Shown here: positions 1-64,000 of the stretch, piece by piece
Position numbering within the stretch: position 1 is the stretch's first letter
Layout: each line of letters opens with the position of its first letter
Source: Streptomyces sp. 11x1
Lineage (GTDB): Bacteria; Actinomycetota; Actinomycetes; Streptomycetales; Streptomycetaceae
Direction of reading: 5' to 3'
Length of the DNA stretch: 64,000 bases
Assembly: GCF_032598905.1 (NCBI RefSeq)
Contig: NZ_CP122458.1
Span: 10,007,001 to 10,071,000 of the forward strand
The notes under the pieces: generated by a model
Database searches by the model: none
What the model saw: only the letters and a program-made list of their open reading frames with translations
Told to the model about the DNA's origin: nothing
Position numbers and translations under genes: made by a program

Positions 1-321
1 CAGGTCCTTGTGCGCGACGGGCAGCCCGTGCAGCGGGCCGACCGGCTCCCCGGCCGCCATCCGGTCGTCCGCCCGGGTGGCCTGCTCCAGCGCCCGGTCG
101 GCCACGAGCGTCACGATCGCGTTCACCGCCGGATCGACCCGCTCGACGCGTTCCAGATGCGCGGTCACCACCTCCCGCGCCGAGATCTCCCGGCGCGCCA
201 GCGCGACGGCGAGTTCGTACGCGGTCCGGAAGCACAGGTCGTCCGACGGGTCCGTGTCGCCCGTCGGGTTCACGGGGTACTTGGCGGGGTGGTCGACGAG
301 TTGACGCACGAGGTGGTTCAC
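1..321 (-). CDS. Amidase signature family protein, N-terminal part (cut by window edge)
   Basis: Only the first 107 codons are in the window. The end of this piece reads GPLHGLPVAHKDL, the segment of amidase-signature enzymes (GatA and relatives) that carries the Lys of the Ser-cisSer-Lys triad; both serines would lie outside. The GTG start at 321 overlaps the TGA of the upstream transporter as GTGA, so translation is probably coupled. A cytoplasmic amide hydrolase is expected, but the substrate cannot be told. Pairing with a transporter suggests the imported compound may be its substrate (inference). Family call is firm, start fairly firm. Confidence 0.85.
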   Translation of the reverse strand, partial: MNHLVRQLVDHPAKYPVNPTGDTDPSDDLCFRTAYELAVALARREISAREVVTAHLERVERVDPAVNAIVTLVADRALEQATRADDRMAAGEPVGPLHGLPVAHKDL

Positions 322-1649
322 GCCCCTCCCAGGGACTCCTTGAGCTGGACGACAGCGAGCACTCCGAAGAGCACGAAGGAGCCGCCCAGCAGCGTGTTCG
401 AGACGGTCCGGTTGCGCAGCGCCGGCTCCATGCTCCGGCGGTTGAGGAGCACCAGCAGCGCGCCGGAGAGCAGCGGCAGGATCAGCGAGCCGACCGCGGC
501 GTAGGTGAGCACCAGGGGCACCGGCCGCCCCAGGAAGACGACGGCGACCGAGGCGACGGCGCAGTAGAGGACGAACAGCCGGAACGGACGGCCGTGCTGC
601 GCGATGTGCGGTTCCGCCTCGGCGTCCGGGACGCCCCGCAGCGCCCGCAGCGAGTCGGCGAGCAGATAGCACAGGCCGTTGAAGCCGCCGACCAGTGCGC
701 TCAGCGTCACCAGGAAGAACGTGCCCAGGAACAGCACCCGGGCCACGGACCCCAGATCGGCGCCGAGCGGATCGGCGAGCGCGGCCAGCCCGTCGTTGCC
801 GGTGATGCTGCCGCCCGTGCCGTACAGCAGGCCCGTGCCCACCACCGTCGTGCACAGCACGAACAGCAGGGTGACTCCGTAACTCACCGCCGAGTCCGTA
901 CGCATCAGCCGCAGTCGGCTCCGGTCCGCCCAGCCCTTCTCCCGCACCCAGTAGCTGTACGAGGCGATCCCGGCCGTCCCGCCCACGCCGCCGATGAGAG
1001 CCAGCACCGTCACCACGTCGCCCTCCGGCAGCCTCGGCCGCAGCGTGCCGAGCAGGCCGGACAGATCGTCGGCGGTCGCGAGGATGAGCACCGCCAGGAC
1101 GGCCATGCCGAGGAACTTGGCGAGCAGGAAGACACTCATCACCCGCTCGAACAGCGCGTACCGCCCGACGTACACGAGCGCCGCCGCCGAGAGCGCGATG
1201 GCGACGGCCACGGGCCGGACGGGCAGCACGGGGAACAGCGTGGACAGCGCCAAGGACGCCACCGAGCCGAGCGCCGCCCCGTAGAGCAGCCCGATGACCA
1301 GGACGAAGAGCATGAACGCCGCCGGAAGCCAGCGGGCGGCCGACCGCAGACCCGCGATCACGGTCTGTCCGGTGGCCAGGTACAGCCGGCCGACCGCCTC
1401 GGTGAGCGCGTACTTCAGGACGACCCCGATGACGATGGCCCACATCAGCGCCATCCCGTACCCGGCCGCGCCCGCGAGCGAGGTCACCATGTCCCCGGCG
1501 CCCACACTGGCGGCCGCAAGCACCAGCCCGGGACCCAGGAGCGCCGACCGACCCCGGCGGGAGCCGCCGGGACGCGGCGGCACCTGTGGGGCGGCGTCGG
1601 CGGCCGGGGAACGTGGGGGACTGCCGGGAGTCACGGTCACGTCGACCAT
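318..1649 (-). CDS. NRAMP-family membrane transporter with non-canonical metal-site motifs
   Basis: About 443 aa with roughly eleven hydrophobic segments. The opening GPGLVLAAASVGAGDM aligns with TM1 of NRAMP transporters. The canonical DPGN of TM1 is replaced by GAGD, and no MPHN-like motif is seen in TM6, where the sequence reads GGVGGTAGIASYSYW. Classical Mn/Fe transport through the known site is therefore doubtful; this is probably a distant NRAMP clade. ATG 1649 has GGAG directly against it, so GTG 1640 (nine bases on) or a GTG in the upstream VTP repeat are also possible starts. It is transcribed with the amidase and lies 202 bp from the divergent Lrp-type gene, its likely regulator. 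Confidence 0.85.
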   Translation of the reverse strand: MVDVTVTPGSPPRSPAADAAPQVPPRPGGSRRGRSALLGPGLVLAAASVGAGDMVTSLAGAAGYGMALMWAIVIGVVLKYALTEAVGRLYLATGQTVIAGLRSAARWLPAAFMLFVLVIGLLYGAALGSVASLALSTLFPVLPVRPVAVAIALSAAALVYVGRYALFERVMSVFLLAKFLGMAVLAVLILATADDLSGLLGTLRPRLPEGDVVTVLALIGGVGGTAGIASYSYWVREKGWADRSRLRLMRTDSAVSYGVTLLFVLCTTVVGTGLLYGTGGSITGNDGLAALADPLGADLGSVARVLFLGTFFLVTLSALVGGFNGLCYLLADSLRALRGVPDAEAEPHIAQHGRPFRLFVLYCAVASVAVVFLGRPVPLVLTYAAVGSLILPLLSGALLVLLNRRSMEPALRNRTVSNTLLGGSFVLFGVLAVVQLKESLGGA

Positions 1650-1688
1650 CTCCGTAGATCGGGGAGTCACGGGAGTCACGGGAGTCAC
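1626..1688. repeat. Nine-base tandem repeat GGGAGTCAC upstream of the transporter
   Basis: Three head-to-tail copies of GGGAGTCAC lie at 1662-1688 and a fourth at 1626-1634, inside the transporter's first codons. On the minus strand they read Val-Thr-Pro in the transporter frame, so the array could be part of an extended N-terminus or a repeated regulator site. Confidence 0.7.
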
Positions 1689-1817
1689 GGTGCGCGCGGC
1701 CCGTGCGGGCCGAGGGGGACGGGGCGTGGCCCGCGCAGCGGGGAGACCGCGTGGGACCGAGCGATTCCGCTTCCCGGCAGGCTGGGCCACGGCGACGGAA
1801 GGGAACAAGAACCCCTG

Positions 1818-1842
1818 CGGAATTGACGGAATCCGCCATAGT
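1818..1842 (+). promoter_or_regulatory. Promoter and possible autoregulatory site of the Lrp-type gene
   Basis: CGGAAT is repeated at 1818-1823 and 1827-1832. A -10-like CATAGT at 1837-1842 ends nine bases before the ATG at 1852, so the transcript may be nearly leaderless. No clear -35 at the right distance was seen. The repeated CGGAAT is a candidate Lrp site shared with the divergent transporter. Confidence 0.4.
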
Positions 1843-1851
1843 CTGGGGCCG

Positions 1852-2856
1852 ATGGACGCACCGCGGACCGGCCCCGTGACGGATTCACTGGACCGGCGCA
1901 TCATCAGCGCGCTGCAGATCGACGGCCGGGCCGCCTGGCACCGCATCGCGGCGGCCCTCGGCGAGCCCGAACGCACCGTCGTCCGCCGCGGCACCCGGCT
2001 GCTGGAGTCCGGCCTCGTACGGATCGGCGCGCTGCCGATGCGCGGCCGCAGTGTGGTGGTCGGTGTGCGCTGCGCCCCCGGCCAGGCCCGGATCACCGCC
2101 ACCGCGCTGGCTCGCAGGCCCGACTGCGTCTTCGCCCACGTGCTCACCGGAACCCTGGACTGCCTCGCGGAACTACGGTGGCCCCGTGAACGGCTGGCGG
2201 GACTGGTGCTCGACGAACTCGCCGGTCTGCCGGGGGTGGTGGAGATCCGGACCCTCGCCGTGCTGCGGCATGTCCGCACCATCCGTGAGTGGCACGCGGG
2301 CCTGCTCACCGAGGCCGAGATCGCCGCCCTGAGGGGTGAGGCCGGCGCCGACGGCGCGTCAGGGCCGGTCACCGATCCCCTGCCGACCGGCGAGACACCC
2401 CCGGAACTCTCCCGCGCCGACCGGCTGTTGCTCCATGCCCTCGCCGACGACGGGCGCCGCACCTACGACGAACTCGCGCGCGTCTCGGGCGTGTCGGAGG
2501 CCACCGCGAGACGACGCCTCGGCGCGCTGCGGCGCGAGGGCAAGGTCCGCATCCGGGCCGTGATCGAGCCCGCGGTGCTCGGGCTCCCCGTCGAGGCCGT
2601 CCTCTGGGTCCGCACGCCCCCGGCCCGGGTCGACACCGTGACGGCGGCACTCGCCGGGTCCGCCCACGTCCGCTACGCGAGTTTCGTCACCGGCGCGCGT
2701 CAACTCCTCGTCCTCACCGCCTTCCCCGACGAGGACGCCCTCCACGCCTTCGTCACCCGCTCCCCGTGGCTCCCCGACGTGGCGTCCATCGACGTCTCCC
2801 TGGTCCTCACCACCCTCAAACGCGGCGGCATGCCGGCCCCCTGGCTCCAGGACTGA
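1852..2856 (+). CDS. Tandem Lrp/AsnC-family transcriptional regulator
   Basis: 334 aa, about twice the usual Lrp length. Residues about 10-60 form a first helix-turn-helix (LDRRIISALQIDGRAAWHRI), followed by an AsnC-type ligand-binding half. A second helix-turn-helix starts near residue 185 (SRADRLLLHALADDGRRTYDEL) and is followed by a second ligand-binding half. Two fused Lrp units in one chain are known in actinomycetes. The ATG at 1852 gives the natural N-terminus; frame extension upstream runs antisense through the transporter and is spurious. Likely controls the divergent transporter-amidase operon in response to an amino acid or amide-like effector (inference). Confidence 0.88.
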   Translation: MDAPRTGPVTDSLDRRIISALQIDGRAAWHRIAAALGEPERTVVRRGTRLLESGLVRIGALPMRGRSVVVGVRCAPGQARITATALARRPDCVFAHVLTGTLDCLAELRWPRERLAGLVLDELAGLPGVVEIRTLAVLRHVRTIREWHAGLLTEAEIAALRGEAGADGASGPVTDPLPTGETPPELSRADRLLLHALADDGRRTYDELARVSGVSEATARRRLGALRREGKVRIRAVIEPAVLGLPVEAVLWVRTPPARVDTVTAALAGSAHVRYASFVTGARQLLVLTAFPDEDALHAFVTRSPWLPDVASIDVSLVLTTLKRGGMPAPWLQD

Positions 2857-2889
2857 CCCGACGCCGTGCCGGGGAGAGAGCGGCGGCCC

Positions 2890-2940
2890 TCAGACGGTGA
2901 CGGCCTTCAGACGGTGACGGCCCTCATACGGTGACGACCC
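2890..2940. repeat. Three tandem 17-base copies at the 3' end of the DeoR gene
   Basis: Three near-identical 17-mers (consensus TCAGACGGTGACGGCCC) start at 2890, 2907 and 2924. Each contains the last codons Val-Thr-Val and a TGA on the minus strand. Because 17 is not a multiple of three, the copies put this ending into all three frames. Confidence 0.85.
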
Positions 2941-3703
2941 GTATCCCGGCCTCCTCGAAGCGGCGCACCGTCGCGGGCGCGGCGGCCGAGTCCGTGACCA
3001 GCGTGTCCACGGCCTCCGTCGCACAGATCCAGGCGAAGGCCCGCCGACCCAGCTTGCTGGAGTCGGCCGCGACGACGACCCGCTCGGCACGCTCGCACAG
3101 CAGCCGGTTGACGGCGGCCTCCGCCTCGTCGTGCGCGGCCGCACCATGGGACACGTCGAGGGCGACGACACCGAGCACGGCCATGTCCAGGGTGATCCGG
3201 TCCAGCACCCCGTCGGCGAGCGGGCCCACGAGCTCGTACGACTGGGCGCGGGCCACCCCGCCCGTCACCACGATCTTGAACTGGGGGCGCACCGCCAGCT
3301 CGCTCGCGATGTTGAGCGCGTTCGTGACGACGGTCAGCGCGGGCGCGCCGGACGCCAGATCGCCCCGCACGGCCAGGGCCCGCGCCACCTCCGTGGTCGT
3401 CGTGCCACCGGTCAGCCCCACCGCCTCGCCGGGCGCGACGAGATCCGCCACCGCCTTCGCGATGCGCTGCTTCTCGGTGGCACGCCGGGCCGTCTTGTAG
3501 CGCAGCGGCAGCTCGTACGAGACGCCGTGCACGACCGCCCCGCCCCGGGTGCGCACGAGCATCTGCTGCTCCGCGAGCCCGTCGAGGTCACGCCGGATGG
3601 TCGCGGCGGACACCCCCAGCTCGGCGGCCGCCTCCTCGACGTCCAGCCGCCCCCGTTCGACGAGCAGTTCGAGCAGTGTCTGCCAGCGTTCGTCGCGGGA
3701 CAT
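2924..3703 (-). CDS. DeoR-family transcriptional repressor of the adjacent sugar genes
   Basis: 259 aa, normal for the family. Residues 1-57 form the DeoR winged helix (VEEAAAELGVSAATIRRDL). The rest is the DeoRC sugar-phosphate sensor fold with GLTGGTTTTEVARAL and the late VVAADSSKLG motif. The start at ATG 3703 is supported by GAGGAG six bases upstream. The gene is divergent from the SIS protein and aldolase, the arrangement of agaR-type regulators, so it probably represses them and is released by a phosphorylated sugar. Confidence 0.9.
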   Translation of the reverse strand: MSRDERWQTLLELLVERGRLDVEEAAAELGVSAATIRRDLDGLAEQQMLVRTRGGAVVHGVSYELPLRYKTARRATEKQRIAKAVADLVAPGEAVGLTGGTTTTEVARALAVRGDLASGAPALTVVTNALNIASELAVRPQFKIVVTGGVARAQSYELVGPLADGVLDRITLDMAVLGVVALDVSHGAAAHDEAEAAVNRLLCERAERVVVAADSSKLGRRAFAWICATEAVDTLVTDSAAAPATVRRFEEAGIRVVTV

Positions 3704-3717
3704 CCGTCTCCTCGTGC

Positions 3718-3747
3718 TTGAAGATGCTCGAAAGATGACTCTATCGT
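3718..3747 (+). promoter_or_regulatory. Promoter and candidate DeoR operator of the sugar operon
   Basis: TTGAAG (3718-3723) and TATCGT (3742-3747) are separated by 18 bases, a good vegetative-type promoter. The -35 overlaps direct repeats of TGCTTGAAGA and TGCTCGAAAGA. DeoR proteins often bind direct repeats, so this is the likely operator in the 89-bp divergent gap. Confidence 0.6.
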
Positions 3748-3792
3748 GCAGAAGTAAGCATGAGCCTCGCGTATCCAGGGGAGGGTTCCCGC

Positions 3793-4683
3793 ATGACCCA
3801 TGTCGAGGACGAGCTTCACAGCCAGCCCGAGTGCTGGGCCCGCGTCGCCGCCGACGCGCCCGGACACGCCGAGGCCCTGCCGGCACCGGGGGAGCGGGTG
3901 GCGCTCGTCGGCTGCGGAACCTCGTACTTCATGGCGCGGGCCGCCGCCGGCTTGCGCGAGCGGGCCGGGCAGGGCGAGACCGACGCCTTTCCGGCCTCGG
4001 AGTTCCCCCGCGGGCGGGCCTACGACCGCGTCGTCGCCCTCACCCGCTCGGGCACCACCACCGAGGTGCTGGACCTGCTGGGTGCGCTGCGCGGCCGTAC
4101 CCGCACCACGGCGGTCACCGCCGACCCGGACACCCCCGCCATGACGGCCGCGGACGACCTGGTCGTGCTGGACTTCGCCGACGAGAAGTCCGTGGTCCAG
4201 ACCCGCTTCGCCACCACCGCCCTCACCCTCCTGCGCGCCCACCTCGGCCTGCACCCCGAGGCCGCCGTCGCCGACGCGCGTGCCGCGCTGGAGGCGCCGC
4301 TGCCCGAAGGGCTTGTCGACAGCGCCCAGTTCACCTTCCTCGGCCGGGGCTGGACCGTGGGCCTCGCCCACGAGGCCGCCCTGAAGATGCGCGAGGCCGC
4401 CCTGGCGTGGAGCGAGGCCTACCCGGCGATGGAGTACCGGCACGGCCCCATCAGCATCACCACCCGCTCCACGGTGACCTGGATGTTCGGCGAGGCGCCC
4501 GACGGCCTGGCCGCGCAGGTGCGGGAGACCGGCGCGACCTGGGTGGCCGGCGGGCTGGATCCGCTGGCCGAACTGGTCCGCGCCCAGCGGCTCGCCGTCG
4601 CCGTGGCCGCCGCCCGCGGCCTCGACCCCGACCGCCCGCGCCACCTGACGCGTTCGGTGATCCTCGACGCGAACGACCGCTGA
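3793..4683 (+). CDS. SIS-domain sugar-phosphate isomerase/deaminase, AgaS-like
   Basis: 296 aa with two SIS halves. The first has ALVGCGTSYFMARAAAG and LTRSGTTTEVLD, the phosphosugar-binding loops. The second has MREAALAWSEAYPAMEYRHGP, typical of GlmS/AgaS/FrlB-like proteins. E. coli AgaS is about 384 aa, so this is shorter. ATG 3793 is preferred over 3760 because GGGGAGG precedes it at good distance. It sits 13 bp before the aldolase with a shared promoter. A cytoplasmic reaction on an amino-sugar phosphate, feeding the aldolase, is likely; NagS-like dehydration of GlcNAc-6P is an alternative. Confidence 0.82.
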   Translation: MTHVEDELHSQPECWARVAADAPGHAEALPAPGERVALVGCGTSYFMARAAAGLRERAGQGETDAFPASEFPRGRAYDRVVALTRSGTTTEVLDLLGALRGRTRTTAVTADPDTPAMTAADDLVVLDFADEKSVVQTRFATTALTLLRAHLGLHPEAAVADARAALEAPLPEGLVDSAQFTFLGRGWTVGLAHEAALKMREAALAWSEAYPAMEYRHGPISITTRSTVTWMFGEAPDGLAAQVRETGATWVAGGLDPLAELVRAQRLAVAVAAARGLDPDRPRHLTRSVILDANDR

Positions 4684-4696
4684 ACCAGGAGGAGCC

Positions 4697-5569
4697 GTGC
4701 CCCTGACGACGACCGGTGCGCTGATCACCGAGGCGGCCGCCGCGCACTCCGCCGTGGCCGCGTTCAACGCCATCACCCTGGAGCACGTCGAGGCGATCGT
4801 CGCGGGCGCCGAGTCCGTCGCCGCGCCCGTGGTCGTCCAGGTCAGCGAGAACGCCGTCAAGTTCCACGACGGGGACCTGCTGCCGCTGGCCCGCGCCGCG
4901 TCCGCGGCCGCCGAGCGGGCGGCCGTGCCCGTCGCGCTCCACCTCGACCACATCCGGAGCGAGGATCTGCTGCGCCGGGCGGCCGACGCCGGCTTCAGCT
5001 CCGTGATGTACGACGCCTCCCGCCTGCCCTACCTGGACAACCTCGCCGCGACCCACGCCGCCGTTCAGTGGGCGCACGGCCAAGGGCTCTGGATCGAGGC
5101 CGAGTTGGGGCAGGTCGGGGGCAAGAACGGTGCCCCGCCGCTCGACGCGCACGCGCCCGGCGCGCGCACCGACGCCGAGGAGGCGCGGGCCTTCGTGGCG
5201 GACTCCGGTGTGGATGCGCTCGCCGTCGCCATCGGCAGCTCCCACGCGATGACCACCCGCACCGCCGCCCTCGACCACGTCCTGCTGAAACGGCTGGCCG
5301 CCGCCCTCGACGTCCCCCTCGTCCTGCACGGCTCCTCCGGAGTCCCGGACGGCGAACTGCGCGCGGCCGTGGCGGGCGGCATCGCCAAGGTCAACATCGG
5401 CACCGCGCTCAACATCGCCCTGACCGGCGCGATCCGGGACCACCTCGCCGCCCGCCCCGACGCGGTGGACCCGCGCACGTACCTCACGGCGGGCCGGACG
5501 GCAATGGCGGACACGGTGGCCCGGCTGATCGGCGTCCTGCGGACGGAAGAGACGCTTCCGCCCGCGTAG
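4697..5569 (+). CDS. Class II zinc-dependent ketose-bisphosphate aldolase (KbaY/GatY type)
   Basis: 290 aa, close to KbaY/GatY (about 285). Visible motifs: HLDH near residue 83 (zinc and catalytic Asp), EAELGQVGG, VAIGSSH and VLHGSSGV with the other zinc-ligand histidines, and KVNIGT for phosphate binding. GTG 4697 is set by AGGAGG about four bases upstream. With the SIS protein and the DeoR regulator it forms a short amino-sugar or galactitol/tagatose-type pathway ending in cleavage of a ketose bisphosphate to triose phosphates. No kinase or transporter gene is adjacent, so those steps must be encoded elsewhere. Confidence 0.88.
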   Translation: MPLTTTGALITEAAAAHSAVAAFNAITLEHVEAIVAGAESVAAPVVVQVSENAVKFHDGDLLPLARAASAAAERAAVPVALHLDHIRSEDLLRRAADAGFSSVMYDASRLPYLDNLAATHAAVQWAHGQGLWIEAELGQVGGKNGAPPLDAHAPGARTDAEEARAFVADSGVDALAVAIGSSHAMTTRTAALDHVLLKRLAAALDVPLVLHGSSGVPDGELRAAVAGGIAKVNIGTALNIALTGAIRDHLAARPDAVDPRTYLTAGRTAMADTVARLIGVLRTEETLPPA

Positions 5570-5641
5570 CAGGGCCCGTACGCGTCCGTCCCGCGTGGGA
5601 ATGTGACCGTCTCGCGTAGCGCCCCTCCCCGGGAGCGAAGT

Positions 5642-5655
5642 GTGACGCCCGTCAC
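5642..5655. promoter_or_regulatory. Inverted repeat GTGAC-N4-GTCAC upstream of the AraC gene
   Basis: GTGAC (5642-5646) and GTCAC (5651-5655) flank CCCG-type spacer sequence and end 16 bases before the ATG at 5672. A short perfect palindrome at this position may be an autoregulatory or global-regulator site; the owner is unknown. Confidence 0.4.
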
Positions 5656-5671
5656 TGGTACGTTTCCGGTC

Positions 5672-6469
5672 ATGCGGGAGACGGAGATCCACCTCGGTGA
5701 GCCACCGCACGTCGCCCTCACCGGTGTCGGCGTGCACGGCGTCGCGAGCCGCACGGACGTGTTCCGGCTGCCGGAGCTGTGGCAGCTGCACCTCTACCAG
5801 TACGAGGCCGAACTGACCGTCGACGGCACCACCCACACCATCCGCCCCGGCCGGGTCAGCCTCGTCCCGCCCGACACCACCGTCCGCTACCGCTACCGGG
5901 GCCGCTCCGAACACCTCTTCGCCCATCTGCGCATCGCCCCGTCCGGACCGCGCCGCACGGTGCCGGTCGTCCAGGACGCCGGCGCCGAACTCCCTGCGCT
6001 CACCGACCTGTTGCTCCAGGCGGTGGCCGCCGCGCCGAGCGAGCCGGACCGCACCCGGGCCGAACTGTGGACCGCCCTGTGGCGGGTGGCCCAGCTGACC
6101 CCGCCCGTCGCGGCCGCTCCCGGACCGCACCCGGCGGTCACCACCGCCATCGCCCACATCGAGGCCCACCTGGCCGCTCCGCTCACCATCCCGGAGGTGG
6201 CACGCGTGGCCGGCGTCTCCCACAACCACCTGACCCGGCTGTTCCACGCCGAGACGGGCGGCACCGTCGTCGCCTACATCCGCCGCCGCAGACTCGAACG
6301 CGCCCACCATCTGCTGCGCGCCACGACCCTCTCCATCCCCGCCGTGGCCGCCTCCGTCGGCATCCCCGACCTCCAGGCCTTCAACAAGGCCTGCCGCCGT
6401 GAACTGGGCGCCTCGCCGCGCGCCCTGCGCGGGGCGACCTTCGCGGCGGGTGTCGCTAAGTCCGCCTGA
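5672..6469 (+). CDS. AraC-family transcriptional regulator
   Basis: 265 aa. The N-terminal half is a cupin-like AraC ligand domain (LTVDGTTHTIRPGRVSLVPP, then RYRYRGRSEHLFAHL). The C-terminal two helix-turn-helix motifs are clear: IPEVARVAGVSHNHLTRLFH and IPAVAASVGIPDLQAFNKACR, ending ELGASPRALR. The ATG at 5672 gives a normal length; 5603 would add an unlikely leader. It follows the aldolase in the same direction but with its own 102-bp gap, so it may be separately transcribed. Sugar sensing fits the context. Its 3' end overlaps the converging methyltransferase gene by 14 bp. Confidence 0.88.
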   Translation: MRETEIHLGEPPHVALTGVGVHGVASRTDVFRLPELWQLHLYQYEAELTVDGTTHTIRPGRVSLVPPDTTVRYRYRGRSEHLFAHLRIAPSGPRRTVPVVQDAGAELPALTDLLLQAVAAAPSEPDRTRAELWTALWRVAQLTPPVAAAPGPHPAVTTAIAHIEAHLAAPLTIPEVARVAGVSHNHLTRLFHAETGGTVVAYIRRRRLERAHHLLRATTLSIPAVAASVGIPDLQAFNKACRRELGASPRALRGATFAAGVAKSA

Positions 6470-7676
6470 CCGCCTTGAGCACCACGAACTTGGCGTCGCT
6501 CGCGACGAGTTCGCTGTTGCCGAAGATCCGCCGCAGCGTCACGTGATAGCCCAGATGACGGTTCCCGACCACCCAGAGCTCGCCACCGGGCCGCAGCGCC
6601 CGCCGTGCCCCGGTGAACATCCGCCGCGCCGTGGCGTCGCTCGTCGCCTGGTGCGAGTGGAACGGCGGGTTGTTCAGGACCAGATCGACACTGCCCGGCG
6701 CGAACCCCTCCAGCCCGTCACCGACCAGGAACTCGGCCGACCCGCCGGCCCTTCCCTCGGCCGCACCGGGTGCCGTACGACGCACCGCTGTGCCGCCCTT
6801 CCCGTCGGCGTCCGGCAGATTCGCCCGGTACGTTGCCTCCGCCGAGGCGACCGCCTGGTAGGACTCGTCGACGAACACCACCTCGGCGCCCGGATCGGCC
6901 AGCGCGATCGCCGTACCGACCACCCCGTTGCCGCACCCCAGATCCACGACCCGCCCGCCACGCGGCGCCTGCGGCAGCTGCCGCAGGAAGAACCGGGTGC
7001 CGATGTCGAGCCGGTCGGCACAGAACACGCCCGCGTGGTTGACGACGGGGCGTCCGGCCAGCACACCGATGTCGTCCGGCAGCCGGTAGGTGTACGGCCA
7101 CGGATCGTCCCCCCGGGCCTTGAGCGTCGCCGCGTCCGGGGCGCAGTGGATCAGCCGCGCCTTCTGCCGGGCGAGCGAGGTGCGGGTCGGGCCGAGGATC
7201 CGCTCGAAGAGCTTCAGCGTCGAGGTGTGGATCTCCTTGACCATCCCGGTGCCGATCACGACCGTGCCCTCGTGCACGGCGGGCGCGAGCCGGTGCAGCT
7301 GGTCCTCCAGGAGCGCGAGGCTCTTGGGGACCCGTACGAGGAGCACGTCGACGCGGTCCGGCGGAGTGTCCCGGGTGGTGAGCAGCCGCAGGGCGTCCGC
7401 CTCGACGCCGTTGCGTTCCAGGTTGGCCCGCGTCGCCTGCCGGCCCAGGAACGAGTCGGTGATCTGCGTCGGCCGGTGCGCGGCGAGCGCGGTGGTCAGC
7501 GCGCCCCAGCGGTCCCCGACGACCACGACCGTCCCGTCCAGCCGCGTCCCGCTCTCCGCGAGGTGGCGCAGCAGATACGCGTCGGACGCGTCCCAGGCGC
7601 GCAGCGGGTCACGGGGGTCCTCGGGAAAGCGGGCCAGGTCGTACTCGCCCTCGGGCGCGGTCATACGGTCGCTCAT
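6456..7676 (-). CDS. RlmG/RsmC-like rRNA (guanine-N2) methyltransferase
   Basis: 406 aa with the two-part build of RlmG/RsmC: a degenerate N-terminal methyltransferase-like half and a C-terminal catalytic half. The SAM-binding loop reads VVDLGCGNGVVGTA and the catalytic motif is NNPPFHSH. The family methylates guanine N2 in 16S or 23S rRNA; RlmG acts on 23S G1835 in E. coli. A small insertion rich in Gly/Ala sits between motifs. The start at ATG 7676 lacks a strong ribosome site; ATG at codon 5 is an alternative. It is divergent from alkB. Confidence 0.87.
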   Translation of the reverse strand: MSDRMTAPEGEYDLARFPEDPRDPLRAWDASDAYLLRHLAESGTRLDGTVVVVGDRWGALTTALAAHRPTQITDSFLGRQATRANLERNGVEADALRLLTTRDTPPDRVDVLLVRVPKSLALLEDQLHRLAPAVHEGTVVIGTGMVKEIHTSTLKLFERILGPTRTSLARQKARLIHCAPDAATLKARGDDPWPYTYRLPDDIGVLAGRPVVNHAGVFCADRLDIGTRFFLRQLPQAPRGGRVVDLGCGNGVVGTAIALADPGAEVVFVDESYQAVASAEATYRANLPDADGKGGTAVRRTAPGAAEGRAGGSAEFLVGDGLEGFAPGSVDLVLNNPPFHSHQATSDATARRMFTGARRALRPGGELWVVGNRHLGYHVTLRRIFGNSELVASDAKFVVLKAVRRT

Positions 7677-7779
7677 CGTGCGCCCAGGCTAACCGAGCAC
7701 GGCCCCGCTCCCGGCCGCCGAGCAGCCGTGGGGGCGAGGGCCCCGCCGGCACCGGGCCGCCGTGCGGGACGATGGTTGC

Positions 7780-8436
7780 ATGGACGCCGAGCTGTTCCCC
7801 CGGAGCCGGACGGAGGTCGCGCCCGGCGCGGTCCATGTGCCCGAGTGGCTGGACGCCGAACAGCAGCGCCACCTCCTGGACGCCTGCCGCGTGTGGGCCC
7901 GCCCGCCCGCCGGGCTCCGCACCGTCCGCACCCCGGGCGGCGGCACGATGACCGCCCGGCAGGTCTGCCTCGGCCGGCACTGGTACCCGTACGCCTACGC
8001 CAGGACCGTCGTCGACGGCGACGGCGCGCCCGTGAAGCCGTTCCCGGACTGGCTGGGGGAGCTGGGCCGGCGCGCCGTCGAGGACACCCTCGGAGCGGAG
8101 GCGGCGACCGCCGCGTACGACATCGCCCTGATCAACTTCTACGACGGTGACGCGCGCATGGGGATGCACCGCGACGCCGACGAGAAGTCGGACGCGCCGG
8201 TGGTGTCGCTGAGCCTCGGTGACAGCTGTCTCTTCCGCTTCGGCAACACGCGGACACGGACCCGGCCCTACACGGACGTGGAGCTGCGCAGCGGTGACCT
8301 CTTCGTGTTCGGCGGGCCGGCCCGGTCCGCCCACCACGGGGTGCCCCGGGTGTATGCGGGGACCGCGCCGGCCGGGCTGGGGCTGGTCGGGCGGCTGAAC
8401 ATCACCCTGCGGGTCGGCGGCTTCGACGACGGCTGA
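7780..8436 (+). CDS. alkB: AlkB-family Fe(II)/2-oxoglutarate DNA-repair dioxygenase
   Basis: 218 aa, matching AlkB. The iron triad appears as MHRDADEKS (His and Asp) and AHHGVPRVY (distal His), followed by RLNITLR with the 2-oxoglutarate-binding Arg. INFYDGDARMGMH is the usual lead-in. It oxidatively removes methyl groups from 1-methyladenine and 3-methylcytosine in DNA or RNA. ATG 7780 begins the conserved product; the GTG at 7762 would add six residues. No Ada gene is adjacent. Confidence 0.93.
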   Translation: MDAELFPRSRTEVAPGAVHVPEWLDAEQQRHLLDACRVWARPPAGLRTVRTPGGGTMTARQVCLGRHWYPYAYARTVVDGDGAPVKPFPDWLGELGRRAVEDTLGAEAATAAYDIALINFYDGDARMGMHRDADEKSDAPVVSLSLGDSCLFRFGNTRTRTRPYTDVELRSGDLFVFGGPARSAHHGVPRVYAGTAPAGLGLVGRLNITLRVGGFDDG

Positions 8437-8487
8437 GGCCCGCCGGGCGGGGTTCGACGCCGAGCGGATCATGGGAGACTCGCCCTC

Positions 8488-9729
8488 ATGGACGGGAAGG
8501 CGGCCCCCAAGGCGGCGGGCGAAGGGACGACGGCACGGACGCGGCTGGACCGGGGCAGGGGCGCGCTCGGTCCGGCGCTGGAGCTGGTGCACACCGGGCG
8601 GGCCCCGACGAGGGCCGTGCTCACCGCCGAACTGGGCGTCACCCGGGCCACCGCCGGTGCCGTGGCCGTCGAGCTGGAGGCGTTGGGGCTGATCCGGGTC
8701 GACGCGCACCCGGGGGCCGCAGCCGGCTCCCAGGGCCGGCCCTCCCACCGCCTGGAAGTCGACGAGGAGGGACCCGTCGCGCTCGCCGCCCAGGTGCACT
8801 CCGACGGCTGGCGCGCCGCGCTGGTCGGGCTCGGCGGGCGGATCGTCGCCACCACACCCGCCTGCGAGATCGTGGACGCCGACCCGGCGAAGGTGCTCGG
8901 CTCGGTCGTCGACGCGGGCGCCGAGCTGCTGGCGGAGACCGGGCGCCGGTGCGTGGGGTCGGGCCTGGCCGTGCCGTCGGCCGTCGCCGAGCCGGCGGGG
9001 CTGGCCCTGAACCCGCTGCACCTTGCGTGGCCGGCCGGGGCGCCGGTCCGGCAGATCTTCGCCGAGCGGGTCCGCGCGGCCGGGATCGCGGGACCCGCGT
9101 TCGCGGCGAACGACGTCAACCTCGCCGCCCTCGCCGAACACCGGCACGGCGCCGGGCGCGGTTCCCACGATCTGCTGTGCGTGGCGACCGGGCACCGGGG
9201 CGTCGGCGGCGCGCTGGTCCTCGACGGCCGTCTGCACACGGGCAGTTCGGGCCTGGCCCTGGAGGTCGGTCACCTCACCGTCAACCCCGAGGGCCGCCCC
9301 TGCCACTGCGGCAGCCGAGGCTGCCTCGACGTCGAGGCCGACCCGCGTGCCTTCCTGTCCGCCGTGGGCCGCGATCCGGGCCCCGAGGGTTCGCTGCTGC
9401 AACAGGCGAACGAACTGATCCGCACCCAGTACGGTGACCCCGGTGTCCGTACGGCCGCCGAGGCCGTCATCGACCGCCTCGGCCTCGGGCTCGCCGGGCT
9501 CGTCAACATCCTCAACCCCGACCGCATCATCCTCGGCGGCATGCACCGCGCCCTGCTCGACGCCGACCCCGACCGGCTGCGGGCGGTCGTCGCCGAGCGC
9601 AGTCTGTGGGGACGGCAGAGCGGGGTCGCCCCGATCCTGGCCTGCACCCTGGATCACAACAGCCTGGTCGGAGCGGCCGAGTTGGCGTGGCAGCCGGTGC
9701 TCGACGACCCGCTGGGCGCGCTGGCCTGA
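8488..9729 (+). CDS. ROK-family transcriptional regulator (NagC/XylR type)
   Basis: 413 aa. An N-terminal winged helix (residues about 25-75, TRAVLTAELGVTRATAGAVAVELEAL) precedes a full ROK domain. The ROK cysteine signature CHCGSRGCLD and a sugar-kinase-like NDVNLAALAE are present. Proteins of this build are repressors that bind a sugar or sugar phosphate; some retain kinase activity. It stands 51 bp after alkB and has no sugar operon directly next to it, so its target is not evident. It converges on gtrA with a 6-bp gap. Confidence 0.9.
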   Translation: MDGKAAPKAAGEGTTARTRLDRGRGALGPALELVHTGRAPTRAVLTAELGVTRATAGAVAVELEALGLIRVDAHPGAAAGSQGRPSHRLEVDEEGPVALAAQVHSDGWRAALVGLGGRIVATTPACEIVDADPAKVLGSVVDAGAELLAETGRRCVGSGLAVPSAVAEPAGLALNPLHLAWPAGAPVRQIFAERVRAAGIAGPAFAANDVNLAALAEHRHGAGRGSHDLLCVATGHRGVGGALVLDGRLHTGSSGLALEVGHLTVNPEGRPCHCGSRGCLDVEADPRAFLSAVGRDPGPEGSLLQQANELIRTQYGDPGVRTAAEAVIDRLGLGLAGLVNILNPDRIILGGMHRALLDADPDRLRAVVAERSLWGRQSGVAPILACTLDHNSLVGAAELAWQPVLDDPLGALA

Positions 9730-9735
9730 GGGGAC

Positions 9736-10170
9736 TCAGCCGGGCCCGGAACCCCGCAGCATGATCATGCGGGACACCAGGAACGTCACCGGGATCGCCG
9801 CCCCGGACGCCAGTAGGGGCGCGAACCTGTTGCCCGCGTGCAGCACGCCCACGATCACGTACACACCCGCCGTCGTGAGCAGGAAATTCGTGGCGTTGGT
9901 CAGCGGGAACAACAGGAATTTACGCCAGGTCGGACGGGTGCGATAAGTGAACCGCGCGTTGAGGAAAAAAGAGCCCGTCATGCTCAGGGCGAATGCGAGA
10001 ACATGCGCGGCGAGATAGGGGAGCGCATTGAGGAACAACAGATAAAGGCCGTAATAGACCCCGGTGTTGACGACTCCGACCAGGGCGAAGGCCATGATCT
10101 GTCTCGATATGCGACGCTCGGGTGCCGGGCGGGCCGCGGGGTGCGGCGGTGTACGCGTCGCCGTCCCCAT
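9736..10170 (-). CDS. GtrA-family polyprenyl-linked sugar flippase-like membrane protein
   Basis: 144 aa with four predicted transmembrane segments, the GtrA length and pattern (FALVGVVNTGVYYGLYLLFL, then FALSMTGSFFLNARFTYR). GtrA proteins are thought to flip undecaprenyl-phosphate sugars made by a GtrB partner. The ATG at 10170 overlaps the TGA of the preceding glycosyltransferase as TGATG, so they form a pair. Because that partner is broken, this protein may have lost its function or may serve another enzyme. Confidence 0.85.
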   Translation of the reverse strand: MGTATRTPPHPAARPAPERRISRQIMAFALVGVVNTGVYYGLYLLFLNALPYLAAHVLAFALSMTGSFFLNARFTYRTRPTWRKFLLFPLTNATNFLLTTAGVYVIVGVLHAGNRFAPLLASGAAIPVTFLVSRMIMLRGSGPG

Positions 10171-10951
10171 CAGCGAATGAGGTCCTTCGTCGTGCCGCAC
10201 GCGGCGTGCCCCTCCGTCTGTTCCGCGTTGGTCGCCTGCACCAGGAAGTGCGGGCGCCCCTTCACCTCGTAATAGATCCGGCCGGTGTACTCCCCGATCA
10301 CCCCGAGCATGATCATCTGTCCTCCGGCGAGGGCGGTCACGGCCATGACGATGGTGACATAGCCCGGCGTCTCCACGTCGTTGACGAGTCGTCACCCACG
10401 ATCCAGGCCGCGTGGAGCCCCGTGCACACCAGCAGCCACAGACCGAGGTGGAGGGCAGCAGGCAGCGGACGGTTGTTGAAAGAGGGCAGCCCGTCCAGTC
10501 CGTAGTTCAGGAGCGACCGGAAGCTCCAGGAGCTGCGCCCGTGCCGGCGCGCGGCGTTCTCGTACTCGAAGGTCGTCCCGGGGAAACCGACCCGGGCGAA
10601 TAGCCCCTTGGAGAAGTGGTTGTACTCCGTCAGGTCCAGGACGGCGTCGACGACCCGGCGTGACAGCAGCCGGAAGTCCCCCACGCCGTCGACGAGTTCC
10701 ACGTCGACGAGCCGGTTCACCAGCCGGTGGTACAGGCGGGCGGCGGCGGTGCGCAGCAGGCCGCTCCGGGTGCGCCGGCCGAAGGGGTGACTGCGGGCCA
10801 CGACATCGGCGGCGTAGAGCACGGCGAGGGTGAACGCGGTGGCGAGCAGCGCGGCTTTTCTCCGCGGTCGAACTCCCGCCGCGGAACGGGTTTTCGGTTT
10901 CACACCCCGACCCTGTCCGCTCGGCACACCGAGTTCCGCTGAACTACCCAC
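10170..10951 (-). pseudogene. Broken GtrB/DPM1-type family 2 glycosyltransferase
   Basis: The C-terminal part of a GtrB-like enzyme is clear but split over two frames. One frame carries ARLYHRLVNRLVDVELVDG and GDFRLLSRRVVDAVLDL. After about 10390 the other frame carries ETPGYVTIVMAVTALAGG and GVIGEYTGRIYYEVKGRPHF. Adding one C near 10389-10391 would join them. The usual N-terminal GT-A half with its DxD and QDPPE region is missing and replaced by about 55 unrelated residues. The enzyme cannot be active as read. The 150 bp upstream (10952-11101) has lower GC and holds no recognisable gene. Confidence 0.8.
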
Positions 10952-11101
10952 TTCATTTTCCGACGGACCTTCCTTTCGGTTCGCCGGATCTGAGGCTCGT
11001 GGCTCGTTGAAGGTTGTGCCGCCGAGGAAAAGTGAAAGCGATAGTTCCGAATGGCGCGGGGGAGGGGAGAGGGGTAATTGAATTGATGGATACGGGAGTT
11101 G

Positions 11102-11974
11102 TCATCCAGGTGATCGACGGGTGAACTCGGCCGTGAGACTCCACAGCGCGGCCACCTGGGGCCGCCGCAGATCCGCCCGCCGGACGCACAGCCCGATCAG
11201 GAACGGCCGCGGAGGCGTGTGGGTCGGTACCACCGTGAGCCGGTCGCGTACGGCGCTGTGGTCCAGCACCAGGCGGGGGACCACGCCCGTGCCGCAGCCC
11301 AGCGCGACGAGGGTCAACAGCGCCTCGTGGCCCTCCGGTTCGGCCGCCAGGTCGGGGGCGGTGCCGCGGGCGCGGAACCACCGGTCGGCCGCGTCGCGCA
11401 CCGCCCCTCGGTGGGGAAGCACGAAGGGCCCGTCGAGGCCGGGGTCGGGGCGGTGGTGCGCAGTGACGAACACCAGGTCCGTCGTCGCCACGGTCCGGCT
11501 CACCAGCGGCTCCGGCAACCGCGTCGGGAGGCCCGCGACCGCCACGTCCACCTCGCCCTCGTCCAGCCGCGCCGGCGCGGTCGCCGCGTCTCCGGTGCGC
11601 AGGTCGAGTCGGACCTGGGGATGGGCCGCACGGAAGGGCGTCAGCAGCTTCGGCAGCAGCGCCTGACACGCGGTCACCGTCGCGAACACGGTCAGCCGCC
11701 CGGTGAGTTCGGCAGGGTCCGGGTGCTCCTCCCGGTACGCCCGCCACAACTCCAGCGCCTGGGCGGCGTATTCGCGGAAGCGATGCCCCTCGGCCGTCAG
11801 TGCGACACTCCTCGGCCCCCGGTCGAGGAGCCGGTGCCCGAGGTCGGATTCCAGCCGCTGCACGGTCCGGGTCAGGGTCGCCGGGCTGACATGGCAGTCC
11901 AGGCTGGTCCGCCCGAAGTTCAGCGTCCCGGCCAGATGGAGGAAGAGCCGAAGCTCGCGATGGTCGTCCCGCAC
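11102..11974 (-). CDS. ilvY: IlvY-like LysR regulator of the divergent reductoisomerase gene
   Basis: 290 aa with an N-terminal LysR helix-turn-helix and a co-inducer domain. The start region (LRLFLHLAGTLNFGRTSLDCHVS) and later TGDAATAPARL and GHEALLTLVALGCGTGVVP resemble enterobacterial IlvY closely as remembered. GTG 11974 is preferred to TTG 12004 because it gives the IlvY-like N-terminus. IlvY activates ilvC when bound by acetolactate or acetohydroxybutyrate. It is divergent from the ilvC gene with an 88-bp gap, exactly the enteric ilvY-ilvC arrangement. Confidence 0.87.
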   Translation of the reverse strand: MRDDHRELRLFLHLAGTLNFGRTSLDCHVSPATLTRTVQRLESDLGHRLLDRGPRSVALTAEGHRFREYAAQALELWRAYREEHPDPAELTGRLTVFATVTACQALLPKLLTPFRAAHPQVRLDLRTGDAATAPARLDEGEVDVAVAGLPTRLPEPLVSRTVATTDLVFVTAHHRPDPGLDGPFVLPHRGAVRDAADRWFRARGTAPDLAAEPEGHEALLTLVALGCGTGVVPRLVLDHSAVRDRLTVVPTHTPPRPFLIGLCVRRADLRRPQVAALWSLTAEFTRRSPG

Positions 11975-12000
11975 ACTGCCACCTGTGCCTTTCGCTTTCT

Positions 12001-12056
12001 GCAACGCCCCGCTGCGAAGGTTGCGCTTGTCGCAACGCTCGCCGGGACCCTACAAC
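12001..12056 (+). promoter_or_regulatory. ilvC promoter with overlapping IlvY-type operator palindromes
   Basis: TTGCG (12021-12025) and CGCAA (12031-12035) form a 15-bp palindrome, and GCAAC (12001-12005) pairs with GTTGC (12020-12024). IlvY sites are of TTGC/GCAA type. A promoter TTGTCG (12027-12032), 18-base spacer, TACAAC (12051-12056) overlaps the palindrome. Its predicted start lies at or next to the ATG at 12063, so the mRNA is probably leaderless. Confidence 0.7.
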
Positions 12057-12062
12057 TCCACC

Positions 12063-13520
12063 ATGACCACCTCCACTGTCTTCTCCCTCGAAACCATGGA
12101 CGTGCCCGGCGGTACCGAGACCGTCCTGCGTGGCGGCCGCCACCTCTTCCCCCTGTTACCGCGGGCCTTCGCCGGGGTCCGGCGCATCGGGGTCGTCGGC
12201 TGGGGACCGCAGGGCCGGGCCCAGGCCCGCAACCTGCGCGACTCCCTCTCCGGCACCGGGATCACCGTCTCGGTCGGCCTGCGCCCCGGCTCGGCCTCGG
12301 CCGCCGACGCCCGTGCCCACGGTTTCACCGAGGCGGACGGCACCCTCGGCGACTGGCTCGCCGTCACCGCCGAGAGCGACCTCGTCATCCTGCTGATCGC
12401 CGACGCGGCACTCGCCGCCCACCGCCGGGAGATCTTCGCCGCCCTGAAGCCCGGCGCCACCATCGGCCTCTCCCACGGCTTCCTGCTCGGCCACCTCCGG
12501 GCGACCGGCGGCGACTTCCCGCCCGGCCACGGTGTCATCGCCGTCTGCCCGAAGGGGATGGGCGACTCGGTCCGCCGCCTCTACGAGCAGGGGGCCGAGA
12601 TCAACGGCGCCGGGATCAACAGCAGTTACGCCGTCCACGCCGATCCCGACGGCCACGCGACCGACCGCGCCCTCGCCTGGTCGGTCGCCCTCGGCTCCCC
12701 GTACACCTTCCGCACAACCCTGGAGAGCGAGTACCTCTCCGACATCGTCGGCGAGCGTGCCATCCTGCTCGGCGCCGTGCACGGCATCGTGGAGAGCCTC
12801 TACACCCGCCACCGGCTCGCCGACGACGACGAGGTGACCGCGTACGAGCGTTCCTGCGAGAACATCACCGGTCCGATCGCCCGCACCATCTCCGGTGCCG
12901 GCCTGCGCGCGGTCCGTGAGAACCTCGACACGGACGGACGGGGCGTCTTCGACCGGGCCTACACCGCCACCTACGGGCCCGCCCGGGAGATCGTCGCGGA
13001 GATCTACGACGAGGTGGCCGACGGCACCGAGCTGCGCAGCGTCGTCCTGGCCGAACGCCGCCTCGGTGCCCGCCCGATGAGCGAGATCGGCGGTTCACCG
13101 ATGTGGTCGGTGAGCGCCCGGGCACACGCCCGCCGGGGAGAATGCGACCTGCCCGTCGACCCGTTCACCGCAGGGGTTTTCATCGCCACGATGACCGCGC
13201 AGATCGACGAGTTCGTCGAGCGCGGCCACCCCTGGTCGGAGATCGTCAACGAGTCCGTCATCGAGGCCGTCGACTCCCTCCTGCCCTACATGCGTGCCCG
13301 GGACGTCGCCCACATGGTCGACAACTGCTCCCGCACGGCCCGCCTCGGTGCCCGCCGCTGGGGCCCCCGCTTCGAGGCCGCCTACACGCAGATCGCCTAC
13401 CCCGCCGCCGAACACCCCGCCGACGAGGCTCTGTTGGCTTCCTTCACCGCCCACCCCGTGCACCGCGCCCTGGCGGCGGCGGCGAAGCTCCGGCCGCCGG
13501 TGGACATCTCGGTGGTCTGA
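12063..13520 (+). CDS. ilvC: Class II (long, plant-like) ketol-acid reductoisomerase
   Basis: 485 aa, against about 335 for the class I enzyme normal in actinomycetes. Catalyses NADPH-dependent isomeroreduction of acetolactate in valine/isoleucine synthesis. Motifs match the chloroplast enzyme of plants: GWGPQGRAQARNLRDSL (NADPH loop), AVCPKGMGDSVRRLY, GAGINSSYAVH, EYLSDIVGERAILLGAVHG (Mg ligands Asp and Glu), INESVIEAVDSL, VDNCSRTARLG and the ending RPPVDIS. No transit peptide is present. It is divergent from ilvY and alone in its transcript, with no ilvBN nearby. This strongly suggests a second, acquired enzyme beside the housekeeping ilvBNC. Confidence 0.93.
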   Translation: MTTSTVFSLETMDVPGGTETVLRGGRHLFPLLPRAFAGVRRIGVVGWGPQGRAQARNLRDSLSGTGITVSVGLRPGSASAADARAHGFTEADGTLGDWLAVTAESDLVILLIADAALAAHRREIFAALKPGATIGLSHGFLLGHLRATGGDFPPGHGVIAVCPKGMGDSVRRLYEQGAEINGAGINSSYAVHADPDGHATDRALAWSVALGSPYTFRTTLESEYLSDIVGERAILLGAVHGIVESLYTRHRLADDDEVTAYERSCENITGPIARTISGAGLRAVRENLDTDGRGVFDRAYTATYGPAREIVAEIYDEVADGTELRSVVLAERRLGARPMSEIGGSPMWSVSARAHARRGECDLPVDPFTAGVFIATMTAQIDEFVERGHPWSEIVNESVIEAVDSLLPYMRARDVAHMVDNCSRTARLGARRWGPRFEAAYTQIAYPAAEHPADEALLASFTAHPVHRALAAAAKLRPPVDISVV

Positions 13521-13539
13521 AGGGCCTGAAGGGTGGTCA

Positions 13540-13573
13540 CCGCCCGGTCAGCCTGCGACGGCCGACCGGGCGG
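13540..13573. terminator. Bidirectional terminator between ilvC and the ATPase gene
   Basis: CCGCCCGGTC (13540-13549) and GACCGGGCGG (13564-13573) form a perfect 10-bp stem with a 14-base loop. It lies 20 bases past the ilvC stop and spans the stop of the converging gene, so it can serve both. Confidence 0.75.
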
Positions 13574-14099
13574 GAGCGTGTTCGGGCCTGTGCCCACGCG
13601 CGGCGGGCCTGCGTCCGGTGTCGTACGGCGGAGCGGTGTCGAGCGTCAGCCCGGTGTCGAGCGTCAGGCCAGTGTCGTACGGTGAGATCTTCGGTACCGC
13701 GGCCGAGGATGCCGGCAGGGTGAACCACACGACCTTCCCCGTCTCGCTGTGCGGCCGCACACCCCAGCTCTCGCTCACCGCGGCGACCATCGCGAGCCCT
13801 CGGCCGCAGGTGGCGAAGGGGTCCGCGTCCTGGACGACCGGGAGACGGGGGTCGTGGTCGTGCACCGAGACCGTGAGCCGGTCGAGGAGCAATTCCATCT
13901 CCACGGTGCATGTCTTGTCCGGTTCCGCGTGCCGGTGGACGTTGGACAGCAGCTCGGTAACCCCGAGTGCGGCCCGCTCTATCAAGGGATCCAGATGCCA
14001 GTAGCGCAATTGCGCAGATACGATTCTGCGGACCTGGCCGATCCGCGACGGCAGGGCTTGGAGCTCCACCGTGCAGTGCCTGCTTTGCTGGCTGATCAC
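13548..14099 (-). CDS. Anti-sigma-factor-like ATP-binding protein (HATPase, RsbW type)
   Basis: 183 aa. The GHKL ATPase boxes are visible: ALGVTELLSNVHRHA (N box), VHDHDPRLPVV (G1) and GRGLAMVAAVSESWG (G2). Streptomyces have dozens of such kinases acting on anti-anti-sigma factors or signalling partners. GTG 14099 is supported by GGGGAG eight bases upstream and by the typical Streptomyces N-terminus ISQQSRHCTVELQ; ATG 14222 is less likely. The tail repeats Asp-Thr-Gly-Leu-Thr-Leu, encoded by short tandem DNA repeats at about 13636-13675. The partner is unknown. Confidence 0.85.
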   Translation of the reverse strand: MISQQSRHCTVELQALPSRIGQVRRIVSAQLRYWHLDPLIERAALGVTELLSNVHRHAEPDKTCTVEMELLLDRLTVSVHDHDPRLPVVQDADPFATCGRGLAMVAAVSESWGVRPHSETGKVVWFTLPASSAAVPKISPYDTGLTLDTGLTLDTAPPYDTGRRPAARGHRPEHAPARSAVAG

Positions 14100-14370
14100 G
14101 GCTGCGACTCCCCGAATTGAGTCCGGAAGAAGATCGGAGTACGGATCCAGCGAGGTGGCTGGGCGAAAAACGCCGCCTGCTGAGGTGCGGCCGCCTACGA
14201 CTGCCGCCTGGGGCGGAGGCATGAGCCGCCGCCTGCTCGTGGGGTGGCTGTCGACGACCGCCGCCCGCTGACGTGGCCGGCGGGCTGGTTCGCAGCGTTA
14301 TCGCCGGTAAACCCAGAGTGACGTGACACCAGAGTGACCCAGGGGGCCCGGTCCCGCAACTCGCGGTTCG

Positions 14371-14694
14371 TCAGCCGCTGCGACCGGCCGCCCTGCGCAC
14401 CGCCTCTATGAACCGGCGCGCGGACGGTGGACCGGGCTTGCCCGGAGCGGGGTCGTGCTCGTTCAGCGTGAGCGTGTAGCGGGTGCCGTTCACATCGGCC
14501 AACGCCCGGTCCTCGTTGGCGAACCAGGGCTTCGAGGCCCGCACCGCCTGCACCGGCGCGCTGTCGATCTCGCTGCCGTAACTGGTGAGCAGTTGCAGTC
14601 GGCCGTCCTCGATCCGGACCTGCCCCGCCCGGGTGAGCTGCCGCAACCTCTTCCCGATCCGCACGCCCGTGGCCGTGAACTCCGGCTCGGCCAT
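14371..14694 (-). CDS. Small conserved-looking protein of unknown function
   Basis: 107 aa, start at ATG 14694. The protein is soluble and mixed alpha/beta, with IGKRLRQLTRAGQVRIEDG near the N-terminus and KPWFANEDRALADVNG in the middle. No catalytic motif or membrane segment is seen. Its codon pattern is that of a real gene, and frame extension beyond 14694 is low quality. The 148 bp between this gene and 14222 hold CCAGAGTGAC twice (near 14310 and 14328) but no gene. I do not recognise the family. Confidence 0.65.
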   Translation of the reverse strand: MAEPEFTATGVRIGKRLRQLTRAGQVRIEDGRLQLLTSYGSEIDSAPVQAVRASKPWFANEDRALADVNGTRYTLTLNEHDPAPGKPGPPSARRFIEAVRRAAGRSG

Positions 14695-15050
14695 GTACCC
14701 CGCCCCCTCGTGCGCTCCGACTGTGCCCTGTCGTCTGATCCGTCGCGGACCGTGATCCAGTGTGCCCGAGATCGTCTCCCCCTGGACGGCTCCGGCGGTG
14801 TCGACCCGGCCCGTGCGGTGAAGTCTGCCCGTCCCCCGCGTCGAGCACCAGTGCGCACGGTGGACGGGGGGCGGGGTTCCGGCGCATGCGCGGCATGCGC
14901 CCCCCATGCGCCCCGCGCATCCTTGCCACAGGAGTCTCTTTGAGGGACTCAAAGGCATGTTTATGCAGGTGAGAAGCGTGCGGAAGGTGTCTATCATCGG
15001 GACGTCCGACGCCGCGATCCGCCGTCGGCGCAATGCGTGAGGAGCACGCC
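14695..15050. promoter_or_regulatory. Divergent intergenic region with palindrome before the PLP enzyme
   Basis: No gene is seen in these 356 bp. TTTGAGGGACTCAAA at 14939-14953 is a perfect 6-bp inverted repeat around GGA, a plausible operator. A -10-like TATCAT lies at 14992-14997. GCATGCGC-type motifs recur near 14882-14917 (GCATGCGCGGCATGCGC). The palindrome is placed to control the gene starting at 15051. Confidence 0.5.
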
Positions 15051-16175
15051 GTGAGCACCGCCCACCCCACCCGTCCTGGCGCCACCCTCGACGTCGATCA
15101 CAGCGACACCGAGTACCGCGGCTGGCTCAAAGAGGCCGTCCGCAAGGTCCAGGCGGACGCCAACCGCTCGGCCGACACCCATCTGCTGCGCTTCCCGCTG
15201 CCCGAGAGCTGGGGGATCGACCTGTATCTCAAGGACGAGTCGACCCACCCCACCGGCAGCCTGAAGCACCGCCTCGCCCGCTCCCTGTTCCTCTACGGCC
15301 TGTGCAACGGCTGGATCCGGCCGGGCCGCCCCGTCATCGAGGCCTCCAGCGGTTCCACGGCCGTCTCCGAGGCGTACTTCGCCAAACTGATCGGCGTCCC
15401 CTTCATCGCCGTCATGCCCCGCACGACCAGCGCCGAGAAGATCCGTCTGATCGAGTTCCACGGCGGACGCTGCCACTTCGTCGACGACTCACGCAGGATG
15501 TACGAGGAGTCGGCCCGCCTCGCGGTGGAGACCGGCGGCCACTACATGGACCAGTTCACGTACGCCGAGCGGGCCACGGACTGGCGCGGCAACAACAACA
15601 TCGCCGAATCCGTTTTCCGCCAGCTCCGTCTGGAGCGCTTCCCCGAGCCCGCCTGGATCGTCGCCACTGCCGGGACGGGCGGCACCTCAGCGACCATCGC
15701 CCGCTACGTCCACTACATGCAGTACGACACCCGCATCTGTGTCGCCGACCCGGAGAACTCCTGTTTCTTCGAGGGCTGGACCACCGGCGACCCCGACGTC
15801 ACCTGCGACTGCGGCTCCCGCATCGAGGGCATCGGCCGCCCCCGCATGGAGCCCAGCTTCGTCCCCGGTGCCGTCGACCGCATGATGAAGGTGCCCGACG
15901 CCGCCAGCGTCGCCGCCGTCAGAGCCCTGGAGAACGCGATCGGCCGCAAGGCCGGCGGCTCCACCGGCACGGGCCTGTGGAGCGCCCTCAAGATCGTCGC
16001 CGAGATGGTGGCCGAGGGCCGTCAGGGCAGCGTGGTCACCCTCCTGTGCGACCCGGGCGACCGCTACCTCGACAAGTACTACTCCGACGAGTGGCTCCGG
16101 CGGCAGGGCCTGGACATCGAGCCGTACGCGGTGGCGATCGAGAGGCTGCTGACGACGGGCGTCTGGACGGACTGA
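15051..16175 (+). CDS. PLP-dependent cysteine desulfhydrase-like protein (Cds1 family)
   Basis: 374 aa, fold type II PLP enzyme of the cysteine synthase superfamily. [15 protein letters not shown] carries the PLP lysine, [17 protein letters not shown] the substrate loop, and [14 protein letters not shown] the phosphate loop. The sequence looks like the mycobacterial Cds1 type, a cysteine desulfhydrase releasing H2S, pyruvate and ammonia, rather than CysK or CysM. GTG 15051 is set by GAGGAG six bases upstream; ATG 15033 has none. It stands alone between divergent and convergent neighbours. Activity is inferred from family only. Confidence 0.85.
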
Positions 16176-16302
16176 GGCGCGCTTGTCCCCGCCGTGCACG
16201 TCCGCGCCCCGTCAGGGGCGCGGGGAACTGCGCGACCAGCCACGAACGACCCCCAGCCTCGAACCGACCTCATCCGTGGCGGTGCTCAGAAGGTCCGCGC
16301 GC

Positions 16303-17136
16303 TCAGACGTCCGCGCCGTCGTCCTCGTCCTCCCCGGCCACCACCAGCCGCCGCAGATGCTCGGAAATCTCGGCCCGCGCCTGCGCGGGCAGCCCCGCGT
16401 CGGTCACCAACGTGTCGACCTGCTCCAACGCGGCGAACGAACTCAACCCCACCGTCCCCCACTTGGTGTGGTCGGCCACCACCACGACCCGCCGCGCCGA
16501 CTGCACCAGACGCCGGTTCGTCTCGGCCTCCGCCAGGTTCGGCGTCGACAGGCCCGCCTCGACCGATATCCCGTGCACGCCGAGGAACAGCACATCGAAG
16601 TGGAGCGCAGCGATCGCCTGATCGGCCACCGGCCCCACCAGCGAGTCGGACGGCGTCCGCACCCCACCGGTGAGCACGACGGTCGCCGCACCCTGCCGGG
16701 GGCCGGTCGTGCGCTGGGCGGCGTGGAAGACGTCGGCCACCCGCACCGAGTTGGTGACCACGGTCAGATCCGGCACGTCCACGAGCCGGTGCGCGAGGGC
16801 GTATGTCGTCGTGCCGCCCGACAGGGCGATCGCCGAGCCCGGCGCCACCAGCTCCGCGGCCGCCCGTGCGATGTCCTCCTTGGCGGTCAGCTCCAGCCCG
16901 GACTTCGCCTCGAACCCCGGCTCGTGGGTGCTCGCCTCGGCCACCGGCACGGCGCCGCCGTGCACCTTCTCCACCGCGCCCTGACGGGCCAGCGCGTCCA
17001 GATCGCGGCGGACGGTCATGTCCGAGACACCGAGTTTCCGCGTCAGCTCGTTGACCCGGACCCCGCCCCGCCGTCGTACCTCGTCGAGGATCAGGGCTCG
17101 GCGCTGCTCCGCGAGGAGGTTCTGGTTCTCACTCAC
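16303..17136 (-). CDS. DeoR/GlpR-family transcriptional regulator
   Basis: 277 aa. Residues about 8-60 form the winged helix (LILDEVRRRGGVRVNELTRKL, then VSDMTVRRDLDAL). The DeoRC sensor domain has IALSGGTTTYALAHRL and VVVVADHTKWG. The acidic tail EDEDDG is unusual but short. It starts at ATG 17136 and converges on the PLP enzyme gene, so it does not obviously control that gene. Its target sugar operon is not in the window. The upstream gap to 17427 holds the promoters of both divergent genes. Confidence 0.88.
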   Translation of the reverse strand: MSENQNLLAEQRRALILDEVRRRGGVRVNELTRKLGVSDMTVRRDLDALARQGAVEKVHGGAVPVAEASTHEPGFEAKSGLELTAKEDIARAAAELVAPGSAIALSGGTTTYALAHRLVDVPDLTVVTNSVRVADVFHAAQRTTGPRQGAATVVLTGGVRTPSDSLVGPVADQAIAALHFDVLFLGVHGISVEAGLSTPNLAEAETNRRLVQSARRVVVVADHTKWGTVGLSSFAALEQVDTLVTDAGLPAQARAEISEHLRRLVVAGEDEDDGADV

Positions 17137-17427
17137 GTTCGCTCCGGTCCTCTCGCCCCATCACGCCCGACACGCCTTCCCTACCCCCTTTGACGAGGAC
17201 ATTCCCCCGTCCCCGGTCCCGAGGACGTTCCATATTCGCACGCTCCACCACAGGTGACGCCATTCCCCGCACAGTCGCGTGCACGTCACGCTGCGTTCCT
17301 CGCGCCCGCCACTATCACATGGATCGGGGAGATTCGGTGATCACAGGTGTATGACGTCCGATCTGGGGCGATCATCAGTGCCTGCACATCACACCGACTT
17401 GTGGCGCGTCACGGGGGAAGCGGAACA

Positions 17428-19977
17428 GTGGATCGTGCGAGGGAACATACGACACATACGGAACCCAGGGAACAGCCGGCATCGCGGGACGGGGGCCGAC
17501 ACCCCTGTTCCGGCCGTTCCACGACGGACGGGACCGCCCTCGAACTCCTGGTCCACGGCGTCGGCGGCACCACCCCCGAACACATGCTCGACGATCCGCG
17601 CACGGTCCGTGTCACCGGCGACGACACGGCCGCGGTCTTCCGGCGCATCGACGACGCCGACGCGGAGAAACGTCCCGCCGACTATCGCGGCAAGCCCGTC
17701 CCCGAGGCCTATGTCTGGTGCAACCTCACCTCCGGGAACAGCTCACGGGCCCTGTGGCTGCTGTTGCTGCCGTTCATGGTCGTCAACCTCGCGCACTGGA
17801 TGCGCCCCAGCACCCGCGGCCGCCGACGCACGGTACGCCTCTACGGGCTCCTCGTCCGGCTGGTCGGCCTCACCCTGACCGTGCTGCTCGTCGCGGCGGC
17901 CTGTGAGGTCGCGCTCGACCTGACCGCCTGGCAGTGCGCCGGCGCACGCGCGTGCGCGGAGGCGCACACCTGGCTCGGCTTCCTCTCTCCCGCCGTCTCG
18001 GACGACGGCTGGTGGAGCCGGCCCGGCCGCCGCCTCGGCGTGGCGGCCGTGGTGCCCGCCGCGCTGACCGGCCTGCTGTGGTACCTCTCCCACCGCACCT
18101 GGAGCGCGTACGAGTCCCAGCGCCCCATGGACCGCGGTGGCCGCGCCGAGGACGAGAAGCCGGCCCCGGACGCAGCCGAGGGCGAGGCCGCGACCCACAG
18201 CGCAGCCGAGGGCGACGCCGCGACCCACAGCGCAGCCGATGCCGAGGACACGGCCCGTATCGCGCTCGGCCGGCCCGGGTTCTGGTACGGGCGCCGTCTC
18301 GTCGCCAGGCTGCGCGCCGCCCACGCGGCGGCCGGGTTCCTCACCGTCGCGGCGGCCGTCGGCACCTCGGCGGCCCGCCACGACCGCCGAGCGGGCGGAC
18401 CGGCCCTCCTGGAGCTCCTGGGCTGGCTGCTGAACTCGGCGCTCGTGCTGCTGGCGGTGAGCGTGGTCTGGGTGGTCTGCCGCAGAGGCCGCAGCGAGCG
18501 GCGCCTCGACAAGGAACTCGACGAGAACCTGGTCCGTCTCCTCCCGGCCTGCTCGATCGCCGTGCTCGTCCTCGCCGTGGTGTACGCCGGGTGGTCGCGC
18601 CCCGGCTGGAGGTCGACGGGCCGACTGCCGGGCGACCTGGCCTTCGGCGGGATCACCCTGGTGCAGGGCCTCCTCGTCGTCGCGCTCGGCGTGGTCGCCC
18701 ACGCCCTCCACCGCTCCCGCCCCGACCCGCGCACCGCCATGTACGGCCTGGCCGGCCCCGCCGTCGCGATGCTCGCCTGTGCCCTCGGGGGCGTGATGTC
18801 CGCCGGTGTCGCCCAGCGGGTTGCCGACTGGCTGGGCGGCACGGAGGACGCCCTCTCCGGCCCGCCCGTCCTTCTGACCTGGCAGGCCTCCGTCATCCCG
18901 CCCCTCCTCCTGGTCCTCCTCGCCCTCCTGGCCTGGCTGACCCGCCGCACCTGGGTCCTGCGCGAGGCGGAGACGACGGCGGTGGAGCGCGAGTACGGCC
19001 TGCTGGGAGAACCGCCACAGGAGCCACAGGAGCCGCAGCAGCCCTCGGCACCCGGAGCTTCCGGCCCGGCGCTGAACGGGGAGCACGAGGCACAGGACGC
19101 CGGTCGCACCCGTCGTATCGCGCGGACCCGCGCCATGGCGGCCCTCACCGACCGGGCGCCCCGAATCGTCGCCGTCACCTCCACCGTGACTCTGCTGCTC
19201 GGCGCGGCGGCCCTCACCGGTGCCCTGGTGACGGGCGAGACACCGGCGGGGGCGGCGCACGGCTCGTACGACATCGTCGCGGGCGCCGCCGAGACCGCGC
19301 AGGCACTGGGATCCTGGCTGATCGGCGTGGGCTTCCTGCTGTTCGTCACCTGGGGCCGCCGGGCCTACAAGGACGCCTCCGCGCGGCGCACGATCGGCAT
19401 CCTCTGGGACGTGGGCACCTTCTGGCCCCGAGCCGCACACCCGTTCGCACCGCCCTGCTACGCCGAGCGGGCCGTACCCGACCTGACCTGGCGCATGGCC
19501 ACCTGGACCCGCTCCACCGGCGGCCGGCTCGTCATCTCCGGCCACTCCCAGGGCAGCGTCCTCGCGGCGGCCGCCGCATGGCAGCTCACCCCGTCGGTGC
19601 GCCGACGCGTCGCGCTGCTCACCTACGGATCACCGCTGGAGCGGCTGTACGGGCGCTGGTTCCCGGCCCACTTCGGCCCGGAGTCGCTCGCCGCCCTGCA
19701 CCGCGAGGTCGACTGCTGGCGCAACCTGTACCGCCGCACCGACCCCATCGGCGGCCCCGTGCGGCTGACGAGCCGGCACGGACCGCAGGTCGACGCCGAG
19801 CCCTTCTCGGACCCGCTCGCCTACGGCCGCACCGGCGCCCACCCGCTGCCCGCCCCGATCCTCGGCCACTCCGACTACCAGGCCGACCCGGCCTTCGTGG
19901 CCGAACGCAAGCACCTGCTGGACCGGCTCGGCACGGAGCTGCCGGGGCCCCGGACCTCGCCTAGTCCCGACAGCTGA
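17428..19977 (+). CDS. Large multi-spanning membrane protein with alpha/beta-hydrolase motifs
   Basis: 849 aa from GTG 17428, which has GGGGGAAG upstream; ATG 17347 would add 27 residues. Near the N-terminus LLVHGVGGTTPE is a hydrolase oxyanion strand-loop. The C-terminal part has VISGHSQGSVLAAAAAW, a lipase-like nucleophile elbow, then LTYGSPL and a late HSDY that could supply the His. Between them lie about ten transmembrane segments in two blocks. A 30-bp DNA repeat near 18176-18240 encodes AAEGEAATHS-type units. The split of one hydrolase fold by membrane segments is unusual. Substrate unknown. Confidence 0.75.
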   Translation: MDRAREHTTHTEPREQPASRDGGRHPCSGRSTTDGTALELLVHGVGGTTPEHMLDDPRTVRVTGDDTAAVFRRIDDADAEKRPADYRGKPVPEAYVWCNLTSGNSSRALWLLLLPFMVVNLAHWMRPSTRGRRRTVRLYGLLVRLVGLTLTVLLVAAACEVALDLTAWQCAGARACAEAHTWLGFLSPAVSDDGWWSRPGRRLGVAAVVPAALTGLLWYLSHRTWSAYESQRPMDRGGRAEDEKPAPDAAEGEAATHSAAEGDAATHSAADAEDTARIALGRPGFWYGRRLVARLRAAHAAAGFLTVAAAVGTSAARHDRRAGGPALLELLGWLLNSALVLLAVSVVWVVCRRGRSERRLDKELDENLVRLLPACSIAVLVLAVVYAGWSRPGWRSTGRLPGDLAFGGITLVQGLLVVALGVVAHALHRSRPDPRTAMYGLAGPAVAMLACALGGVMSAGVAQRVADWLGGTEDALSGPPVLLTWQASVIPPLLLVLLALLAWLTRRTWVLREAETTAVEREYGLLGEPPQEPQEPQQPSAPGASGPALNGEHEAQDAGRTRRIARTRAMAALTDRAPRIVAVTSTVTLLLGAAALTGALVTGETPAGAAHGSYDIVAGAAETAQALGSWLIGVGFLLFVTWGRRAYKDASARRTIGILWDVGTFWPRAAHPFAPPCYAERAVPDLTWRMATWTRSTGGRLVISGHSQGSVLAAAAAWQLTPSVRRRVALLTYGSPLERLYGRWFPAHFGPESLAALHREVDCWRNLYRRTDPIGGPVRLTSRHGPQVDAEPFSDPLAYGRTGAHPLPAPILGHSDYQADPAFVAERKHLLDRLGTELPGPRTSPSPDS

Positions 19978-21457
19978 CATCCCGCGCGGGACGCTCGCCC
20001 GTGGTCAGGAACGCGGTCACGGCACGGTCGCCGCAGGCGTTGCCCGTACCCAGGTAGACGCCGTGACCGCCCCGCTCGACGGTGACGAACCGCGCCCGGT
20101 CACCGAAGGCCGTACGCATCCGCAGCGCGCCGACGTACGGGGTCGCCGGGTCCCGCCGGTTCTGGATCATCAGGATGTTGGACGGGCCCCGGTCGGTGAG
20201 CCGGGTGGGCTTGTCGGCGGGGGCGTCCTTCCAGAAGGCGCAGGGGAAGATGTTCCCCGGCAGCCCGGCCGTGAGCGGGTACCGCGCCCGGTTCGCGGCC
20301 ACCGCCCGCTCGTACCCGGCCACCGACTTCGGCCAGCGGACATCGTTGCAGATCACGGCCAGCGTGACCGCGGCGTCCTCGTCACTCAGCGGTCCGGCGA
20401 CCTCCGGCGGCAGCACCGGAGTCGCACCCGGCGTCAGGGCCGCCCGCATCAGTCCCGCCAGCCGGGGGAAGGCGGCGTCGTTGTAGAGGGAGTCGTACAT
20501 GACCTGCCGCAGCAAGTTGCCGGTGAGCGGCACACCGGGTGTCGTCGACTCCTTCGGGGTGCGATCCAGCGCCGACGCCAGGGAGAGGAACAGCGGCCGG
20601 ATCTCCTCGGTCCGCGCGGCGAGCCGCAGGCCCTCCGCGTCCCGGGCAGGATCGGCGGCCCAGGCCGCGAAGTCCGGGAAGCGGTCCTCCGCGCCGACGG
20701 CCATGTTCGCCACCCAGGCCCTCTCGACCCGGCGAGGATCGGGGTCGTCGTTGCTGTCCAGCACCCAACGGTCCGTGCGTTCCGGGTACTTCTGCGCGTA
20801 CACGGCGCCGACATAGGACCCGTACGAGACGCCGTACGCCGACAGCTTCTCCTCGCCGAGGGCCCGGCGCAGGAGGTCGACGTCGCGTACCTCGTTGGCG
20901 GTGCTGAAGCTGCGCAGCAGCGCACCGCCGTTGCGGGCGCACGACTCGGCGGTGCGGCGGGAGCGGGCGACGTTCTCCGCGATGGTGCCGTCCGGCGCGG
21001 GCCAGGGCCGGAGGGTCACCAAGTGCCGGTCGGCGGCGGGGAGTCGGCAGGATGCCCGGGTGCTGGCGCCCACCCCGCGCGGGTCGAGGCTCACGATGTC
21101 GTACGTGCCGCCGAGTTCCCGGCGCAGCGCCTCGCCCTGCCGCGTGAGTCGGGCGATGCCGGAGCCGCCGGGGCCGCCGGGCAGCACCAGCAGGGTGCCC
21201 CGCCGTGCCTCGGGGCGCTCACTGGGCAGCCGGGACACGGCGAGGCTCAACCGGGGGCCGTCGGGGGCCCGGTGGTCGATCGGTACGGCCAGCTCGGCGC
21301 ACTCCTGCCCGGCCGGACCGCCGGGCTGCGCGCACGGGCGCCAGTCGAGCGACGGTGAGGACGAGGAGGCGAGGGCCGGGGGCGTGGCCGTCAGCACGGC
21401 GCCGACGACCGAGGCGGTGAGAGCGAGGACCAGGGCGTTCCGGGTGCGAGCTGTCAT
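19961..21457 (-). CDS. Secreted alpha/beta-hydrolase, tripeptidyl aminopeptidase type (SlpD/SlpE-like)
   Basis: 498 aa with a signal peptide (RTRNALVLALTASVVGAVL, cleavage after the Ala-rich stretch). GGPGGSG is the oxyanion loop, GVSYGSYVG the nucleophile elbow near residue 180, NRRDPATPY holds the Asp and GGHGVYLG the His, followed by a C-terminal TAP-like domain. Streptomyces secrete several such enzymes that remove N-terminal peptides. ATG 21457 gives the signal peptide directly. It converges on the membrane hydrolase gene and overlaps it by 17 bp. Confidence 0.9.
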   Translation of the reverse strand: MTARTRNALVLALTASVVGAVLTATPPALASSSSPSLDWRPCAQPGGPAGQECAELAVPIDHRAPDGPRLSLAVSRLPSERPEARRGTLLVLPGGPGGSGIARLTRQGEALRRELGGTYDIVSLDPRGVGASTRASCRLPAADRHLVTLRPWPAPDGTIAENVARSRRTAESCARNGGALLRSFSTANEVRDVDLLRRALGEEKLSAYGVSYGSYVGAVYAQKYPERTDRWVLDSNDDPDPRRVERAWVANMAVGAEDRFPDFAAWAADPARDAEGLRLAARTEEIRPLFLSLASALDRTPKESTTPGVPLTGNLLRQVMYDSLYNDAAFPRLAGLMRAALTPGATPVLPPEVAGPLSDEDAAVTLAVICNDVRWPKSVAGYERAVAANRARYPLTAGLPGNIFPCAFWKDAPADKPTRLTDRGPSNILMIQNRRDPATPYVGALRMRTAFGDRARFVTVERGGHGVYLGTGNACGDRAVTAFLTTGERPARDVSCRD

Positions 21458-21563
21458 GGCCCCATGCTGTCCGAGGGGCCACTGCCGCCCCATCCGGCAG
21501 CCAGGTCACCCGGGGGTGGGGTTTGCCCCCCAGCCATCGGCCCGCGAACCCCCGGCCCGCGGC

Positions 21564-24002
21564 CTACGGCAGCTCCGGCAGGTCCTCCGCGTAGAGCAAC
21601 GTCAGGTCGTCCGTGCTCGGTTCGTCGACCTGGGCCACTCGGCTCGCGTGCCGCTCCACCATCGCCTCGAAGGTCTGGCGAGCGGTACGGCCGTTGCCGA
21701 AGGCCGGGCCCTTGGGGAGGGCGGTGAAGTACTTCAGCAGGGCGTCGCCCGCGCCCGGCGCCAGCCGGTACTCGTGCTCCTCGGCCTGCTGCTCCACGAT
21801 CCGCAACAGCTCGTCGGGGACGTAGTCGTCGAAGGTGATGGTCCGTGAGAAACGGGACGCCACACCGGGGTTGACGGTGAGGAACCGCTCCATCTCGGCC
21901 GTGTAGCCCGCGACGATGACCACGACCGCGTCGCGGTGGTCCTCCATCAGCTTCACCAGGGTGTCGATGGCCTCCTTGCCGAAGTCCCTGCCCGAGTCCT
22001 CCGGCGACAGCGCGTACGCCTCGTCGATGAACAGCACACCGCCGCGGGCCCGTTCGAACGCCTCCTGGGTGCGGATCGCGGTGGAGCCGATGTGCTCACC
22101 GACCAGGTCCACCCGGGACACCTCGACGAGATGCCCCTTCTCCAGGACACCGAGCGAGGCCAGGATCTCGCCGTAGAGACGGGCGACCGTGGTCTTGCCG
22201 GTGCCGGGGGAGCCCGTGAACACCAGGTGCCGTTTGACCGAGGCAGCCTTGAGGCCGGCCTGCTGACGGCGGCGGCCCACCTCGATCATGTCGGTGAGGG
22301 CGCGGACCTCGCGCTTGACGCTGTCCAGGCCGACCAGTGCGTCGAGTTCGCCGAGGACGGCCTTCGAGGTCCGCGCCGGCGGCTCGGGCGCCATGGCGGG
22401 CACGGCGGTCGGCGGCTGCTCGGCGGGGCGTTGAGCCGGGATCGAGCCCAGCACGCCGGTCGTCCGAGCGGTGGTCCGGGTGGCCGTCTCCTGCGCGGCG
22501 GGGGTGCGCACGCCCGCGCTCTCGTCGCTGGTGCAGTCCTCGACCACCGGCCCACCGCCGGCCGTGCCGGGGCCACCGTCCGCGAACTCGTAGCCACCGC
22601 GCGCGCAGCGCTCCGTACGGCACTTGCGCAGTGTCGCCCGGCAGCCGTCGATGACGTGGAAGCCGTAGCCCCCGCTGCCGGTCACCCGGCAGTCGAGGAA
22701 GCTGCCCCGACCCTCGGCGGAGACGTAGAAGCCCGCCTCGGCGGGCGAGGTCACCGTACAGCGCTCGATGGTCGGGTCGGCGCCCTTGGTGACGATCACA
22801 CCGGTCTGGGTGCCGTCCACCGTGCAGTTGTTGAGAGTGCCGCCGCTGCCGTGGTCGCGGAACCAGGCACCCGTGGCGGCGTCCCGGATACGGCAGTCGT
22901 CGAGCTGCGCGATGGCTCCGTCGCTCACCGACACCGCCGTGTTGCGCACCTGCGACAGGTCGCTGTCGACGACGTCCGCGCGGGAGCCACGGTCCAGCAC
23001 GAACAGCGCGTCCGGTACGTCGTGCACCCGGCAGGACTCCAGCACCGCCGTCGCGCCGTCGCTGACCCAGACCGCCGGGTAGTCGCCGGTGCTGTCGAAG
23101 ATCTCGCACTGGTTGGCGTCCACCCGGGTGCCCGGGTCCCACACCGACAGGCCGTTGCGGCCGAACTGCCGGACCGATGTACGGGTCAGGGTGAGGACCG
23201 AGCGGGAGCGGAGGTCCACCGCGTTCTCGGGGATGTCGTGGATGCGGCAGTCCGCGAGGGTGAGCACGGCGTCGGTGTCGAGGGTGACCCCGTCGGCCGT
23301 GGTCCGGTGCACATCGCAGTCGGTGAGATGGGCCGTGGCCCGCCCGGTGATCTGTACGCCGCTGCCGCGGACCTCGTAGATCTCGCAACCGACCGCCTCC
23401 AGCGCGGAGTTCTCCCCGGTCGCCGTCAGGCCGGAGCCCGAGGCGTGGTGGATGCGGCAGCGCTCCAGCCGGGGGTGGCCGCCGCCGCGCACCGCGACCC
23501 CGGCCTGGCCGGCCGCGACGACCTCGCACTCCTCGAACACGCCCCCGCCGCCGTCGACCACGGCGATGCCGATGCCGGCCGGGTTGTCGACCGTGCAGCG
23601 CCGGGCCGTGGGGCGGGCGCCGCCGCGCACCTCGATACCCGCGGCGGAGCGGGTGACGATCCGCAGGTCCAGCAGCTCGGGGGTGCCGTCCTCGACGAGT
23701 AGCGCGGGCGCCGCCGCGTCCTGCCCCTCCACATGCAGGTCCTGCACGACGGCCGAGGCGGAGACGGTCAGCGGTACACCGTCCACGGGCGCGATGCGCA
23801 CCGAGCCCGGCGAACCCTCCGGGCCGCGCAGCGTGACCCCGCGCCGCACCACGAGGTTCTCCCGGTACGTGCCCGGAGCGACGGTGAGCACGTCGCCGTC
23901 GCTCGCGGCCTCCAGGGCCGCGGCGAGCGACGAGTACTCACCCGTGCGGCGCCGCCACCGCGATGTACCGGTGTGCGTCACCTGGACCGTGCCCTGTGCC
24001 AT
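21564..24002 (-). CDS. Right-handed beta-helix fused to CbxX/SpoVK-type AAA ATPase
   Basis: 812 aa. Residues about 20-480 are some twenty beta-helix coils of NosD/pectate-lyase type, with repeated patterns such as [21 protein letters not shown] Pro/Ala-rich linker follows. The AAA domain (from about 540) has GSPGTGKTT near 595, LFIDEAYAL near 650 and SRFSRTITF; it resembles CbxX/SpoVK and the EccA ATPase of type VII secretion. ATG 24002 (AQGTVQVTH) is the sensible start. No ESX gene is adjacent. Possibly a remodelling ATPase whose beta-helix binds its partner. Confidence 0.88.
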
Positions 24003-24113
24003 GGCGTTGCTGTGCCCCCACCTCGTGGAACGCGGGTCGATGCCGAACAGTTCGGCTGGTCGGTCCACCGTAGCGTGCGCGGGCAGGGGGAGTTGACCGG
24101 AGTGAGAAGGCGG

Positions 24114-24746
24114 TCAGCTGCCCGTGCCCGTCCTGCCCCAGTCCGGCCCGGCCTTGTCCCATGCCTGGTCCCAACGGGTGTAGCGATGGCGGATCATGCG
24201 CCAGACGATCAGCCGTCGGATCCCCTCGACGAGTCCCGCGGCGAGCACGGTGGAGCCGAATCCGGCCAGCACCGCGTGGGTGGTCGCGGTGGCGGTGTCC
24301 AGGGGGCGGCCCACCGTGCGGCCCTGGCCGTCGGTCCACAGCGTGAAGTGGTCGCCGGGCCGAGGGGTTTTGAGGTTCGCCATGACCGTGCCGTGCCGGG
24401 CGGTGCCGTCCGGGCCGGTCCAGTCGGCGACGACCCGGCTCTGCCGGTCCCGGGTCGTCGCGGTCTCCGGATCCGGGTCCAGCGGGGAGCCGTCGACCTT
24501 CTTGACGACCGTGGCCGTGACCCGGTGGCGGCTCAGCTGCTGGTCCCGCACGGACTGCTGCAGGGCGCTCTGGGCGCTGGTGCCGACGACGGCGCCGATC
24601 AGCGGCGCAGCGACCAGGATCAGTACGAGGGCGGCGAACGCCAGCCAGGCCTCGACCAGATCGGTCGGCCGTCGCAGTGGGTTGTGACGCCAGCGCCACA
24701 GCCCGCCGAACGCCCGTAGTCCACCGATTGCCCGCACTCGCCCCAC
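24114..24746 (-). CDS. Rv1733c-like two-TM membrane protein
   Basis: 210 aa with two transmembrane helices, one near residues 35-57 (AWLAFAALVLILVAAPLIGAV) and one near 155-175. The extracytoplasmic loop between them carries VADWTGPDGTARHGTV and GDHFTLWTDGQG, typical of the Rv1733c family common in actinomycetes. Start is GTG 24746, or GTG 24737, which has AAGGGGG at better distance. Function is unknown. The 242-bp gap after it has a CGAATCGTAG repeat near 24897-24917 but no gene. Confidence 0.8.
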   Translation of the reverse strand: MGRVRAIGGLRAFGGLWRWRHNPLRRPTDLVEAWLAFAALVLILVAAPLIGAVVGTSAQSALQQSVRDQQLSRHRVTATVVKKVDGSPLDPDPETATTRDRQSRVVADWTGPDGTARHGTVMANLKTPRPGDHFTLWTDGQGRTVGRPLDTATATTHAVLAGFGSTVLAAGLVEGIRRLIVWRMIRHRYTRWDQAWDKAGPDWGRTGTGS

Positions 24747-24988
24747 ACCCCCTTACGCGTCCGTGATAGCCCCGGGCGGAGCCGTCCACGCGCGATCCCG
24801 GTCAAGAGAAGGGAAATCACCCTCCGACCGGCCTTCTCATGAACTTCTCACAATGACCCAACGGCCGGACCCGCGGCGTGTGTTCCCCGCACGAACCGAA
24901 TCGTAGGCCGAATCGTAGGAGATTGAATTTTCAAGGGGAGATCGGGGGTTCTCTCACGACCGCCCAGAACCCATCGGGATCGAACTCG

Positions 24989-25813
24989 CTATTCGAGCAC
25001 CCGGACCGGATCGCCGACCCGTACCGTGCCCGGGGATTCCGGGACGAGGTTCTGTCCGAAGACCAGCTTGTCGCCGAAGCGGCGGTGGCGGGCCAGGGTC
25101 CGCAGCGGCTCACGGCCGCGCTCGGCGGTGTCCTGGTCGGTGGTGGTCACCACGCACCGGCCGCACATCTTGGCGACCCGGAAGCTCACTTCGCCGATGG
25201 CGACCCGCCGCCATCCGTCCTCGGCCCAGGCGTCCGTGCCGTCGACGACGGCGTTCGGCCGGAAGCGGCTCATCGGCAGCGGGCCCTCCTCGGCGTGGTC
25301 GCCCCGGGCGATCAGGTCGTTGAGCGCGTCCAGCGAGGCGAGCGTGGTGAGCAGCAGCGGATATCCGTCGGCGAAGCTGACGGTCTCGCCGGGGCGGGCG
25401 TACTCCGGGTCGATCGGTCGGCGGGTCGCCGGGTCGTCGAGGTGCACGAGCCGGACCGGGAGGTCCAGGTAGTCGCTGAACCAGGTGTGCGCCGCCGCGT
25501 CGGCGGGGACGCCCTCCACCTTGTCCCGCCAGATCTCCACGGTGGTCGTGTCGGCGGGGGAGGGCACCGGGACGGTGAGGGGCCCGCGGCCGGGCGCGGA
25601 CAGCAAGAGGCCGCCGCCGGGCTGCTGCCCGGCGGCGGCCAACGCCATACGCGGATGCGGACGTTGAGTGATGACCTTGCCCGAGTCGTCGACCAGCACC
25701 CAACGGCGGTCGCCCGCCAGCCCCCAAGGCTCCACGACGGCCTCGTCGGGGGCGAAGCCCCGGGCCGCCTTCAGCGGGTGGACATGGATCGAGTGCAGTG
25801 ACGGATTCCCCAT
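24989..25813 (-). CDS. MOSC-domain protein, YcbX/mARC-like
   Basis: 274 aa with an N-terminal beta-barrel (HSIHVHPLKAARG) and a C-terminal MOSC domain. CGRCVVTTTDQDT contains the conserved Cys that ligands molybdenum in YcbX and mARC, followed by GREPLRTL and KLVFGQN. These proteins reduce N-hydroxylated bases and similar compounds with electrons from a ferredoxin partner. E. coli YcbX carries a fused 2Fe-2S domain; here it is absent, so a separate partner is needed. Start ATG 25813. Confidence 0.87.
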   Translation of the reverse strand: MGNPSLHSIHVHPLKAARGFAPDEAVVEPWGLAGDRRWVLVDDSGKVITQRPHPRMALAAAGQQPGGGLLLSAPGRGPLTVPVPSPADTTTVEIWRDKVEGVPADAAAHTWFSDYLDLPVRLVHLDDPATRRPIDPEYARPGETVSFADGYPLLLTTLASLDALNDLIARGDHAEEGPLPMSRFRPNAVVDGTDAWAEDGWRRVAIGEVSFRVAKMCGRCVVTTTDQDTAERGREPLRTLARHRRFGDKLVFGQNLVPESPGTVRVGDPVRVLE

Positions 25814-25867
25814 GGGGTCATCCTGCCAGCAGGCTGTGACAACCCCACGCGAAAGGTTCCAGATGCG

Positions 25868-26305
25868 TCAGTACCCGCGGTACTGCTGGCCGTTGTACGG
25901 GTCCTGCTGGTACGGGACCGCGGGGGCCGGGCGGGGGGCCGCCGGGCGCATGGCCTCGTAGCCCGCCATCGGACGTTGCTGCTGCGGCGGCGGCTGGGCG
26001 CCGGGGTAGCCGCGCGGGCCGGCGGCCTGCTGCGGGATGTACGCGTTCGGCGCCTGCTGGAGCGGCGAAGGCTGCTGGGCCTGCGGATAACCGTAGGCGG
26101 GCTGGGAGGGGCCGGCCGGCAGCGCGGGCAGCGCGGACGGGAGGGCGGGCAGGTTGCTGCCCGGCGTGTCGTACGCGGCGGGTACCCGGATCGGGGCGAT
26201 CTGAGGGGTTCCCCGCTCGGCGACGAGAGAGTCGTAGATCGGGGTGTCCGCGAAGGACGAGGCGGAGTAGTAACCGCCGCCGTAGGTGGAGCGGGGGGAG
26301 GTCAT
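25868..26305 (-). CDS. Pro/Gln-rich Streptomyces protein (DUF6643-like)
   Basis: 145 aa. The first 45 residues (TYGGGYYSASSF, then IYDSLVAERGTPQIAPIRVP) are well conserved among streptomycetes as remembered; the rest is low-complexity Pro, Gln, Tyr and Ala, ending QDPYNGQQYRGY. No membrane segment or signal peptide. It lies divergent to the TerD-like gene, an arrangement I believe is kept across the genus, and 54 bp upstream of the MOSC gene. Function unknown; probably a flexible scaffold or condensate-forming protein (inference). Confidence 0.75.
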   Translation of the reverse strand: MTSPRSTYGGGYYSASSFADTPIYDSLVAERGTPQIAPIRVPAAYDTPGSNLPALPSALPALPAGPSQPAYGYPQAQQPSPLQQAPNAYIPQQAAGPRGYPGAQPPPQQQRPMAGYEAMRPAAPRPAPAVPYQQDPYNGQQYRGY

Positions 26306-26620
26306 GGCACATAAGTTAAGCCCACGATGTGCTGGTTGGGGAGACCGATAAGAGGGTTGTTTTCCGTGTCGGCAGTGACGCCGGATCCCCAATGCGAGCG
26401 AACTCGGCGAAAAAGGGCAGCAAAGCGCGTTCTGATCGTGTAAAGGCCGAGTTCCCGGCCGGTTACCGGCGGTTGACCAAGGATCTTTCGGTACGGGTCC
26501 TGGGGCATCCGGGCCCCGGGGGAATAGGTTGGGCCGACAACGGATCCGGCCGGATCCGACGGACTGTGTGGGACGCGGCCCGGTGACGACCTTCTGGATG
26601 ACCATCTGATGGGGGCGGAC
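26306..26620. promoter_or_regulatory. Intergenic region between the DUF6643-like and TerD genes
   Basis: This 315-bp divergent gap has lower GC than the genes around it. It contains the palindrome pair CGGATCCG at about 26540 and 26550 (sequence CGGATCCGGCCGGATCCG) and GGGCCCCGGG-type symmetry near 26512. A frame covering 26329-26586 lacks convincing codon use and is not called as a gene. Promoters of both flanking genes must lie here, but no clear -35/-10 pair was identified. Confidence 0.4.
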
Positions 26621-27901
26621 ATGTCAATGCCGAAAGGATCGAACACGGCGGTGCCGACGACCGCGCTGCGCGTGGAACTGGGCTGGCGCTCCGGACCGGG
26701 TGTGCCCGACGCGGACGCCTCGGCGCTGCTGCTCGTCGGCGGGAAGGTGCGCTCGGACGCCGACTTCGTCTTCTACAACCAGCCCGCGCACTCCTCCGGC
26801 GCGGTCCGGCACGAGGGCAAGCGCGACGCCGGGGGACAGGTGACCGACGCGCTCCTCGTCGACCTCGCGCGCGTGGAGCCCGCCATCGAGACCGTGGTGC
26901 TGGTCGCCTCGGCGGACGGCGGCACCTTCGGACAGGTGCCCGGACTGCACATTCGCGTGCTCGACGAGCGGGCGGGCACCGAGGTGGCCCGCTACGACAG
27001 CGCGGACGCCGGCGTCGAAACCGCTTTCGTCCTCGGGGAGTTCTACCGTCGCCAGGGCGCCTGGAAGTTCCGCGCCGTCGGCCAGGGCTACAGCACCGGG
27101 CTCGAAGGCCTCGCCACCGACTACGGCATCACGGTGGACGAGCCCCAGCAGGCGGCGGCACCGACGCCCACGCCCGCGCCCGTCGCTCCCGTCACCGTGC
27201 CGCCGCCCGTGACGACCGCCCCGCCCCCGCCTCCCGCCCCGCCCGTGGCGCCCCCGGCCCCGGTCCGTCTGACCAAGGTGACGCTCACCAAGGAAGCTCC
27301 GGCGGTCTCCCTGGCCAAACAGGGCGGCACATCCGGCGCCATGCGCGTGAACCTCAACTGGGAGGTGCGCAAGCAGTTCAAGGGGTGGGGCAGCAAACTG
27401 GGCCGGGCCGTCGCCATGCACGCGGACCTCGACCTCGACCTGTGCGCCCTGTTCGAACTCTCCGACGGCAGCAAGGGCGTCGTCCAGGCACTCGGCAATG
27501 CCTTCGGCTCCCTGCACCAGCCGCCCTTCATCCACCTCGACGGCGACGACCGCACCGGTGCCGTCAGCAGCGGCGAGAACCTCACCGTCAACCTCGACCA
27601 CAAGCAGTACTTCCGGCGCATTCTCATCTTCGTCACCATCTACGAGGGCGCCCGCTCCTTCGCCGACCTGCACGCCACGGTCACCCTCCAGCCGCAGCAC
27701 GGCGCACCCATCGACTTCTCGCTCGACGAGTGCACGGTCCCCTCCACCGTCTGCGCCCTCGCCCTCATCACCAACCAGGGCGGCGACCTCATCGTCCAGC
27801 GCGAGGCCCGCTACCTCGTCCCCGAGCGCGGGGTGAGCCCGCAGCGCACGGTCGACTACGCCTACGGGTGGGGCATGAACTGGACACCCGGCCGGAAGTA
27901 G
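26621..27901 (+). CDS. Tandem TerD-domain protein (tellurium-resistance-like)
   Basis: 426 aa with two TerD-type calcium-binding beta folds. The first spans about 1-165 ([11 protein letters not shown], then [17 protein letters not shown], the most conserved TerD segment). A Pro-rich linker follows (about 172-225). The second domain (about 230-426) begins RVNLNWEV and is more divergent. ATG 26621 has GGGGGCGG upstream. TerD proteins work with membrane and phage/stress systems; in Streptomyces several affect development. It is single-copy here with no ter operon around it. Confidence 0.88.
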
Positions 27902-27955
27902 CCGTCCGCATGTGAGGAAAGGGTTCCGCACACGAGGCGGGTTCCGGTCGGACCC

Positions 27956-29149
27956 CTAACCCTCGTCCGGCACCGGGTCCGGGCGCGCGTAGGTGCGGCC
28001 CTTCCAGGCCGCGCCGCGCCCCCGGTGGTGCCGCACCGCAGAGTCGACCGTCATCAGCAGATACAGGAACGCGGTGAACGGCAGCAGGAGAGCGAGGCCC
28101 GGCGGCTGTCCGTAATGACGGAGCATCGGCACGTACGTCACCGTCATCACCAGCCAGGCGAGCCCGCCGGGCAGCGCCGTCGCCGGGTCCGCCATGACCA
28201 GGCCCGCCACGAGCGCGAGCGGCGGGACGAGATAGACCAGGGCCAGGCCGAGGACCGTGCCCGCGAGCAGCAGCGGACTGTGCAGCAGCTGGGCGTAGGC
28301 GCTGCGCGCCACCATGTGCCACAGGTCGCGCAGCCGTGGGTAGGGCCGCACACTCTCCACGCGCTCCGCCAGCCCGAGCCAGATGTGGCCGCCGCTCCTC
28401 TTGACCGCGGCGGCCAGCGCCACGTCGTCGATGACGGACTGCCGGATCGCGTCCGGGATCCGCGCCCGCTCGGCGGCCCCGGCGCTCAGCAGCACACAGC
28501 CGCCCGCCGCTGCCGCCGTCCGCGAGCCCCGTACGGCGATCCGCCGGAACGGATAGAGCTGGGCGAAGAAGTACACGAAGGCGGGCACGACGAGCCTCTC
28601 CCACCCGCTCTCGGTGCGCAGCCGGGCCATCTGCGAGACCAGGTCGAACCCGCCGGTCCGGGCGGCCGCCACCAGCGCGCGCAGGCTGTCCGGGCGATGC
28701 GCGATGTCCGCGTCCGTCAGCAGCAGGAACTCGGGTTCCCGCGCGCGTGCCAGCGTGATGCCGTGGCGTACGGCCCAGAGCTTGCCGGTCCAGCCCGCGG
28801 GCGGCTCCCCGGGCGAGGACACGGTCAGCGGCAGGCCGCCGAACCGGCGGGACAGTTCACGGGCCAGCTCGCCGGTGCCGTCCGAACTGCCGTCGTCGAC
28901 CAGAAAGACCTCGGCCCGGCCCGGATAGTCCTGGCCCAGCAGCGACGGCAGGCTCTCAGGGAGGACGGCGGCCTCGTCACGAGCGGGGACGACGATACAG
29001 ACCCCCGGCCATGCGCCGGGGTCCCGGCGGGGCGGCAGGCGCACATCCGTGCGCCAGAAGAAACCCTGGCCGAGCAGCAGCCACAGCCAGGCGGCGAGTG
29101 ATCCGACGGCGGTCCAGGCGATGGCGCTCACGCCCGCAGTCTGCCCCAC
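27956..29149 (-). CDS. HpnB-type family 2 glycosyltransferase
   Basis: 397 aa. One N-terminal transmembrane helix, then a GT2 domain with IVVPARDEAAVLPESL, VDDGSSDGT, LLTDADIAHRPDSL and IDDVALAAAVKRSGG. Three or four C-terminal helices complete the HpnB pattern (hopene-associated glycosyltransferase). In the family it is linked to hopanoid clusters, but no squalene-hopene cyclase gene is near. GTG 29149 or GTG 29131 may be the start. It is divergent from the racemase-like gene, with only 39 bp between. Confidence 0.85.
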   Translation of the reverse strand: MGQTAGVSAIAWTAVGSLAAWLWLLLGQGFFWRTDVRLPPRRDPGAWPGVCIVVPARDEAAVLPESLPSLLGQDYPGRAEVFLVDDGSSDGTGELARELSRRFGGLPLTVSSPGEPPAGWTGKLWAVRHGITLARAREPEFLLLTDADIAHRPDSLRALVAAARTGGFDLVSQMARLRTESGWERLVVPAFVYFFAQLYPFRRIAVRGSRTAAAAGGCVLLSAGAAERARIPDAIRQSVIDDVALAAAVKRSGGHIWLGLAERVESVRPYPRLRDLWHMVARSAYAQLLHSPLLLAGTVLGLALVYLVPPLALVAGLVMADPATALPGGLAWLVMTVTYVPMLRHYGQPPGLALLLPFTAFLYLLMTVDSAVRHHRGRGAAWKGRTYARPDPVPDEG

Positions 29150-29188
29150 GGCAGCGGCCGTACCGAGGCCATCGTCTATCGTGGCCGG

Positions 29189-29995
29189 GTGAAGATCGCG
29201 CTCATGGACTCCGGTATCGGCCTGCTGCCCGCCGCCGCGGCGGTACGGCGGCTACGGCCCGACACGGACCTCGTGATCTCCTCCGACCCCGACGGCATGC
29301 CCTGGGGACCGCGCACCCCCCAGGACCTCACCGAGCGTGCGCTCGCCGTCGCCGAGGCGGCCGCCGCCCACCGGCCCGACGCGCTGATCGTCGGCTGCAA
29401 CACCGCCTCCGTGCACGCCCTGCCCGCCCTGCGCGCCCTCCTCGAACCCGGTCTGCCGGTGATCGGCACCGTCCCGGCGATCAAGCCGGCCGCGTCCGGC
29501 GGCGGTCCCTTCACCATCTGGGCGACACCCGCCACCACCGGCAGCCCCTACCAGCGCGGCCTCATCGAGGAGTTCGCCGACGGCGTCCCGGTCACCGAGG
29601 TGCCCTGCTGGGGACTGGCCGAAGCGGTGGAGCACGCCGACGACGCCGCGATCGACGCCGCCATCGCGGCGGCGGCCGCGCTGACGCCCACCGATGTGAC
29701 GACCGTCGTCCTGGGCTGCACCCACTACGAACTGGTCGCCGAACGCATCCGCGCGGCCGTCCAGCAGCCCGGCCTGCCGCCCCTCGTCCTGCACGGCTCC
29801 GCCGGCGCGGTGGCCGCGCAGGCACTGCGCCGCATCGGTGAACTGCCCAAGCCCGAGGCCGACTGGACCGGGTCGACGCTGACCGTCATCCTCAGTGGCC
29901 GCGAGGGCTCGCTGCCCGCCCCCGCACTGGCCTACGAGGAGGGCCGGCTCCTCAGGACCGCCGGCGCGACGACGGCCGTCATCGCCGAACGGTAA
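29189..29995 (+). CDS. Asp/Glu racemase superfamily protein (MurI-like)
   Basis: 268 aa, the MurI length. DSGIG at the start, GCNTAS near residue 70 and GCTHYE near 177 supply the paired catalytic cysteines of two-base glutamate racemases. Between them the sequence is less like typical MurI, so this may be a paralogue and not the cell-wall enzyme. GTG 29189 follows a -10-like TATCGT (29174-29179) so closely that the message may be leaderless. Substrate could be glutamate, aspartate or a hydantoin. Confidence 0.82.
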   Translation: MKIALMDSGIGLLPAAAAVRRLRPDTDLVISSDPDGMPWGPRTPQDLTERALAVAEAAAAHRPDALIVGCNTASVHALPALRALLEPGLPVIGTVPAIKPAASGGGPFTIWATPATTGSPYQRGLIEEFADGVPVTEVPCWGLAEAVEHADDAAIDAAIAAAAALTPTDVTTVVLGCTHYELVAERIRAAVQQPGLPPLVLHGSAGAVAAQALRRIGELPKPEADWTGSTLTVILSGREGSLPAPALAYEEGRLLRTAGATTAVIAER

Positions 29996-30045
29996 CGCTC
30001 CGCGACCAGGTGCCCGCGCAGCGGAACCTGAGTACTCTCAAAGCC

Positions 30046-30603
30046 ATGAGGGACCACCCCCACGGCGAGCCGGGCACCCCCGCGGGCCCGCACCCCGAGG
30101 TATGGACCGGCCGTGCGACCAACCGCGGCCAGTGGCTGCTGGCACTCGGCGGCGCCGCCTGCATGGCACTGGGCGTCGAACTCGCGGTCGACTCCGCGTG
30201 GGCGTCCGGTGTCGCCCCGCTCGTCATGTCCGTCGTCGGCTGCATCGCGGCCGGTCTGCTCGTCCTCTTCGGCACGCTCGCGTTCGTGCACGTCTCCGTG
30301 AAGGTCGACGAGGACTGCCTGGAGGTCCGCTGCGGCCACATCGGTGTGCCGCGCCGTCGTATTCCCCTGTCCGAGGTCGCCGACGCCGCCTTCGCCCCGT
30401 GCGTCACGCCCCACCAGTGGGGTGGCTGGGGCTACCGCTGGCGGCCCGAGAAGGGCACCGCCGTCGTCGTACGACGTGGCGAGGCCGTGGTGCTGAGCCT
30501 CTGGGACGGCCACACGTTCACGATCACCGTGGACAACGCGGAGACGGCCGTGGATGTCATCCGCGCCCGGCTCACCCCCAAGGCGACCGACGCCGCGCAC
30601 TGA
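30046..30603 (+). CDS. Two-TM membrane protein with PH-like cytosolic domain
   Basis: 185 aa. Two transmembrane helices near residues 28-50 and 55-80 are followed by a beta-rich domain with VKVDEDCLEVRCG and GGWGYR, the pattern of bacterial PH-like/DUF3093-type membrane proteins. ATG 30046 lies seven bases after TACTCT (30033-30038), a likely -10, so the mRNA may be leaderless. It follows the racemase-like gene by 50 bp. Function unknown. Confidence 0.72.
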   Translation: MRDHPHGEPGTPAGPHPEVWTGRATNRGQWLLALGGAACMALGVELAVDSAWASGVAPLVMSVVGCIAAGLLVLFGTLAFVHVSVKVDEDCLEVRCGHIGVPRRRIPLSEVADAAFAPCVTPHQWGGWGYRWRPEKGTAVVVRRGEAVVLSLWDGHTFTITVDNAETAVDVIRARLTPKATDAAH

Positions 30604-30694
30604 CACCCTCTACCTCCGCTCCGGTCGCGCAGAGTCTGTGTGGGTGGCGTCGCGAGGCGGGCCGGAAGGTGACGACAGCGCCTAGGAGACCGCT

Positions 30695-30789
30695 GAAGAT
30701 CTTGCTCTGGCCGCCCGACTCACCCTGGATCGCCGGTAAATGTCAATCGCCATCAAGTAGGGCAAGCCGGGCGCATTTTCAAGATCTTC
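30695..30789. repeat. Ten-base inverted repeat around a 75-bp spacer
   Basis: GAAGATCTTG (30695-30704) and CAAGATCTTC (30780-30789) are exact reverse complements. The spacer is AT-richer than its surroundings. The pair lies between the end of the PH-like gene and the converging polymerase gene; the right arm is next to the stop of the latter. It could be a large stem, or remnant ends of a small inserted element. Confidence 0.6.
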
Positions 30790-30798
30790 AGGACGCTT

Positions 30799-31860
30799 CT
30801 AGCGGTCGTCGAGGTCCGGCGGCCCCGCCGTCTCCCCTTCCGGCAGAGGCCGCGCCGTCGCCATGCCCGCGAGCAGGCCCGCGCCCGCCGTCACCGTGGC
30901 GAAGCTCAGCGCGTTGCCCACGGCGGCGATCGCGGCCACCGCCGTCAGGGCGGCGCCCGCGGTGAGCACCACCGGCGTGGGGCGCGGGGTCCGCCACAGG
31001 ACGTACAGAACCCAGCCGAACACGGCGGCGAGCAGCGCCACACCGACGAGTCCCTGCTCGGCGGCCAGCTGCAGGGGCGCCGAATGGGGCCGGTCGTCGG
31101 CCGACAGCGACTCGGCGACCGTCGGGCTGAGCTCCCCGAAGCGGCCCGGTCCCGCGCCGAGCAACGCGTCGTCGTGGACCAGGACGAGCGCGTCGCGCCA
31201 CAGCAGGATCCGGTGCGGCGTGAGCTGGCCCTCCAGCGAGTCGGTCAGCCCGGCCGGCAGGGTGTTCTCGGCGACGGCCCAGACCGTCGCCGTCACCAGG
31301 GCCGTGGCGAGGGCGAGTCCCACGAGCCCCGGGCCCCGACGCATCCGGGCCGCCGCGAGCGAACACAGCAGCACCCCGGCGCACGCGGCGAAACCGGTGG
31401 TGGAGCCGAGCACCGCAGCGGTCACGGCGATCCCGCAGGCCAGCAGCCGCAGCGTCAGCCTCAGGCCGGGCGAGCGGGCCGCCCAGGCGGCACAGCAGGC
31501 GGCACCCGCTGCCAGGACCAGCAGCGAGGCGGTCGCCCCGGTGTGCCCGAGCGGCGAGACCAGCGGCGAGCCCGTCATGGTGTGCGGGTCGGTGACCGCC
31601 AGACCGAGGCCGGCCAGCGCGCCCGCGGACGGTGCCACCACCGGCAGCAGGGCCCCGCAGATCCGGCCCGCCGCATAGCCGGCCGCCACGGCGAGCACCG
31701 CCAGCAGCACACCCTCCGGACGGCCGCCCCGCGCCGCCGCGGTGATCAAGGACCAGGCGGCGCACGCCCCGAGCAGCAGCACACCCGTGACATCGGAGAC
31801 GTTCCGTCTCTCGTGCGAGGCCGACGCTCCTGCCGCGGCCTCCGTCCCCGTGGACCCCAA
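30799..31860 (-). CDS. O-antigen ligase/polymerase-like membrane protein (Wzy_C)
   Basis: 353 aa with about ten transmembrane segments. The Wzy_C signature is seen in LLGAGPGRFGE followed by RPHSAPLQLAAEQGLVGVALL, including the loop His. Such proteins join or polymerise lipid-linked glycans outside the membrane. The start is TTG 31860, supported by GGGGGG about seven bases upstream; no ATG or GTG precedes the first helix. No other glycan genes flank it, so the substrate is unknown. Confidence 0.78.
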   Translation of the reverse strand: MGSTGTEAAAGASASHERRNVSDVTGVLLLGACAAWSLITAAARGGRPEGVLLAVLAVAAGYAAGRICGALLPVVAPSAGALAGLGLAVTDPHTMTGSPLVSPLGHTGATASLLVLAAGAACCAAWAARSPGLRLTLRLLACGIAVTAAVLGSTTGFAACAGVLLCSLAAARMRRGPGLVGLALATALVTATVWAVAENTLPAGLTDSLEGQLTPHRILLWRDALVLVHDDALLGAGPGRFGELSPTVAESLSADDRPHSAPLQLAAEQGLVGVALLAAVFGWVLYVLWRTPRPTPVVLTAGAALTAVAAIAAVGNALSFATVTAGAGLLAGMATARPLPEGETAGPPDLDDR

Positions 31861-32064
31861 CGTGTCGCCCCCCGACTGTGCCGGGCCTCGACCGCCCGGA
31901 CCACATCCGGCCGCACGTCAGAGGCTCGCGCACACCGTAACGGGTGATGCGCCGGTTTGTGGACGAGTTATGCAGGAACGATGCGGCTGCGGGCGACAAA
32001 TGCCGCACCCGGGACGTGCGGACCGCGCTGTCGGCGCCGGGGTGACGCGCCGTACACTCCCCGA

Positions 32065-33681
32065 GTGACCGTCACCGCCACTCCCGTAGACGAGCCGGAG
32101 CAGCTCGAACCCCAGGCCGCGCCCGTTTCCCGGGTGTCCCGGTGGGCAAGCCGGCTCCTTCCGGCCGTCGTCGCGGCCCTCTCCGGGGTGCTGCTCTACG
32201 TCAGCTTCCCGCCCCGCACCCTGTGGTGGCTCGCCCTGCCGGCCTTCGCCGGCTTCGGCTGGGTGCTGCGCGGACGCGGCTGGAAGGCGGGCCTCGGTCT
32301 CGGCTACCTGTTCGGTCTCGGTTTCCTGCTGCCGCTGCTGGTATGGACCGGCGTGGAGGTCGGCCCCGGTCCGTGGCTCGCGCTCGTCGCCATCGAGGCG
32401 GTGTTCGTGGCGCTCGTCGGCGCGGGCGTCGCCGTCGTCTCGAAGCTGCCGGGCCGGCCTGTGTGGGCCGCCGCTCTGTGGATCGCCGGTGAGGCGGCAC
32501 GCGCGCGTGCCCCGTTCAACGGATTCCCCTGGGGCAAGATCGCTTTCGGCCAGGCGGACGGCGTCTTCCTGCCGCTGGCCGCGCTCGGCGGCACACCCGT
32601 CCTGGGCTTCGCGGTCGTCCTGTGCGGGTTCGGCCTCTACGAGGTGGTGCGCCTGGTCGTGGAGAACCGGCGCACCGGCGAGGCCGTACGCCGGGGCACC
32701 GCGGCGGTGGCGGCGCTCTCCGTGGCCGTACCCCTGGTGGGCGCCTTCGCCTCCCGGGCGCTGGTGAGCGACGAGGCGGAGGACGGCACCGCGACCGTCG
32801 CGGTCATCCAGGGCAACGTCCCGCGGCTGGGGCTCGACTTCAACGCCCAGCGGCGGGCCGTGCTCGACTACCACGCCCGGGAGACCGAGCGGCTGGCCGC
32901 CGAGGTCAAGGCCGGCAAGGTCGCCCGGCCCGACTTCGTGCTCTGGCCGGAGAACTCCTCCGACATCGACCCCTTCGCCAACGCCGACGCCCGCGCGGTG
33001 ATCGACGGGGCGGCCACCGCCATCGGCGCCCCGATCTCCGTCGGCGGGGTCGTGGAGCGGGACGGCAAGCTCTACAACGAACAGATCCTGTGGGACCCCG
33101 AGAAGGGTCCCGTCGACACCTACGACAAGCGGCAGATCCAGCCGTTCGGCGAGTACCTGCCGCTGCGGTCGCTGGTCGGCGCCATCAACGGCGAGTGGAC
33201 GTCCATGGTCCGCCAGGACTTCAGCCGGGGCACGAAGCCCGGTGTGTTCTCCATGGACGGTGCCGAGGTCGGTCTCGTGACCTGTTACGAGGCGGCCTTC
33301 GACTGGGCCGTGCGCTCCGAGGTCACCGACGGCGCGCAGCTGATCTCGGTGCCGAGCAACAACGCCACCTTCGGGCGCAGCGAGATGACCTACCAGCAGC
33401 TCGCCATGTCCCGGGTCCGCGCCGTCGAGCACAGCCGCACCGTCACCGTCCCGGTGACCAGCGGAGTCAGCGCGATCATCATGCCGGACGGGCGGATCAC
33501 GCAGAGGACAGGCATGTTCGTCCCGGACTCCTTGGTACAGAAGGTACCGCTGCGGTCCTCGCAGACGCCCGCCACCCGGGTCGGCATCGCGCCCGAGATG
33601 CTTCTGGTGCTGGTCGCGGCGGGTGGACTCGGCTGGGCGATCGGGGCCGGTGTGCGCGGGAGGCGCGCCGGTGGCGTGTAG
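32065..33681 (+). CDS. lnt: Apolipoprotein N-acyltransferase
   Basis: 538 aa. Six to seven N-terminal transmembrane helices (about 25-215) precede a periplasmic nitrilase-type domain with the Glu of LWPENSSDIDP, the Lys of YDKRQIQPFGEY and the catalytic Cys of VTCYEAAFDW, then a final helix. It adds a third acyl chain to lipoproteins in the membrane. GTG 32065 follows TACACT (32053-32058) by six bases, so translation is probably leaderless. Streptomyces commonly carry two lnt genes; which this is cannot be told. Confidence 0.92.
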   Translation: MTVTATPVDEPEQLEPQAAPVSRVSRWASRLLPAVVAALSGVLLYVSFPPRTLWWLALPAFAGFGWVLRGRGWKAGLGLGYLFGLGFLLPLLVWTGVEVGPGPWLALVAIEAVFVALVGAGVAVVSKLPGRPVWAAALWIAGEAARARAPFNGFPWGKIAFGQADGVFLPLAALGGTPVLGFAVVLCGFGLYEVVRLVVENRRTGEAVRRGTAAVAALSVAVPLVGAFASRALVSDEAEDGTATVAVIQGNVPRLGLDFNAQRRAVLDYHARETERLAAEVKAGKVARPDFVLWPENSSDIDPFANADARAVIDGAATAIGAPISVGGVVERDGKLYNEQILWDPEKGPVDTYDKRQIQPFGEYLPLRSLVGAINGEWTSMVRQDFSRGTKPGVFSMDGAEVGLVTCYEAAFDWAVRSEVTDGAQLISVPSNNATFGRSEMTYQQLAMSRVRAVEHSRTVTVPVTSGVSAIIMPDGRITQRTGMFVPDSLVQKVPLRSSQTPATRVGIAPEMLLVLVAAGGLGWAIGAGVRGRRAGGV

Positions 33682-33748
33682 CCGTACGCCTCGCGTGCGC
33701 GTGGTGGATGCGGCGGGGTGAGGGGACCGGCCCGTTAGGGTCGGCTCC

Positions 33749-34225
33749 ATGGCTACCCCTGACTTCATCCGCACACTCCGTGCTTCCGCCGGCAACCAGC
33801 TCCTCTGGCTCCCCGGAGTCACCGCCCTGGTCTTCGACGACGAGGGCAGAGTGCTGCTGGGCCGCCGGTCCGACACCGGCAGGTGGGCGCTGATCGGCGG
33901 CATCCCGGACCCGGGGGAGCAGCCGGCGGCCTGTGCCGTGCGGGAGGTCCACGAGGAGACGGCGGTGCAGTGTGTGGCCGAACGGGTCGTGCTCGTACAG
34001 GCGTTGGAACCGGTGCGGTACGACAACGGGGACGTCTGCCAGTACATGGACATCACGTTCTCCTGCCGTGCCGTGGGCGGGGAGGCGCGGGTCAACGACG
34101 ACGAGTCCCTGGACGTCGGCTGGTTCTCGCTGGACGCCCTGCCGCCTGATCTGAGCGAGTTCGCGTTGTTCCGCATCAAGCAGGCCCTGTCCGACACGGC
34201 CACGTGGTTCGACCCCACGGTCTGA
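33749..34225 (+). CDS. Nudix hydrolase
   Basis: 158 aa. The Nudix box is GGIPDPGEQPAACAVREVHEETAV (positions about 50-73) with the REVHEE metal-binding helix intact. The N-terminus FIRTLRASAGNQLLWLPGV is common in actinomycete Nudix proteins. It hydrolyses a nucleoside diphosphate linked to another group; substrate not predictable. ATG 33749 stands 67 bp after lnt. A GC-rich hairpin follows the stop. Confidence 0.9.
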   Translation: MATPDFIRTLRASAGNQLLWLPGVTALVFDDEGRVLLGRRSDTGRWALIGGIPDPGEQPAACAVREVHEETAVQCVAERVVLVQALEPVRYDNGDVCQYMDITFSCRAVGGEARVNDDESLDVGWFSLDALPPDLSEFALFRIKQALSDTATWFDPTV

Positions 34226-34242
34226 GACCGCGCGCGGGACGG

Positions 34243-34309
34243 CGGGGCCGGGTCCGTGCGCGTGGCGCACGCGCTCGCCGCGCGGGCGTGCGCGCGGGCA
34301 CCGGCCCCG
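34243..34309 (+). terminator. Long GC-rich hairpin after the Nudix gene
   Basis: CGGGGCCGG (34243-34251) pairs with CCGGCCCCG (34301-34309); the loop itself contains a GTGCG/CGCAC stem. It starts 18 bases past the Nudix stop. No U tract is present, as is usual in Streptomyces. Confidence 0.6.
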
Positions 34310-34343
34310 ACGGCCCCTCCCTTGGTGGCGTTGACGTGGTCGA

Positions 34344-34379
34344 ACGACGCGTCGTCCTACGGTTCCCGGAACGTTCCGG
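34344..34379. promoter_or_regulatory. Two perfect palindromes upstream of the gutted aminotransferase
   Basis: ACGACGCGTCGT (34344-34355) and CCGGAACGTTCCGG (34366-34379) are perfect palindromes of 12 and 14 bases, with a -35-like TTGACG near 34331. They lie 22-57 bases before ATG 34401 and look like operators left from the intact gene. Confidence 0.6.
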
Positions 34380-34400
34380 CACGAGGGGTGGAGCCCTGAG

Positions 34401-34915
34401 ATGAGCCATCCCCCGCGGACGTGGTGCCCGTCGCCAAGGCGATGGGCAACGGGCAGCCGCTGGGCGCGGTGATCACCCGGCGCGAGATCGCCGAGGCCTA
34501 CCGCAGCCAGGGGTGCTTCCTCTCGTCCGCCGGCGGCAGCCCGGTCAGCTCGGTGGTCGGCCTCGCCGTCCTCGACGCACTGCGGTTCGCGGACCTCCAG
34601 GCCAACGCCCGGGACGTGGGCGGCCATCTGAAGGACCGGCTCCAGCGACTCGCCCACCGCCACGAGCTGATCGGCGCGGTGCACGGCTCCGGCCTCTGTC
34701 TCGGCGTCGAGTTCGTGCGCGACCGTACGACGCCGGAGCGGGCCACCGAGGAGACGGCCGCGATCTGCGAGCGGCTGCGCGAACTTGGCGTGATCATGCC
34801 GCCGACATCCGACCGGCGGTGCGTGCTGAAGATCAAGCCACCGCTGTGTCTGACATGGGAGGACGCGGACGGCTTCGTCGCCGCCCTGGACGACGTCTTG
34901 ACGTACGGCTGGTGA
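34401..34915 (+). pseudogene. Internally deleted class III aminotransferase
   Basis: Only the C-terminal third of a class III PLP aminotransferase remains: VPVAKAMGNGQPLGAV with the PLP Lys, then the usual FVRDRTTPERATEET and a full C-terminus. A good start region (GAGGGGTGGAG, ATG 34401) lies just upstream but in another frame, and only about four codons separate it from the conserved part. An intact enzyme has about 430 aa, so roughly 250 codons are gone. The open frame from GTG 34421 could still give a 164-aa fragment. Promoter palindromes remain upstream. Confidence 0.8.
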
Positions 34916-35183
34916 CCCGTGCTGCCGTCCGGGGCGCCCGCAGCTGCGTCCCGTCCACCAGCATCCGCAGGAACTGGCTCGCGAGCAGGGCCAGGACGGT
35001 CGCGCAGAGCCCGCCGACCGCCAGTGCCGGGACGGTCGCCCGGGTGAGCGGTCCGGGCAGCAGGCGCAACGCCCACCAGACCACCGCGAGCAACAGGACG
35101 TCGACGGCGCGGTGGAGCAGCCAGCCACCGAGTGGTGCCCCCGCGGGCCCCGCCCAGGCGCCCAGCAGCAGCCACTTGCGCGG
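34833..35183 (-). other. Hydrophobic reading-frame remnant behind the alcohol dehydrogenase
   Basis: Directly after the dehydrogenase stop, one minus-strand frame encodes two to three plausible transmembrane helices (GGWLLHRAVDVLLLAVVWWAL and VPALAVGGLCATVLALLASQF). No ATG, GTG or TTG with a ribosome site starts it before the helices, and it runs on antisense into the aminotransferase remnant. It may be a damaged small membrane protein. I do not recognise it. Confidence 0.3.
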
Positions 35184-35185
35184 GT

Positions 35186-36198
35186 TCAGCCGTCGGCGCG
35201 GACGAAGACCGGCTTGAGGTGGTTCTCGGGGAGCGCGTCGGGGAGTTGCTCCCAGTCGAGGACGTGGGAGACGACGCGCCCTGGGTCGACCTTCCCGGAA
35301 CCGGCGAGGGCGAGGGCGTCGGGGATGTGGACGCGGACGTTGTCCCGGGCGACGCGCAGGGTGACCCCGGTGAGGTACATGTCGAGCGGGGTCAGTTCGC
35401 CGGGCCGGAAGTTGGTTGCCCGCGGACTCGCAGACGCCCTCCGGGGCGAGGGACCCGACGGCGAGGGCGAGTTGGTCGACACGGCCGGTGGCCTCGACGG
35501 CGAGGTCGAAGCCGCGCGGGACGGGTTCGACGGCCTCCGCGGTACGGGCGCCGAAGCCCTCGGCGAGTTGCCGGTGCGCCGGGTCGGGTTCGACGTACAG
35601 CACGTCGGAGGCGCCGAGCGCGCGGGCGATGTCGCACACGTACAGGCCGATGCTGCCCCCGGGCGACGACCGGGACGCGAGCGCCGGGCCGTTCGGCGAG
35701 ATGGGGTGCTACCAGGCGCCAGGACAGGGACCAGTTGTCGCTCGCGGAGGCCATGGGGACGGGGTCGAGCCCGGCGGGCAGTGACACCAGCATGGCCTGC
35801 GCGTACGGCACCCGGACCAGGTCGGAGAAGAGGCCGGTCCAGGTGCCGCCGATCGGCGCCCCGTACATCGCCATGTGCGGTACGGCCGTGCAGTGCGCGG
35901 TGAGCCCGGCCCGGCAGTGGTCGCAGACGCCGCAGTTGATGGACCAGGGGACGACGACCAGGTCACCGGGGGCCACGGTGGTGACGGCATCGCCGGTCTC
36001 CACGACCCGCGCCACGCACTCGTGTCCCAGCGCGAAGGGCGGCTCGACGAACCTGTGACCGGCGAGGATCGCGGAGTCCACGTCGCACGAGGTGGCGGCC
36101 ACCGGGGCGACGATCGCTTCTGCGTCGGAGCGGAGCTTGGGGTCGGGGGCCTCGCGCCGCTCGACGGTGCGGCGGGCCACGTAGGTCAGTTCACGCAT
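35186..36198 (-). pseudogene. Zinc alcohol dehydrogenase with two frameshifts
   Basis: A medium-chain dehydrogenase split over three frames. The first has GHECVARVVETGD and the structural-zinc cysteines NCGVCDHCRAGLTAHC. After a C5/G5 run at 35656-35660 the frame changes and continues GLYVCDIARALGASDVLYVE. Near 35414-35415 (extra base in a CC/GG pair) it changes again to FRPGELTPLDMYLTGV and the end. Removing one base at each point restores about 337 aa. The ATG at 36198 overlaps the tautomerase stop by eight bases, so the two formed an operon. Either decay or assembly error. Confidence 0.85.
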
Positions 36199-36541
36199 CG
36201 GTCCGCTGCCCCTTCACCTGGGCCACGAGGTCGGCGAAGCGGACGACGGACCCGCCCGCGCCCCAGATGCCGTCGGGCTGCTCGTGCACCAGCACCCACA
36301 CCCGCAGGGCCTCGGCCGGGGGCAGCCCGGCGGCTTCGAGGACGGTTCCGGTGGTGTCCTCGACCAGTCCCGCGCGGCGACGTTCGGACAGCGCCCCCTG
36401 CGGAACGGTCACCTCCACGAGGAAGCGCGGCGCGTCGTCCTCGGCCGTCGTCTGCGCACCTGCGGGCAGCTCGACCAGACAGCTCCACGCCTGGGCACGG
36501 AAGAACGCGGTGTCGGGCGCGCCCTCCCAGCGCAGCAGCAC
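36191..36541 (-). CDS. Tautomerase-like protein with no clear start
   Basis: The frame gives 116 aa from GTG 36541, but matching protein-like sequence extends upstream (VRLTAPTGSLTEAGREKVQR) to about 36620 without any ATG, GTG or TTG before the operator region. Either a start has been lost (a TTA stands where TTG would fit) or translation begins late. Hydrophobic beta-alpha-beta pattern and DGIWGAGGSVVRF suggest the 4-oxalocrotonate tautomerase superfamily; the catalytic Pro-1 cannot be placed. It precedes the dehydrogenase in an operon divergent from tetR. Confidence 0.55.
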   Translation of the reverse strand: MLLRWEGAPDTAFFRAQAWSCLVELPAGAQTTAEDDAPRFLVEVTVPQGALSERRRAGLVEDTTGTVLEAAGLPPAEALRVWVLVHEQPDGIWGAGGSVVRFADLVAQVKGQRTDA

Positions 36542-36635
36542 GGCGGCGAGGTCGCGCTGGACCTTCTCGCGGCCCGCCTCGGTCAGTGAGCCGGTCGGGG
36601 CGGTGAGCCGGACCGCGCGGTAAGGTGCGCCTAAG

Positions 36636-36649
36636 TGGACGGTTGTCCA
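36636..36649. promoter_or_regulatory. Palindromic operator of the TetR regulator
   Basis: TGGAC (36636-36640) and GTCCA (36645-36649) flank GGTT, 23 bases before GTG 36673. The palindrome lies between the divergent tetR gene and the tautomerase-dehydrogenase genes and is the natural binding site of the repressor for both. Confidence 0.65.
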
Positions 36650-36672
36650 TGAAGGTGAGGGGACGGTGAGTC

Positions 36673-37251
36673 GTGTCGAGAGGCGAGGTGCCGCAGCGGT
36701 CGGACGCGCAGCGCAACCGTGAGCGCATCCTGGAGGTGGCCCTCGCCGAGCTGTCGCGCTCCGCCGACGTCCCGCTCAGCGCGATCGCCAAGAAGGCGGG
36801 CGTCGGACAGGGCACCCTCTACCGCCACTTCCCCGACCGCGAGGCGCTCGTCCTGGAGATCCACCGCCAGGAGGTGCAGCAACTCGCCGACAGTGCCGCC
36901 GAGTTGCTGCGGACCCGGGAACCCGACCGGGCCCTGCGGGAATGGATGGACGGCCTCGCCCGCTACGCCATGGCCAAGGCCGGCCTGGCGGACGCGCTCC
37001 GGCGGGCCGCCGCGGTGACGGGTGGTGCGGCGAAGCCGGGCTATCCGCTCTTCCTCGCCGCGATCGATCGTCTGTTGGCCGCCAACCACGAGGCCGGCAC
37101 CATCCGCCCCGGTGTGACCACGGACGACTTCGTCCTCGCCATCGCGGGCGTCTGGCAGATGGACCCCACGGGCGATTGGCGCCCCCGGGCCGACCGCCTC
37201 TTCGACCTGGTCATGCGCGGCCTGCGCACGGGGGCCCCGGGCCGGGCCTGA
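36673..37251 (+). CDS. TetR-family transcriptional repressor
   Basis: 192 aa. The helix-turn-helix (residues about 15-55) reads VPLSAIAKKAGVGQGTLYRHFPDREALV, a classic TetR N-terminus, and the C-terminal half is a mostly helical ligand domain. GTG 36673 follows GGTGAG; an ATG at 36650 runs into a stop. It is divergent from the tautomerase and dehydrogenase genes and probably repressed them. The regulator is intact while those targets look damaged. Confidence 0.9.
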   Translation: MSRGEVPQRSDAQRNRERILEVALAELSRSADVPLSAIAKKAGVGQGTLYRHFPDREALVLEIHRQEVQQLADSAAELLRTREPDRALREWMDGLARYAMAKAGLADALRRAAAVTGGAAKPGYPLFLAAIDRLLAANHEAGTIRPGVTTDDFVLAIAGVWQMDPTGDWRPRADRLFDLVMRGLRTGAPGRA

Positions 37252-37335
37252 GAGCACGAGCCCCCAGGTTGGGACATGGGCGCGGCGATACAACAGGCCG
37301 AGGTCTACGGGCCGACCGTGTGTGCCTGTTCCTGC

Positions 37336-38276
37336 TCACCCGGCGAGTGCGTCCAGGAGCAGGTCCGCAACCAACCGGTACGGCCAGGGACCGGTTCCCC
37401 AGGTCGGCGGGGACCTCGGGATGGTCGGGTTCACCCGTACCAGGCGTGCCCCGGGGGTGTGCCGTACGACGTTCTCCATGGGCCACCGGATCACGCCGGG
37501 CGTGTTGAAGGCGGCCCCGGTCTCCAGCACGAGCAGACAGGGCCTTGGCGCCTCCCCGAGCCAGTGGCTCAGCCGCTCGCCCGCCGGCATGTGGGCGGCG
37601 TCGACGAACTCCGGTCTCGCGCGCACGTCGGGGACAGATCCGCCCCGCAGTTCGGGCAGACGGGCAGGGCGGACGGGTCGGTCACCCGGCCCATCTCCCG
37701 GTCGTAGGCGGCGAGGACACGGTCGAGGAACGGCCGGGCCGCCCAGGTCTCCTGGACGCGCGGCACAGTGCACTGCAGGTGGCCGTAGTCGCCCTGGGGA
37801 GTGAAGACCCGGTCCGGGGCAGAAGCCGTTGCGGGCGAACAGCGCGTCGACGTTCGAGGTCATCACCCAGTGCTCGCGGTCGCCGACCAGGGAACGCAGC
37901 CGCCGGTACAGGGGGTTGGGCTCGGAACCGAAGCGGATGTCGCCGATGTGGACGGCCCAGTAGCCCCATATCATGTCCGCGGGCAGCGGGACGCCCAGCA
38001 GATAGCGGGAGCGCAGGCCGAGCCCGTACAGCGCCGGGAGCAGCTCCTTGAGGCGTGCGCTGTCGCCGTAGTCGTAGCCGGCGGCCGCGCTCAGCCCCGC
38101 GCCGGCGGCGACCAGGACGCGGTCGGCCTCGTCGAGCCAGGTGCGGAGGGTGGGCTAGCCACCGGCGTCGAGACCCCGGCGGCGGCCCGGAGCGCGGCGG
38201 GTGACGTCACGGAGGCGGTGGGGGCGTCCGTGAGGGCGACCGTGGCGTGGTTCGTGGCGTCGTTCTGGGCGGTCAT
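37336..38276 (-). pseudogene. SIR2-family NAD-dependent deacylase with three frameshifts
   Basis: Sirtuin segments lie in successive frames: VLVAAGAGLSAAAGYDYG (NAD site), VMTSNVDALFARNGF, then in another frame PQGDYGHLQC and VCPNCG (zinc cysteines), then LLVLETGAAFNTPG. Breaks fall near 38152-38154 (missing base in a G/C run), 37814-37815 (extra base) and 37643-37646 (missing base in a CCCC run). With three one-base corrections the gene reads through from ATG 38276 at about 313 aa. It converges on the tetR gene. Confidence 0.82.
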
Positions 38277-38374
38277 CTGCCGGGATCCTTTCGAGCGTTC
38301 TCCCAACGTAGGGCGGGGACCGGCCGGGGCCAGGGTCGGTTCAGGACCGCTGATGGTCGGAATCCGACAGCCGC

Positions 38375-38416
38375 CGCCCCTTCGCCTGCCGCCCCTTCGC
38401 CTGCCGCTCCGTCGCC
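38375..38416. repeat. Fifteen-base tandem repeat, C-rich
   Basis: CGCCCCTTCGCCTGC occurs at 38375-38389 and 38390-38404 with a degenerate third copy after it. It lies in the 186-bp gap upstream of the sirtuin remnant and downstream of the ABC permease stop. Confidence 0.7.
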
Positions 38417-38462
38417 CCCCTCGCCCGCCGCCCCGCCGCCCCGGCGGTCCCCTCGGGCCGCG

Positions 38463-40775
38463 TCACTCGTTGTGCAGCACCTGCGCGATCGTCAGCCGGG
38501 CCGCACGGCGTGCAGGGACGTACGCGCCCATGACGGCGATCACGACGCCCGCCACGGCGAGCGCGGCCAGGGCCGGGGCGTTCCAGACGTCCGTCATGTA
38601 CGACGGCAGGGTGAGGTCCACCGCGTCCGCCATACGCGGAACGACCACCTGGTGGCCCGCCATGCCGAGCGGGATGCCCAGGAGCGAGCCGAGGGCGCCG
38701 AGCAGCGCCATCGAGGCCACCGTCATCACCGTGACCTGGGCCGGTGTCATACCGATGGACTTGAGCATGCCGAGGTCGCGGCGGCGGTCGCGGGTGTTGA
38801 GGACGACGGTGTTGAAGACACCGAGCGACGCGACGGCGGCGAGCAGGAGGGTGAGCGCGGTGGCAGAGCCGATGATGGTCCGCGTGACGGAGTTGGCGCC
38901 GGTCGCGGACGGGCTGAGCCCCGGATCGGCCGCTTCGGCGGCACGGGCGTAGGCGCCCGCGCCGGCCCCGTCGCGGAGCTTGACGTGGTAGGCGATGGGG
39001 TTCTCCGCCGGGGCCACGGTCCGCATGGTCGCCCAGTCCGCCACCACGACACGCGCGTTGGTCTCCATGTACTCGCCGACGACGATCACGTCCGCGTCGC
39101 GATCGCCCTTCTCCATCCGGAAGCGATCGCCGACGTCCAGACCGTGACCGCGCAGGAAGGCGGAGCCCGCCACCACCTCACCGGTGCCCCGGAGCCACCG
39201 GCCCTTGGTGAGCACGCTGCCCATCGGAGGATTGTCGCCGCGGCGGGCTTCCAACCAGAGCTTCTCCGTGGAACCCGCCAGCCGGACCTCGGTGTTCGCC
39301 CGGGCGGTGACCTCACGCGCGTCCGGCAGCGAACGCAGCAGGGAGTGCAGGGCGAGGTCGTCGTGGACCGGCCTGATCTCCTTGCCGTCGTGATACTTCC
39401 CCACGTAGACCGTGACCTGGTAGGCGTCGCGGCCCGCGTTGCCGAACCGGTCCATCGTCGTGGCCAGGCCGGTCGCGAACGTCACGGTGGTCACGCCGAG
39501 GACCACGGCGGCGAGCGTGAGGGCGCTGCGCCCCGGCCGGGCGAACGGCAGCCCCAGCCCGAGGCTCACCGACCGCGGCAGCCGGCTGCCCGCCAACCGG
39601 CGCTGGACACCGAGCGCCCGGCCGGCGCGCGGCGCGCTGCCCGCGCTGATCGCCCGCGCGGCGGAGAGCCGGTGGGCGCGGACCGAGGGCGCGAGCGCGG
39701 CGATGAGACACACGGCCGGCATGCCGGCCAGGGCGAGGACGTTCACCCAGGGGGCGAGCGAGACACTGTCGTGGAACACCCCCGCGTCCGGACCCGTGAA
39801 CGCGAACTGGAGCAGGGGCCGTGCCGCCAGATTGCCGGCGGCGGTCCCGAGGAAACAGCCCAGCACCGCCGGTACGGAGATCATCACGAGATAGACGGCC
39901 ACCACCTGCCCCGGGGTGAACCCCAGCGCCTTGAGGATGCCGATGTGCCGGAAGCCGGAGATCACCGCGCCGCTGACGACGTTGGCGACGATGAGCACGG
40001 CCACCGCGACGCCGAGGACACCGAAGGCCAGCAGATAGGGCGCGTACGCCCGGGCCGCACTGCCTATCTGGTCCTTGAGGGTGAGGTACGACCGTGAGCC
40101 CGCCAGCGCACCCGTCGGCAACTGATCCGTCACCGCGTCCAGTCGGGCGCTGAGCCGACGGTCCGACGAGGCGTCGTCGAAACGGAACAGCACCTGCGTG
40201 ACCGTCGGGTGCAGGGCCTCGATCTGCCCGGGGGAGACCCAGGCGTCGGCGGTACGGCTCAGACCGAAGGCGAAGCCGACGATCCTGAGCGTGGGACCGG
40301 AAGGCAACCGGAGCTTCTTGCCCAGGTCGTCCGCCGTCCAGTCCGACTGCCGGTTGAGGACGACCTCGCCGGGTTCGGTGGCCCAGCGGCCCGCCCACAG
40401 GTCCAGCCGGTCCACCGGGCCCCCGGGGCCGGACCGGCCCACGACGGTCAGCTCGCTGCCGAGGCCGTAGCCCATGGCCTCCCGCGGCAGCTCGACCGTG
40501 GCCTGGGGGAAGGGGCCCGCGGTCGCCGCGACTCCGGGCCGGCGGGCCGCCCGTCTCAGCTGACCGTCCGAGACCTTCGCGGAATCGAACGCGGCGACCA
40601 CATGCGGCCCGCGCTGCGCGCCGAAGGCCTTGTCGAACGGGGACGAGGCCGCGTCGACCAGACCGAGCGCCACCACGATCGCCGCCGTCGAGGTCAGCGT
40701 GACCAGCCCGATCACCAGCGTCTGGAGCCTGCGCCGCCGTACCGCCGCGCGCGCGGCCCGCCACACGGCCCTCAT
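38463..40775 (-). CDS. ABC transporter permease, FtsX/MacB type
   Basis: 770 aa. Two FtsX repeats, each an N-terminal helix, a large extracytoplasmic domain and three more helices. Conserved cores read ISGFRHIGILKALGFTPGQVV (about residue 280) and RDRRRDLGMLKSIGMTPAQVT (about 675). Such permeases export peptides or lipids or act as sensors for antibiotics such as bacitracin, with an adjacent two-component system, as here. Its ATG overlaps the ATPase stop as ATGA. Confidence 0.92.
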   Translation of the reverse strand: MRAVWRAARAAVRRRRLQTLVIGLVTLTSTAAIVVALGLVDAASSPFDKAFGAQRGPHVVAAFDSAKVSDGQLRRAARRPGVAATAGPFPQATVELPREAMGYGLGSELTVVGRSGPGGPVDRLDLWAGRWATEPGEVVLNRQSDWTADDLGKKLRLPSGPTLRIVGFAFGLSRTADAWVSPGQIEALHPTVTQVLFRFDDASSDRRLSARLDAVTDQLPTGALAGSRSYLTLKDQIGSAARAYAPYLLAFGVLGVAVAVLIVANVVSGAVISGFRHIGILKALGFTPGQVVAVYLVMISVPAVLGCFLGTAAGNLAARPLLQFAFTGPDAGVFHDSVSLAPWVNVLALAGMPAVCLIAALAPSVRAHRLSAARAISAGSAPRAGRALGVQRRLAGSRLPRSVSLGLGLPFARPGRSALTLAAVVLGVTTVTFATGLATTMDRFGNAGRDAYQVTVYVGKYHDGKEIRPVHDDLALHSLLRSLPDAREVTARANTEVRLAGSTEKLWLEARRGDNPPMGSVLTKGRWLRGTGEVVAGSAFLRGHGLDVGDRFRMEKGDRDADVIVVGEYMETNARVVVADWATMRTVAPAENPIAYHVKLRDGAGAGAYARAAEAADPGLSPSATGANSVTRTIIGSATALTLLLAAVASLGVFNTVVLNTRDRRRDLGMLKSIGMTPAQVTVMTVASMALLGALGSLLGIPLGMAGHQVVVPRMADAVDLTLPSYMTDVWNAPALAALAVAGVVIAVMGAYVPARRAARLTIAQVLHNE

Positions 40776-41488
40776 GCGGACGGCTCCAGGGTGTGCTCGC
40801 CGCGCACGCGGCCGTCGGCGAACTCGACGAGACGGCTGGCGCAGCGCCGCGCGAGACGCTCGTCGTGCGTCACCAGGATCAGCGTCTGGCCGATCTGGTT
40901 GAGGTCGAGCAGGAGGTCCATCACCTGTTCCCCGGCACGGCTGTCCAGCGCGCCGGTCGGCTCGTCGGCCAGCAGCAGGGCCGGCCGGTTCATCAACGCC
41001 CGTGCCACGGCCACCCGTTGCCGCTCACCGCCACTGAGCACCGCCGGGTAGGCGTTGCGCCGGTCGGCGATGCCGAGCTCGTCGAACAGCTCCAGCGCGC
41101 GGCGACGGGCCTGCCGGGCCGGGGTGCCGGTCAACTGGGCGGCCAGCGCCACGTTGTCGAGCGCGGACAGGTCGTCGATCAGGTTGAAGAACTGGAAGAT
41201 CATGCCGATGCGGCGCCGCCGGTACAGGGCGAGCCCCTTCTCGGTCAGTTCCCCCACGCTCTCGCCGTGGACCACCACCGTGCCGCCCGTCGGACGGTCC
41301 AGGCCCGCGATCATGTTCAGCAGCGTCGACTTGCCGCACCCCGAGGGGCCCATCACCGCGACCGCCTCACCGGCCCGGATCTCCAGCGACACCCCGTCCA
41401 GCGCCGTCGTCTCCCCGTACTCCTTGCGCACACCGTCGAGTCGTACGACGGCCTCCGCGCTGTTGTTCTCGTTCTTCTCGGTGACCAT
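40772..41488 (-). CDS. ABC transporter ATP-binding protein, MacB/LolD type
   Basis: 238 aa. Walker A MGPSGCGKSTLLN, signature LSGGERQRVAVARAL, Walker B LLLADEPTGALD and the H-loop ILVTHDE are all intact, with the IFQFFNLIDDLSALDNVAL stretch of the LolD/MacB group. It powers the permease, to which it is coupled by an ATGA overlap. The ATG at 41488 begins the likely protein. Divergent from the two-component genes across 138 bp, so probably controlled by them. Confidence 0.93.
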   Translation of the reverse strand: MVTEKNENNSAEAVVRLDGVRKEYGETTALDGVSLEIRAGEAVAVMGPSGCGKSTLLNMIAGLDRPTGGTVVVHGESVGELTEKGLALYRRRRIGMIFQFFNLIDDLSALDNVALAAQLTGTPARQARRRALELFDELGIADRRNAYPAVLSGGERQRVAVARALMNRPALLLADEPTGALDSRAGEQVMDLLLDLNQIGQTLILVTHDERLARRCASRLVEFADGRVRGEHTLEPSA

Positions 41489-41563
41489 GCACCGGACGCT
41501 AGGCGAGCGGCGCCGCCGGGACATCCCTCCCCGGGCGGCACCTGGCCCGCGCCTCATCCCGCA

Positions 41564-41581
41564 GATGCAGGCGACCGCATC
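41564..41581. promoter_or_regulatory. Inverted repeat GATGC-N8-GCATC between ABC and kinase genes
   Basis: GATGC (41564-41568) and GCATC (41577-41581), with CATCCC and GGATGCGC around them, form a symmetric cluster in the divergent gap. It is the best candidate binding site for the response regulator. Confidence 0.5.
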
Positions 41582-41626
41582 CCGGGGCGGATGCGCAGCG
41601 GGGGCAGGTCTGCGAAGGTGAGCCCC

Positions 41627-42652
41627 ATGTGGGAGTGGGGGACGAACGGACCAGTGGCCGCGCTGGGGGTGTTGGCGGCGGTCGCTGTGGGTCTGGCGGT
41701 GGCTCTGCTGCGCACCCGGCGCCGGTGGCGGAAGGCGGTCGGGGAGCGCGGCTGGTTGCTCGAACGGGAGCGGGAGAGCGCCGCGCGGGCCGCGGTCGCG
41801 GCCGAACGTGACCGTATCGCGCGGGAGTTGCACGACATCGTCAGCCACAACGTCAGCCTGATGGTGGTTCAGGCGGGCGCGGCCCGCGAGGTGCTGGTCA
41901 CCATGCCGGACGAGGCGGCGGCGGCACTGCTGGCCGTCGAGGACGCGGGACGCGGCGCGATGACCGACCTACGGCATCTGCTGGGCCTGCTGGCGCCCTC
42001 GCAGGACGGCGAGGACCCGGAGGACGGGACGGACGCGCGGGGGGACGCGGTCCGGGACGCCGGCGTGGCTGGGGGTGCGGGCATGGCAGGGGGTGTGGAC
42101 GCGGCTGGGGGTGCGGACGTGACCGGGGCTGACCGTGGGGCGAGGGAGGAGGGACGGCGGGTGGCGTGCCTGGAGAGGGCGGAGGGAGCGGTGCGGGCGG
42201 AGTTGTCGGAGCTGGCGCCCCAGCCCGGACTCGACCGGCTGGGGTCGCTCGTCGACCGGATCTCGTTCGCCGGTCTGCCCGTCGAGGTACGGATCTCCGG
42301 CGAGCCGCGTCCGTTGCCGCAGGGCATCGACGTGACGGCGTACCGGATCGTCCAGGAGGCGCTCACCAACGCGCTGCGACACGGTGACGGCGGAAAGGCC
42401 GAGGTCACCGTGCGCTATGCCGACCGGGCGCTGCGCGTGGAGGTGCTGAACACCGGCCCCAGCGTGCTGACCGGCGGCGCCCCCTCCCCACCGCGTCCCG
42501 CACGGCCCGCCCCGCGCCACCCGAGCGGTACCGGGCGCGGGCTGCTGGGCCTGCGCGAGCGCGTCGCGGTGTACGGCGGCGACCTGGACGCCCGACGCCG
42601 CCTCGGCGGTGGCTACCGGGTCCGCGCCCGCATCCCCCTGGACCGGCCATGA
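41627..42652 (+). CDS. NarL-family sensor histidine kinase (HisKA_3)
   Basis: 341 aa. One N-terminal transmembrane helix (about residues 9-28), then ERDRIARELHDIVSHNVSLMVVQ with the phosphoryl-accepting His near residue 70. The ATPase has QEALTNALRHG (N box) and GRGLLGLRERV (G box). A Gly/Ala/Asp-rich insert (about 125-175) with repeated GVAGGAGMAGGVDAAGG-type sequence separates the domains. The short sensor part suggests it senses through the neighbouring ABC transporter. Coupled to the regulator gene by ATGA. Confidence 0.92.
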   Translation: MWEWGTNGPVAALGVLAAVAVGLAVALLRTRRRWRKAVGERGWLLERERESAARAAVAAERDRIARELHDIVSHNVSLMVVQAGAAREVLVTMPDEAAAALLAVEDAGRGAMTDLRHLLGLLAPSQDGEDPEDGTDARGDAVRDAGVAGGAGMAGGVDAAGGADVTGADRGAREEGRRVACLERAEGAVRAELSELAPQPGLDRLGSLVDRISFAGLPVEVRISGEPRPLPQGIDVTAYRIVQEALTNALRHGDGGKAEVTVRYADRALRVEVLNTGPSVLTGGAPSPPRPARPAPRHPSGTGRGLLGLRERVAVYGGDLDARRRLGGGYRVRARIPLDRP

Positions 42653-43392
42653 CACCGGCGGAGAAGCCGGTCGAGAGGCCGGTTGAGAATTCGGCCGGGA
42701 CGTCGGCCGCAACGGTGGCCGGGACCGAAGCGGCGGGGCCGCGGGTGCTCGTGGTCGACGACCAGACGCTGATCCGGACCGGGTTCCGACTGATCCTCAC
42801 CGCCCGGGGCATCGAGGTGGTGGGCGAGGCGGCCGACGGCGCGGAAGCGGTGGCGATGGCCCGAGAACTGGAACCGGACGTCGTGCTGATGGACATCCGG
42901 ATGCCGACCATGGACGGCCTGGAGGCCACCCGGCGCATCCTCGCCGCGAACCCGGAGTGCCGGGTGCTCATGCTCACCACCTTCGACCTCGACCGCTACG
43001 TCTACGCGGCCCTGTCGATCGGCGCCAGCGGCTTCCTCCTGAAGGACGTCACACCACGGCATCTCGCGGCGGCCGTACGCCTGGTGGACACCGGCGACGC
43101 GCTGCTGGCCCCCTCGATCACCCGACGCCTGGTCGAACGCTTCGCGACGGAAGCCGCCGGGACGCCCGCGGTCCCCGCCGACCTCCAGGTCCTGACCCCG
43201 CGCGAACTGGAGGTCCTGACCCTCCTCGGGCGCGGCCTGTCCAACACGGAACTCGCGGCCGAACTCACCCTGAGCGAGGCCACCGTGAAGTCGCACGTGG
43301 CCCGTATCTTCGCCAAGCTCCAGTTGCGCGACCGCGCCCAGGCCGTTGTGATCGCCTACGAGAAGGGGCTGGTCAGAGCCAGGGAAACCTGA
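42649..43392 (+). CDS. NarL/LuxR-family response regulator
   Basis: 247 aa. Receiver domain from about residue 31 with VVDDQTLIRTGF, the phosphoacceptor Asp in VVLMDIRMPTMDGLEA and the Lys in FLLKD. The LuxR helix-turn-helix (about 180-240) reads TPRELEVLTLLGRGLSNTELA. A loose N-terminal 30-residue tail rich in Glu, Pro and Ala precedes. It is the partner of the upstream kinase and probably regulates the divergent ABC exporter. Confidence 0.93.
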   Translation: MTPAEKPVERPVENSAGTSAATVAGTEAAGPRVLVVDDQTLIRTGFRLILTARGIEVVGEAADGAEAVAMARELEPDVVLMDIRMPTMDGLEATRRILAANPECRVLMLTTFDLDRYVYAALSIGASGFLLKDVTPRHLAAAVRLVDTGDALLAPSITRRLVERFATEAAGTPAVPADLQVLTPRELEVLTLLGRGLSNTELAAELTLSEATVKSHVARIFAKLQLRDRAQAVVIAYEKGLVRARET

Positions 43393-43493
43393 GGGGTGGG
43401 CGGCGCCGCGCCACGGGCGGGGTGATCGCGATCGGGAACGAAGATCTGGCCAGAATCGTTCACGAGCCGCACACCTATCGAAGGAGCACGCCC

Positions 43494-43556
43494 GTGTCCG
43501 CCAGACCGACGGACCCCCCGACCGGATCCACAGCCCCCCGTGGGTGTGGCCGATGA
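43494..43556 (+). CDS. Possible 20-residue leader peptide coupled to the CBS-domain gene
   Basis: GTG 43494 with GAAGGAGC about five bases upstream opens a 20-codon frame ending TGA at 43556. The stop overlaps the ATG of the next gene as ATGA (43553-43556). The peptide is Pro-rich with a DPP triplet and ends GRGCGR-like. A good ribosome site, correct spacing and stop/start overlap favour a real leader. It is too short for family recognition. Confidence 0.5.
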   Translation: MSARPTDPPTGSTAPRGCGR

Positions 43557-44893
43557 GCGTCGCCGACGCCGTGCTCGGTCTGGTGGCCGTCCTCGTCCTC
43601 ACCGCCGGAACCGGTTATTTCGTCGCCCAGGAGTTCGCCTACGTCTCCGCCGACCGGCTCGCCCTGGCCCGGGAGGCGGAGGTGGGGGACCGGAGGGCGG
43701 CGCGGGCCCTGACGGTGCTGGAGCGGTTGTCGTTCATGCTGTCCGGCGCACAGCTCGGCATCACCGTCACCGGCCTGATCGTCGGCTTCATCGCCGAACC
43801 GTCCGTCTCCGCCCTCCTCGAACCCGCCCTGAACGGCGTCGGTGTCCCGGAGGGCGCGGTCGGCGGGATCTCCGTGGTCCTGGCCTTCGTCGGGGCCACC
43901 GTCGTGCAGATGGTGTTCGGCGAGCTGGCCCCGAAGAACCTCGCGCTCGCCGTCCCCGAGCGGCTGGCCAAGTCCCTGGCCGCCTCCACGCTTGCCTACC
44001 TGAAGATCGTGGGGCCCGTCGTGCACATCTTCGACAGTGCCGCGAACAGGCTGCTGCGCCGGGTGGGCGTCGAGCCCGTCGAGGAACTGCACCACGGAGC
44101 GACCCTGGAGGAGCTGGGCCACCTCATCGGTGAGTCCCACGAGCAGGGCGAACTGCCCCGGGACACCGCCGAACTCCTCGACCACGCCCTGGGGTTCTCC
44201 GACCGGACCCTGGACGAGGTCATGGTGCCGCGCGCGGGCGCCGTCTTCGTCCGCAAGGACGCCTCCGCAGCCGAGGCGGTCGAACTGATCGCGAAACACG
44301 GCCACTCGAACTACCCCGTGCTCGGCGACCACCCCGACGACGTCGCCGGGGTGCTGGGCGTCCGTGAGCTGATGCGACTGCCCGGCCGGCCCCTCACCAC
44401 CACCGCCGGCGCCCTCGCACGGCGCCCACTGCTGCTGACGGACACCCTGCCGCTGCCGGACGCCGTGACCCGGATGCGGGAGCGCGACGACGAGTTCGCC
44501 GTCGTCCTGGACGAGCACGGCGGAGTCGCCGGCATCGTCACGTACGAGGACATCGCCGAGGAACTCGTGGGCGACATCGCCGACGAGTCCGACACCGTCG
44601 TCGAACTCGCCGTCCCCGACGGCACCGGATGGCTGGTGGACGCCGGCCGCCGCCTCGACGAGGTCGCCGACGCCACCGGTGTCGCACTGCCCGAGGAGGA
44701 GGACTACGACACCGTCGCCGGGCTGTTCGTGGACCGCCTCGGCCGTTTCCCGGCCATCGGCGACCGGCTCACCGTCGACCTGCCCGACGGGGGGAGCGCG
44801 GTCATCGACGTACGCACGCTCGACCGACACGTGCCGGACACCGTCCGTCTGGAACGGCTGCCCGCGCGTGAGCACGAGGAGACCCAGGCATGA
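43553..44893 (+). CDS. CNNM/CBS-domain membrane protein (CorC/hemolysin C family) 1
   Basis: 446 aa from ATG 43553. An N-terminal CNNM transmembrane domain of about four helices (from VLGLVAVLVLTAGTGYFVAQEFAYVSADR; ELAPKNLALAVPE is the conserved core) is followed by two CBS domains and a CorC_HlyC domain ending at residue 440. The family moves Mg2+ (or Na+/Mg2+) across the membrane. GTG 43544 would add three residues. Overlaps the next gene as ATGA. Confidence 0.9.
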   Translation: MSVADAVLGLVAVLVLTAGTGYFVAQEFAYVSADRLALAREAEVGDRRAARALTVLERLSFMLSGAQLGITVTGLIVGFIAEPSVSALLEPALNGVGVPEGAVGGISVVLAFVGATVVQMVFGELAPKNLALAVPERLAKSLAASTLAYLKIVGPVVHIFDSAANRLLRRVGVEPVEELHHGATLEELGHLIGESHEQGELPRDTAELLDHALGFSDRTLDEVMVPRAGAVFVRKDASAAEAVELIAKHGHSNYPVLGDHPDDVAGVLGVRELMRLPGRPLTTTAGALARRPLLLTDTLPLPDAVTRMRERDDEFAVVLDEHGGVAGIVTYEDIAEELVGDIADESDTVVELAVPDGTGWLVDAGRRLDEVADATGVALPEEEDYDTVAGLFVDRLGRFPAIGDRLTVDLPDGGSAVIDVRTLDRHVPDTVRLERLPAREHEETQA

Positions 44894-45912
44894 GCTTCCC
44901 CACGGCGCTCTTCGTCACCGTCCTGCTGCTGATCGGCAGCGGCTTCTTCGTCGCCGCCGAGTTCGCGCTCGTCGCCGCCAGACGGCACCGTGTCGAGCAG
45001 GCCGCCGCCTCGGGCCGGCGCGGCGCGCACGCCGCGCTGGCCGGCATGCGGGAACTGTCCCTGATGCTCGCCGGCGCACAACTGGGCATCACCGTCTGCA
45101 CCCTGGGCCTGGGCGCCGTGTCCAAGCCCGCCATCTCCCACGAACTCGACCCCCTGCTGCACGACCTGGGACTGCCCAGCGCCGTCAGCTACGGAGTGGC
45201 CTTCGTGGTCGCGATGGTCGTCGTGGTCTTCCTGCACATGGTCGTCGGCGAGATGGCACCCAAGTCCTGGGCCATCGCCCACCCCGAGCGGTCCGCGATG
45301 CTGCTGTCCCCGGCCTTCCGGGCCGTGGTCCGGGCCGTCCGCCCCCTGATCGGACTGCTCAACCGCGTCAGCAACGCCCTGGTACGACTGTGCCGGGTCA
45401 CACCGCGCGACGAACTCGCCTCCGTCCACAACCGCGAGCAGCTCACCCACCTCGTCGAGGAGTCGCAGCGCCTCGGCCTGATCAGCGAGGCCGACTCCGA
45501 GCTGATCACGCGTTCGCTGACGGAGCCCGAGACGCCGGTGCGCGAACTCGCGGTCCCGGCCGCCGAGATCACCTCGGTGGACGCGGACGCCGACGCCGAG
45601 GCCGTTCTCCGCGCCGCCGCCGAGCACGACCGTACCCGGCTCCCGGTCCGCGCCCCGGACACTACGGTCCTCGGCTCCGTCCACGCCCGCGACGCCCTGG
45701 TCGCCCGGGCGAGGGGCCGCGCGGTCACGGCCCGCAGCCTCGCCCGGCCCGTACCGCGACTGGGCGACGACGCGACCGTGGCCGACGCGATCGACGTCCT
45801 GCGCCGCCACCGCGCCACGCTCGCCGTCGTCCACGACGACACGGGGCGCCTCACCGGCCTCGTCAGCCTGGACGACCTACTGGCGCGCTATCTGCAGCCG
45901 AGGACGGTCTGA
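44890..45912 (+). CDS. CNNM/CBS-domain membrane protein (CorC/hemolysin C family) 2
   Basis: 340 aa, shorter than its neighbour because the C-terminal CorC_HlyC domain is absent. The four-helix CNNM domain (LLIGSGFFVAAEFALVAARR, then VVGEMAPKSWAIAHPER) is followed by two CBS domains (MLSL-type motifs, TGLVSLDDLLARYL at the end). Tandem paralogues of unequal length are common in actinomycetes and may form a heterodimer. It is translationally coupled to the longer one. Confidence 0.9.
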   Translation: MSFPTALFVTVLLLIGSGFFVAAEFALVAARRHRVEQAAASGRRGAHAALAGMRELSLMLAGAQLGITVCTLGLGAVSKPAISHELDPLLHDLGLPSAVSYGVAFVVAMVVVVFLHMVVGEMAPKSWAIAHPERSAMLLSPAFRAVVRAVRPLIGLLNRVSNALVRLCRVTPRDELASVHNREQLTHLVEESQRLGLISEADSELITRSLTEPETPVRELAVPAAEITSVDADADAEAVLRAAAEHDRTRLPVRAPDTTVLGSVHARDALVARARGRAVTARSLARPVPRLGDDATVADAIDVLRRHRATLAVVHDDTGRLTGLVSLDDLLARYLQPRTV

Positions 45913-45950
45913 CGGCTCGAAGACCTGAGCGGATGACGGGCCGCCGGGCG

Positions 45951-45962
45951 CCGGGGCCCCGG
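45951..45962. terminator. GC palindrome between convergent genes
   Basis: CCGGGGCCCCGG is a perfect 12-bp palindrome 39 bases after the CBS gene stop and 53 bases before the stop of the SWIM gene. A compact hairpin here could end both transcripts. Confidence 0.4.
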
Positions 45963-46014
45963 GGGCCGGGGTCCCGCAGCGGTGCGGTGGCGCTCGGCCA
46001 TGATCGGCCGAGGG

Positions 46015-48096
46015 TCAGGTGGTGGGGGTCGGGAGCCGCCATGTGGACTGGATCAGGGCGCGTTCGGTGCCGGTCAGGTAGACCGCGGTGGCGAGCCAGG
46101 CGCGGGCGTAGCGGTCCGGGTCGGGGTCGGTGACGCGTCCGAAGACGTCGCGGGAGCGACGGTCCGCCTCCGCGGTGAGCGCGGTCGCCAGGTCCGCGCC
46201 CGCCGTGAACCCACTGCGCCGCAGTGCCGCGCCCGCTCCGTCCCGGTCGCTGTCGCGGGCCGGCTCGGCGACCGCGCGGCGGCCTCCGGAGACGGCGACC
46301 TCGACCAGTCGGCGCAGCCGCCACAGCGGAGCTTCGGCGAGCGGGTCGGCCGGCGCCCCGGCGGGGCCGTCGACCTCGGGCAGCGCGTCCTGTGGCGGGA
46401 AGTGCGCGCCCCGCAGGCGGTCGTAGCCCAGGTCGGCGTGCCCCTGCCACTCGTCCGGCAGCCGCAGCGTGGCCTCGGTGCCCGGGACCGGGCCGATCGC
46501 GAGCGGGCGGAGCGTGGCCGCACGGTCGGGTTCCAGGCGCCCGAGCACCCGTATGCGCAGCCCGGGACGGCCGGCCAGCTGACGGAAGTTGGCGGTGTGC
46601 GCGAGATCGGGGTGGCCGTTGGCCGGGGTCAGCCGGACGAGGAGACCGCTGTCGGCCGACTCCCCGGAGCCGGACACCTCGCGGGCGAACAGGTGGTCGC
46701 CCGCCGCGCCGACGAGGACCAGGTCGCAGCCGATCAGTCGGCGCGCCTCCAGCTCCGCCTGCTCGGGGTCTGCCCCCGGGCCGCCGGTGAGCCGCTCGGC
46801 CACCGCCTCCGCGAGGGGGCGGGCGAACAGGGCGGCGAGCGGGCCCGCCGTCCAGGAGAGACCTGCGAGCGGAGTGGCCCGCACGCCCTTGCCGGAGCCG
46901 AGGCGGCCCTCCGGAGAGACCGTGGCGCCGGAGATCAGCAGTCCGCCCCGGGAGAGGCCTGCGTGGTCGAGGGTCCCGGAGCCGAGGGCGACGGTTGCCT
47001 TGGCGGCGCCCCGGGCACGGGCCGGACCGCCCGGTTTCACGTCGGCGACCGAGTACCAGCTTCCGTCGTCGGAGATGAGGTGGGTGACGACACCGCCGTA
47101 TCCGGTGGCCGAGATCACCGGTTCCCGGCACACACCGTGCACCCGCAGACCGCCGCCCGGCCGATAGGCGCGCCGCGCCGTGCCGACGAGGGCGGGGTCG
47201 GTGTCGGCCGACGCCAACAGGCCGGTGGTGAGCAACAGTTCGCGCACGGCGGCGACCAGGTCGGCCAGCCGGTGGCCGTCGTGCCGGGCGCGGGCCCCGC
47301 GCAGTCCCCGGACGACCCGCAGGGCCGCCGCCTCGGCACGGTGAAGTCCGGCGAGGCGCGCGGTGTGCGCGGCCCGCAGCAACTCCGCCTGCGGCACCGC
47401 CCCCGCCGCCGGGACCCCGGCGGCGAGCACGGCCGCGGTGGCCGCCCAGAGACCGGCCGCGGCGGCGACCTGGGCGGGGGTGGGGGGCTTGCCGCCGCCC
47501 CGGCCGAGGTCGCCGGCCCCGTCGGCGGGGCTCACGCCGGTGCCGGTGCCGGTGGTGCCTGTGTTGCCGGTTTCGGTGGGTCTGGTCGTGCCGACGGGAG
47601 TGGAGGGATCGGCCTGCCTCGGGTCTTCGGCCGGGGCGATGGTGACGGAGGATCCGCCCGCTGTGCGAGAGCCATTGGCTCCGACGGCCGGGCCGGCCGC
47701 CGGGGCCTCACCATCACTTCCGTGGAGGTCGTCCGCCGCCGTGTCGGCCGGCTCGGCCTCCGGCTCGGCCGCGGCCATGTCCTCGGCGTCGGCCATGTCC
47801 TCGGCGTCGGCCACCGGGCAGGCGCTCAGGACGGCGGCACGGTGCAGACAGCGGGGTGCGAGCAGGCAACTGCACACCGCCCGCTCGGCGTCGGTCACCG
47901 CACCCGAAGGGCCCGGCGTCAGTGCGACCTCGGCGTCCTCGCCGCACCGGACGCGCAGGACACCGCCGTCGGCCTCGACGGGCAGGGCCGCGTACGTCTC
48001 GACCGCGGCGTCCAGTTTCTTGCGCAACCGGGAGGTCAGGCTCTCCACGGCGGCGGCCACCACCTCGGGTGCCACCGGGGGCAGTTCGGCGTTCAT
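46015..48096 (-). CDS. SWIM zinc-finger protein of the MoxR/VWA operon
   Basis: 693 aa. Residues about 70-90 contain CSCLLAPRCLHRAAVL, the CxCx(n)CxH of a SWIM zinc finger. A long acidic and Gly/Thr-rich linker follows (about 95-200), then a large mixed alpha/beta region with no recognised enzyme motif. In similar operons this protein is always next to a MoxR ATPase and VWA protein. ATG 48096 overlaps the VWA stop as ATGA, so it is the last cistron of the operon. May bind nucleic acid or protein partners (inference). Confidence 0.85.
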   Translation of the reverse strand: MNAELPPVAPEVVAAAVESLTSRLRKKLDAAVETYAALPVEADGGVLRVRCGEDAEVALTPGPSGAVTDAERAVCSCLLAPRCLHRAAVLSACPVADAEDMADAEDMAAAEPEAEPADTAADDLHGSDGEAPAAGPAVGANGSRTAGGSSVTIAPAEDPRQADPSTPVGTTRPTETGNTGTTGTGTGVSPADGAGDLGRGGGKPPTPAQVAAAAGLWAATAAVLAAGVPAAGAVPQAELLRAAHTARLAGLHRAEAAALRVVRGLRGARARHDGHRLADLVAAVRELLLTTGLLASADTDPALVGTARRAYRPGGGLRVHGVCREPVISATGYGGVVTHLISDDGSWYSVADVKPGGPARARGAAKATVALGSGTLDHAGLSRGGLLISGATVSPEGRLGSGKGVRATPLAGLSWTAGPLAALFARPLAEAVAERLTGGPGADPEQAELEARRLIGCDLVLVGAAGDHLFAREVSGSGESADSGLLVRLTPANGHPDLAHTANFRQLAGRPGLRIRVLGRLEPDRAATLRPLAIGPVPGTEATLRLPDEWQGHADLGYDRLRGAHFPPQDALPEVDGPAGAPADPLAEAPLWRLRRLVEVAVSGGRRAVAEPARDSDRDGAGAALRRSGFTAGADLATALTAEADRRSRDVFGRVTDPDPDRYARAWLATAVYLTGTERALIQSTWRLPTPTT

Positions 48097-51000
48097 CGGC
48101 TCTCTCCGCGGAGGCGGTCCCCCACCCAGCGGGCGAGGGCGAGGGGACTGAGGGCGGCGACCGGCATGCCGGCCGCGACGAGTTGCTGGGCAACGGGCAC
48201 CGAGTAGCGCGGGGTACCCGTGTCGTCCAGGGCGGCACAGCCCATCAGGTGCACACCCGAACTCGCGAGGGCCCGGACCTCCCCCAGGAGGCCGCCCAGC
48301 GAGTAGCCCTCCTCGAAGTCGCTCACCACGACCACGAGGGTCCGGCTGGGCACGGTCACCAGGGAACGGGCGTGCGCGAGCCCCGCCGCGATGTGCGTGC
48401 CGCCGCCGACCCGGACCTCCAGCAGCAGCGACAGCGGGTCGTCCACCCGGTCGGTCAGGTCGATCACCTCGGTCGAGAACGCCAGGAAGTGCGTCGACAG
48501 CGTGGGCACGCCCCCCAGGACGGCCGCGGTCAGCGCCGACCAGATGACGGAGGCCTCCATCGACCCGGACACGTCGACGACCAGGATCAGCCGCCAGTCC
48601 GCCTCCTTGCGCGACCGGGTGCTGAACACCGGCCGCTCCGGTACGACCACGGTCCGGCCGTCCGCCGTACGGTGGGTGCTCGCCAGGTTGGCCCGCAGGG
48701 TGCGCGGCAGGTCGAGCCTGCCACCGGGGCGCCGGGTCGGACGCGGGGTGGCCAGACCGGTGAGCGCGGGGCGCATCCGGGTGGCAAGCTCCTTGGCCAG
48801 TTCGTCGACCAGTCGGCGTACCAGCGGGCGCAGCCTGGCCAGTTGCTGTTCGGGCATGCCGCCCGCGAGGTTCAGCACGGAGGTCAGCAGATCGACCGAC
48901 GGGCGGACGGCCTTGGGGTCCAACTCGGCCAGTACGTCCGTACGGCCCCGGTCGGCGGCCCGCGCCAGCACCTCCTCACGGACTTCGGCGCCGAACAGCG
49001 CGTCCAACTCCTCGCCCCACTCCCGGGCCGTGGGGAACGACACCTCCTGCGAACCGCCCTGACCGGGGCCGCCCCGGCCGAGGTCCGAAGAGCCCTCTCC
49101 CCGGCCGGCGCCGTACAACTCGTCGAGCGCGTGCGCGTAACGCCGGGCGTCCTGGGGCAGCTTCTCGCTCTCCCGGCCGAGGAGCAGCCGCCAGCGGTCG
49201 GTGGGGGAGAGGTGGAGGGGTGCGACGGACGGCTGGGCGGTGGGGTGGGGCGCGTCGGCGGCGGTGGCAGGGCGGGTGGCGTCGGCCGTGACGGCCGCGT
49301 GCGGGGCGCGGGCGCCCACCGTGCCTTCGGTCGTCACGGTGCCTTCGGTTGCCACCGCGCCGTCAGACGGGGTCCGCGCGGTGGTGGTGTTGTCGGCAGA
49401 CCCCGCCGGGGCCGTACCGATCGGCAGCCGGAGGGAGTCGACTGCCATCAGGCCCGCCGTGTCCGCCGCCGTCCACAGCGCGAGGAGTTCCGGGGAGGCG
49501 GTGAGGGACAGGTCGAGGCGGTCGCCGAGGCGTTCGGTGACCGTACCGAGCAGACGGTCGCGGCCGGCCGGGGTGAGCGTGTCGAAGCCGCCGCGCAGGG
49601 CGGGCAGCCGATCGAGGAAGCCCTGGTCCGTGAGCGTGTCGATCCGGTCGAGCAGCAGGTCCAGTGCGGTCGGTGCGGACTGGAGCAGCGGCGCGGCGCC
49701 GCTGAGCAGACCGCTGAGCCGAAGGGCGAGCGCGCGGCGGCCGTCGGGCCCGGTGGCCGTGTCGATCCAGCCTGCCGCGCGCGTCCCGACGGTGTCGGCG
49801 CCGTCGAGGTCGAGCAGCACCCGCGCGGCGAGAGCGGCCCCTTGGATCAACGGGGAGCCGGAGCGCGCGAGCGTGCTCAGGGCGTCGTCCATGCGCAGCC
49901 CGAGGCGGTGTTCGCCGGCCCGGGACGAGAGCGCGACGAGCGCGGCCGCGTCCTCCGGCTGGTCACTGCCCGCGAGACCGGGCAGCGCGCGGACCGCCGC
50001 CTCCAGGAGGTCGACGGCCAGCTCGGCCGCCGCCGACCTGCCCTCGCGCGTGGTGCCGGGCAGGTGGCCCCGCCGCAGCGCCTCCAACAGGTCCAGCCCT
50101 TCGAGCAGTTCGGGCAGGGTGGCCGAGGCCGGGAGCACGACGGCCGCGTCCGCCAGCCGGTCGGCGACCAGCGCGGGCAGGTCGCAGCGGGCCGCCGCCC
50201 GAAGCCCGGCGAGGACCAGAGCACAGGTGGGCCCGCCGTGCGCCGACTCCCGGCGGAAGGTCTCCCGCAGGGTGCCCTCGGCGGCCAGGGCCGCGGTCAC
50301 CCCCCGGATCCCGGCCAGGTCGAGCCGGACAGGGACGGCCGGGGTCCACGACACGCGCCACCGGGTGGTGAGTGCCGTGCCGTCGCCCGTGCCGGTCACC
50401 TCCACGGATTCGCCGTAGCCCGCACCGCACACCGCGAGCCGCTGGAGCAGGATCTCGCGGCGGCCGTCGAGGGTGGAGCGGAGCGGGTCGAGCCGGAGTT
50501 CGCGCGAGGCGGGGTCCTCCGGGCCGGGCAGCCGCAGCGCGGCCACCTCCGCCTCCACGGACGGGCCCAGACCGGAACGAGGGGTGCCCGGTGCGATCCG
50601 GCCCCGATCGGTGCCGACCAGCACCACTTCGAGCGCCCGGGCGAGGGCCCGGCCCCGGCCGAGCGGCTCGCCCTGGCCCATCACCGTCGTCAGCGCCTCC
50701 AGGACCTCACCCCGGCCGGGGGCCGCGAGCCCCCGGAGACTGGCCAGGTCGCCCGCCACCCGCAGGGTCTCGGTCGCCTCGCCCGTGCCCGCGGTGTGCC
50801 CGGCAGCGCGCAGCTCCCGGCACACATCGGTGATGGCCCGCGCGGCGGCGCCGTACAGCAGCTCGGGGTCGCCCCCGGCCGTGAACACCGCCTGCTGCCA
50901 GCGCGGGTCACGGATGCCCGCCGGATACCCGGAGCGGGAGTCGAGGAGGTCGAAGGCGTACGGCACGAGCGAGGTGACGACCGGCGGGTGCTCCCCGACG

Positions 51001-52022
51001 AGGCCCGCTCCCCGGGCCCCGGCCGCGACGCCGTCCGCCCTCGCGGCCGACACCGCACCACCCGCACCACCCGCGCCGGCCGTCTCCTCGGCGGTGGGTC
51101 CGACCCCTCCGTCCTGCGCGTCGGCCGGGTCGGCGTCCACGTGGGCCGCGTGCGTCAGCGCCGGGGCGTGGAAGGCGCCGATCACGGCCGCCACCCGGCG
51201 CCCACCCGCCGCCGCGCGGGCGATCGTGTCGCGCATGTGCGCCTCCCGGGCCAGGTCGACCGACGGCACGCCGCCCGCGGTCTCGGCGTCGCTGCGCAAC
51301 GCCCACCCCACGCCGAGAGCCGCCCGGCGGATCGCCTCGGGCGTACAACCGGGAGCGAGCACCTCCACACACCGGTCCCACAGATCGTCACCGTCACGAC
51401 CGGTTCCGGCGGCGGTGAGCGCCGCCGCGAAGGCGGTGGGCGAGACGAGGGACGCCTTCGGCCTGTCCGGGTCCGTCGCCGGTCGGCCGGTGTCCGGGAA
51501 GGGCTCTCCCGTGTTCGTGGTCGCACGGCCGGTGTCCGGGAAGGGCTCTCCCGTCTCTGTCGCCTGTCGGCCCGTGGCCGGGAGGAGCTCATCCGTCACC
51601 GCCTCCGGTCGGCTCGTGTCCGTCCCCGGACGGTTCGCGTCCGTCCCCGGACGGTCCGTGCTCCACGCCGGATGGGACATCGGCAGGTCGCAGCACACCA
51701 CTTCCTTCCCTCGCTCCCGGGCCCAGCGGAGGGCGGCGAGTTCCGGGGAGAAGTCGGCGAACGGGTAGAAGCCGAGGCGGCCTCCCTCGCTCGCCCCGGC
51801 AAGGGCGACCGGCGCGAGGGTGCCCGGCGCGGCGAGGTGGGGCAGCCAGTGCTGGAAGTCGGCCGGCAGCTCCACGCAGACGACATCCGCGCCGGACGCG
51901 TCCAGCAGGGCGGGCACGGCCGCGGCGAGGGCCGGGCTGTGGTGCCGTACCCCCAGCAGGTACGGCGCCGCCGAGTCGGCGAGGACCGTGACGGCGGCCC
52001 TCGGGTCCTGAGTGGTCGTCAC
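48093..52022 (-). CDS. DUF5682 domain fused to a VWA domain
   Basis: 1309 aa from GTG 52022. The N-terminal half (about 1-760) is DUF5682: GVRHHSP at 24-30, VELPADF at 50-56 and GAFHAPAL near 276. These GxxH and Glu positions recall the EreA/ChaN/TIKI hydrolase superfamily (inference). The linker includes two repeats of EPFPDTGR-type units near 150-180. The C-terminal third (about 930-1309) is a VWA domain with the MIDAS DVSGSM near 1150 and VVVSDFEEGY. The GTGA overlap with MoxR and ATGA with the SWIM gene place it in the operon's core. Confidence 0.85.
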   Translation of the reverse strand: MTTTQDPRAAVTVLADSAAPYLLGVRHHSPALAAAVPALLDASGADVVCVELPADFQHWLPHLAAPGTLAPVALAGASEGGRLGFYPFADFSPELAALRWARERGKEVVCCDLPMSHPAWSTDRPGTDANRPGTDTSRPEAVTDELLPATGRQATETGEPFPDTGRATTNTGEPFPDTGRPATDPDRPKASLVSPTAFAAALTAAGTGRDGDDLWDRCVEVLAPGCTPEAIRRAALGVGWALRSDAETAGGVPSVDLAREAHMRDTIARAAAGGRRVAAVIGAFHAPALTHAAHVDADPADAQDGGVGPTAEETAGAGGAGGAVSAARADGVAAGARGAGLVGEHPPVVTSLVPYAFDLLDSRSGYPAGIRDPRWQQAVFTAGGDPELLYGAAARAITDVCRELRAAGHTAGTGEATETLRVAGDLASLRGLAAPGRGEVLEALTTVMGQGEPLGRGRALARALEVVLVGTDRGRIAPGTPRSGLGPSVEAEVAALRLPGPEDPASRELRLDPLRSTLDGRREILLQRLAVCGAGYGESVEVTGTGDGTALTTRWRVSWTPAVPVRLDLAGIRGVTAALAAEGTLRETFRRESAHGGPTCALVLAGLRAAARCDLPALVADRLADAAVVLPASATLPELLEGLDLLEALRRGHLPGTTREGRSAAAELAVDLLEAAVRALPGLAGSDQPEDAAALVALSSRAGEHRLGLRMDDALSTLARSGSPLIQGAALAARVLLDLDGADTVGTRAAGWIDTATGPDGRRALALRLSGLLSGAAPLLQSAPTALDLLLDRIDTLTDQGFLDRLPALRGGFDTLTPAGRDRLLGTVTERLGDRLDLSLTASPELLALWTAADTAGLMAVDSLRLPIGTAPAGSADNTTTARTPSDGAVATEGTVTTEGTVGARAPHAAVTADATRPATAADAPHPTAQPSVAPLHLSPTDRWRLLLGRESEKLPQDARRYAHALDELYGAGRGEGSSDLGRGGPGQGGSQEVSFPTAREWGEELDALFGAEVREEVLARAADRGRTDVLAELDPKAVRPSVDLLTSVLNLAGGMPEQQLARLRPLVRRLVDELAKELATRMRPALTGLATPRPTRRPGGRLDLPRTLRANLASTHRTADGRTVVVPERPVFSTRSRKEADWRLILVVDVSGSMEASVIWSALTAAVLGGVPTLSTHFLAFSTEVIDLTDRVDDPLSLLLEVRVGGGTHIAAGLAHARSLVTVPSRTLVVVVSDFEEGYSLGGLLGEVRALASSGVHLMGCAALDDTGTPRYSVPVAQQLVAAGMPVAALSPLALARWVGDRLRGESR

Positions 52023-53179
52023 CGAAGGTTCTCCCGCAGGTCCCAGAGGCGGCGCCACATCGCCGAGCCGTCCTCGGCGCGACGGCGCACCGGGCCGTCC
52101 CAGTAGCCGAGCAGCCGGGCGTGGTCGGCCGGGTCGTCCTTGCGGACCACGCCCAGCAGGTGCCCGGGGACGAGGTCGAGCGCGTCCCCACCCGGCAGGT
52201 ACGCGGCGGCCACCCCGAGCGAGGCCGCGACCGACACGGCCTCGGCGGTGGACATCACCGTGCCCGGACGCTCCACGTCCCAGCCCTCGGCGGAACGCCC
52301 CGCACGCAGATCGCGGAAGACGGTGACCAGCACGTCGAGCACCGCGTCGTCCACGCCGAAGGCCGCGCCCGCCCGCTGCACCGCCGCCTCCGCCTGCCGC
52401 CGGACCAGGGCAGTCTCGGCGTCGACGTCGGCGATGGGGTGCACGGTCTCGAAGTTGAAGCGGCGCTTGAGGGCGGCCGACATCTCCGAGACACCCCGGT
52501 CGCGCAGGTTGGCCGTGGCGATGACCGTGAACCCGGGCGCCGCCGCGACCTGGGCGTCGTCCGTGCCGGACAGCTCGGGCACGCTCACCCGGCGGTCGGA
52601 CAGGATCGACACCAGGGCGTCCTGCACCTCCGGCAGACAGCGGGTGATCTCCTCGACCCGCGCCACCCGGCCGGAGCGCATCGCGCCGAGCACCGGCGAG
52701 TCGACCAGCGCCTGCGGGGTGGGGCCCTGAGCGAGCAGCAGGGCGTAGTTCCAGCCGTAGCGGAAGGCGTCCTCGGTCGTGCCGGCGGTTCCCTGCACGG
52801 TGAGCGCGCTGGTGCCGCACACGGCGGCCGACAGCAGCTCGGAGAGCATCGACTTGGCCGTGCCGGGCTCGCCGACGAGCAGCAGGCCGCGCTCGCCGGC
52901 GAGGGTGACCACGCACCGTTCGACCAGGGCGCGTTCGCCGACGAACTTGGGCGCGATCACCAGCTTGTCCGGCAGCGTCTCGTGCGGCTTGGCCAGCTTC
53001 AGGGCCTCGCCGCCGCTGCCGCAGACGAAGGTGACCACGGAACGCGGGGTCAGGCGCCAGCCGGGCGGCCGCGGACCCTCGTCGTGGGCGGCGAGGAAAT
53101 CGAGTTCGGTGGCGTGGCGCTGCTCGGCGGGCAGGATCTGCCGGGCCGGAAGGGCCGTCGCCGTGTCGGTCGGGGTCAT
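52019..53179 (-). CDS. MoxR-family AAA+ ATPase
   Basis: 386 aa. Walker A GEPGTAKS (about 103-110), the Walker B region VARVEEITRCLPEVQDALVSIL, sensor ATANLRDRGVS and the second arginine-rich region ALKRRFNFE fit MoxR ATPases. MoxR proteins act as chaperones with VWA partners, often inserting metal or remodelling complexes. ATG 53179 is clear. Upstream 129 bp contain a 16-base repeat array. Its TGA overlaps the GTG of the VWA fusion as GTGA. Confidence 0.92.
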   Translation of the reverse strand: MTPTDTATALPARQILPAEQRHATELDFLAAHDEGPRPPGWRLTPRSVVTFVCGSGGEALKLAKPHETLPDKLVIAPKFVGERALVERCVVTLAGERGLLLVGEPGTAKSMLSELLSAAVCGTSALTVQGTAGTTEDAFRYGWNYALLLAQGPTPQALVDSPVLGAMRSGRVARVEEITRCLPEVQDALVSILSDRRVSVPELSGTDDAQVAAAPGFTVIATANLRDRGVSEMSAALKRRFNFETVHPIADVDAETALVRRQAEAAVQRAGAAFGVDDAVLDVLVTVFRDLRAGRSAEGWDVERPGTVMSTAEAVSVAASLGVAAAYLPGGDALDLVPGHLLGVVRKDDPADHARLLGYWDGPVRRRAEDGSAMWRRLWDLRENLR

Positions 53180-53202
53180 GAACGTCCTTGCTCAGTAGGT
53201 AA

Positions 53203-53250
53203 GTCGGTAAGCAGGTATGTCGGTAAGCAGGTGAGTCGGTAAGTGCGTGG
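53203..53250. repeat. Sixteen-base tandem repeat upstream of the MoxR gene
   Basis: GTCGGTAAGCAGGTAT (53203-53218), GTCGGTAAGCAGGTGA (53219-53234) and a third degenerate copy (53235-53250) follow one another directly. They occupy the only untranslated gap in the operon, 24-71 bases before the MoxR ATG, and could form an alternative promoter, processing site or regulator site. Confidence 0.85.
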
Positions 53251-53308
53251 AAAGGTGCGAGGCGGGGTCAGGCCGGGGCGCCCGGTGGCCGGGCGCCCCC
53301 GACCCTGT

Positions 53309-56300
53309 TCAGCGGCGGCGGCCCCGACGCACCTTCAGCTCCTCGAACCGGGGCGCGTCGCCGTCCTGGATCCGCTGCCAGGCCCTGCGGTACAGCTCGG
53401 CGGCCGGTTCGGAGGGCACGATCACACCGAACGTGGCGTCCTCGTCGGTCATCAGGCCGGCGAACAGCGGCAGCTTCCACCGCTCCAGCGGCAGCCGCGG
53501 CGACTTCGGGTCGACCCAGCCGCCAGGCAGGAAGAGCGAACGCCCGGCCCTGGCACGGGTGGCCTCCACCACCAGCTCGCCCCCGGCCAGTTCGGCACGG
53601 GCCGCCTTGAGCCGGGCCGGCTTCCACCCCGTCCAGCGGGCCGTCATCCGGTCCGTCGGGTCGGGCATGGCGAGCAGCATCAGATAGAGCGTGGCGGCGT
53701 CCTCGCCGATGCCGTACTCCTTCGCCACCTCGGTCACCAGCTCGGGCACCGAACGGCTCGGGTCCTGCGGCCACCAGGTGCCGTCCTTGCCGCGCTCGCC
53801 CACCACCGGGTCACCCGGGTCGGCCAGCAGGGCGGCGTACGGGGCGGAACGGGCCAGCCGCAGCGCCACCTCGACGGCGTAGGGCCGCTGGTTGTCGATG
53901 CGCAGCGCGGGCAGGTACGGGTCCTCGCCCGCCTCGTCGAGCAGCGCGACCCGGATGCCGGGCGCCGGCTGGTCGTCCTGGGTGGCCAGGATCACGGCGC
54001 CGTACCGCTCGAAGCCCTCGCCGACCTCGGTCGGGGTGCCCGCGGTCTTCCGGAACTGGGGGAGGCCGACGTACCGCCCGACGTCCAGGACGAGCCCGGG
54101 GTGCGCCAGCCGCTCGCGTACGGCGGTGAGCGCGGTGGGCAGCGCGGCCCGCAGCGGGTCGCCGGCGGGCAGCCGGTGGGCGAGCCAGGCGGCGAGGCCC
54201 ACCGAGCCGACGAGGGTGTCGGCGGTGAACCCGACCGCGTCGTCGTCGATGGGCCGGACCCGGTCGCCCCTGACCGCCCATTCCAGGTCCCGGGTGAGGC
54301 GGGGTTCACCGGCCGGGTGGAGCAGCGCGGGCAGGGCGCTGCGGAGCTCCCACCGGGAGTGCTTGACCGCGCGGGTCGCGTCGGCGAGCAGTTCCTCGGG
54401 GATCGCGATCCGCCTGCCCATCTTGCTGTTCCAGACCTCGGCCGCGGCGGCCACGTCGGGCCCCTCGGTCCACAGCAGGGCGGGGTCGGCCGGCAGCAGC
54501 GCGGCCACCACGGCGGCGCGGATCTCGCCGCCGACGCCCCGTAGTTCGTCCTTGGCGACGGCCGCGGGAGCCTGCTTCACACCGATGGCGTCGCGTGCCT
54601 CCTTGGACAGGAACGCCCGCTGGTAGACGTCGACCTGGGGAAGTCCGGCGACGATCAGCCGGGCCATCGTCTCGGTGACACCGGTGCGGCGCGCGAACTC
54701 CTCGGCGGCCTCCGGGAACCAGGGGGCCGGGCCACGCTCGGCCAGCTCCGTGAGGAACGCGCCGAGCCGGGCCGCGTGCGCTTCCCCGGCCAGTCGGCAG
54801 GACTCGCGGAGGGTGTACGGCTCCGGGATCTCGAAGCGTCCCGTCGGGTCGTGGAAGAACCCGGTGAAGACGGCGCCGTCGTCGTCGTTGAGGGAGAGGC
54901 GTCCCACGACGGCGAGGAAGGCGTCGTCGCCCAGCGGCAGCAGGCCGTTCCACGAGCCGGTGCGCCAGTCGCCCGAGGCGGTGCGCAGTTGATCGGCCTT
55001 CAGGCCCAGGATCACCGCGCGCCACCGCTCGGAGGCGGCACCGATCCCCAGCCCCAGCGTCGCGAACCGGTCGAGCAGGGCACGCAGCGCCTCCCGGTGC
55101 TCCTCCGGGGTGGTGAGGGCCAGGGCCCGGAAGACAATGGCGCTCGTGCGGTCGGCCAGCGACCACAGATCCGGCTGTCCGCTCGGCAGTTCGGTTCCGT
55201 CGAGGTGGAGGCGGACCGTCGCTCCCTTCGGCGCCGCCGTGGCGGGGAGGAGTCCGGCGGCCCTGCTCATCACCCGCAGCGCACGGAAGACGGTGTCGGC
55301 CTCCTCGTCGCGGTTCCACCAGTGGTGGGGCGGCTCGCCGAGGCCGCTCAGGGCGCTCTGGAGGACGGTGTCGGCGGGGCCCGCGGGTCCCTCCAGCTCG
55401 TCCACTCCCTCGTCCAGCGCCCGGGTGAGGCGGGCCGCCGCCGCGTCGAGGACGGCCTGCTGCCCGGCGGCGTGGCGGACGACTCCGGCGATGCCCGCCA
55501 CGAGGGCGTCATGGGTGACCGGCAGCAGCGCGCGGATCGCGTCGGGAAGCGCGTCCTTGTCCTCCTGCGCTGCGCCTTGCGCGGCGGCGGCCAGCAGGGC
55601 CGTCGAGATTGCCGCGTCGATGCGGCGCAGCGCCGCGGAGCCCTCCGGGTCGCGGGGCGTCATGCACTCCCAGAACTGCACCGGGGGCAGCAGCAGCGTG
55701 CCCTCGCCGAAGACGCCCGGGGTGCGGTCCGTCTTCGCGACGGAGGTGACGACGCCGTCGGTGTCGACGATCTCCAGCTGCCAGCCGTTGCGGACGACGG
55801 CACGGGCCCGGTCGTCGCCCGGGAACACGACGAGCGCGGACGGTCGGCCCTTCCCGGCGGGCAGGGTGACGGTGTGCCCGGCCAGGTCCTGCGTGCGGTA
55901 GGCGCCGTCGGGCAGCCGGACCGTGCGCAGGCCGATCACGCCGTCGACGGGTGCGCAGGCCGGCGCGTGGCCGACGGTCGGGGAGGGGCCGAGCCAGCCG
56001 CTGTCGTACACGCTGCCCTCGGGAGCGTCGCGCAGCGCGTCGGCGAGGAAGGCGGGCATGCTCATCCGCCCGCGCCTGTGCGTCGCCGGGTCGTACTCGT
56101 AGAACCCGTGTGTCTCCCGCTCGCCCTCCGCGTGCCAGACCCAGTACGAGGCGCCGTCGAACAGCAGCCACCGCTCGTCGGGGATCGTGGTGTCCCCGGC
56201 GTGCAGCACCCCCGCGCCGGTGGCCCGGCCGCCGCCCGGCAGGGGCAGGGTGAGCTTCAGGTCGGCCTTGTACCAGTCCATCTCGGTGCTCCGGGTGCCG

Positions 56301-58237
56301 CCCGGGCCCTCCATGGGCTGGGGGCTGTCGGCCCGGGTGTGCCAGTAGCCGCGCAGGCCGTTGTCGCGCGACCGCCAGTAGACGAGCAGCTCGCCGTCCA
56401 CGTGGTGGAAGCCCGGGTCGCCCCACCTGTCGTCCGCGGAGACCCGCAGGTCGTGGGTGAGGAGCGTGCCCTCCGCGCCGATCACCCTGGCCTGTGCGGC
56501 GCCCGCCACGACGAGATGCGGCCAGGCGTCGGCGACGACGATGTCCTCGACATCGTCCTTCGGGACGAGCGTGGCCGTCGCGTCCTCCCAGGCGGGCCAG
56601 CCCAGTTCGTCGAAGAGTCCGGCGCGCAGCGTGCGCGACAGCACCGGTGCCAGGTCGGTGGAGACGGCGCCGCGTACCTCCTCCTCGGCGAGCGCCAGCG
56701 CCTCGGCCGGCAGCCACTTCAGCCGGGCGAGCGCGTCGGGAAGCTGGGGCAGGCCCACGGCGGCGAACCGCCGGACGACCCCGCGCACCCACTCGGCCAG
56801 CAGCGGCCGCCCGCCCGGCGACGTGGCCAGCACCCGGATCGCGCGCCGCCCCTGGTCGTCGTCGCCGAACCGGTCCGCGCCCCGCCGGAAAGCCTTGTGG
56901 AAGCGGGAGTCGGCGGCCAGCGACAGCAGCTCGCGGTGTCCCTCACCCGGGGCCCACTGCTCCAGCGGCAACGCCGAGTCCTTCGGCGGGGCGGCCACGG
57001 GCACGTCCAGGGAGAGCAGCAGATCCATCAGGTCGATGTCGTGCGTGACCCGCAACTCGCGTCCCGATGTTGTCAGTTCGGCGCGCAGCCGGTCCGCCGT
57101 CCGCTCGACCAGCGGATACAGCTCGGGCATCCGGGTGGAGCCGCGCCAGGACCGCGCCCGTTCACGGTAGGTCAGGAACCGCTCCAGCCAGCCCGCCGTG
57201 CCGTCGTGCGGACGCTGCTCCTCGGGCAGGGAGCCGTCCCACAGCCCGGCCGTGGCGCCGGAGGCCTCCAGCATGTCCAGCCACATCGCGGGCATGTGGT
57301 CGTCGTGAGACGAGGGGAGAGTGTCCAGCAGGGTGCCCCGTACCTTGGGCTCGCGCTCCGCCAGCGCCACGAGCGCCGTACGGTGCCCCTTCCACCAGCC
57401 CGCCGCCGCGCGCGGCGTGGACGGCAGGACCAGCAGTTCGGCCAGGTACTCCTGTTCGGTCCGGTCCGCGTCCCGTCCGGCGGCCCGGGCCAGCCGGCGC
57501 AGGTCATTCGCCATCTGGGCCGAGGGCGGCAGACCACCGGCCGTACGGCGCAGGCACAGCTTGGTGAAGCGCCGCAGCGCCTCCTCGGCCGGGACCCGCG
57601 CGGCCAGCTCTTTCGCGTACGCCGACAGCACCTTCACCGGGAGTGCGCCGGCCAGCGCGAACTCCAGGAACACGGCGTCGAGCCGCTCCTCCTCCACGAC
57701 GAGCCCGTGTTCCGCCTCGGCCTTGCGGGCGCGGGTGAACAACTGGGCCGCGTACGTGGCGTTCTCCTCGGCGAGAAACACCCGTCCGGCCTGCTCGAAG
57801 AAGGTCGGCAGGAAGTGCGGCACCGACGCCGCCAGCCGCTCGCCGAGCTCCAGATAGGCGTCCATGGCCGTCTTCGGCTTGGACTTCGCCTGCCGGGCCG
57901 CCTTCTCCAGGTCCGGCACGATGCCCAGCGCGTGGTGCCCGTCCGCCGGGTGGTGCACCAGCACCCACTCGGGGAAGCCCAGCGACTGCCGCAGCCCCAG
58001 CCCGACGACCGCCGGCTCCGCGTCCGGCTCCAGGCCCAGGAACCCGGCGGCCAGATCCTCCGCCGCGCCCAGCTCCCCGGCGACCAGCCGCACCACCACC
58101 CGCTCCTCCAGGCCCGGATGACGGTACGCCCGCGCCGTCAGCGGCACCGCCCGCTCCCCGGCCCCCTCGGTGTCCGGCGGCAGCACCCCGCCCGCGGCCA
58201 GCACATCCTCGTAAGACACCTCTGTCCCCCCGCTCAT
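53309..58237 (-). CDS. Very large (1642 aa) protein of unknown function
   Basis: 1642 aa, soluble, no signal peptide. The first 560 residues look alpha-helical and repeat-like (AYLELGERLAASVPHFLPTF, LFTRARKAEAEHGLVVEEER). The middle (about 590-900) shows blade-like beta segments such as GELLVYWRSRDNGLRGYWHT and YWVWHAEGERETHGFYEYDP, suggesting a beta-propeller or similar. The rest is mostly helical. No catalytic motif was seen. ATG 58237 overlaps the stop of the DUF4132 gene as ATGA. Probably a scaffold or target-recognition subunit of the operon (inference). Confidence 0.75.
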   Translation of the reverse strand: MSGGTEVSYEDVLAAGGVLPPDTEGAGERAVPLTARAYRHPGLEERVVVRLVAGELGAAEDLAAGFLGLEPDAEPAVVGLGLRQSLGFPEWVLVHHPADGHHALGIVPDLEKAARQAKSKPKTAMDAYLELGERLAASVPHFLPTFFEQAGRVFLAEENATYAAQLFTRARKAEAEHGLVVEEERLDAVFLEFALAGALPVKVLSAYAKELAARVPAEEALRRFTKLCLRRTAGGLPPSAQMANDLRRLARAAGRDADRTEQEYLAELLVLPSTPRAAAGWWKGHRTALVALAEREPKVRGTLLDTLPSSHDDHMPAMWLDMLEASGATAGLWDGSLPEEQRPHDGTAGWLERFLTYRERARSWRGSTRMPELYPLVERTADRLRAELTTSGRELRVTHDIDLMDLLLSLDVPVAAPPKDSALPLEQWAPGEGHRELLSLAADSRFHKAFRRGADRFGDDDQGRRAIRVLATSPGGRPLLAEWVRGVVRRFAAVGLPQLPDALARLKWLPAEALALAEEEVRGAVSTDLAPVLSRTLRAGLFDELGWPAWEDATATLVPKDDVEDIVVADAWPHLVVAGAAQARVIGAEGTLLTHDLRVSADDRWGDPGFHHVDGELLVYWRSRDNGLRGYWHTRADSPQPMEGPGGTRSTEMDWYKADLKLTLPLPGGGRATGAGVLHAGDTTIPDERWLLFDGASYWVWHAEGERETHGFYEYDPATHRRGRMSMPAFLADALRDAPEGSVYDSGWLGPSPTVGHAPACAPVDGVIGLRTVRLPDGAYRTQDLAGHTVTLPAGKGRPSALVVFPGDDRARAVVRNGWQLEIVDTDGVVTSVAKTDRTPGVFGEGTLLLPPVQFWECMTPRDPEGSAALRRIDAAISTALLAAAAQGAAQEDKDALPDAIRALLPVTHDALVAGIAGVVRHAAGQQAVLDAAAARLTRALDEGVDELEGPAGPADTVLQSALSGLGEPPHHWWNRDEEADTVFRALRVMSRAAGLLPATAAPKGATVRLHLDGTELPSGQPDLWSLADRTSAIVFRALALTTPEEHREALRALLDRFATLGLGIGAASERWRAVILGLKADQLRTASGDWRTGSWNGLLPLGDDAFLAVVGRLSLNDDDGAVFTGFFHDPTGRFEIPEPYTLRESCRLAGEAHAARLGAFLTELAERGPAPWFPEAAEEFARRTGVTETMARLIVAGLPQVDVYQRAFLSKEARDAIGVKQAPAAVAKDELRGVGGEIRAAVVAALLPADPALLWTEGPDVAAAAEVWNSKMGRRIAIPEELLADATRAVKHSRWELRSALPALLHPAGEPRLTRDLEWAVRGDRVRPIDDDAVGFTADTLVGSVGLAAWLAHRLPAGDPLRAALPTALTAVRERLAHPGLVLDVGRYVGLPQFRKTAGTPTEVGEGFERYGAVILATQDDQPAPGIRVALLDEAGEDPYLPALRIDNQRPYAVEVALRLARSAPYAALLADPGDPVVGERGKDGTWWPQDPSRSVPELVTEVAKEYGIGEDAATLYLMLLAMPDPTDRMTARWTGWKPARLKAARAELAGGELVVEATRARAGRSLFLPGGWVDPKSPRLPLERWKLPLFAGLMTDEDATFGVIVPSEPAAELYRRAWQRIQDGDAPRFEELKVRRGRRR

Positions 58238-59100
58238 GCGTCCTTGCCCTCCTCGATCACGCGCCCGGCGTACAGCGCCGCGGCCATCCGCATCCCCTCC
58301 GACCACGCCACCGGGCCCACCTCGCCGAGCGGCAGGGCGTGGCCGTCCTGGTCCTGCCAGGTGAGGCTGCCGGTCTCCACCTCGTCGTCCCAGTACGGCT
58401 CCCCGATCCACACGGAGGCCTCGACGGTGCGCTCGCCGTCCCGGACCCGGGCGGTGGCGTACCCGCCGGAGACGCGGTACCCCAGGGACGTGGCCCGTGC
58501 GGCGAGCGCGAACCGGGAGCGGTACTGGCCGCCGGTGAACTCCCGCACCTGGGTGGCCTTGGCGGCCAGGTCGTCCGGGCGCCGCCAGGTGGCCCGGTGT
58601 ATCTGCTCGACGCGCTGGACGATGCCGAGCTCCGCCGCGAACTCCCGGATGTCGTCGAGGTCCGGCAGCAGCACGGGGTGCGGCAGGGTCACCGTGCGCG
58701 GGGAGAGACGGACCGTCTCACCGTCCAGGTTCACCACGCGCAGTTCGCCGGAGTCGGTGGCGCCCCGCAGGAAGCCCACCTCGTCCGGGTCGTCACCGAC
58801 CACCGCGAGATCGCGCAGGGCGGCCTGCCACGCCTCGTCCGGCCACACCCGGGCCAGCAGGCCGGTGGGTACGGGCAGTGACGACACCATCCAGGCGTCC
58901 ACCTGTTCGACGCACGCCGTCGCGTGCCGATCCAGCCATTCGGCGAACCGGCGCAGCCTGTCCACCTCGGGATGGTCCTTCAGCGCCTTCGGCAGCGACT
59001 TCAACTGCCGTCCCGCCGCACGGCCCGAGGTGGCTCGTGCGGCCACCCGCCCCTCCACAAGAGCGACCTCGTACCCGTCGCCCGCCGACAGCCATCCCAC
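58234..59100 (-). CDS. DUF4132-domain protein, first gene of the MoxR/VWA operon
   Basis: 288 aa from GTG 59100. The DUF4132 pattern is clear: DEVGFLRGATDSGELRVVNLDG, LLPDLDDIREFAAELGIVQ and EQIHRATWRRP. In most proteins DUF4132 is the C-terminal part of a chain of over 1000 residues; here it stands alone. The domain is of unknown function. It is the first gene of the operon and its stop overlaps the next start, so its promoter must lie in the 59.1-59.8 kb gap. Confidence 0.82.
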   Translation of the reverse strand: MGWLSAGDGYEVALVEGRVAARATSGRAAGRQLKSLPKALKDHPEVDRLRRFAEWLDRHATACVEQVDAWMVSSLPVPTGLLARVWPDEAWQAALRDLAVVGDDPDEVGFLRGATDSGELRVVNLDGETVRLSPRTVTLPHPVLLPDLDDIREFAAELGIVQRVEQIHRATWRRPDDLAAKATQVREFTGGQYRSRFALAARATSLGYRVSGGYATARVRDGERTVEASVWIGEPYWDDEVETGSLTWQDQDGHALPLGEVGPVAWSEGMRMAAALYAGRVIEEGKDA

Positions 59101-59847
59101 GAACCCCAGCCCCTAGCGTCAATTGCACAAGAAGAAAGCACAGTTCAGCCGGGGAATCCCGGCCCAAGTGCGACCATGTGCGGAACGCTAGCGGCAGCCA
59201 CTGACAATCCGTCCGGCGCCTCCCCACGAGGCTCCTGCGGCACGCCGGGAAGCCCGACGGCGAAAGGGGCACGCGAGAGGATCCCCCCGGCGTCCGGCAA
59301 GCCAATCGAAGCGAACAGGGCGGACGCATCCGTAGACCTACGTAACCGGAGTACGTATTACCGGCCAGTCCCCGTAGGCGGCGTCGCGCGGCTGTCGCCC
59401 GGCCGACGTGTGTCCGTCGCGTTCACCCTCCGCAGTGACACGTGCCCTCGCCGACGGTCGTGCTGGGGGGCGCCGATCGTCCGACAGAGCCAGGCGATGC
59501 CCCGACTTGTCAACGGGGCCGCGGTTTCCACAGACAGGGGCCGGAAATCGGCGGATGGCCGAGATCGCGCGCACGGCGCGGTGGCGGGAGAGCGGCGCGC
59601 GGCGTGCGATACGCGCCAATGCGATCCGGATGCCGTCCCGCCCGCCGCACGGCCCGAACGGGCGGCTCCGGCCCCTCCCGTACCCCCTGTCACACCACGG
59701 TTACCGTGCGCCGATGCGGGCTCGCGGGGCGGCCGCCACGGCTCCGCCGCATCGTCTTCACCCAGCGCACACTTCCGGCCGGGCCGCGGTCGGCCGCCTC
59801 CCGTCGGGGCAGACGGTGTGCCCGGCGGATGCCTAGCCTCCCGGCCC
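59101..59847. promoter_or_regulatory. Long divergent intergenic region (747 bp)
   Basis: No convincing gene is present; frames across it on both strands have poor codon use. The strip near 59110-59145 (AATTGCACAAGAAGAAAGC) is AT-rich and probably holds the operon promoter on the minus strand. A -10-like TAGCCT ends about ten bases before the ATG at 59848. The segment 59325-59365 (ACCTACGTAACCGGAGTACG) has repeated TACGTA-type symmetry. Confidence 0.4.
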
Positions 59848-60375
59848 ATGCGATCACCACTGATGAGACGCTTCGGCCTCGGCGCCGTACTCGCCCTCGC
59901 CCTCGCCGTGTTCGGCATGGCCCCCGGTGCGAGCGCGGCCGCCCCGGCCCCTGCGGAGCTGACGTTCGCCACCGACAGCGCCACCACCACGCCCGGCGGC
60001 ACGGTCGACCTGTCGATGACGATCACGAACAACCACACCTACGACGTCTGGTTCGTCTACCAGACCATCGAGCCCACCTGGCTGACCAACCAGCGCCCCG
60101 ACCTGAAGTACTCCTTCACCGGCTGCAGCCTCGCCACGGCCGCCGGCGCCACCCCCTGCGCCGGCACCGGCCCCGCCGACCTCGGCACCAACTACGGCGC
60201 CACCATCCCGCCCGGCCAGAGCCGTACCGTCACGCTGACGCTCCAGGTCGCCGGTGACTCCGGCTGCAACGGGAACATCGGCTTCTACTCGTACTACTAC
60301 GCCGAGTTCAGCGACAGGACCAACGTCAGCGGCGGTCCGGTGTTCACGCCCGAGACCCGGGTGCTCTGCGCCTGA
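59848..60375 (+). CDS. Small secreted protein of unknown function
   Basis: 175 aa. An N-terminal signal peptide (LMRRFGLGAVLALALAVFG, cleaved after ASA) is followed by a beta-rich domain of fibronectin/DUF11 style: DLSMTITNNHTYDVWFVYQ and TVTLTLQVAGDSG. Several Cys (in GCSLATAAGATPCAG, DSGCNGN and the final VLCA) may form disulphides. It is 410 bp upstream of the deacetylase and in the same direction but with its own promoter. It may be a surface or matrix protein (inference). Confidence 0.75.
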   Translation: MRSPLMRRFGLGAVLALALAVFGMAPGASAAAPAPAELTFATDSATTTPGGTVDLSMTITNNHTYDVWFVYQTIEPTWLTNQRPDLKYSFTGCSLATAAGATPCAGTGPADLGTNYGATIPPGQSRTVTLTLQVAGDSGCNGNIGFYSYYYAEFSDRTNVSGGPVFTPETRVLCA

Positions 60376-60420
60376 CGGCCCGTCGGTGAGGTGGGCGGCC
60401 GTGACGGGAGTGACCTGAAA

Positions 60421-60638
60421 TGATCTGCGATCAGGTTTCCGTCACGGTCTGGACCACTGGCGAACGAACTGGCGGACCCCGGCGGCCCGTCGACCCGCCC
60501 CGCAGGGCCCGGACCAGCGCGCCGGGCCCTCGCGGTCGTCGTGCGCCCCGTTCGGGGGTGGATGAGAAAACGTTCAATTCGGTTCCAGGTGCGCCCACTT
60601 GGACACCTGCACTTTTCCGTCATGTTTCGCAGCATGAC
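60421..60638. promoter_or_regulatory. Inverted repeats in the region upstream of the deacetylase
   Basis: TGATCTGCGATCA (60421-60433) is a perfect 5-bp inverted repeat around TGC. GTCATG (60619-60624) and CATGAC (60633-60638) flank an 8-base spacer. Both lie in the 409-bp gap before the deacetylase (60376-60784), which otherwise contains no gene. They are candidate operators for the exopolysaccharide genes. Confidence 0.5.
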
Positions 60639-60784
60639 CACGAAAGCCACACACAGACACCACTATGTGACGCGACGGATGCGTCGACGACCGGGTTCAG
60701 AGGGGGACGCCGGCGTCACGCAAGGGGGTGCGTCCGCTCCAGAAGAGACGTGCTCACCCCTGCCCGGGGAGGGGACTTCACCGC

Positions 60785-62944
60785 ATGAAGCGGACTTCAC
60801 GCACCACCGTGCTCACGGTGGGCGCGCTCATCGCCGCGCTCGGCCTGCCCGCCGGTCCGGCCCACGCCGACGACCCCGCACCCCGCATCGATCTGCGGGT
60901 CCTGGTGGTCAGCGACGGTGGCCCGTCCACCGACGCGATAGCCGCTGAACTCACCACCGCGGGCACGCCGTACACCGAGATCGAGCTGACGAGCTCCGAC
61001 CGGCCCGTGATCGACGCCGGCTTCCTCGCGGACACCGTCGACGGCCGCCCGCGCGCCAAGTACCAGGCGGTCGTACTGCCCAACGACAATCCGTTCCCGG
61101 CCGGCTCCACCGAGATGACTGCGCTCGCGGAGTACGAGCGCACGTACGCCATCCCCCAGGTCGACGCCTACACCTACGCGCGTCCGGAAGCCGGTCTGCA
61201 GTACCCGGTGTACGGCGGCTACTCCGGCGGCCTCGACGGCGCCGAGGCCCAGGTGACCGACGCCGGGAAAGCGGGCCCCTTCGGCTACCTCGACGGCGCC
61301 GTGCCCTTCGAGGACAACGACCCCGCCGTCGGCGAGAGTTACGGCTATCTGTCGAGACCGGTGGCGGGCGCCGACTTCACGTCCTACGTCGACGCGGCGA
61401 TCCCCGGCCAGTCCACGCGCGGCAGCCTGGTGGGCGAGTACCGCCACGACGGGCGGCGCGAACTCGTCGTCACCTTCGTGTACAACCAGTACCAGCAGCA
61501 GTTCAGGCTGCTCGCCCGCGGCATCGTCGAGTGGATGACCGGCGGGGTGCACCTGGGCGCCACGCGGAACTACTTCGCCGTGCACGTGGACGACGTGTTC
61601 GCCGCCGACGACCGCTGGAACACCGAACTCAACTGCACGCCCGGCGACGTCGACTGCGCCGACCCGAACGTCGAGCCCGACCCCATACGCATGACCCCGG
61701 ACGACGTCGACCACGCCACCGCCTGGCAGACCGCCAAGGGCTTCACCCTCGACCTCGCCTACAACGGCGCCGGCAGCGTCGACCACCGCGAGGACAACAA
61801 CGGCGACGACGCCCTCGCCGACCGGTTCGTCGCGGAGCGCAACCGCTTCCGCTGGATCAATCACACCTACTCGCACCCCTTCCTCGGCTGCGTCCAGGAC
61901 ACCAGCGTGGTCCCTTGGCGATGCGCGACCGAAGCCGACGGCTCCACCCGGTGGGTGAGCCGCAACGACATCTCCGACGAGATCGCCACCAACCGCGTCT
62001 GGGGTGAGACGGCCGGACTCCCCCTGGAGGAAGACGAGTTGGTCACCGGTGAGCACTCCGGCATGAAGGTGCTGCCGCAACAGCCCGCGGACAACCCCAA
62101 CCTGGCGCTCGCCCTCGACGACAACGACATCGCCTGGCTCGGCTCCGACAACTCCCGCGAGCCCGTCCAGCGGCAGGTCGGCCCCGCCACGACCGTGCCC
62201 CGCCACCCGATGAACGTCTTCTACAACGCCGGCCGCGCGGCCGAACAGGTCGACGAGTACAACTGGATCTACACCGGCCGCGCACAGGGCGGCAGCGGCA
62301 TCTGCGAGGACAACCCCGCCACCACCACCTGCCTCACCGCACCGCTGGACCCGGCCACCGGGTACGAAGAGGTCATCGTGCCGCTGGAGAAGCGGATCGC
62401 TCTCGGCCACGTCCTCGCCGGCGACCCCAAGCCGCACTTCATCCACCAGTCGAACCTGGCCGAGGACCGCATCGCCTACCCGGTGCTCGACGGCGTCCTC
62501 GACGGCTATGCGGCCCTGTTCGCCGAGAACACCCCCGTGGTCAACCTGCGGATGAAGGACATCGGCGCCGAACTCCGCCGCAGGGCCGCCTGGCAGGCCG
62601 CGCTGCAGGCCGGTGACGTCACCGCCCATCGCATCGGCGACACCGTCACCGTCGAGGCACCGGACGGCCTGGCGATCACCGTCACCGCGCCCACCGGCAG
62701 CACCCTCGCCGGTTCCGCCTTCGGCGACGCCTACGCGGGCTCCGTCTCCGGCTGGACCCCCTCCACGGGCGCCCCCCTCTCCCTCGGCCTGCCCGCCTCC
62801 GCCGGCCCCTCGGCCGCCGACGCCTCCGGGCCCGTCGAGACCACGGCCCCCGCACCGGACACCCGAGTTCCAGCGGGCGTGAGCGAGAGAGTGCCGTACA
62901 CCGCGGAATCCGTCACCTCGGACTCCACCACCGCGGACGACTGA
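60785..62944 (+). CDS. Secreted polysaccharide deacetylase, Agd3/CE18-like
   Basis: 719 aa with a signal peptide (TTVLTVGALIAALGLPAG, cleaved near HA-DD). An N-terminal beta/alpha domain (about 35-230) is followed by a NodB-like metal-dependent domain with VHVDDVF near 268 and HTYSHPF near 360, the metal-binding Asp and His sets. The build resembles Agd3, the fungal galactosaminogalactan deacetylase. The C-terminus carries small beta domains and a Pro/Ala/Thr tail. GGGGAGGGG precedes ATG 60785. It sits just upstream of a PelF-like glycosyltransferase, as part of one locus. Confidence 0.8.
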   Translation: MKRTSRTTVLTVGALIAALGLPAGPAHADDPAPRIDLRVLVVSDGGPSTDAIAAELTTAGTPYTEIELTSSDRPVIDAGFLADTVDGRPRAKYQAVVLPNDNPFPAGSTEMTALAEYERTYAIPQVDAYTYARPEAGLQYPVYGGYSGGLDGAEAQVTDAGKAGPFGYLDGAVPFEDNDPAVGESYGYLSRPVAGADFTSYVDAAIPGQSTRGSLVGEYRHDGRRELVVTFVYNQYQQQFRLLARGIVEWMTGGVHLGATRNYFAVHVDDVFAADDRWNTELNCTPGDVDCADPNVEPDPIRMTPDDVDHATAWQTAKGFTLDLAYNGAGSVDHREDNNGDDALADRFVAERNRFRWINHTYSHPFLGCVQDTSVVPWRCATEADGSTRWVSRNDISDEIATNRVWGETAGLPLEEDELVTGEHSGMKVLPQQPADNPNLALALDDNDIAWLGSDNSREPVQRQVGPATTVPRHPMNVFYNAGRAAEQVDEYNWIYTGRAQGGSGICEDNPATTTCLTAPLDPATGYEEVIVPLEKRIALGHVLAGDPKPHFIHQSNLAEDRIAYPVLDGVLDGYAALFAENTPVVNLRMKDIGAELRRRAAWQAALQAGDVTAHRIGDTVTVEAPDGLAITVTAPTGSTLAGSAFGDAYAGSVSGWTPSTGAPLSLGLPASAGPSAADASGPVETTAPAPDTRVPAGVSERVPYTAESVTSDSTTADD

Positions 62945-63036
62945 CCCGCGGCACCCGCCCATCGAGCCGTCCCGGCCGCACTGCACCGGCCGGGACCGGC
63001 AGGAACCACCCCACACCACGGCCGTGGAGCACACCG

Positions 63037-64000
63037 ATGCCCGTTCCGCACGACGCGCGCCGACTCGGCGCGGCGCGCGTCACCCTCCTCACCGAAGGCA
63101 CCTATCCCCACAGCCACGGCGGCGTCAGCGTCTGGTGCGACCAACTCGTCCAGGGCATGCCGGACCTCGACTTCGACGTCATCGCCGTCACCGGCACCGG
63201 ACGCGAACCCCTCGTCTGGGACCTGCCCGCACACGTCGTCCGTGTGCTGTCGGTCCCCATGTGGGGCGACCCGCCCGAGGGCCGCGAGCCCCGGGGCCGT
63301 GCCCGTCACCGGCTCGTCGGCGCCTATGAGCGGTTCCTCACCGCCCTGCTCGACCCGGGGGCCGAGGACGGCTTCGCGCCCGCCCTGTACAAGCTGGCCC
63401 GGGCAGCGGAGGACGGCGCACTCAGCCCCTACCTGCGCTCGGACCGGGCCATCGCCCAGCTGACCGCCGTCTGGAACCGCCCCGGCCTCGCCGTCCGCGA
63501 GGCCCGCCCCACGCTGCACGACGCGCTCACCGCGACCTCCCTGCTCGAACACGCCCTGCGCCCGCTCGCCGCACCGGCTCCCGAGACCGGCGTCGCGCAC
63601 GCCGTCAGTGGCGGTGTCGCCGTCCTGCCGGGCCTCACCGCTCTCGAACGGCACGGCGTCCCCCTGCTGCTGACCGAACACGGCGTCTATCTGCGCGAGC
63701 GCTACCTCGGCTACCGCACCGCCCCCTACCGCTGGCCCGTGAAGGCGGTCGTCCTCGGCTTCTTCCGCCTCCTCGCCGAGGAGACCTACCGGCGGGCGGC
63801 CCTGATCACCCCGGGCAACCGCTACAACCGGCTCTGGGAGGAACAGGGCGGCGCCGACCCCGAGTCGATCCGTACCGTCTACAACGGCGTCGACCCCGCC
63901 GCGTTCCCGCCCGCCGGGCCCGAACCGGAGACGCCCACCCTCAGCTGGGCGGGCCGCGTCGACCCCATCAAGGACCTGGAGACCCTCATCCGGGCGTTCG
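63037..64000 (+). CDS. PelF-like family 4 glycosyltransferase, N-terminal part (cut by window edge)
   Basis: 321 codons are visible. The PelF hallmark opening LLTEGTYPHSHGGVSVWCDQL and the later LTEHGVYLRERYLG are clear, then PGNRYNRLWEEQGG, VYNGVDPAAFPPAGP and WAGRVDPIKDLETLI of the UDP-sugar-binding half. PelF polymerises the GalNAc-rich Pel exopolysaccharide with PelG in the membrane. ATG 63037 has GGAG seven bases upstream and follows the deacetylase by 92 bp. The rest of the gene and likely pelG lie to the right. Confidence 0.88.
   Translation, partial: MPVPHDARRLGAARVTLLTEGTYPHSHGGVSVWCDQLVQGMPDLDFDVIAVTGTGREPLVWDLPAHVVRVLSVPMWGDPPEGREPRGRARHRLVGAYERFLTALLDPGAEDGFAPALYKLARAAEDGALSPYLRSDRAIAQLTAVWNRPGLAVREARPTLHDALTATSLLEHALRPLAAPAPETGVAHAVSGGVAVLPGLTALERHGVPLLLTEHGVYLRERYLGYRTAPYRWPVKAVVLGFFRLLAEETYRRAALITPGNRYNRLWEEQGGADPESIRTVYNGVDPAAFPPAGPEPETPTLSWAGRVDPIKDLETLIRAF

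Follow-up and report, generated by a model that had tools for sequence, protein, structure and literature searches.

In Escherichia coli, the regulator IlvY, whose gene is divergent from the class II ketol-acid reductoisomerase (KARI) gene ilvC, activates ilvC in response to acetohydroxy acids, and to our knowledge IlvC is the sole KARI of this organism. The Streptomyces IlvC enzymes, such as the products of ilvC1 and ilvC2 in S. coelicolor, are of class I and shorter than the KARI studied here, from which the same reaction is expected. According to the accessible part of PMC4353338, in which we did not find the terms “class II” and “LysR”, such paralogues can be functionally different, a double mutant of ilvC1 and ilvC2 exists, and one KARI paralogue was recruited in the Streptomyces valanimycin pathway. 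Chloroplast KARIs are represented by the structures of the rice (3fr7) and spinach (1qmg and 1yve, the latter with the inhibitor IpOHA) enzymes. The available portion of PMC5940873 gives Km values for plant KARI of ~11 μM for acetolactate and ~5 μM for Mg2+, and of 420–900 μM for Mg2+ for bacterial and fungal KARIs. Judged by sequence, plant-type KARIs also occur in many bacteria from several phyla, including uncultured ones (MAGs of Actinomycetota, Acidimicrobiales, Armatimonadota, Polyangia and Dehalococcoidia), whose enzymes are of the same subtype as ours and 58–64% identical to it among the matches listed. A 491-aa class II KARI, whose DNA matches that of Morganella morganii exactly and whose kinetics resemble those of E. 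coli KARI, has been attributed to one strain of M. tuberculosis (partial text of PMC8985424); presumably it belongs to the E. coli type. A module of IlvY with a plant-type KARI is not mentioned in the accessible parts of PMC5592239 or PMC6939163, and we found no mention of it in the titles and opening abstract lines of the literature searched.

The window, by which we mean the whole 64-kb stretch of Streptomyces DNA that was analyzed, contains such a module, with the following features:

12063 to 13520, forward strand: plant-type class II KARI (ilvC-like), 485 aa, assigned by Pfam, PDB sequences and an AlphaFold model
11102 to 11974, reverse strand: IlvY-family LysR regulator, 290 aa, divergent from the KARI gene, assigned by model NF008722
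12020 to 12036, no strand: proposed IlvY operator, the palindrome GTTGC-GCTTGTC-GCAAC, which contains the LysR-type T-N11-A, based on conservation
12001 to 12005, no strand: proposed second half-site GCAAC, based on the conserved spacing of GCAA
12027 to 12056, forward strand: promoter-like hexamers for KARI, TTGTCG (12027–12032) and TACAAC (12051–12056), based on sequence

The KARI reading frame has zero internal stops, and its product fits the description of a plant-type class II KARI (~490 aa, with an N-terminal Rossmann domain and duplicated C-terminal knot domains), with the Pfam domains KARI_N and KARI_C both above their cut-offs and KARI_C matched as two stretches. Among PDB sequences, the rice (561.8 bits) and spinach (547.5 bits) KARIs are the best matches, the next best being KARI from Candida auris (136.4 bits), with the E. 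coli class II IlvC at 59 bits. The same holds for an AlphaFold model made from 26 aligned sequences (mean pLDDT 88.2, pTM 0.90), for which rice and spinach KARI account for all of the ten top Foldseek matches (query TM 0.90–0.97, 53–56% identity), while the E. coli KARI chains reach TM 0.71–0.73 at 19–20% identity. Both searches bear out the chloroplast-like class II enzyme proposed by an initial sequence-only reading of this DNA; six of the seven motifs on which that proposal was built are exact in the protein, and the seventh, given as INESVIEAVDSL, actually reads VNESVIEAVDSL. The likeness to chloroplast KARI in fold and length extends to the catalytic residues: H138, K164, E223, D227, E231, E397, E401 and S423, which we take to be the catalytic and metal-binding positions (two Mg2+ sites and the Lys, His and Ser), are invariant in the 26-row alignment and align with their counterparts in E. 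coli, spinach and rice. The protein is predicted to have KARI activity with NADPH and Mg2+. Scored on its own, the window KARI fell under the curated cut-off of all four NCBIfam ilvC models matched (TIGR00465, 172.6 vs. 226.15 bits; NF004017, 115.4 vs. 336; NF009940, 72.1 vs. 406; NF003557, 63.2 vs. 713).

The regulator gene is separated from the KARI gene by a gap of 88 bp. Its start was chosen from the sequence as the GTG that follows AGGTGG, the ORF of the prediction tool extending to a TTG at 12004. The product passes the NF008722 IlvY model (273.7 bits, cut-off 246) and, across 293 positions, shares 37% identity with E. coli IlvY. At 1e-50 this model matches E. coli alone among 14 control genomes, and at 1e-30 it matches two further controls, both under the cut-off. 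The sequence-only reading had the KARI gene standing alone without ilvBN; indeed, none of the nine neighboring ORFs scanned matches ilvB or ilvN, but the gene is not alone, since an IlvY-family regulator lies divergent beside it.

This pairing is highly conserved. In 295 Streptomyces genomes, the IlvY model finds matches in 29 (28 of them above the cut-off), and the coordinates place the IlvY gene divergent beside the KARI gene in all 24 genomes with an IlvY-linked KARI, that of the window included; a 25th carrier of plant-type KARI, G138, falls outside the IlvY-linked type. We also compared 78 named loci, which are the distinct ones among the best 80 of 93 matches to one query and comprise close relatives only: an IlvY homologue is present in 72 of them, the highest count of nine neighbors tested. 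In the other five of the 29 genomes, the IlvY-family gene lies away from any plant-type KARI, being divergent from a methyltransferase-like gene in four (called by Pfam in G107 and G200, and by a similar sequence start in G259 and G277) and from an isochorismatase-like gene in G202. Because of these five genomes, IlvY family membership alone is no proof of KARI control, and the case for such control therefore rests on linkage.

A LysR tree (midpoint-rooted and with long branches, seven rows whose aligned stretch ran past the terminal stop being left out) sets E. coli IlvY together with the KARI-linked and methyltransferase-linked regulators apart from four other LysRs (SH-aLRT 100). The methyltransferase-linked regulators belong to a second IlvY-family branch in Streptomyces (L100 6944–8628, L101 7313–9024, L103 7406–9081 and L104 6291–8023), whose gaps retain pieces resembling the KARI palindrome and its TACAA-type stretch, as though one target gene had been exchanged for another. 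Locus L102 (8094–9771) falls in this same branch, its closest divergent gene being the isochorismatase-like one.

For the gap itself, we collected 73 distinct intergenic sequences from 82 loci in which both genes are close together. The core TTGC-N7-GCAA is found in 66 of these (composition shuffles give it at a rate of 0.0012) and is missing in its exact form from seven; the longer GTTGC-N7-GCAAC is found in 50, and an extra GCAA exactly 16 nt upstream of the core in 62. The core occurs once in the window, and across the genome the longer form is found in exact copy at 12 sites (vs. 3 for a backward control), none of the other 11 lying in the region C1:3060000–3075000 around the class I ilvC. 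The palindrome was not found in the 350 bp upstream of any of five plant-type KARIs without IlvY (L090, L091, L092, L093 and L095). These patterns suggest that the palindrome may be bound by IlvY. The E. coli ilvY-ilvC gap contains the core as well, as TTGCAAAAATTGCAA, so that both loci have an IlvY-family gene and a class II KARI gene in divergent orientation, with a TTGC-N7-GCAA in between. The E. coli palindrome, however, is on the ilvY side, with 23 bp to the start of ilvY and 111 bp to ilvC, whereas in the window 26 bp separate the end of the palindrome from the KARI ATG; given this difference in geometry, the mode of activation may differ from that in E. coli. TTGTCG, within the proposed operator, and TACAAC are 18 bp apart, and the TACAAC stretch is conserved across the alignment of the 73 regions, making the two hexamers a candidate KARI promoter. 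As TACAAC ends 6 bp before the ATG at 12063, the KARI mRNA may be leaderless.

Four Kribbella loci, in which IlvY was not found within 1.5 kb of the KARI gene, still have the palindrome upstream of KARI. Because the palindrome persisted without an adjacent IlvY, we searched these genomes for the regulator, and found IlvY homologues 6–7 kb upstream of KARI on the same strand in all four, as a single open frame in three and with a frame change in the assembly in one (L119 1459–2273). In the four stretches read beside these displaced genes, the palindrome core was not found.

The genome to which the window belongs (10.67 Mb) also encodes a class I KARI elsewhere, at C1:3066909, in the order ilvB-ilvN-ilvC as recognized by eye (L097). 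The second ilvC that the sequence-only reading had proposed to look for is thus present. That reading had named as evidence against itself a sole ilvC shared throughout the genus; what we found is a patchy distribution, with plant-type KARI in 25 of 295 Streptomyces genomes (E ≤ 1e-100), all 25 of which have kept a class I KARI as well. Only an incomplete KARI was found in 3 of the 78 named loci (best 80 of 93 matches), all from Streptomyces (L088 5995–6636, L087 6001–6837 and L058 6001–7664), suggesting that KARI may be dispensable in some strains; in L088, a search of the surroundings gave no IlvY homologue.

A phylum-wide sample of 296 genomes contained plant-type KARI in two, namely the genome of the window and G345. 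The latter, the one genome looked at among the uncultured carriers, is actinobacterial and small (3.3 Mb). Its plant-type KARI (L096 8398–9888) is the only KARI found there, and, unlike in the window, no LysR like that of the window was found within 1.5 kb of it (4.5-kb locus searched). A separate group of plant-type KARIs, ~58–59% identical to that of the window, comes from three large Streptomyces plasmids and G138 (L091 11974–13455; L092 11989–13452; L093 about 8001–9449; L095 about 7232–8671). No LysR like that of the window was found near the plasmid-borne genes, and G138 has no IlvY match. A joint acquisition of the IlvY-linked and plasmid-borne Streptomyces KARIs was weakly rejected when the two were constrained together (AU 0.034), and the plasmid/G138 group is probably the result of a second, independent acquisition within Streptomyces.

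The chromosomal surroundings are shared with strains that lack the module. A homologue of the ROK gene in the window lies within the locus in 52 of the 78 named loci (best 80 of 93 matches), and the ROK gene is present in 79 of 81 Streptomyces genomes; on these grounds, we rejected a reading as recent mobile cargo. In all six non-carriers fetched, the ROK gene and the HATPase-side block are present and the IlvY-KARI pair is missing, and in two carriers fetched alongside, the pair sits between the two. The pair is therefore accessory, a cassette at a site common to carriers and non-carriers. A scan of 29 flanking ORFs, 7 of which are without Pfam match, found no polyketide or peptide synthetase and no other branched-chain pathway enzyme, and so gave no direct support to the inhibitor resistance or the branched precursor pathway that the sequence-only reading had raised. 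One of the window's ORFs (10337–10951, reverse strand), which adjoins a GtrA gene, has a partial PgfS-type glycosyltransferase match (model positions 119–246 of 308) and looks truncated.

As to where the enzyme came from, we built a KARI tree from which the partial L058, L087 and L088 and the copies L002, L003, L004 and L034 were left out, thinned by identity to 103 rows, with SH-aLRT support from quick searches. Constraint (AU) tests were run on 77 rows, E. coli IlvC being left out, with two land plants (rice and spinach) as the entire plant and algal sample. All 25 IlvY-linked KARIs fall into a single group (SH-aLRT 100, stem 0.46), and the rice and spinach KARIs cluster with other bacterial sequences (SH-aLRT 99). 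Forcing the IlvY-linked clade together with rice alone (AU 6.5e-5) or with spinach alone (AU 2.1e-5) was rejected; forcing it together with both was not (AU 0.097), so that the clade may have a deeper sister relation to both plants. In line with this, the window KARI is 56% identical to that of rice and ~60–63% identical to the nearest rows outside its own clade, and rice KARI is ~64–65% identical to its nearest bacterial rows (both among the matches listed). That a plant donated the gene directly, which the strong similarity to chloroplast KARI might suggest and which the sequence-only reading had offered as one possible source, is therefore hardly credible: nesting with either of the two land plants alone is rejected, the plant and Streptomyces enzymes are each nearer to other bacterial ones than to one another, the closer relatives of the window KARI are bacterial, its regulator and palindrome are bacterial, and the third-position GC of its gene, at 0.93, follows the pattern of actinomycete genes. 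The other source offered, bacteria carrying a plant-type gene, has held up. By sequence, the window KARI is a member of a separate actinobacterial clade among the bacterial plant-type KARIs, far from class I and from the E. coli class II enzyme, and within the present sampling its origin is bacterial. Sequences from Streptomyces, Pseudonocardia, Nonomuraea, Kribbella and Microlunatus intermingle within this clade, which suggests transfer among actinobacteria. Acquisition of an E. coli-type KARI jointly with ilvY was rejected, as E. coli IlvC represents the second class II type and is 28% identical to the window KARI over a 286-column part only.

Our preferred reading, to which we give a probability of about 0.72, is that of an accessory ilvYC divergon that has a plant-type enzyme in place of the E. 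coli type, induced by acetohydroxy acids and acting as a back-up to class I. The plant-type KARI would convert acetolactate and acetohydroxybutyrate to the dihydroxy acids with NADPH and Mg2+, like the resident class I IlvC. The IlvY-family regulator would occupy the gap palindrome and, when the acetohydroxy-acid substrates accumulate, activate the KARI gene as E. coli IlvY does, so that the second KARI would be used once the class I enzyme is limiting and would be a demand-driven back-up. Both the inducer and the back-up role are argued by analogy with the biology of E. coli IlvY, which makes a substrate-induced second KARI the likeliest role. The module, of bacterial source, would have spread across actinobacterial families and, in a subset of Streptomyces, would occupy a common site on the chromosome. 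A role beyond bulk valine synthesis, as the sequence-only reading had suggested, is compatible with a second, separately regulated copy.

Both genes are under purifying selection (eight comparisons each), with dN/dS values of 0.15–0.19 for KARI and 0.12–0.21 for IlvY; a reading of KARI as a pseudogene is thereby ruled out. Compared to chloroplast KARI, the enzyme lacks a six-residue insert, FYEKEG, that is present in both plant rows, and its bacterial clade has changed loops. GWGPQGRAQ is found in 80 of 85 clade rows, where the 127 other plant-type rows have GWGSQGPAQ (114) or GWGSQAPAQ (12); CPKGMGDS is found in all 85, compared to CPKGMGPS in 126 of the 127; and DNCSRTARLG is found in 80, compared to 2 of the 127. 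These rows include near-copies, and three of the 85 are proteins counted without genomic neighborhood. Since the signature residues flank catalytic positions, affinity or inhibitor response may be altered, and since they adjoin active-site motifs, the substrate could have shifted.

With loops changed next to K164 and S423 and a second copy under an IlvY-type regulator, the enzyme might keep working when a natural or man-made inhibitor blocks the class I IlvC, the block being detected by IlvY through the accumulating substrate. We consider such tolerance to KARI inhibitors distinctly unlikely, as no inhibitor gene cluster was recognized in the 29 flanking ORFs scanned, the enzyme is found in several genera, and KARI herbicides act on the plant enzymes too. 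It is likewise quite improbable that the enzyme is an isozyme of high affinity, suited to low levels of Mg2+ or acetolactate: its nearest solved relatives are the plant KARIs, whose published Km values are tight (PMC5940873, in part), but it is just 53–56% identical to these, and control by IlvY suggests a response to high rather than low substrate. A neofunctionalized reductoisomerase, acting on another 2-keto/2-hydroxy substrate of specialized metabolism, would fit the long stem of the clade (0.46) and its loop changes, and has precedent in the KARI paralogues recruited elsewhere in Streptomyces, for example for valanimycin (PMC4353338, in part). It appears very improbable, however, given that the catalytic set and the pairing of IlvY with the palindrome were kept and that IlvY alone is near-constant among the nine neighbors tested.

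The combination of IlvY, palindrome and plant-type KARI would thus be a variant of the already known ilvY-ilvC regulatory unit, and the substrate-induced back-up remains our preferred account of it. A bolder version, which we regard as unlikely, is that the remodeled plant-type KARI is a rescue enzyme, silent until acetohydroxy acids accumulate, that provides tolerance to natural KARI inhibitors in soil. If this were true, one regulator-operator pair would have been kept while the controlled enzyme differs between two distant class II KARI types. For the interpretation of such genes, the analysis corrects a possible misreading as plant-to-bacterium transfer, and the presence of plant-type KARIs in several bacterial phyla bears on the origin of chloroplast KARI. 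For resistance mining, the locus offers a lead, in that it may be an inducible spare copy of a herbicide target. Finally, a plant-type enzyme with an IlvY-type bacterial switch, as a second enzyme for valine and isoleucine in antibiotic-producing bacteria, bears on the combination of IlvY control with enzymes of more than one type.
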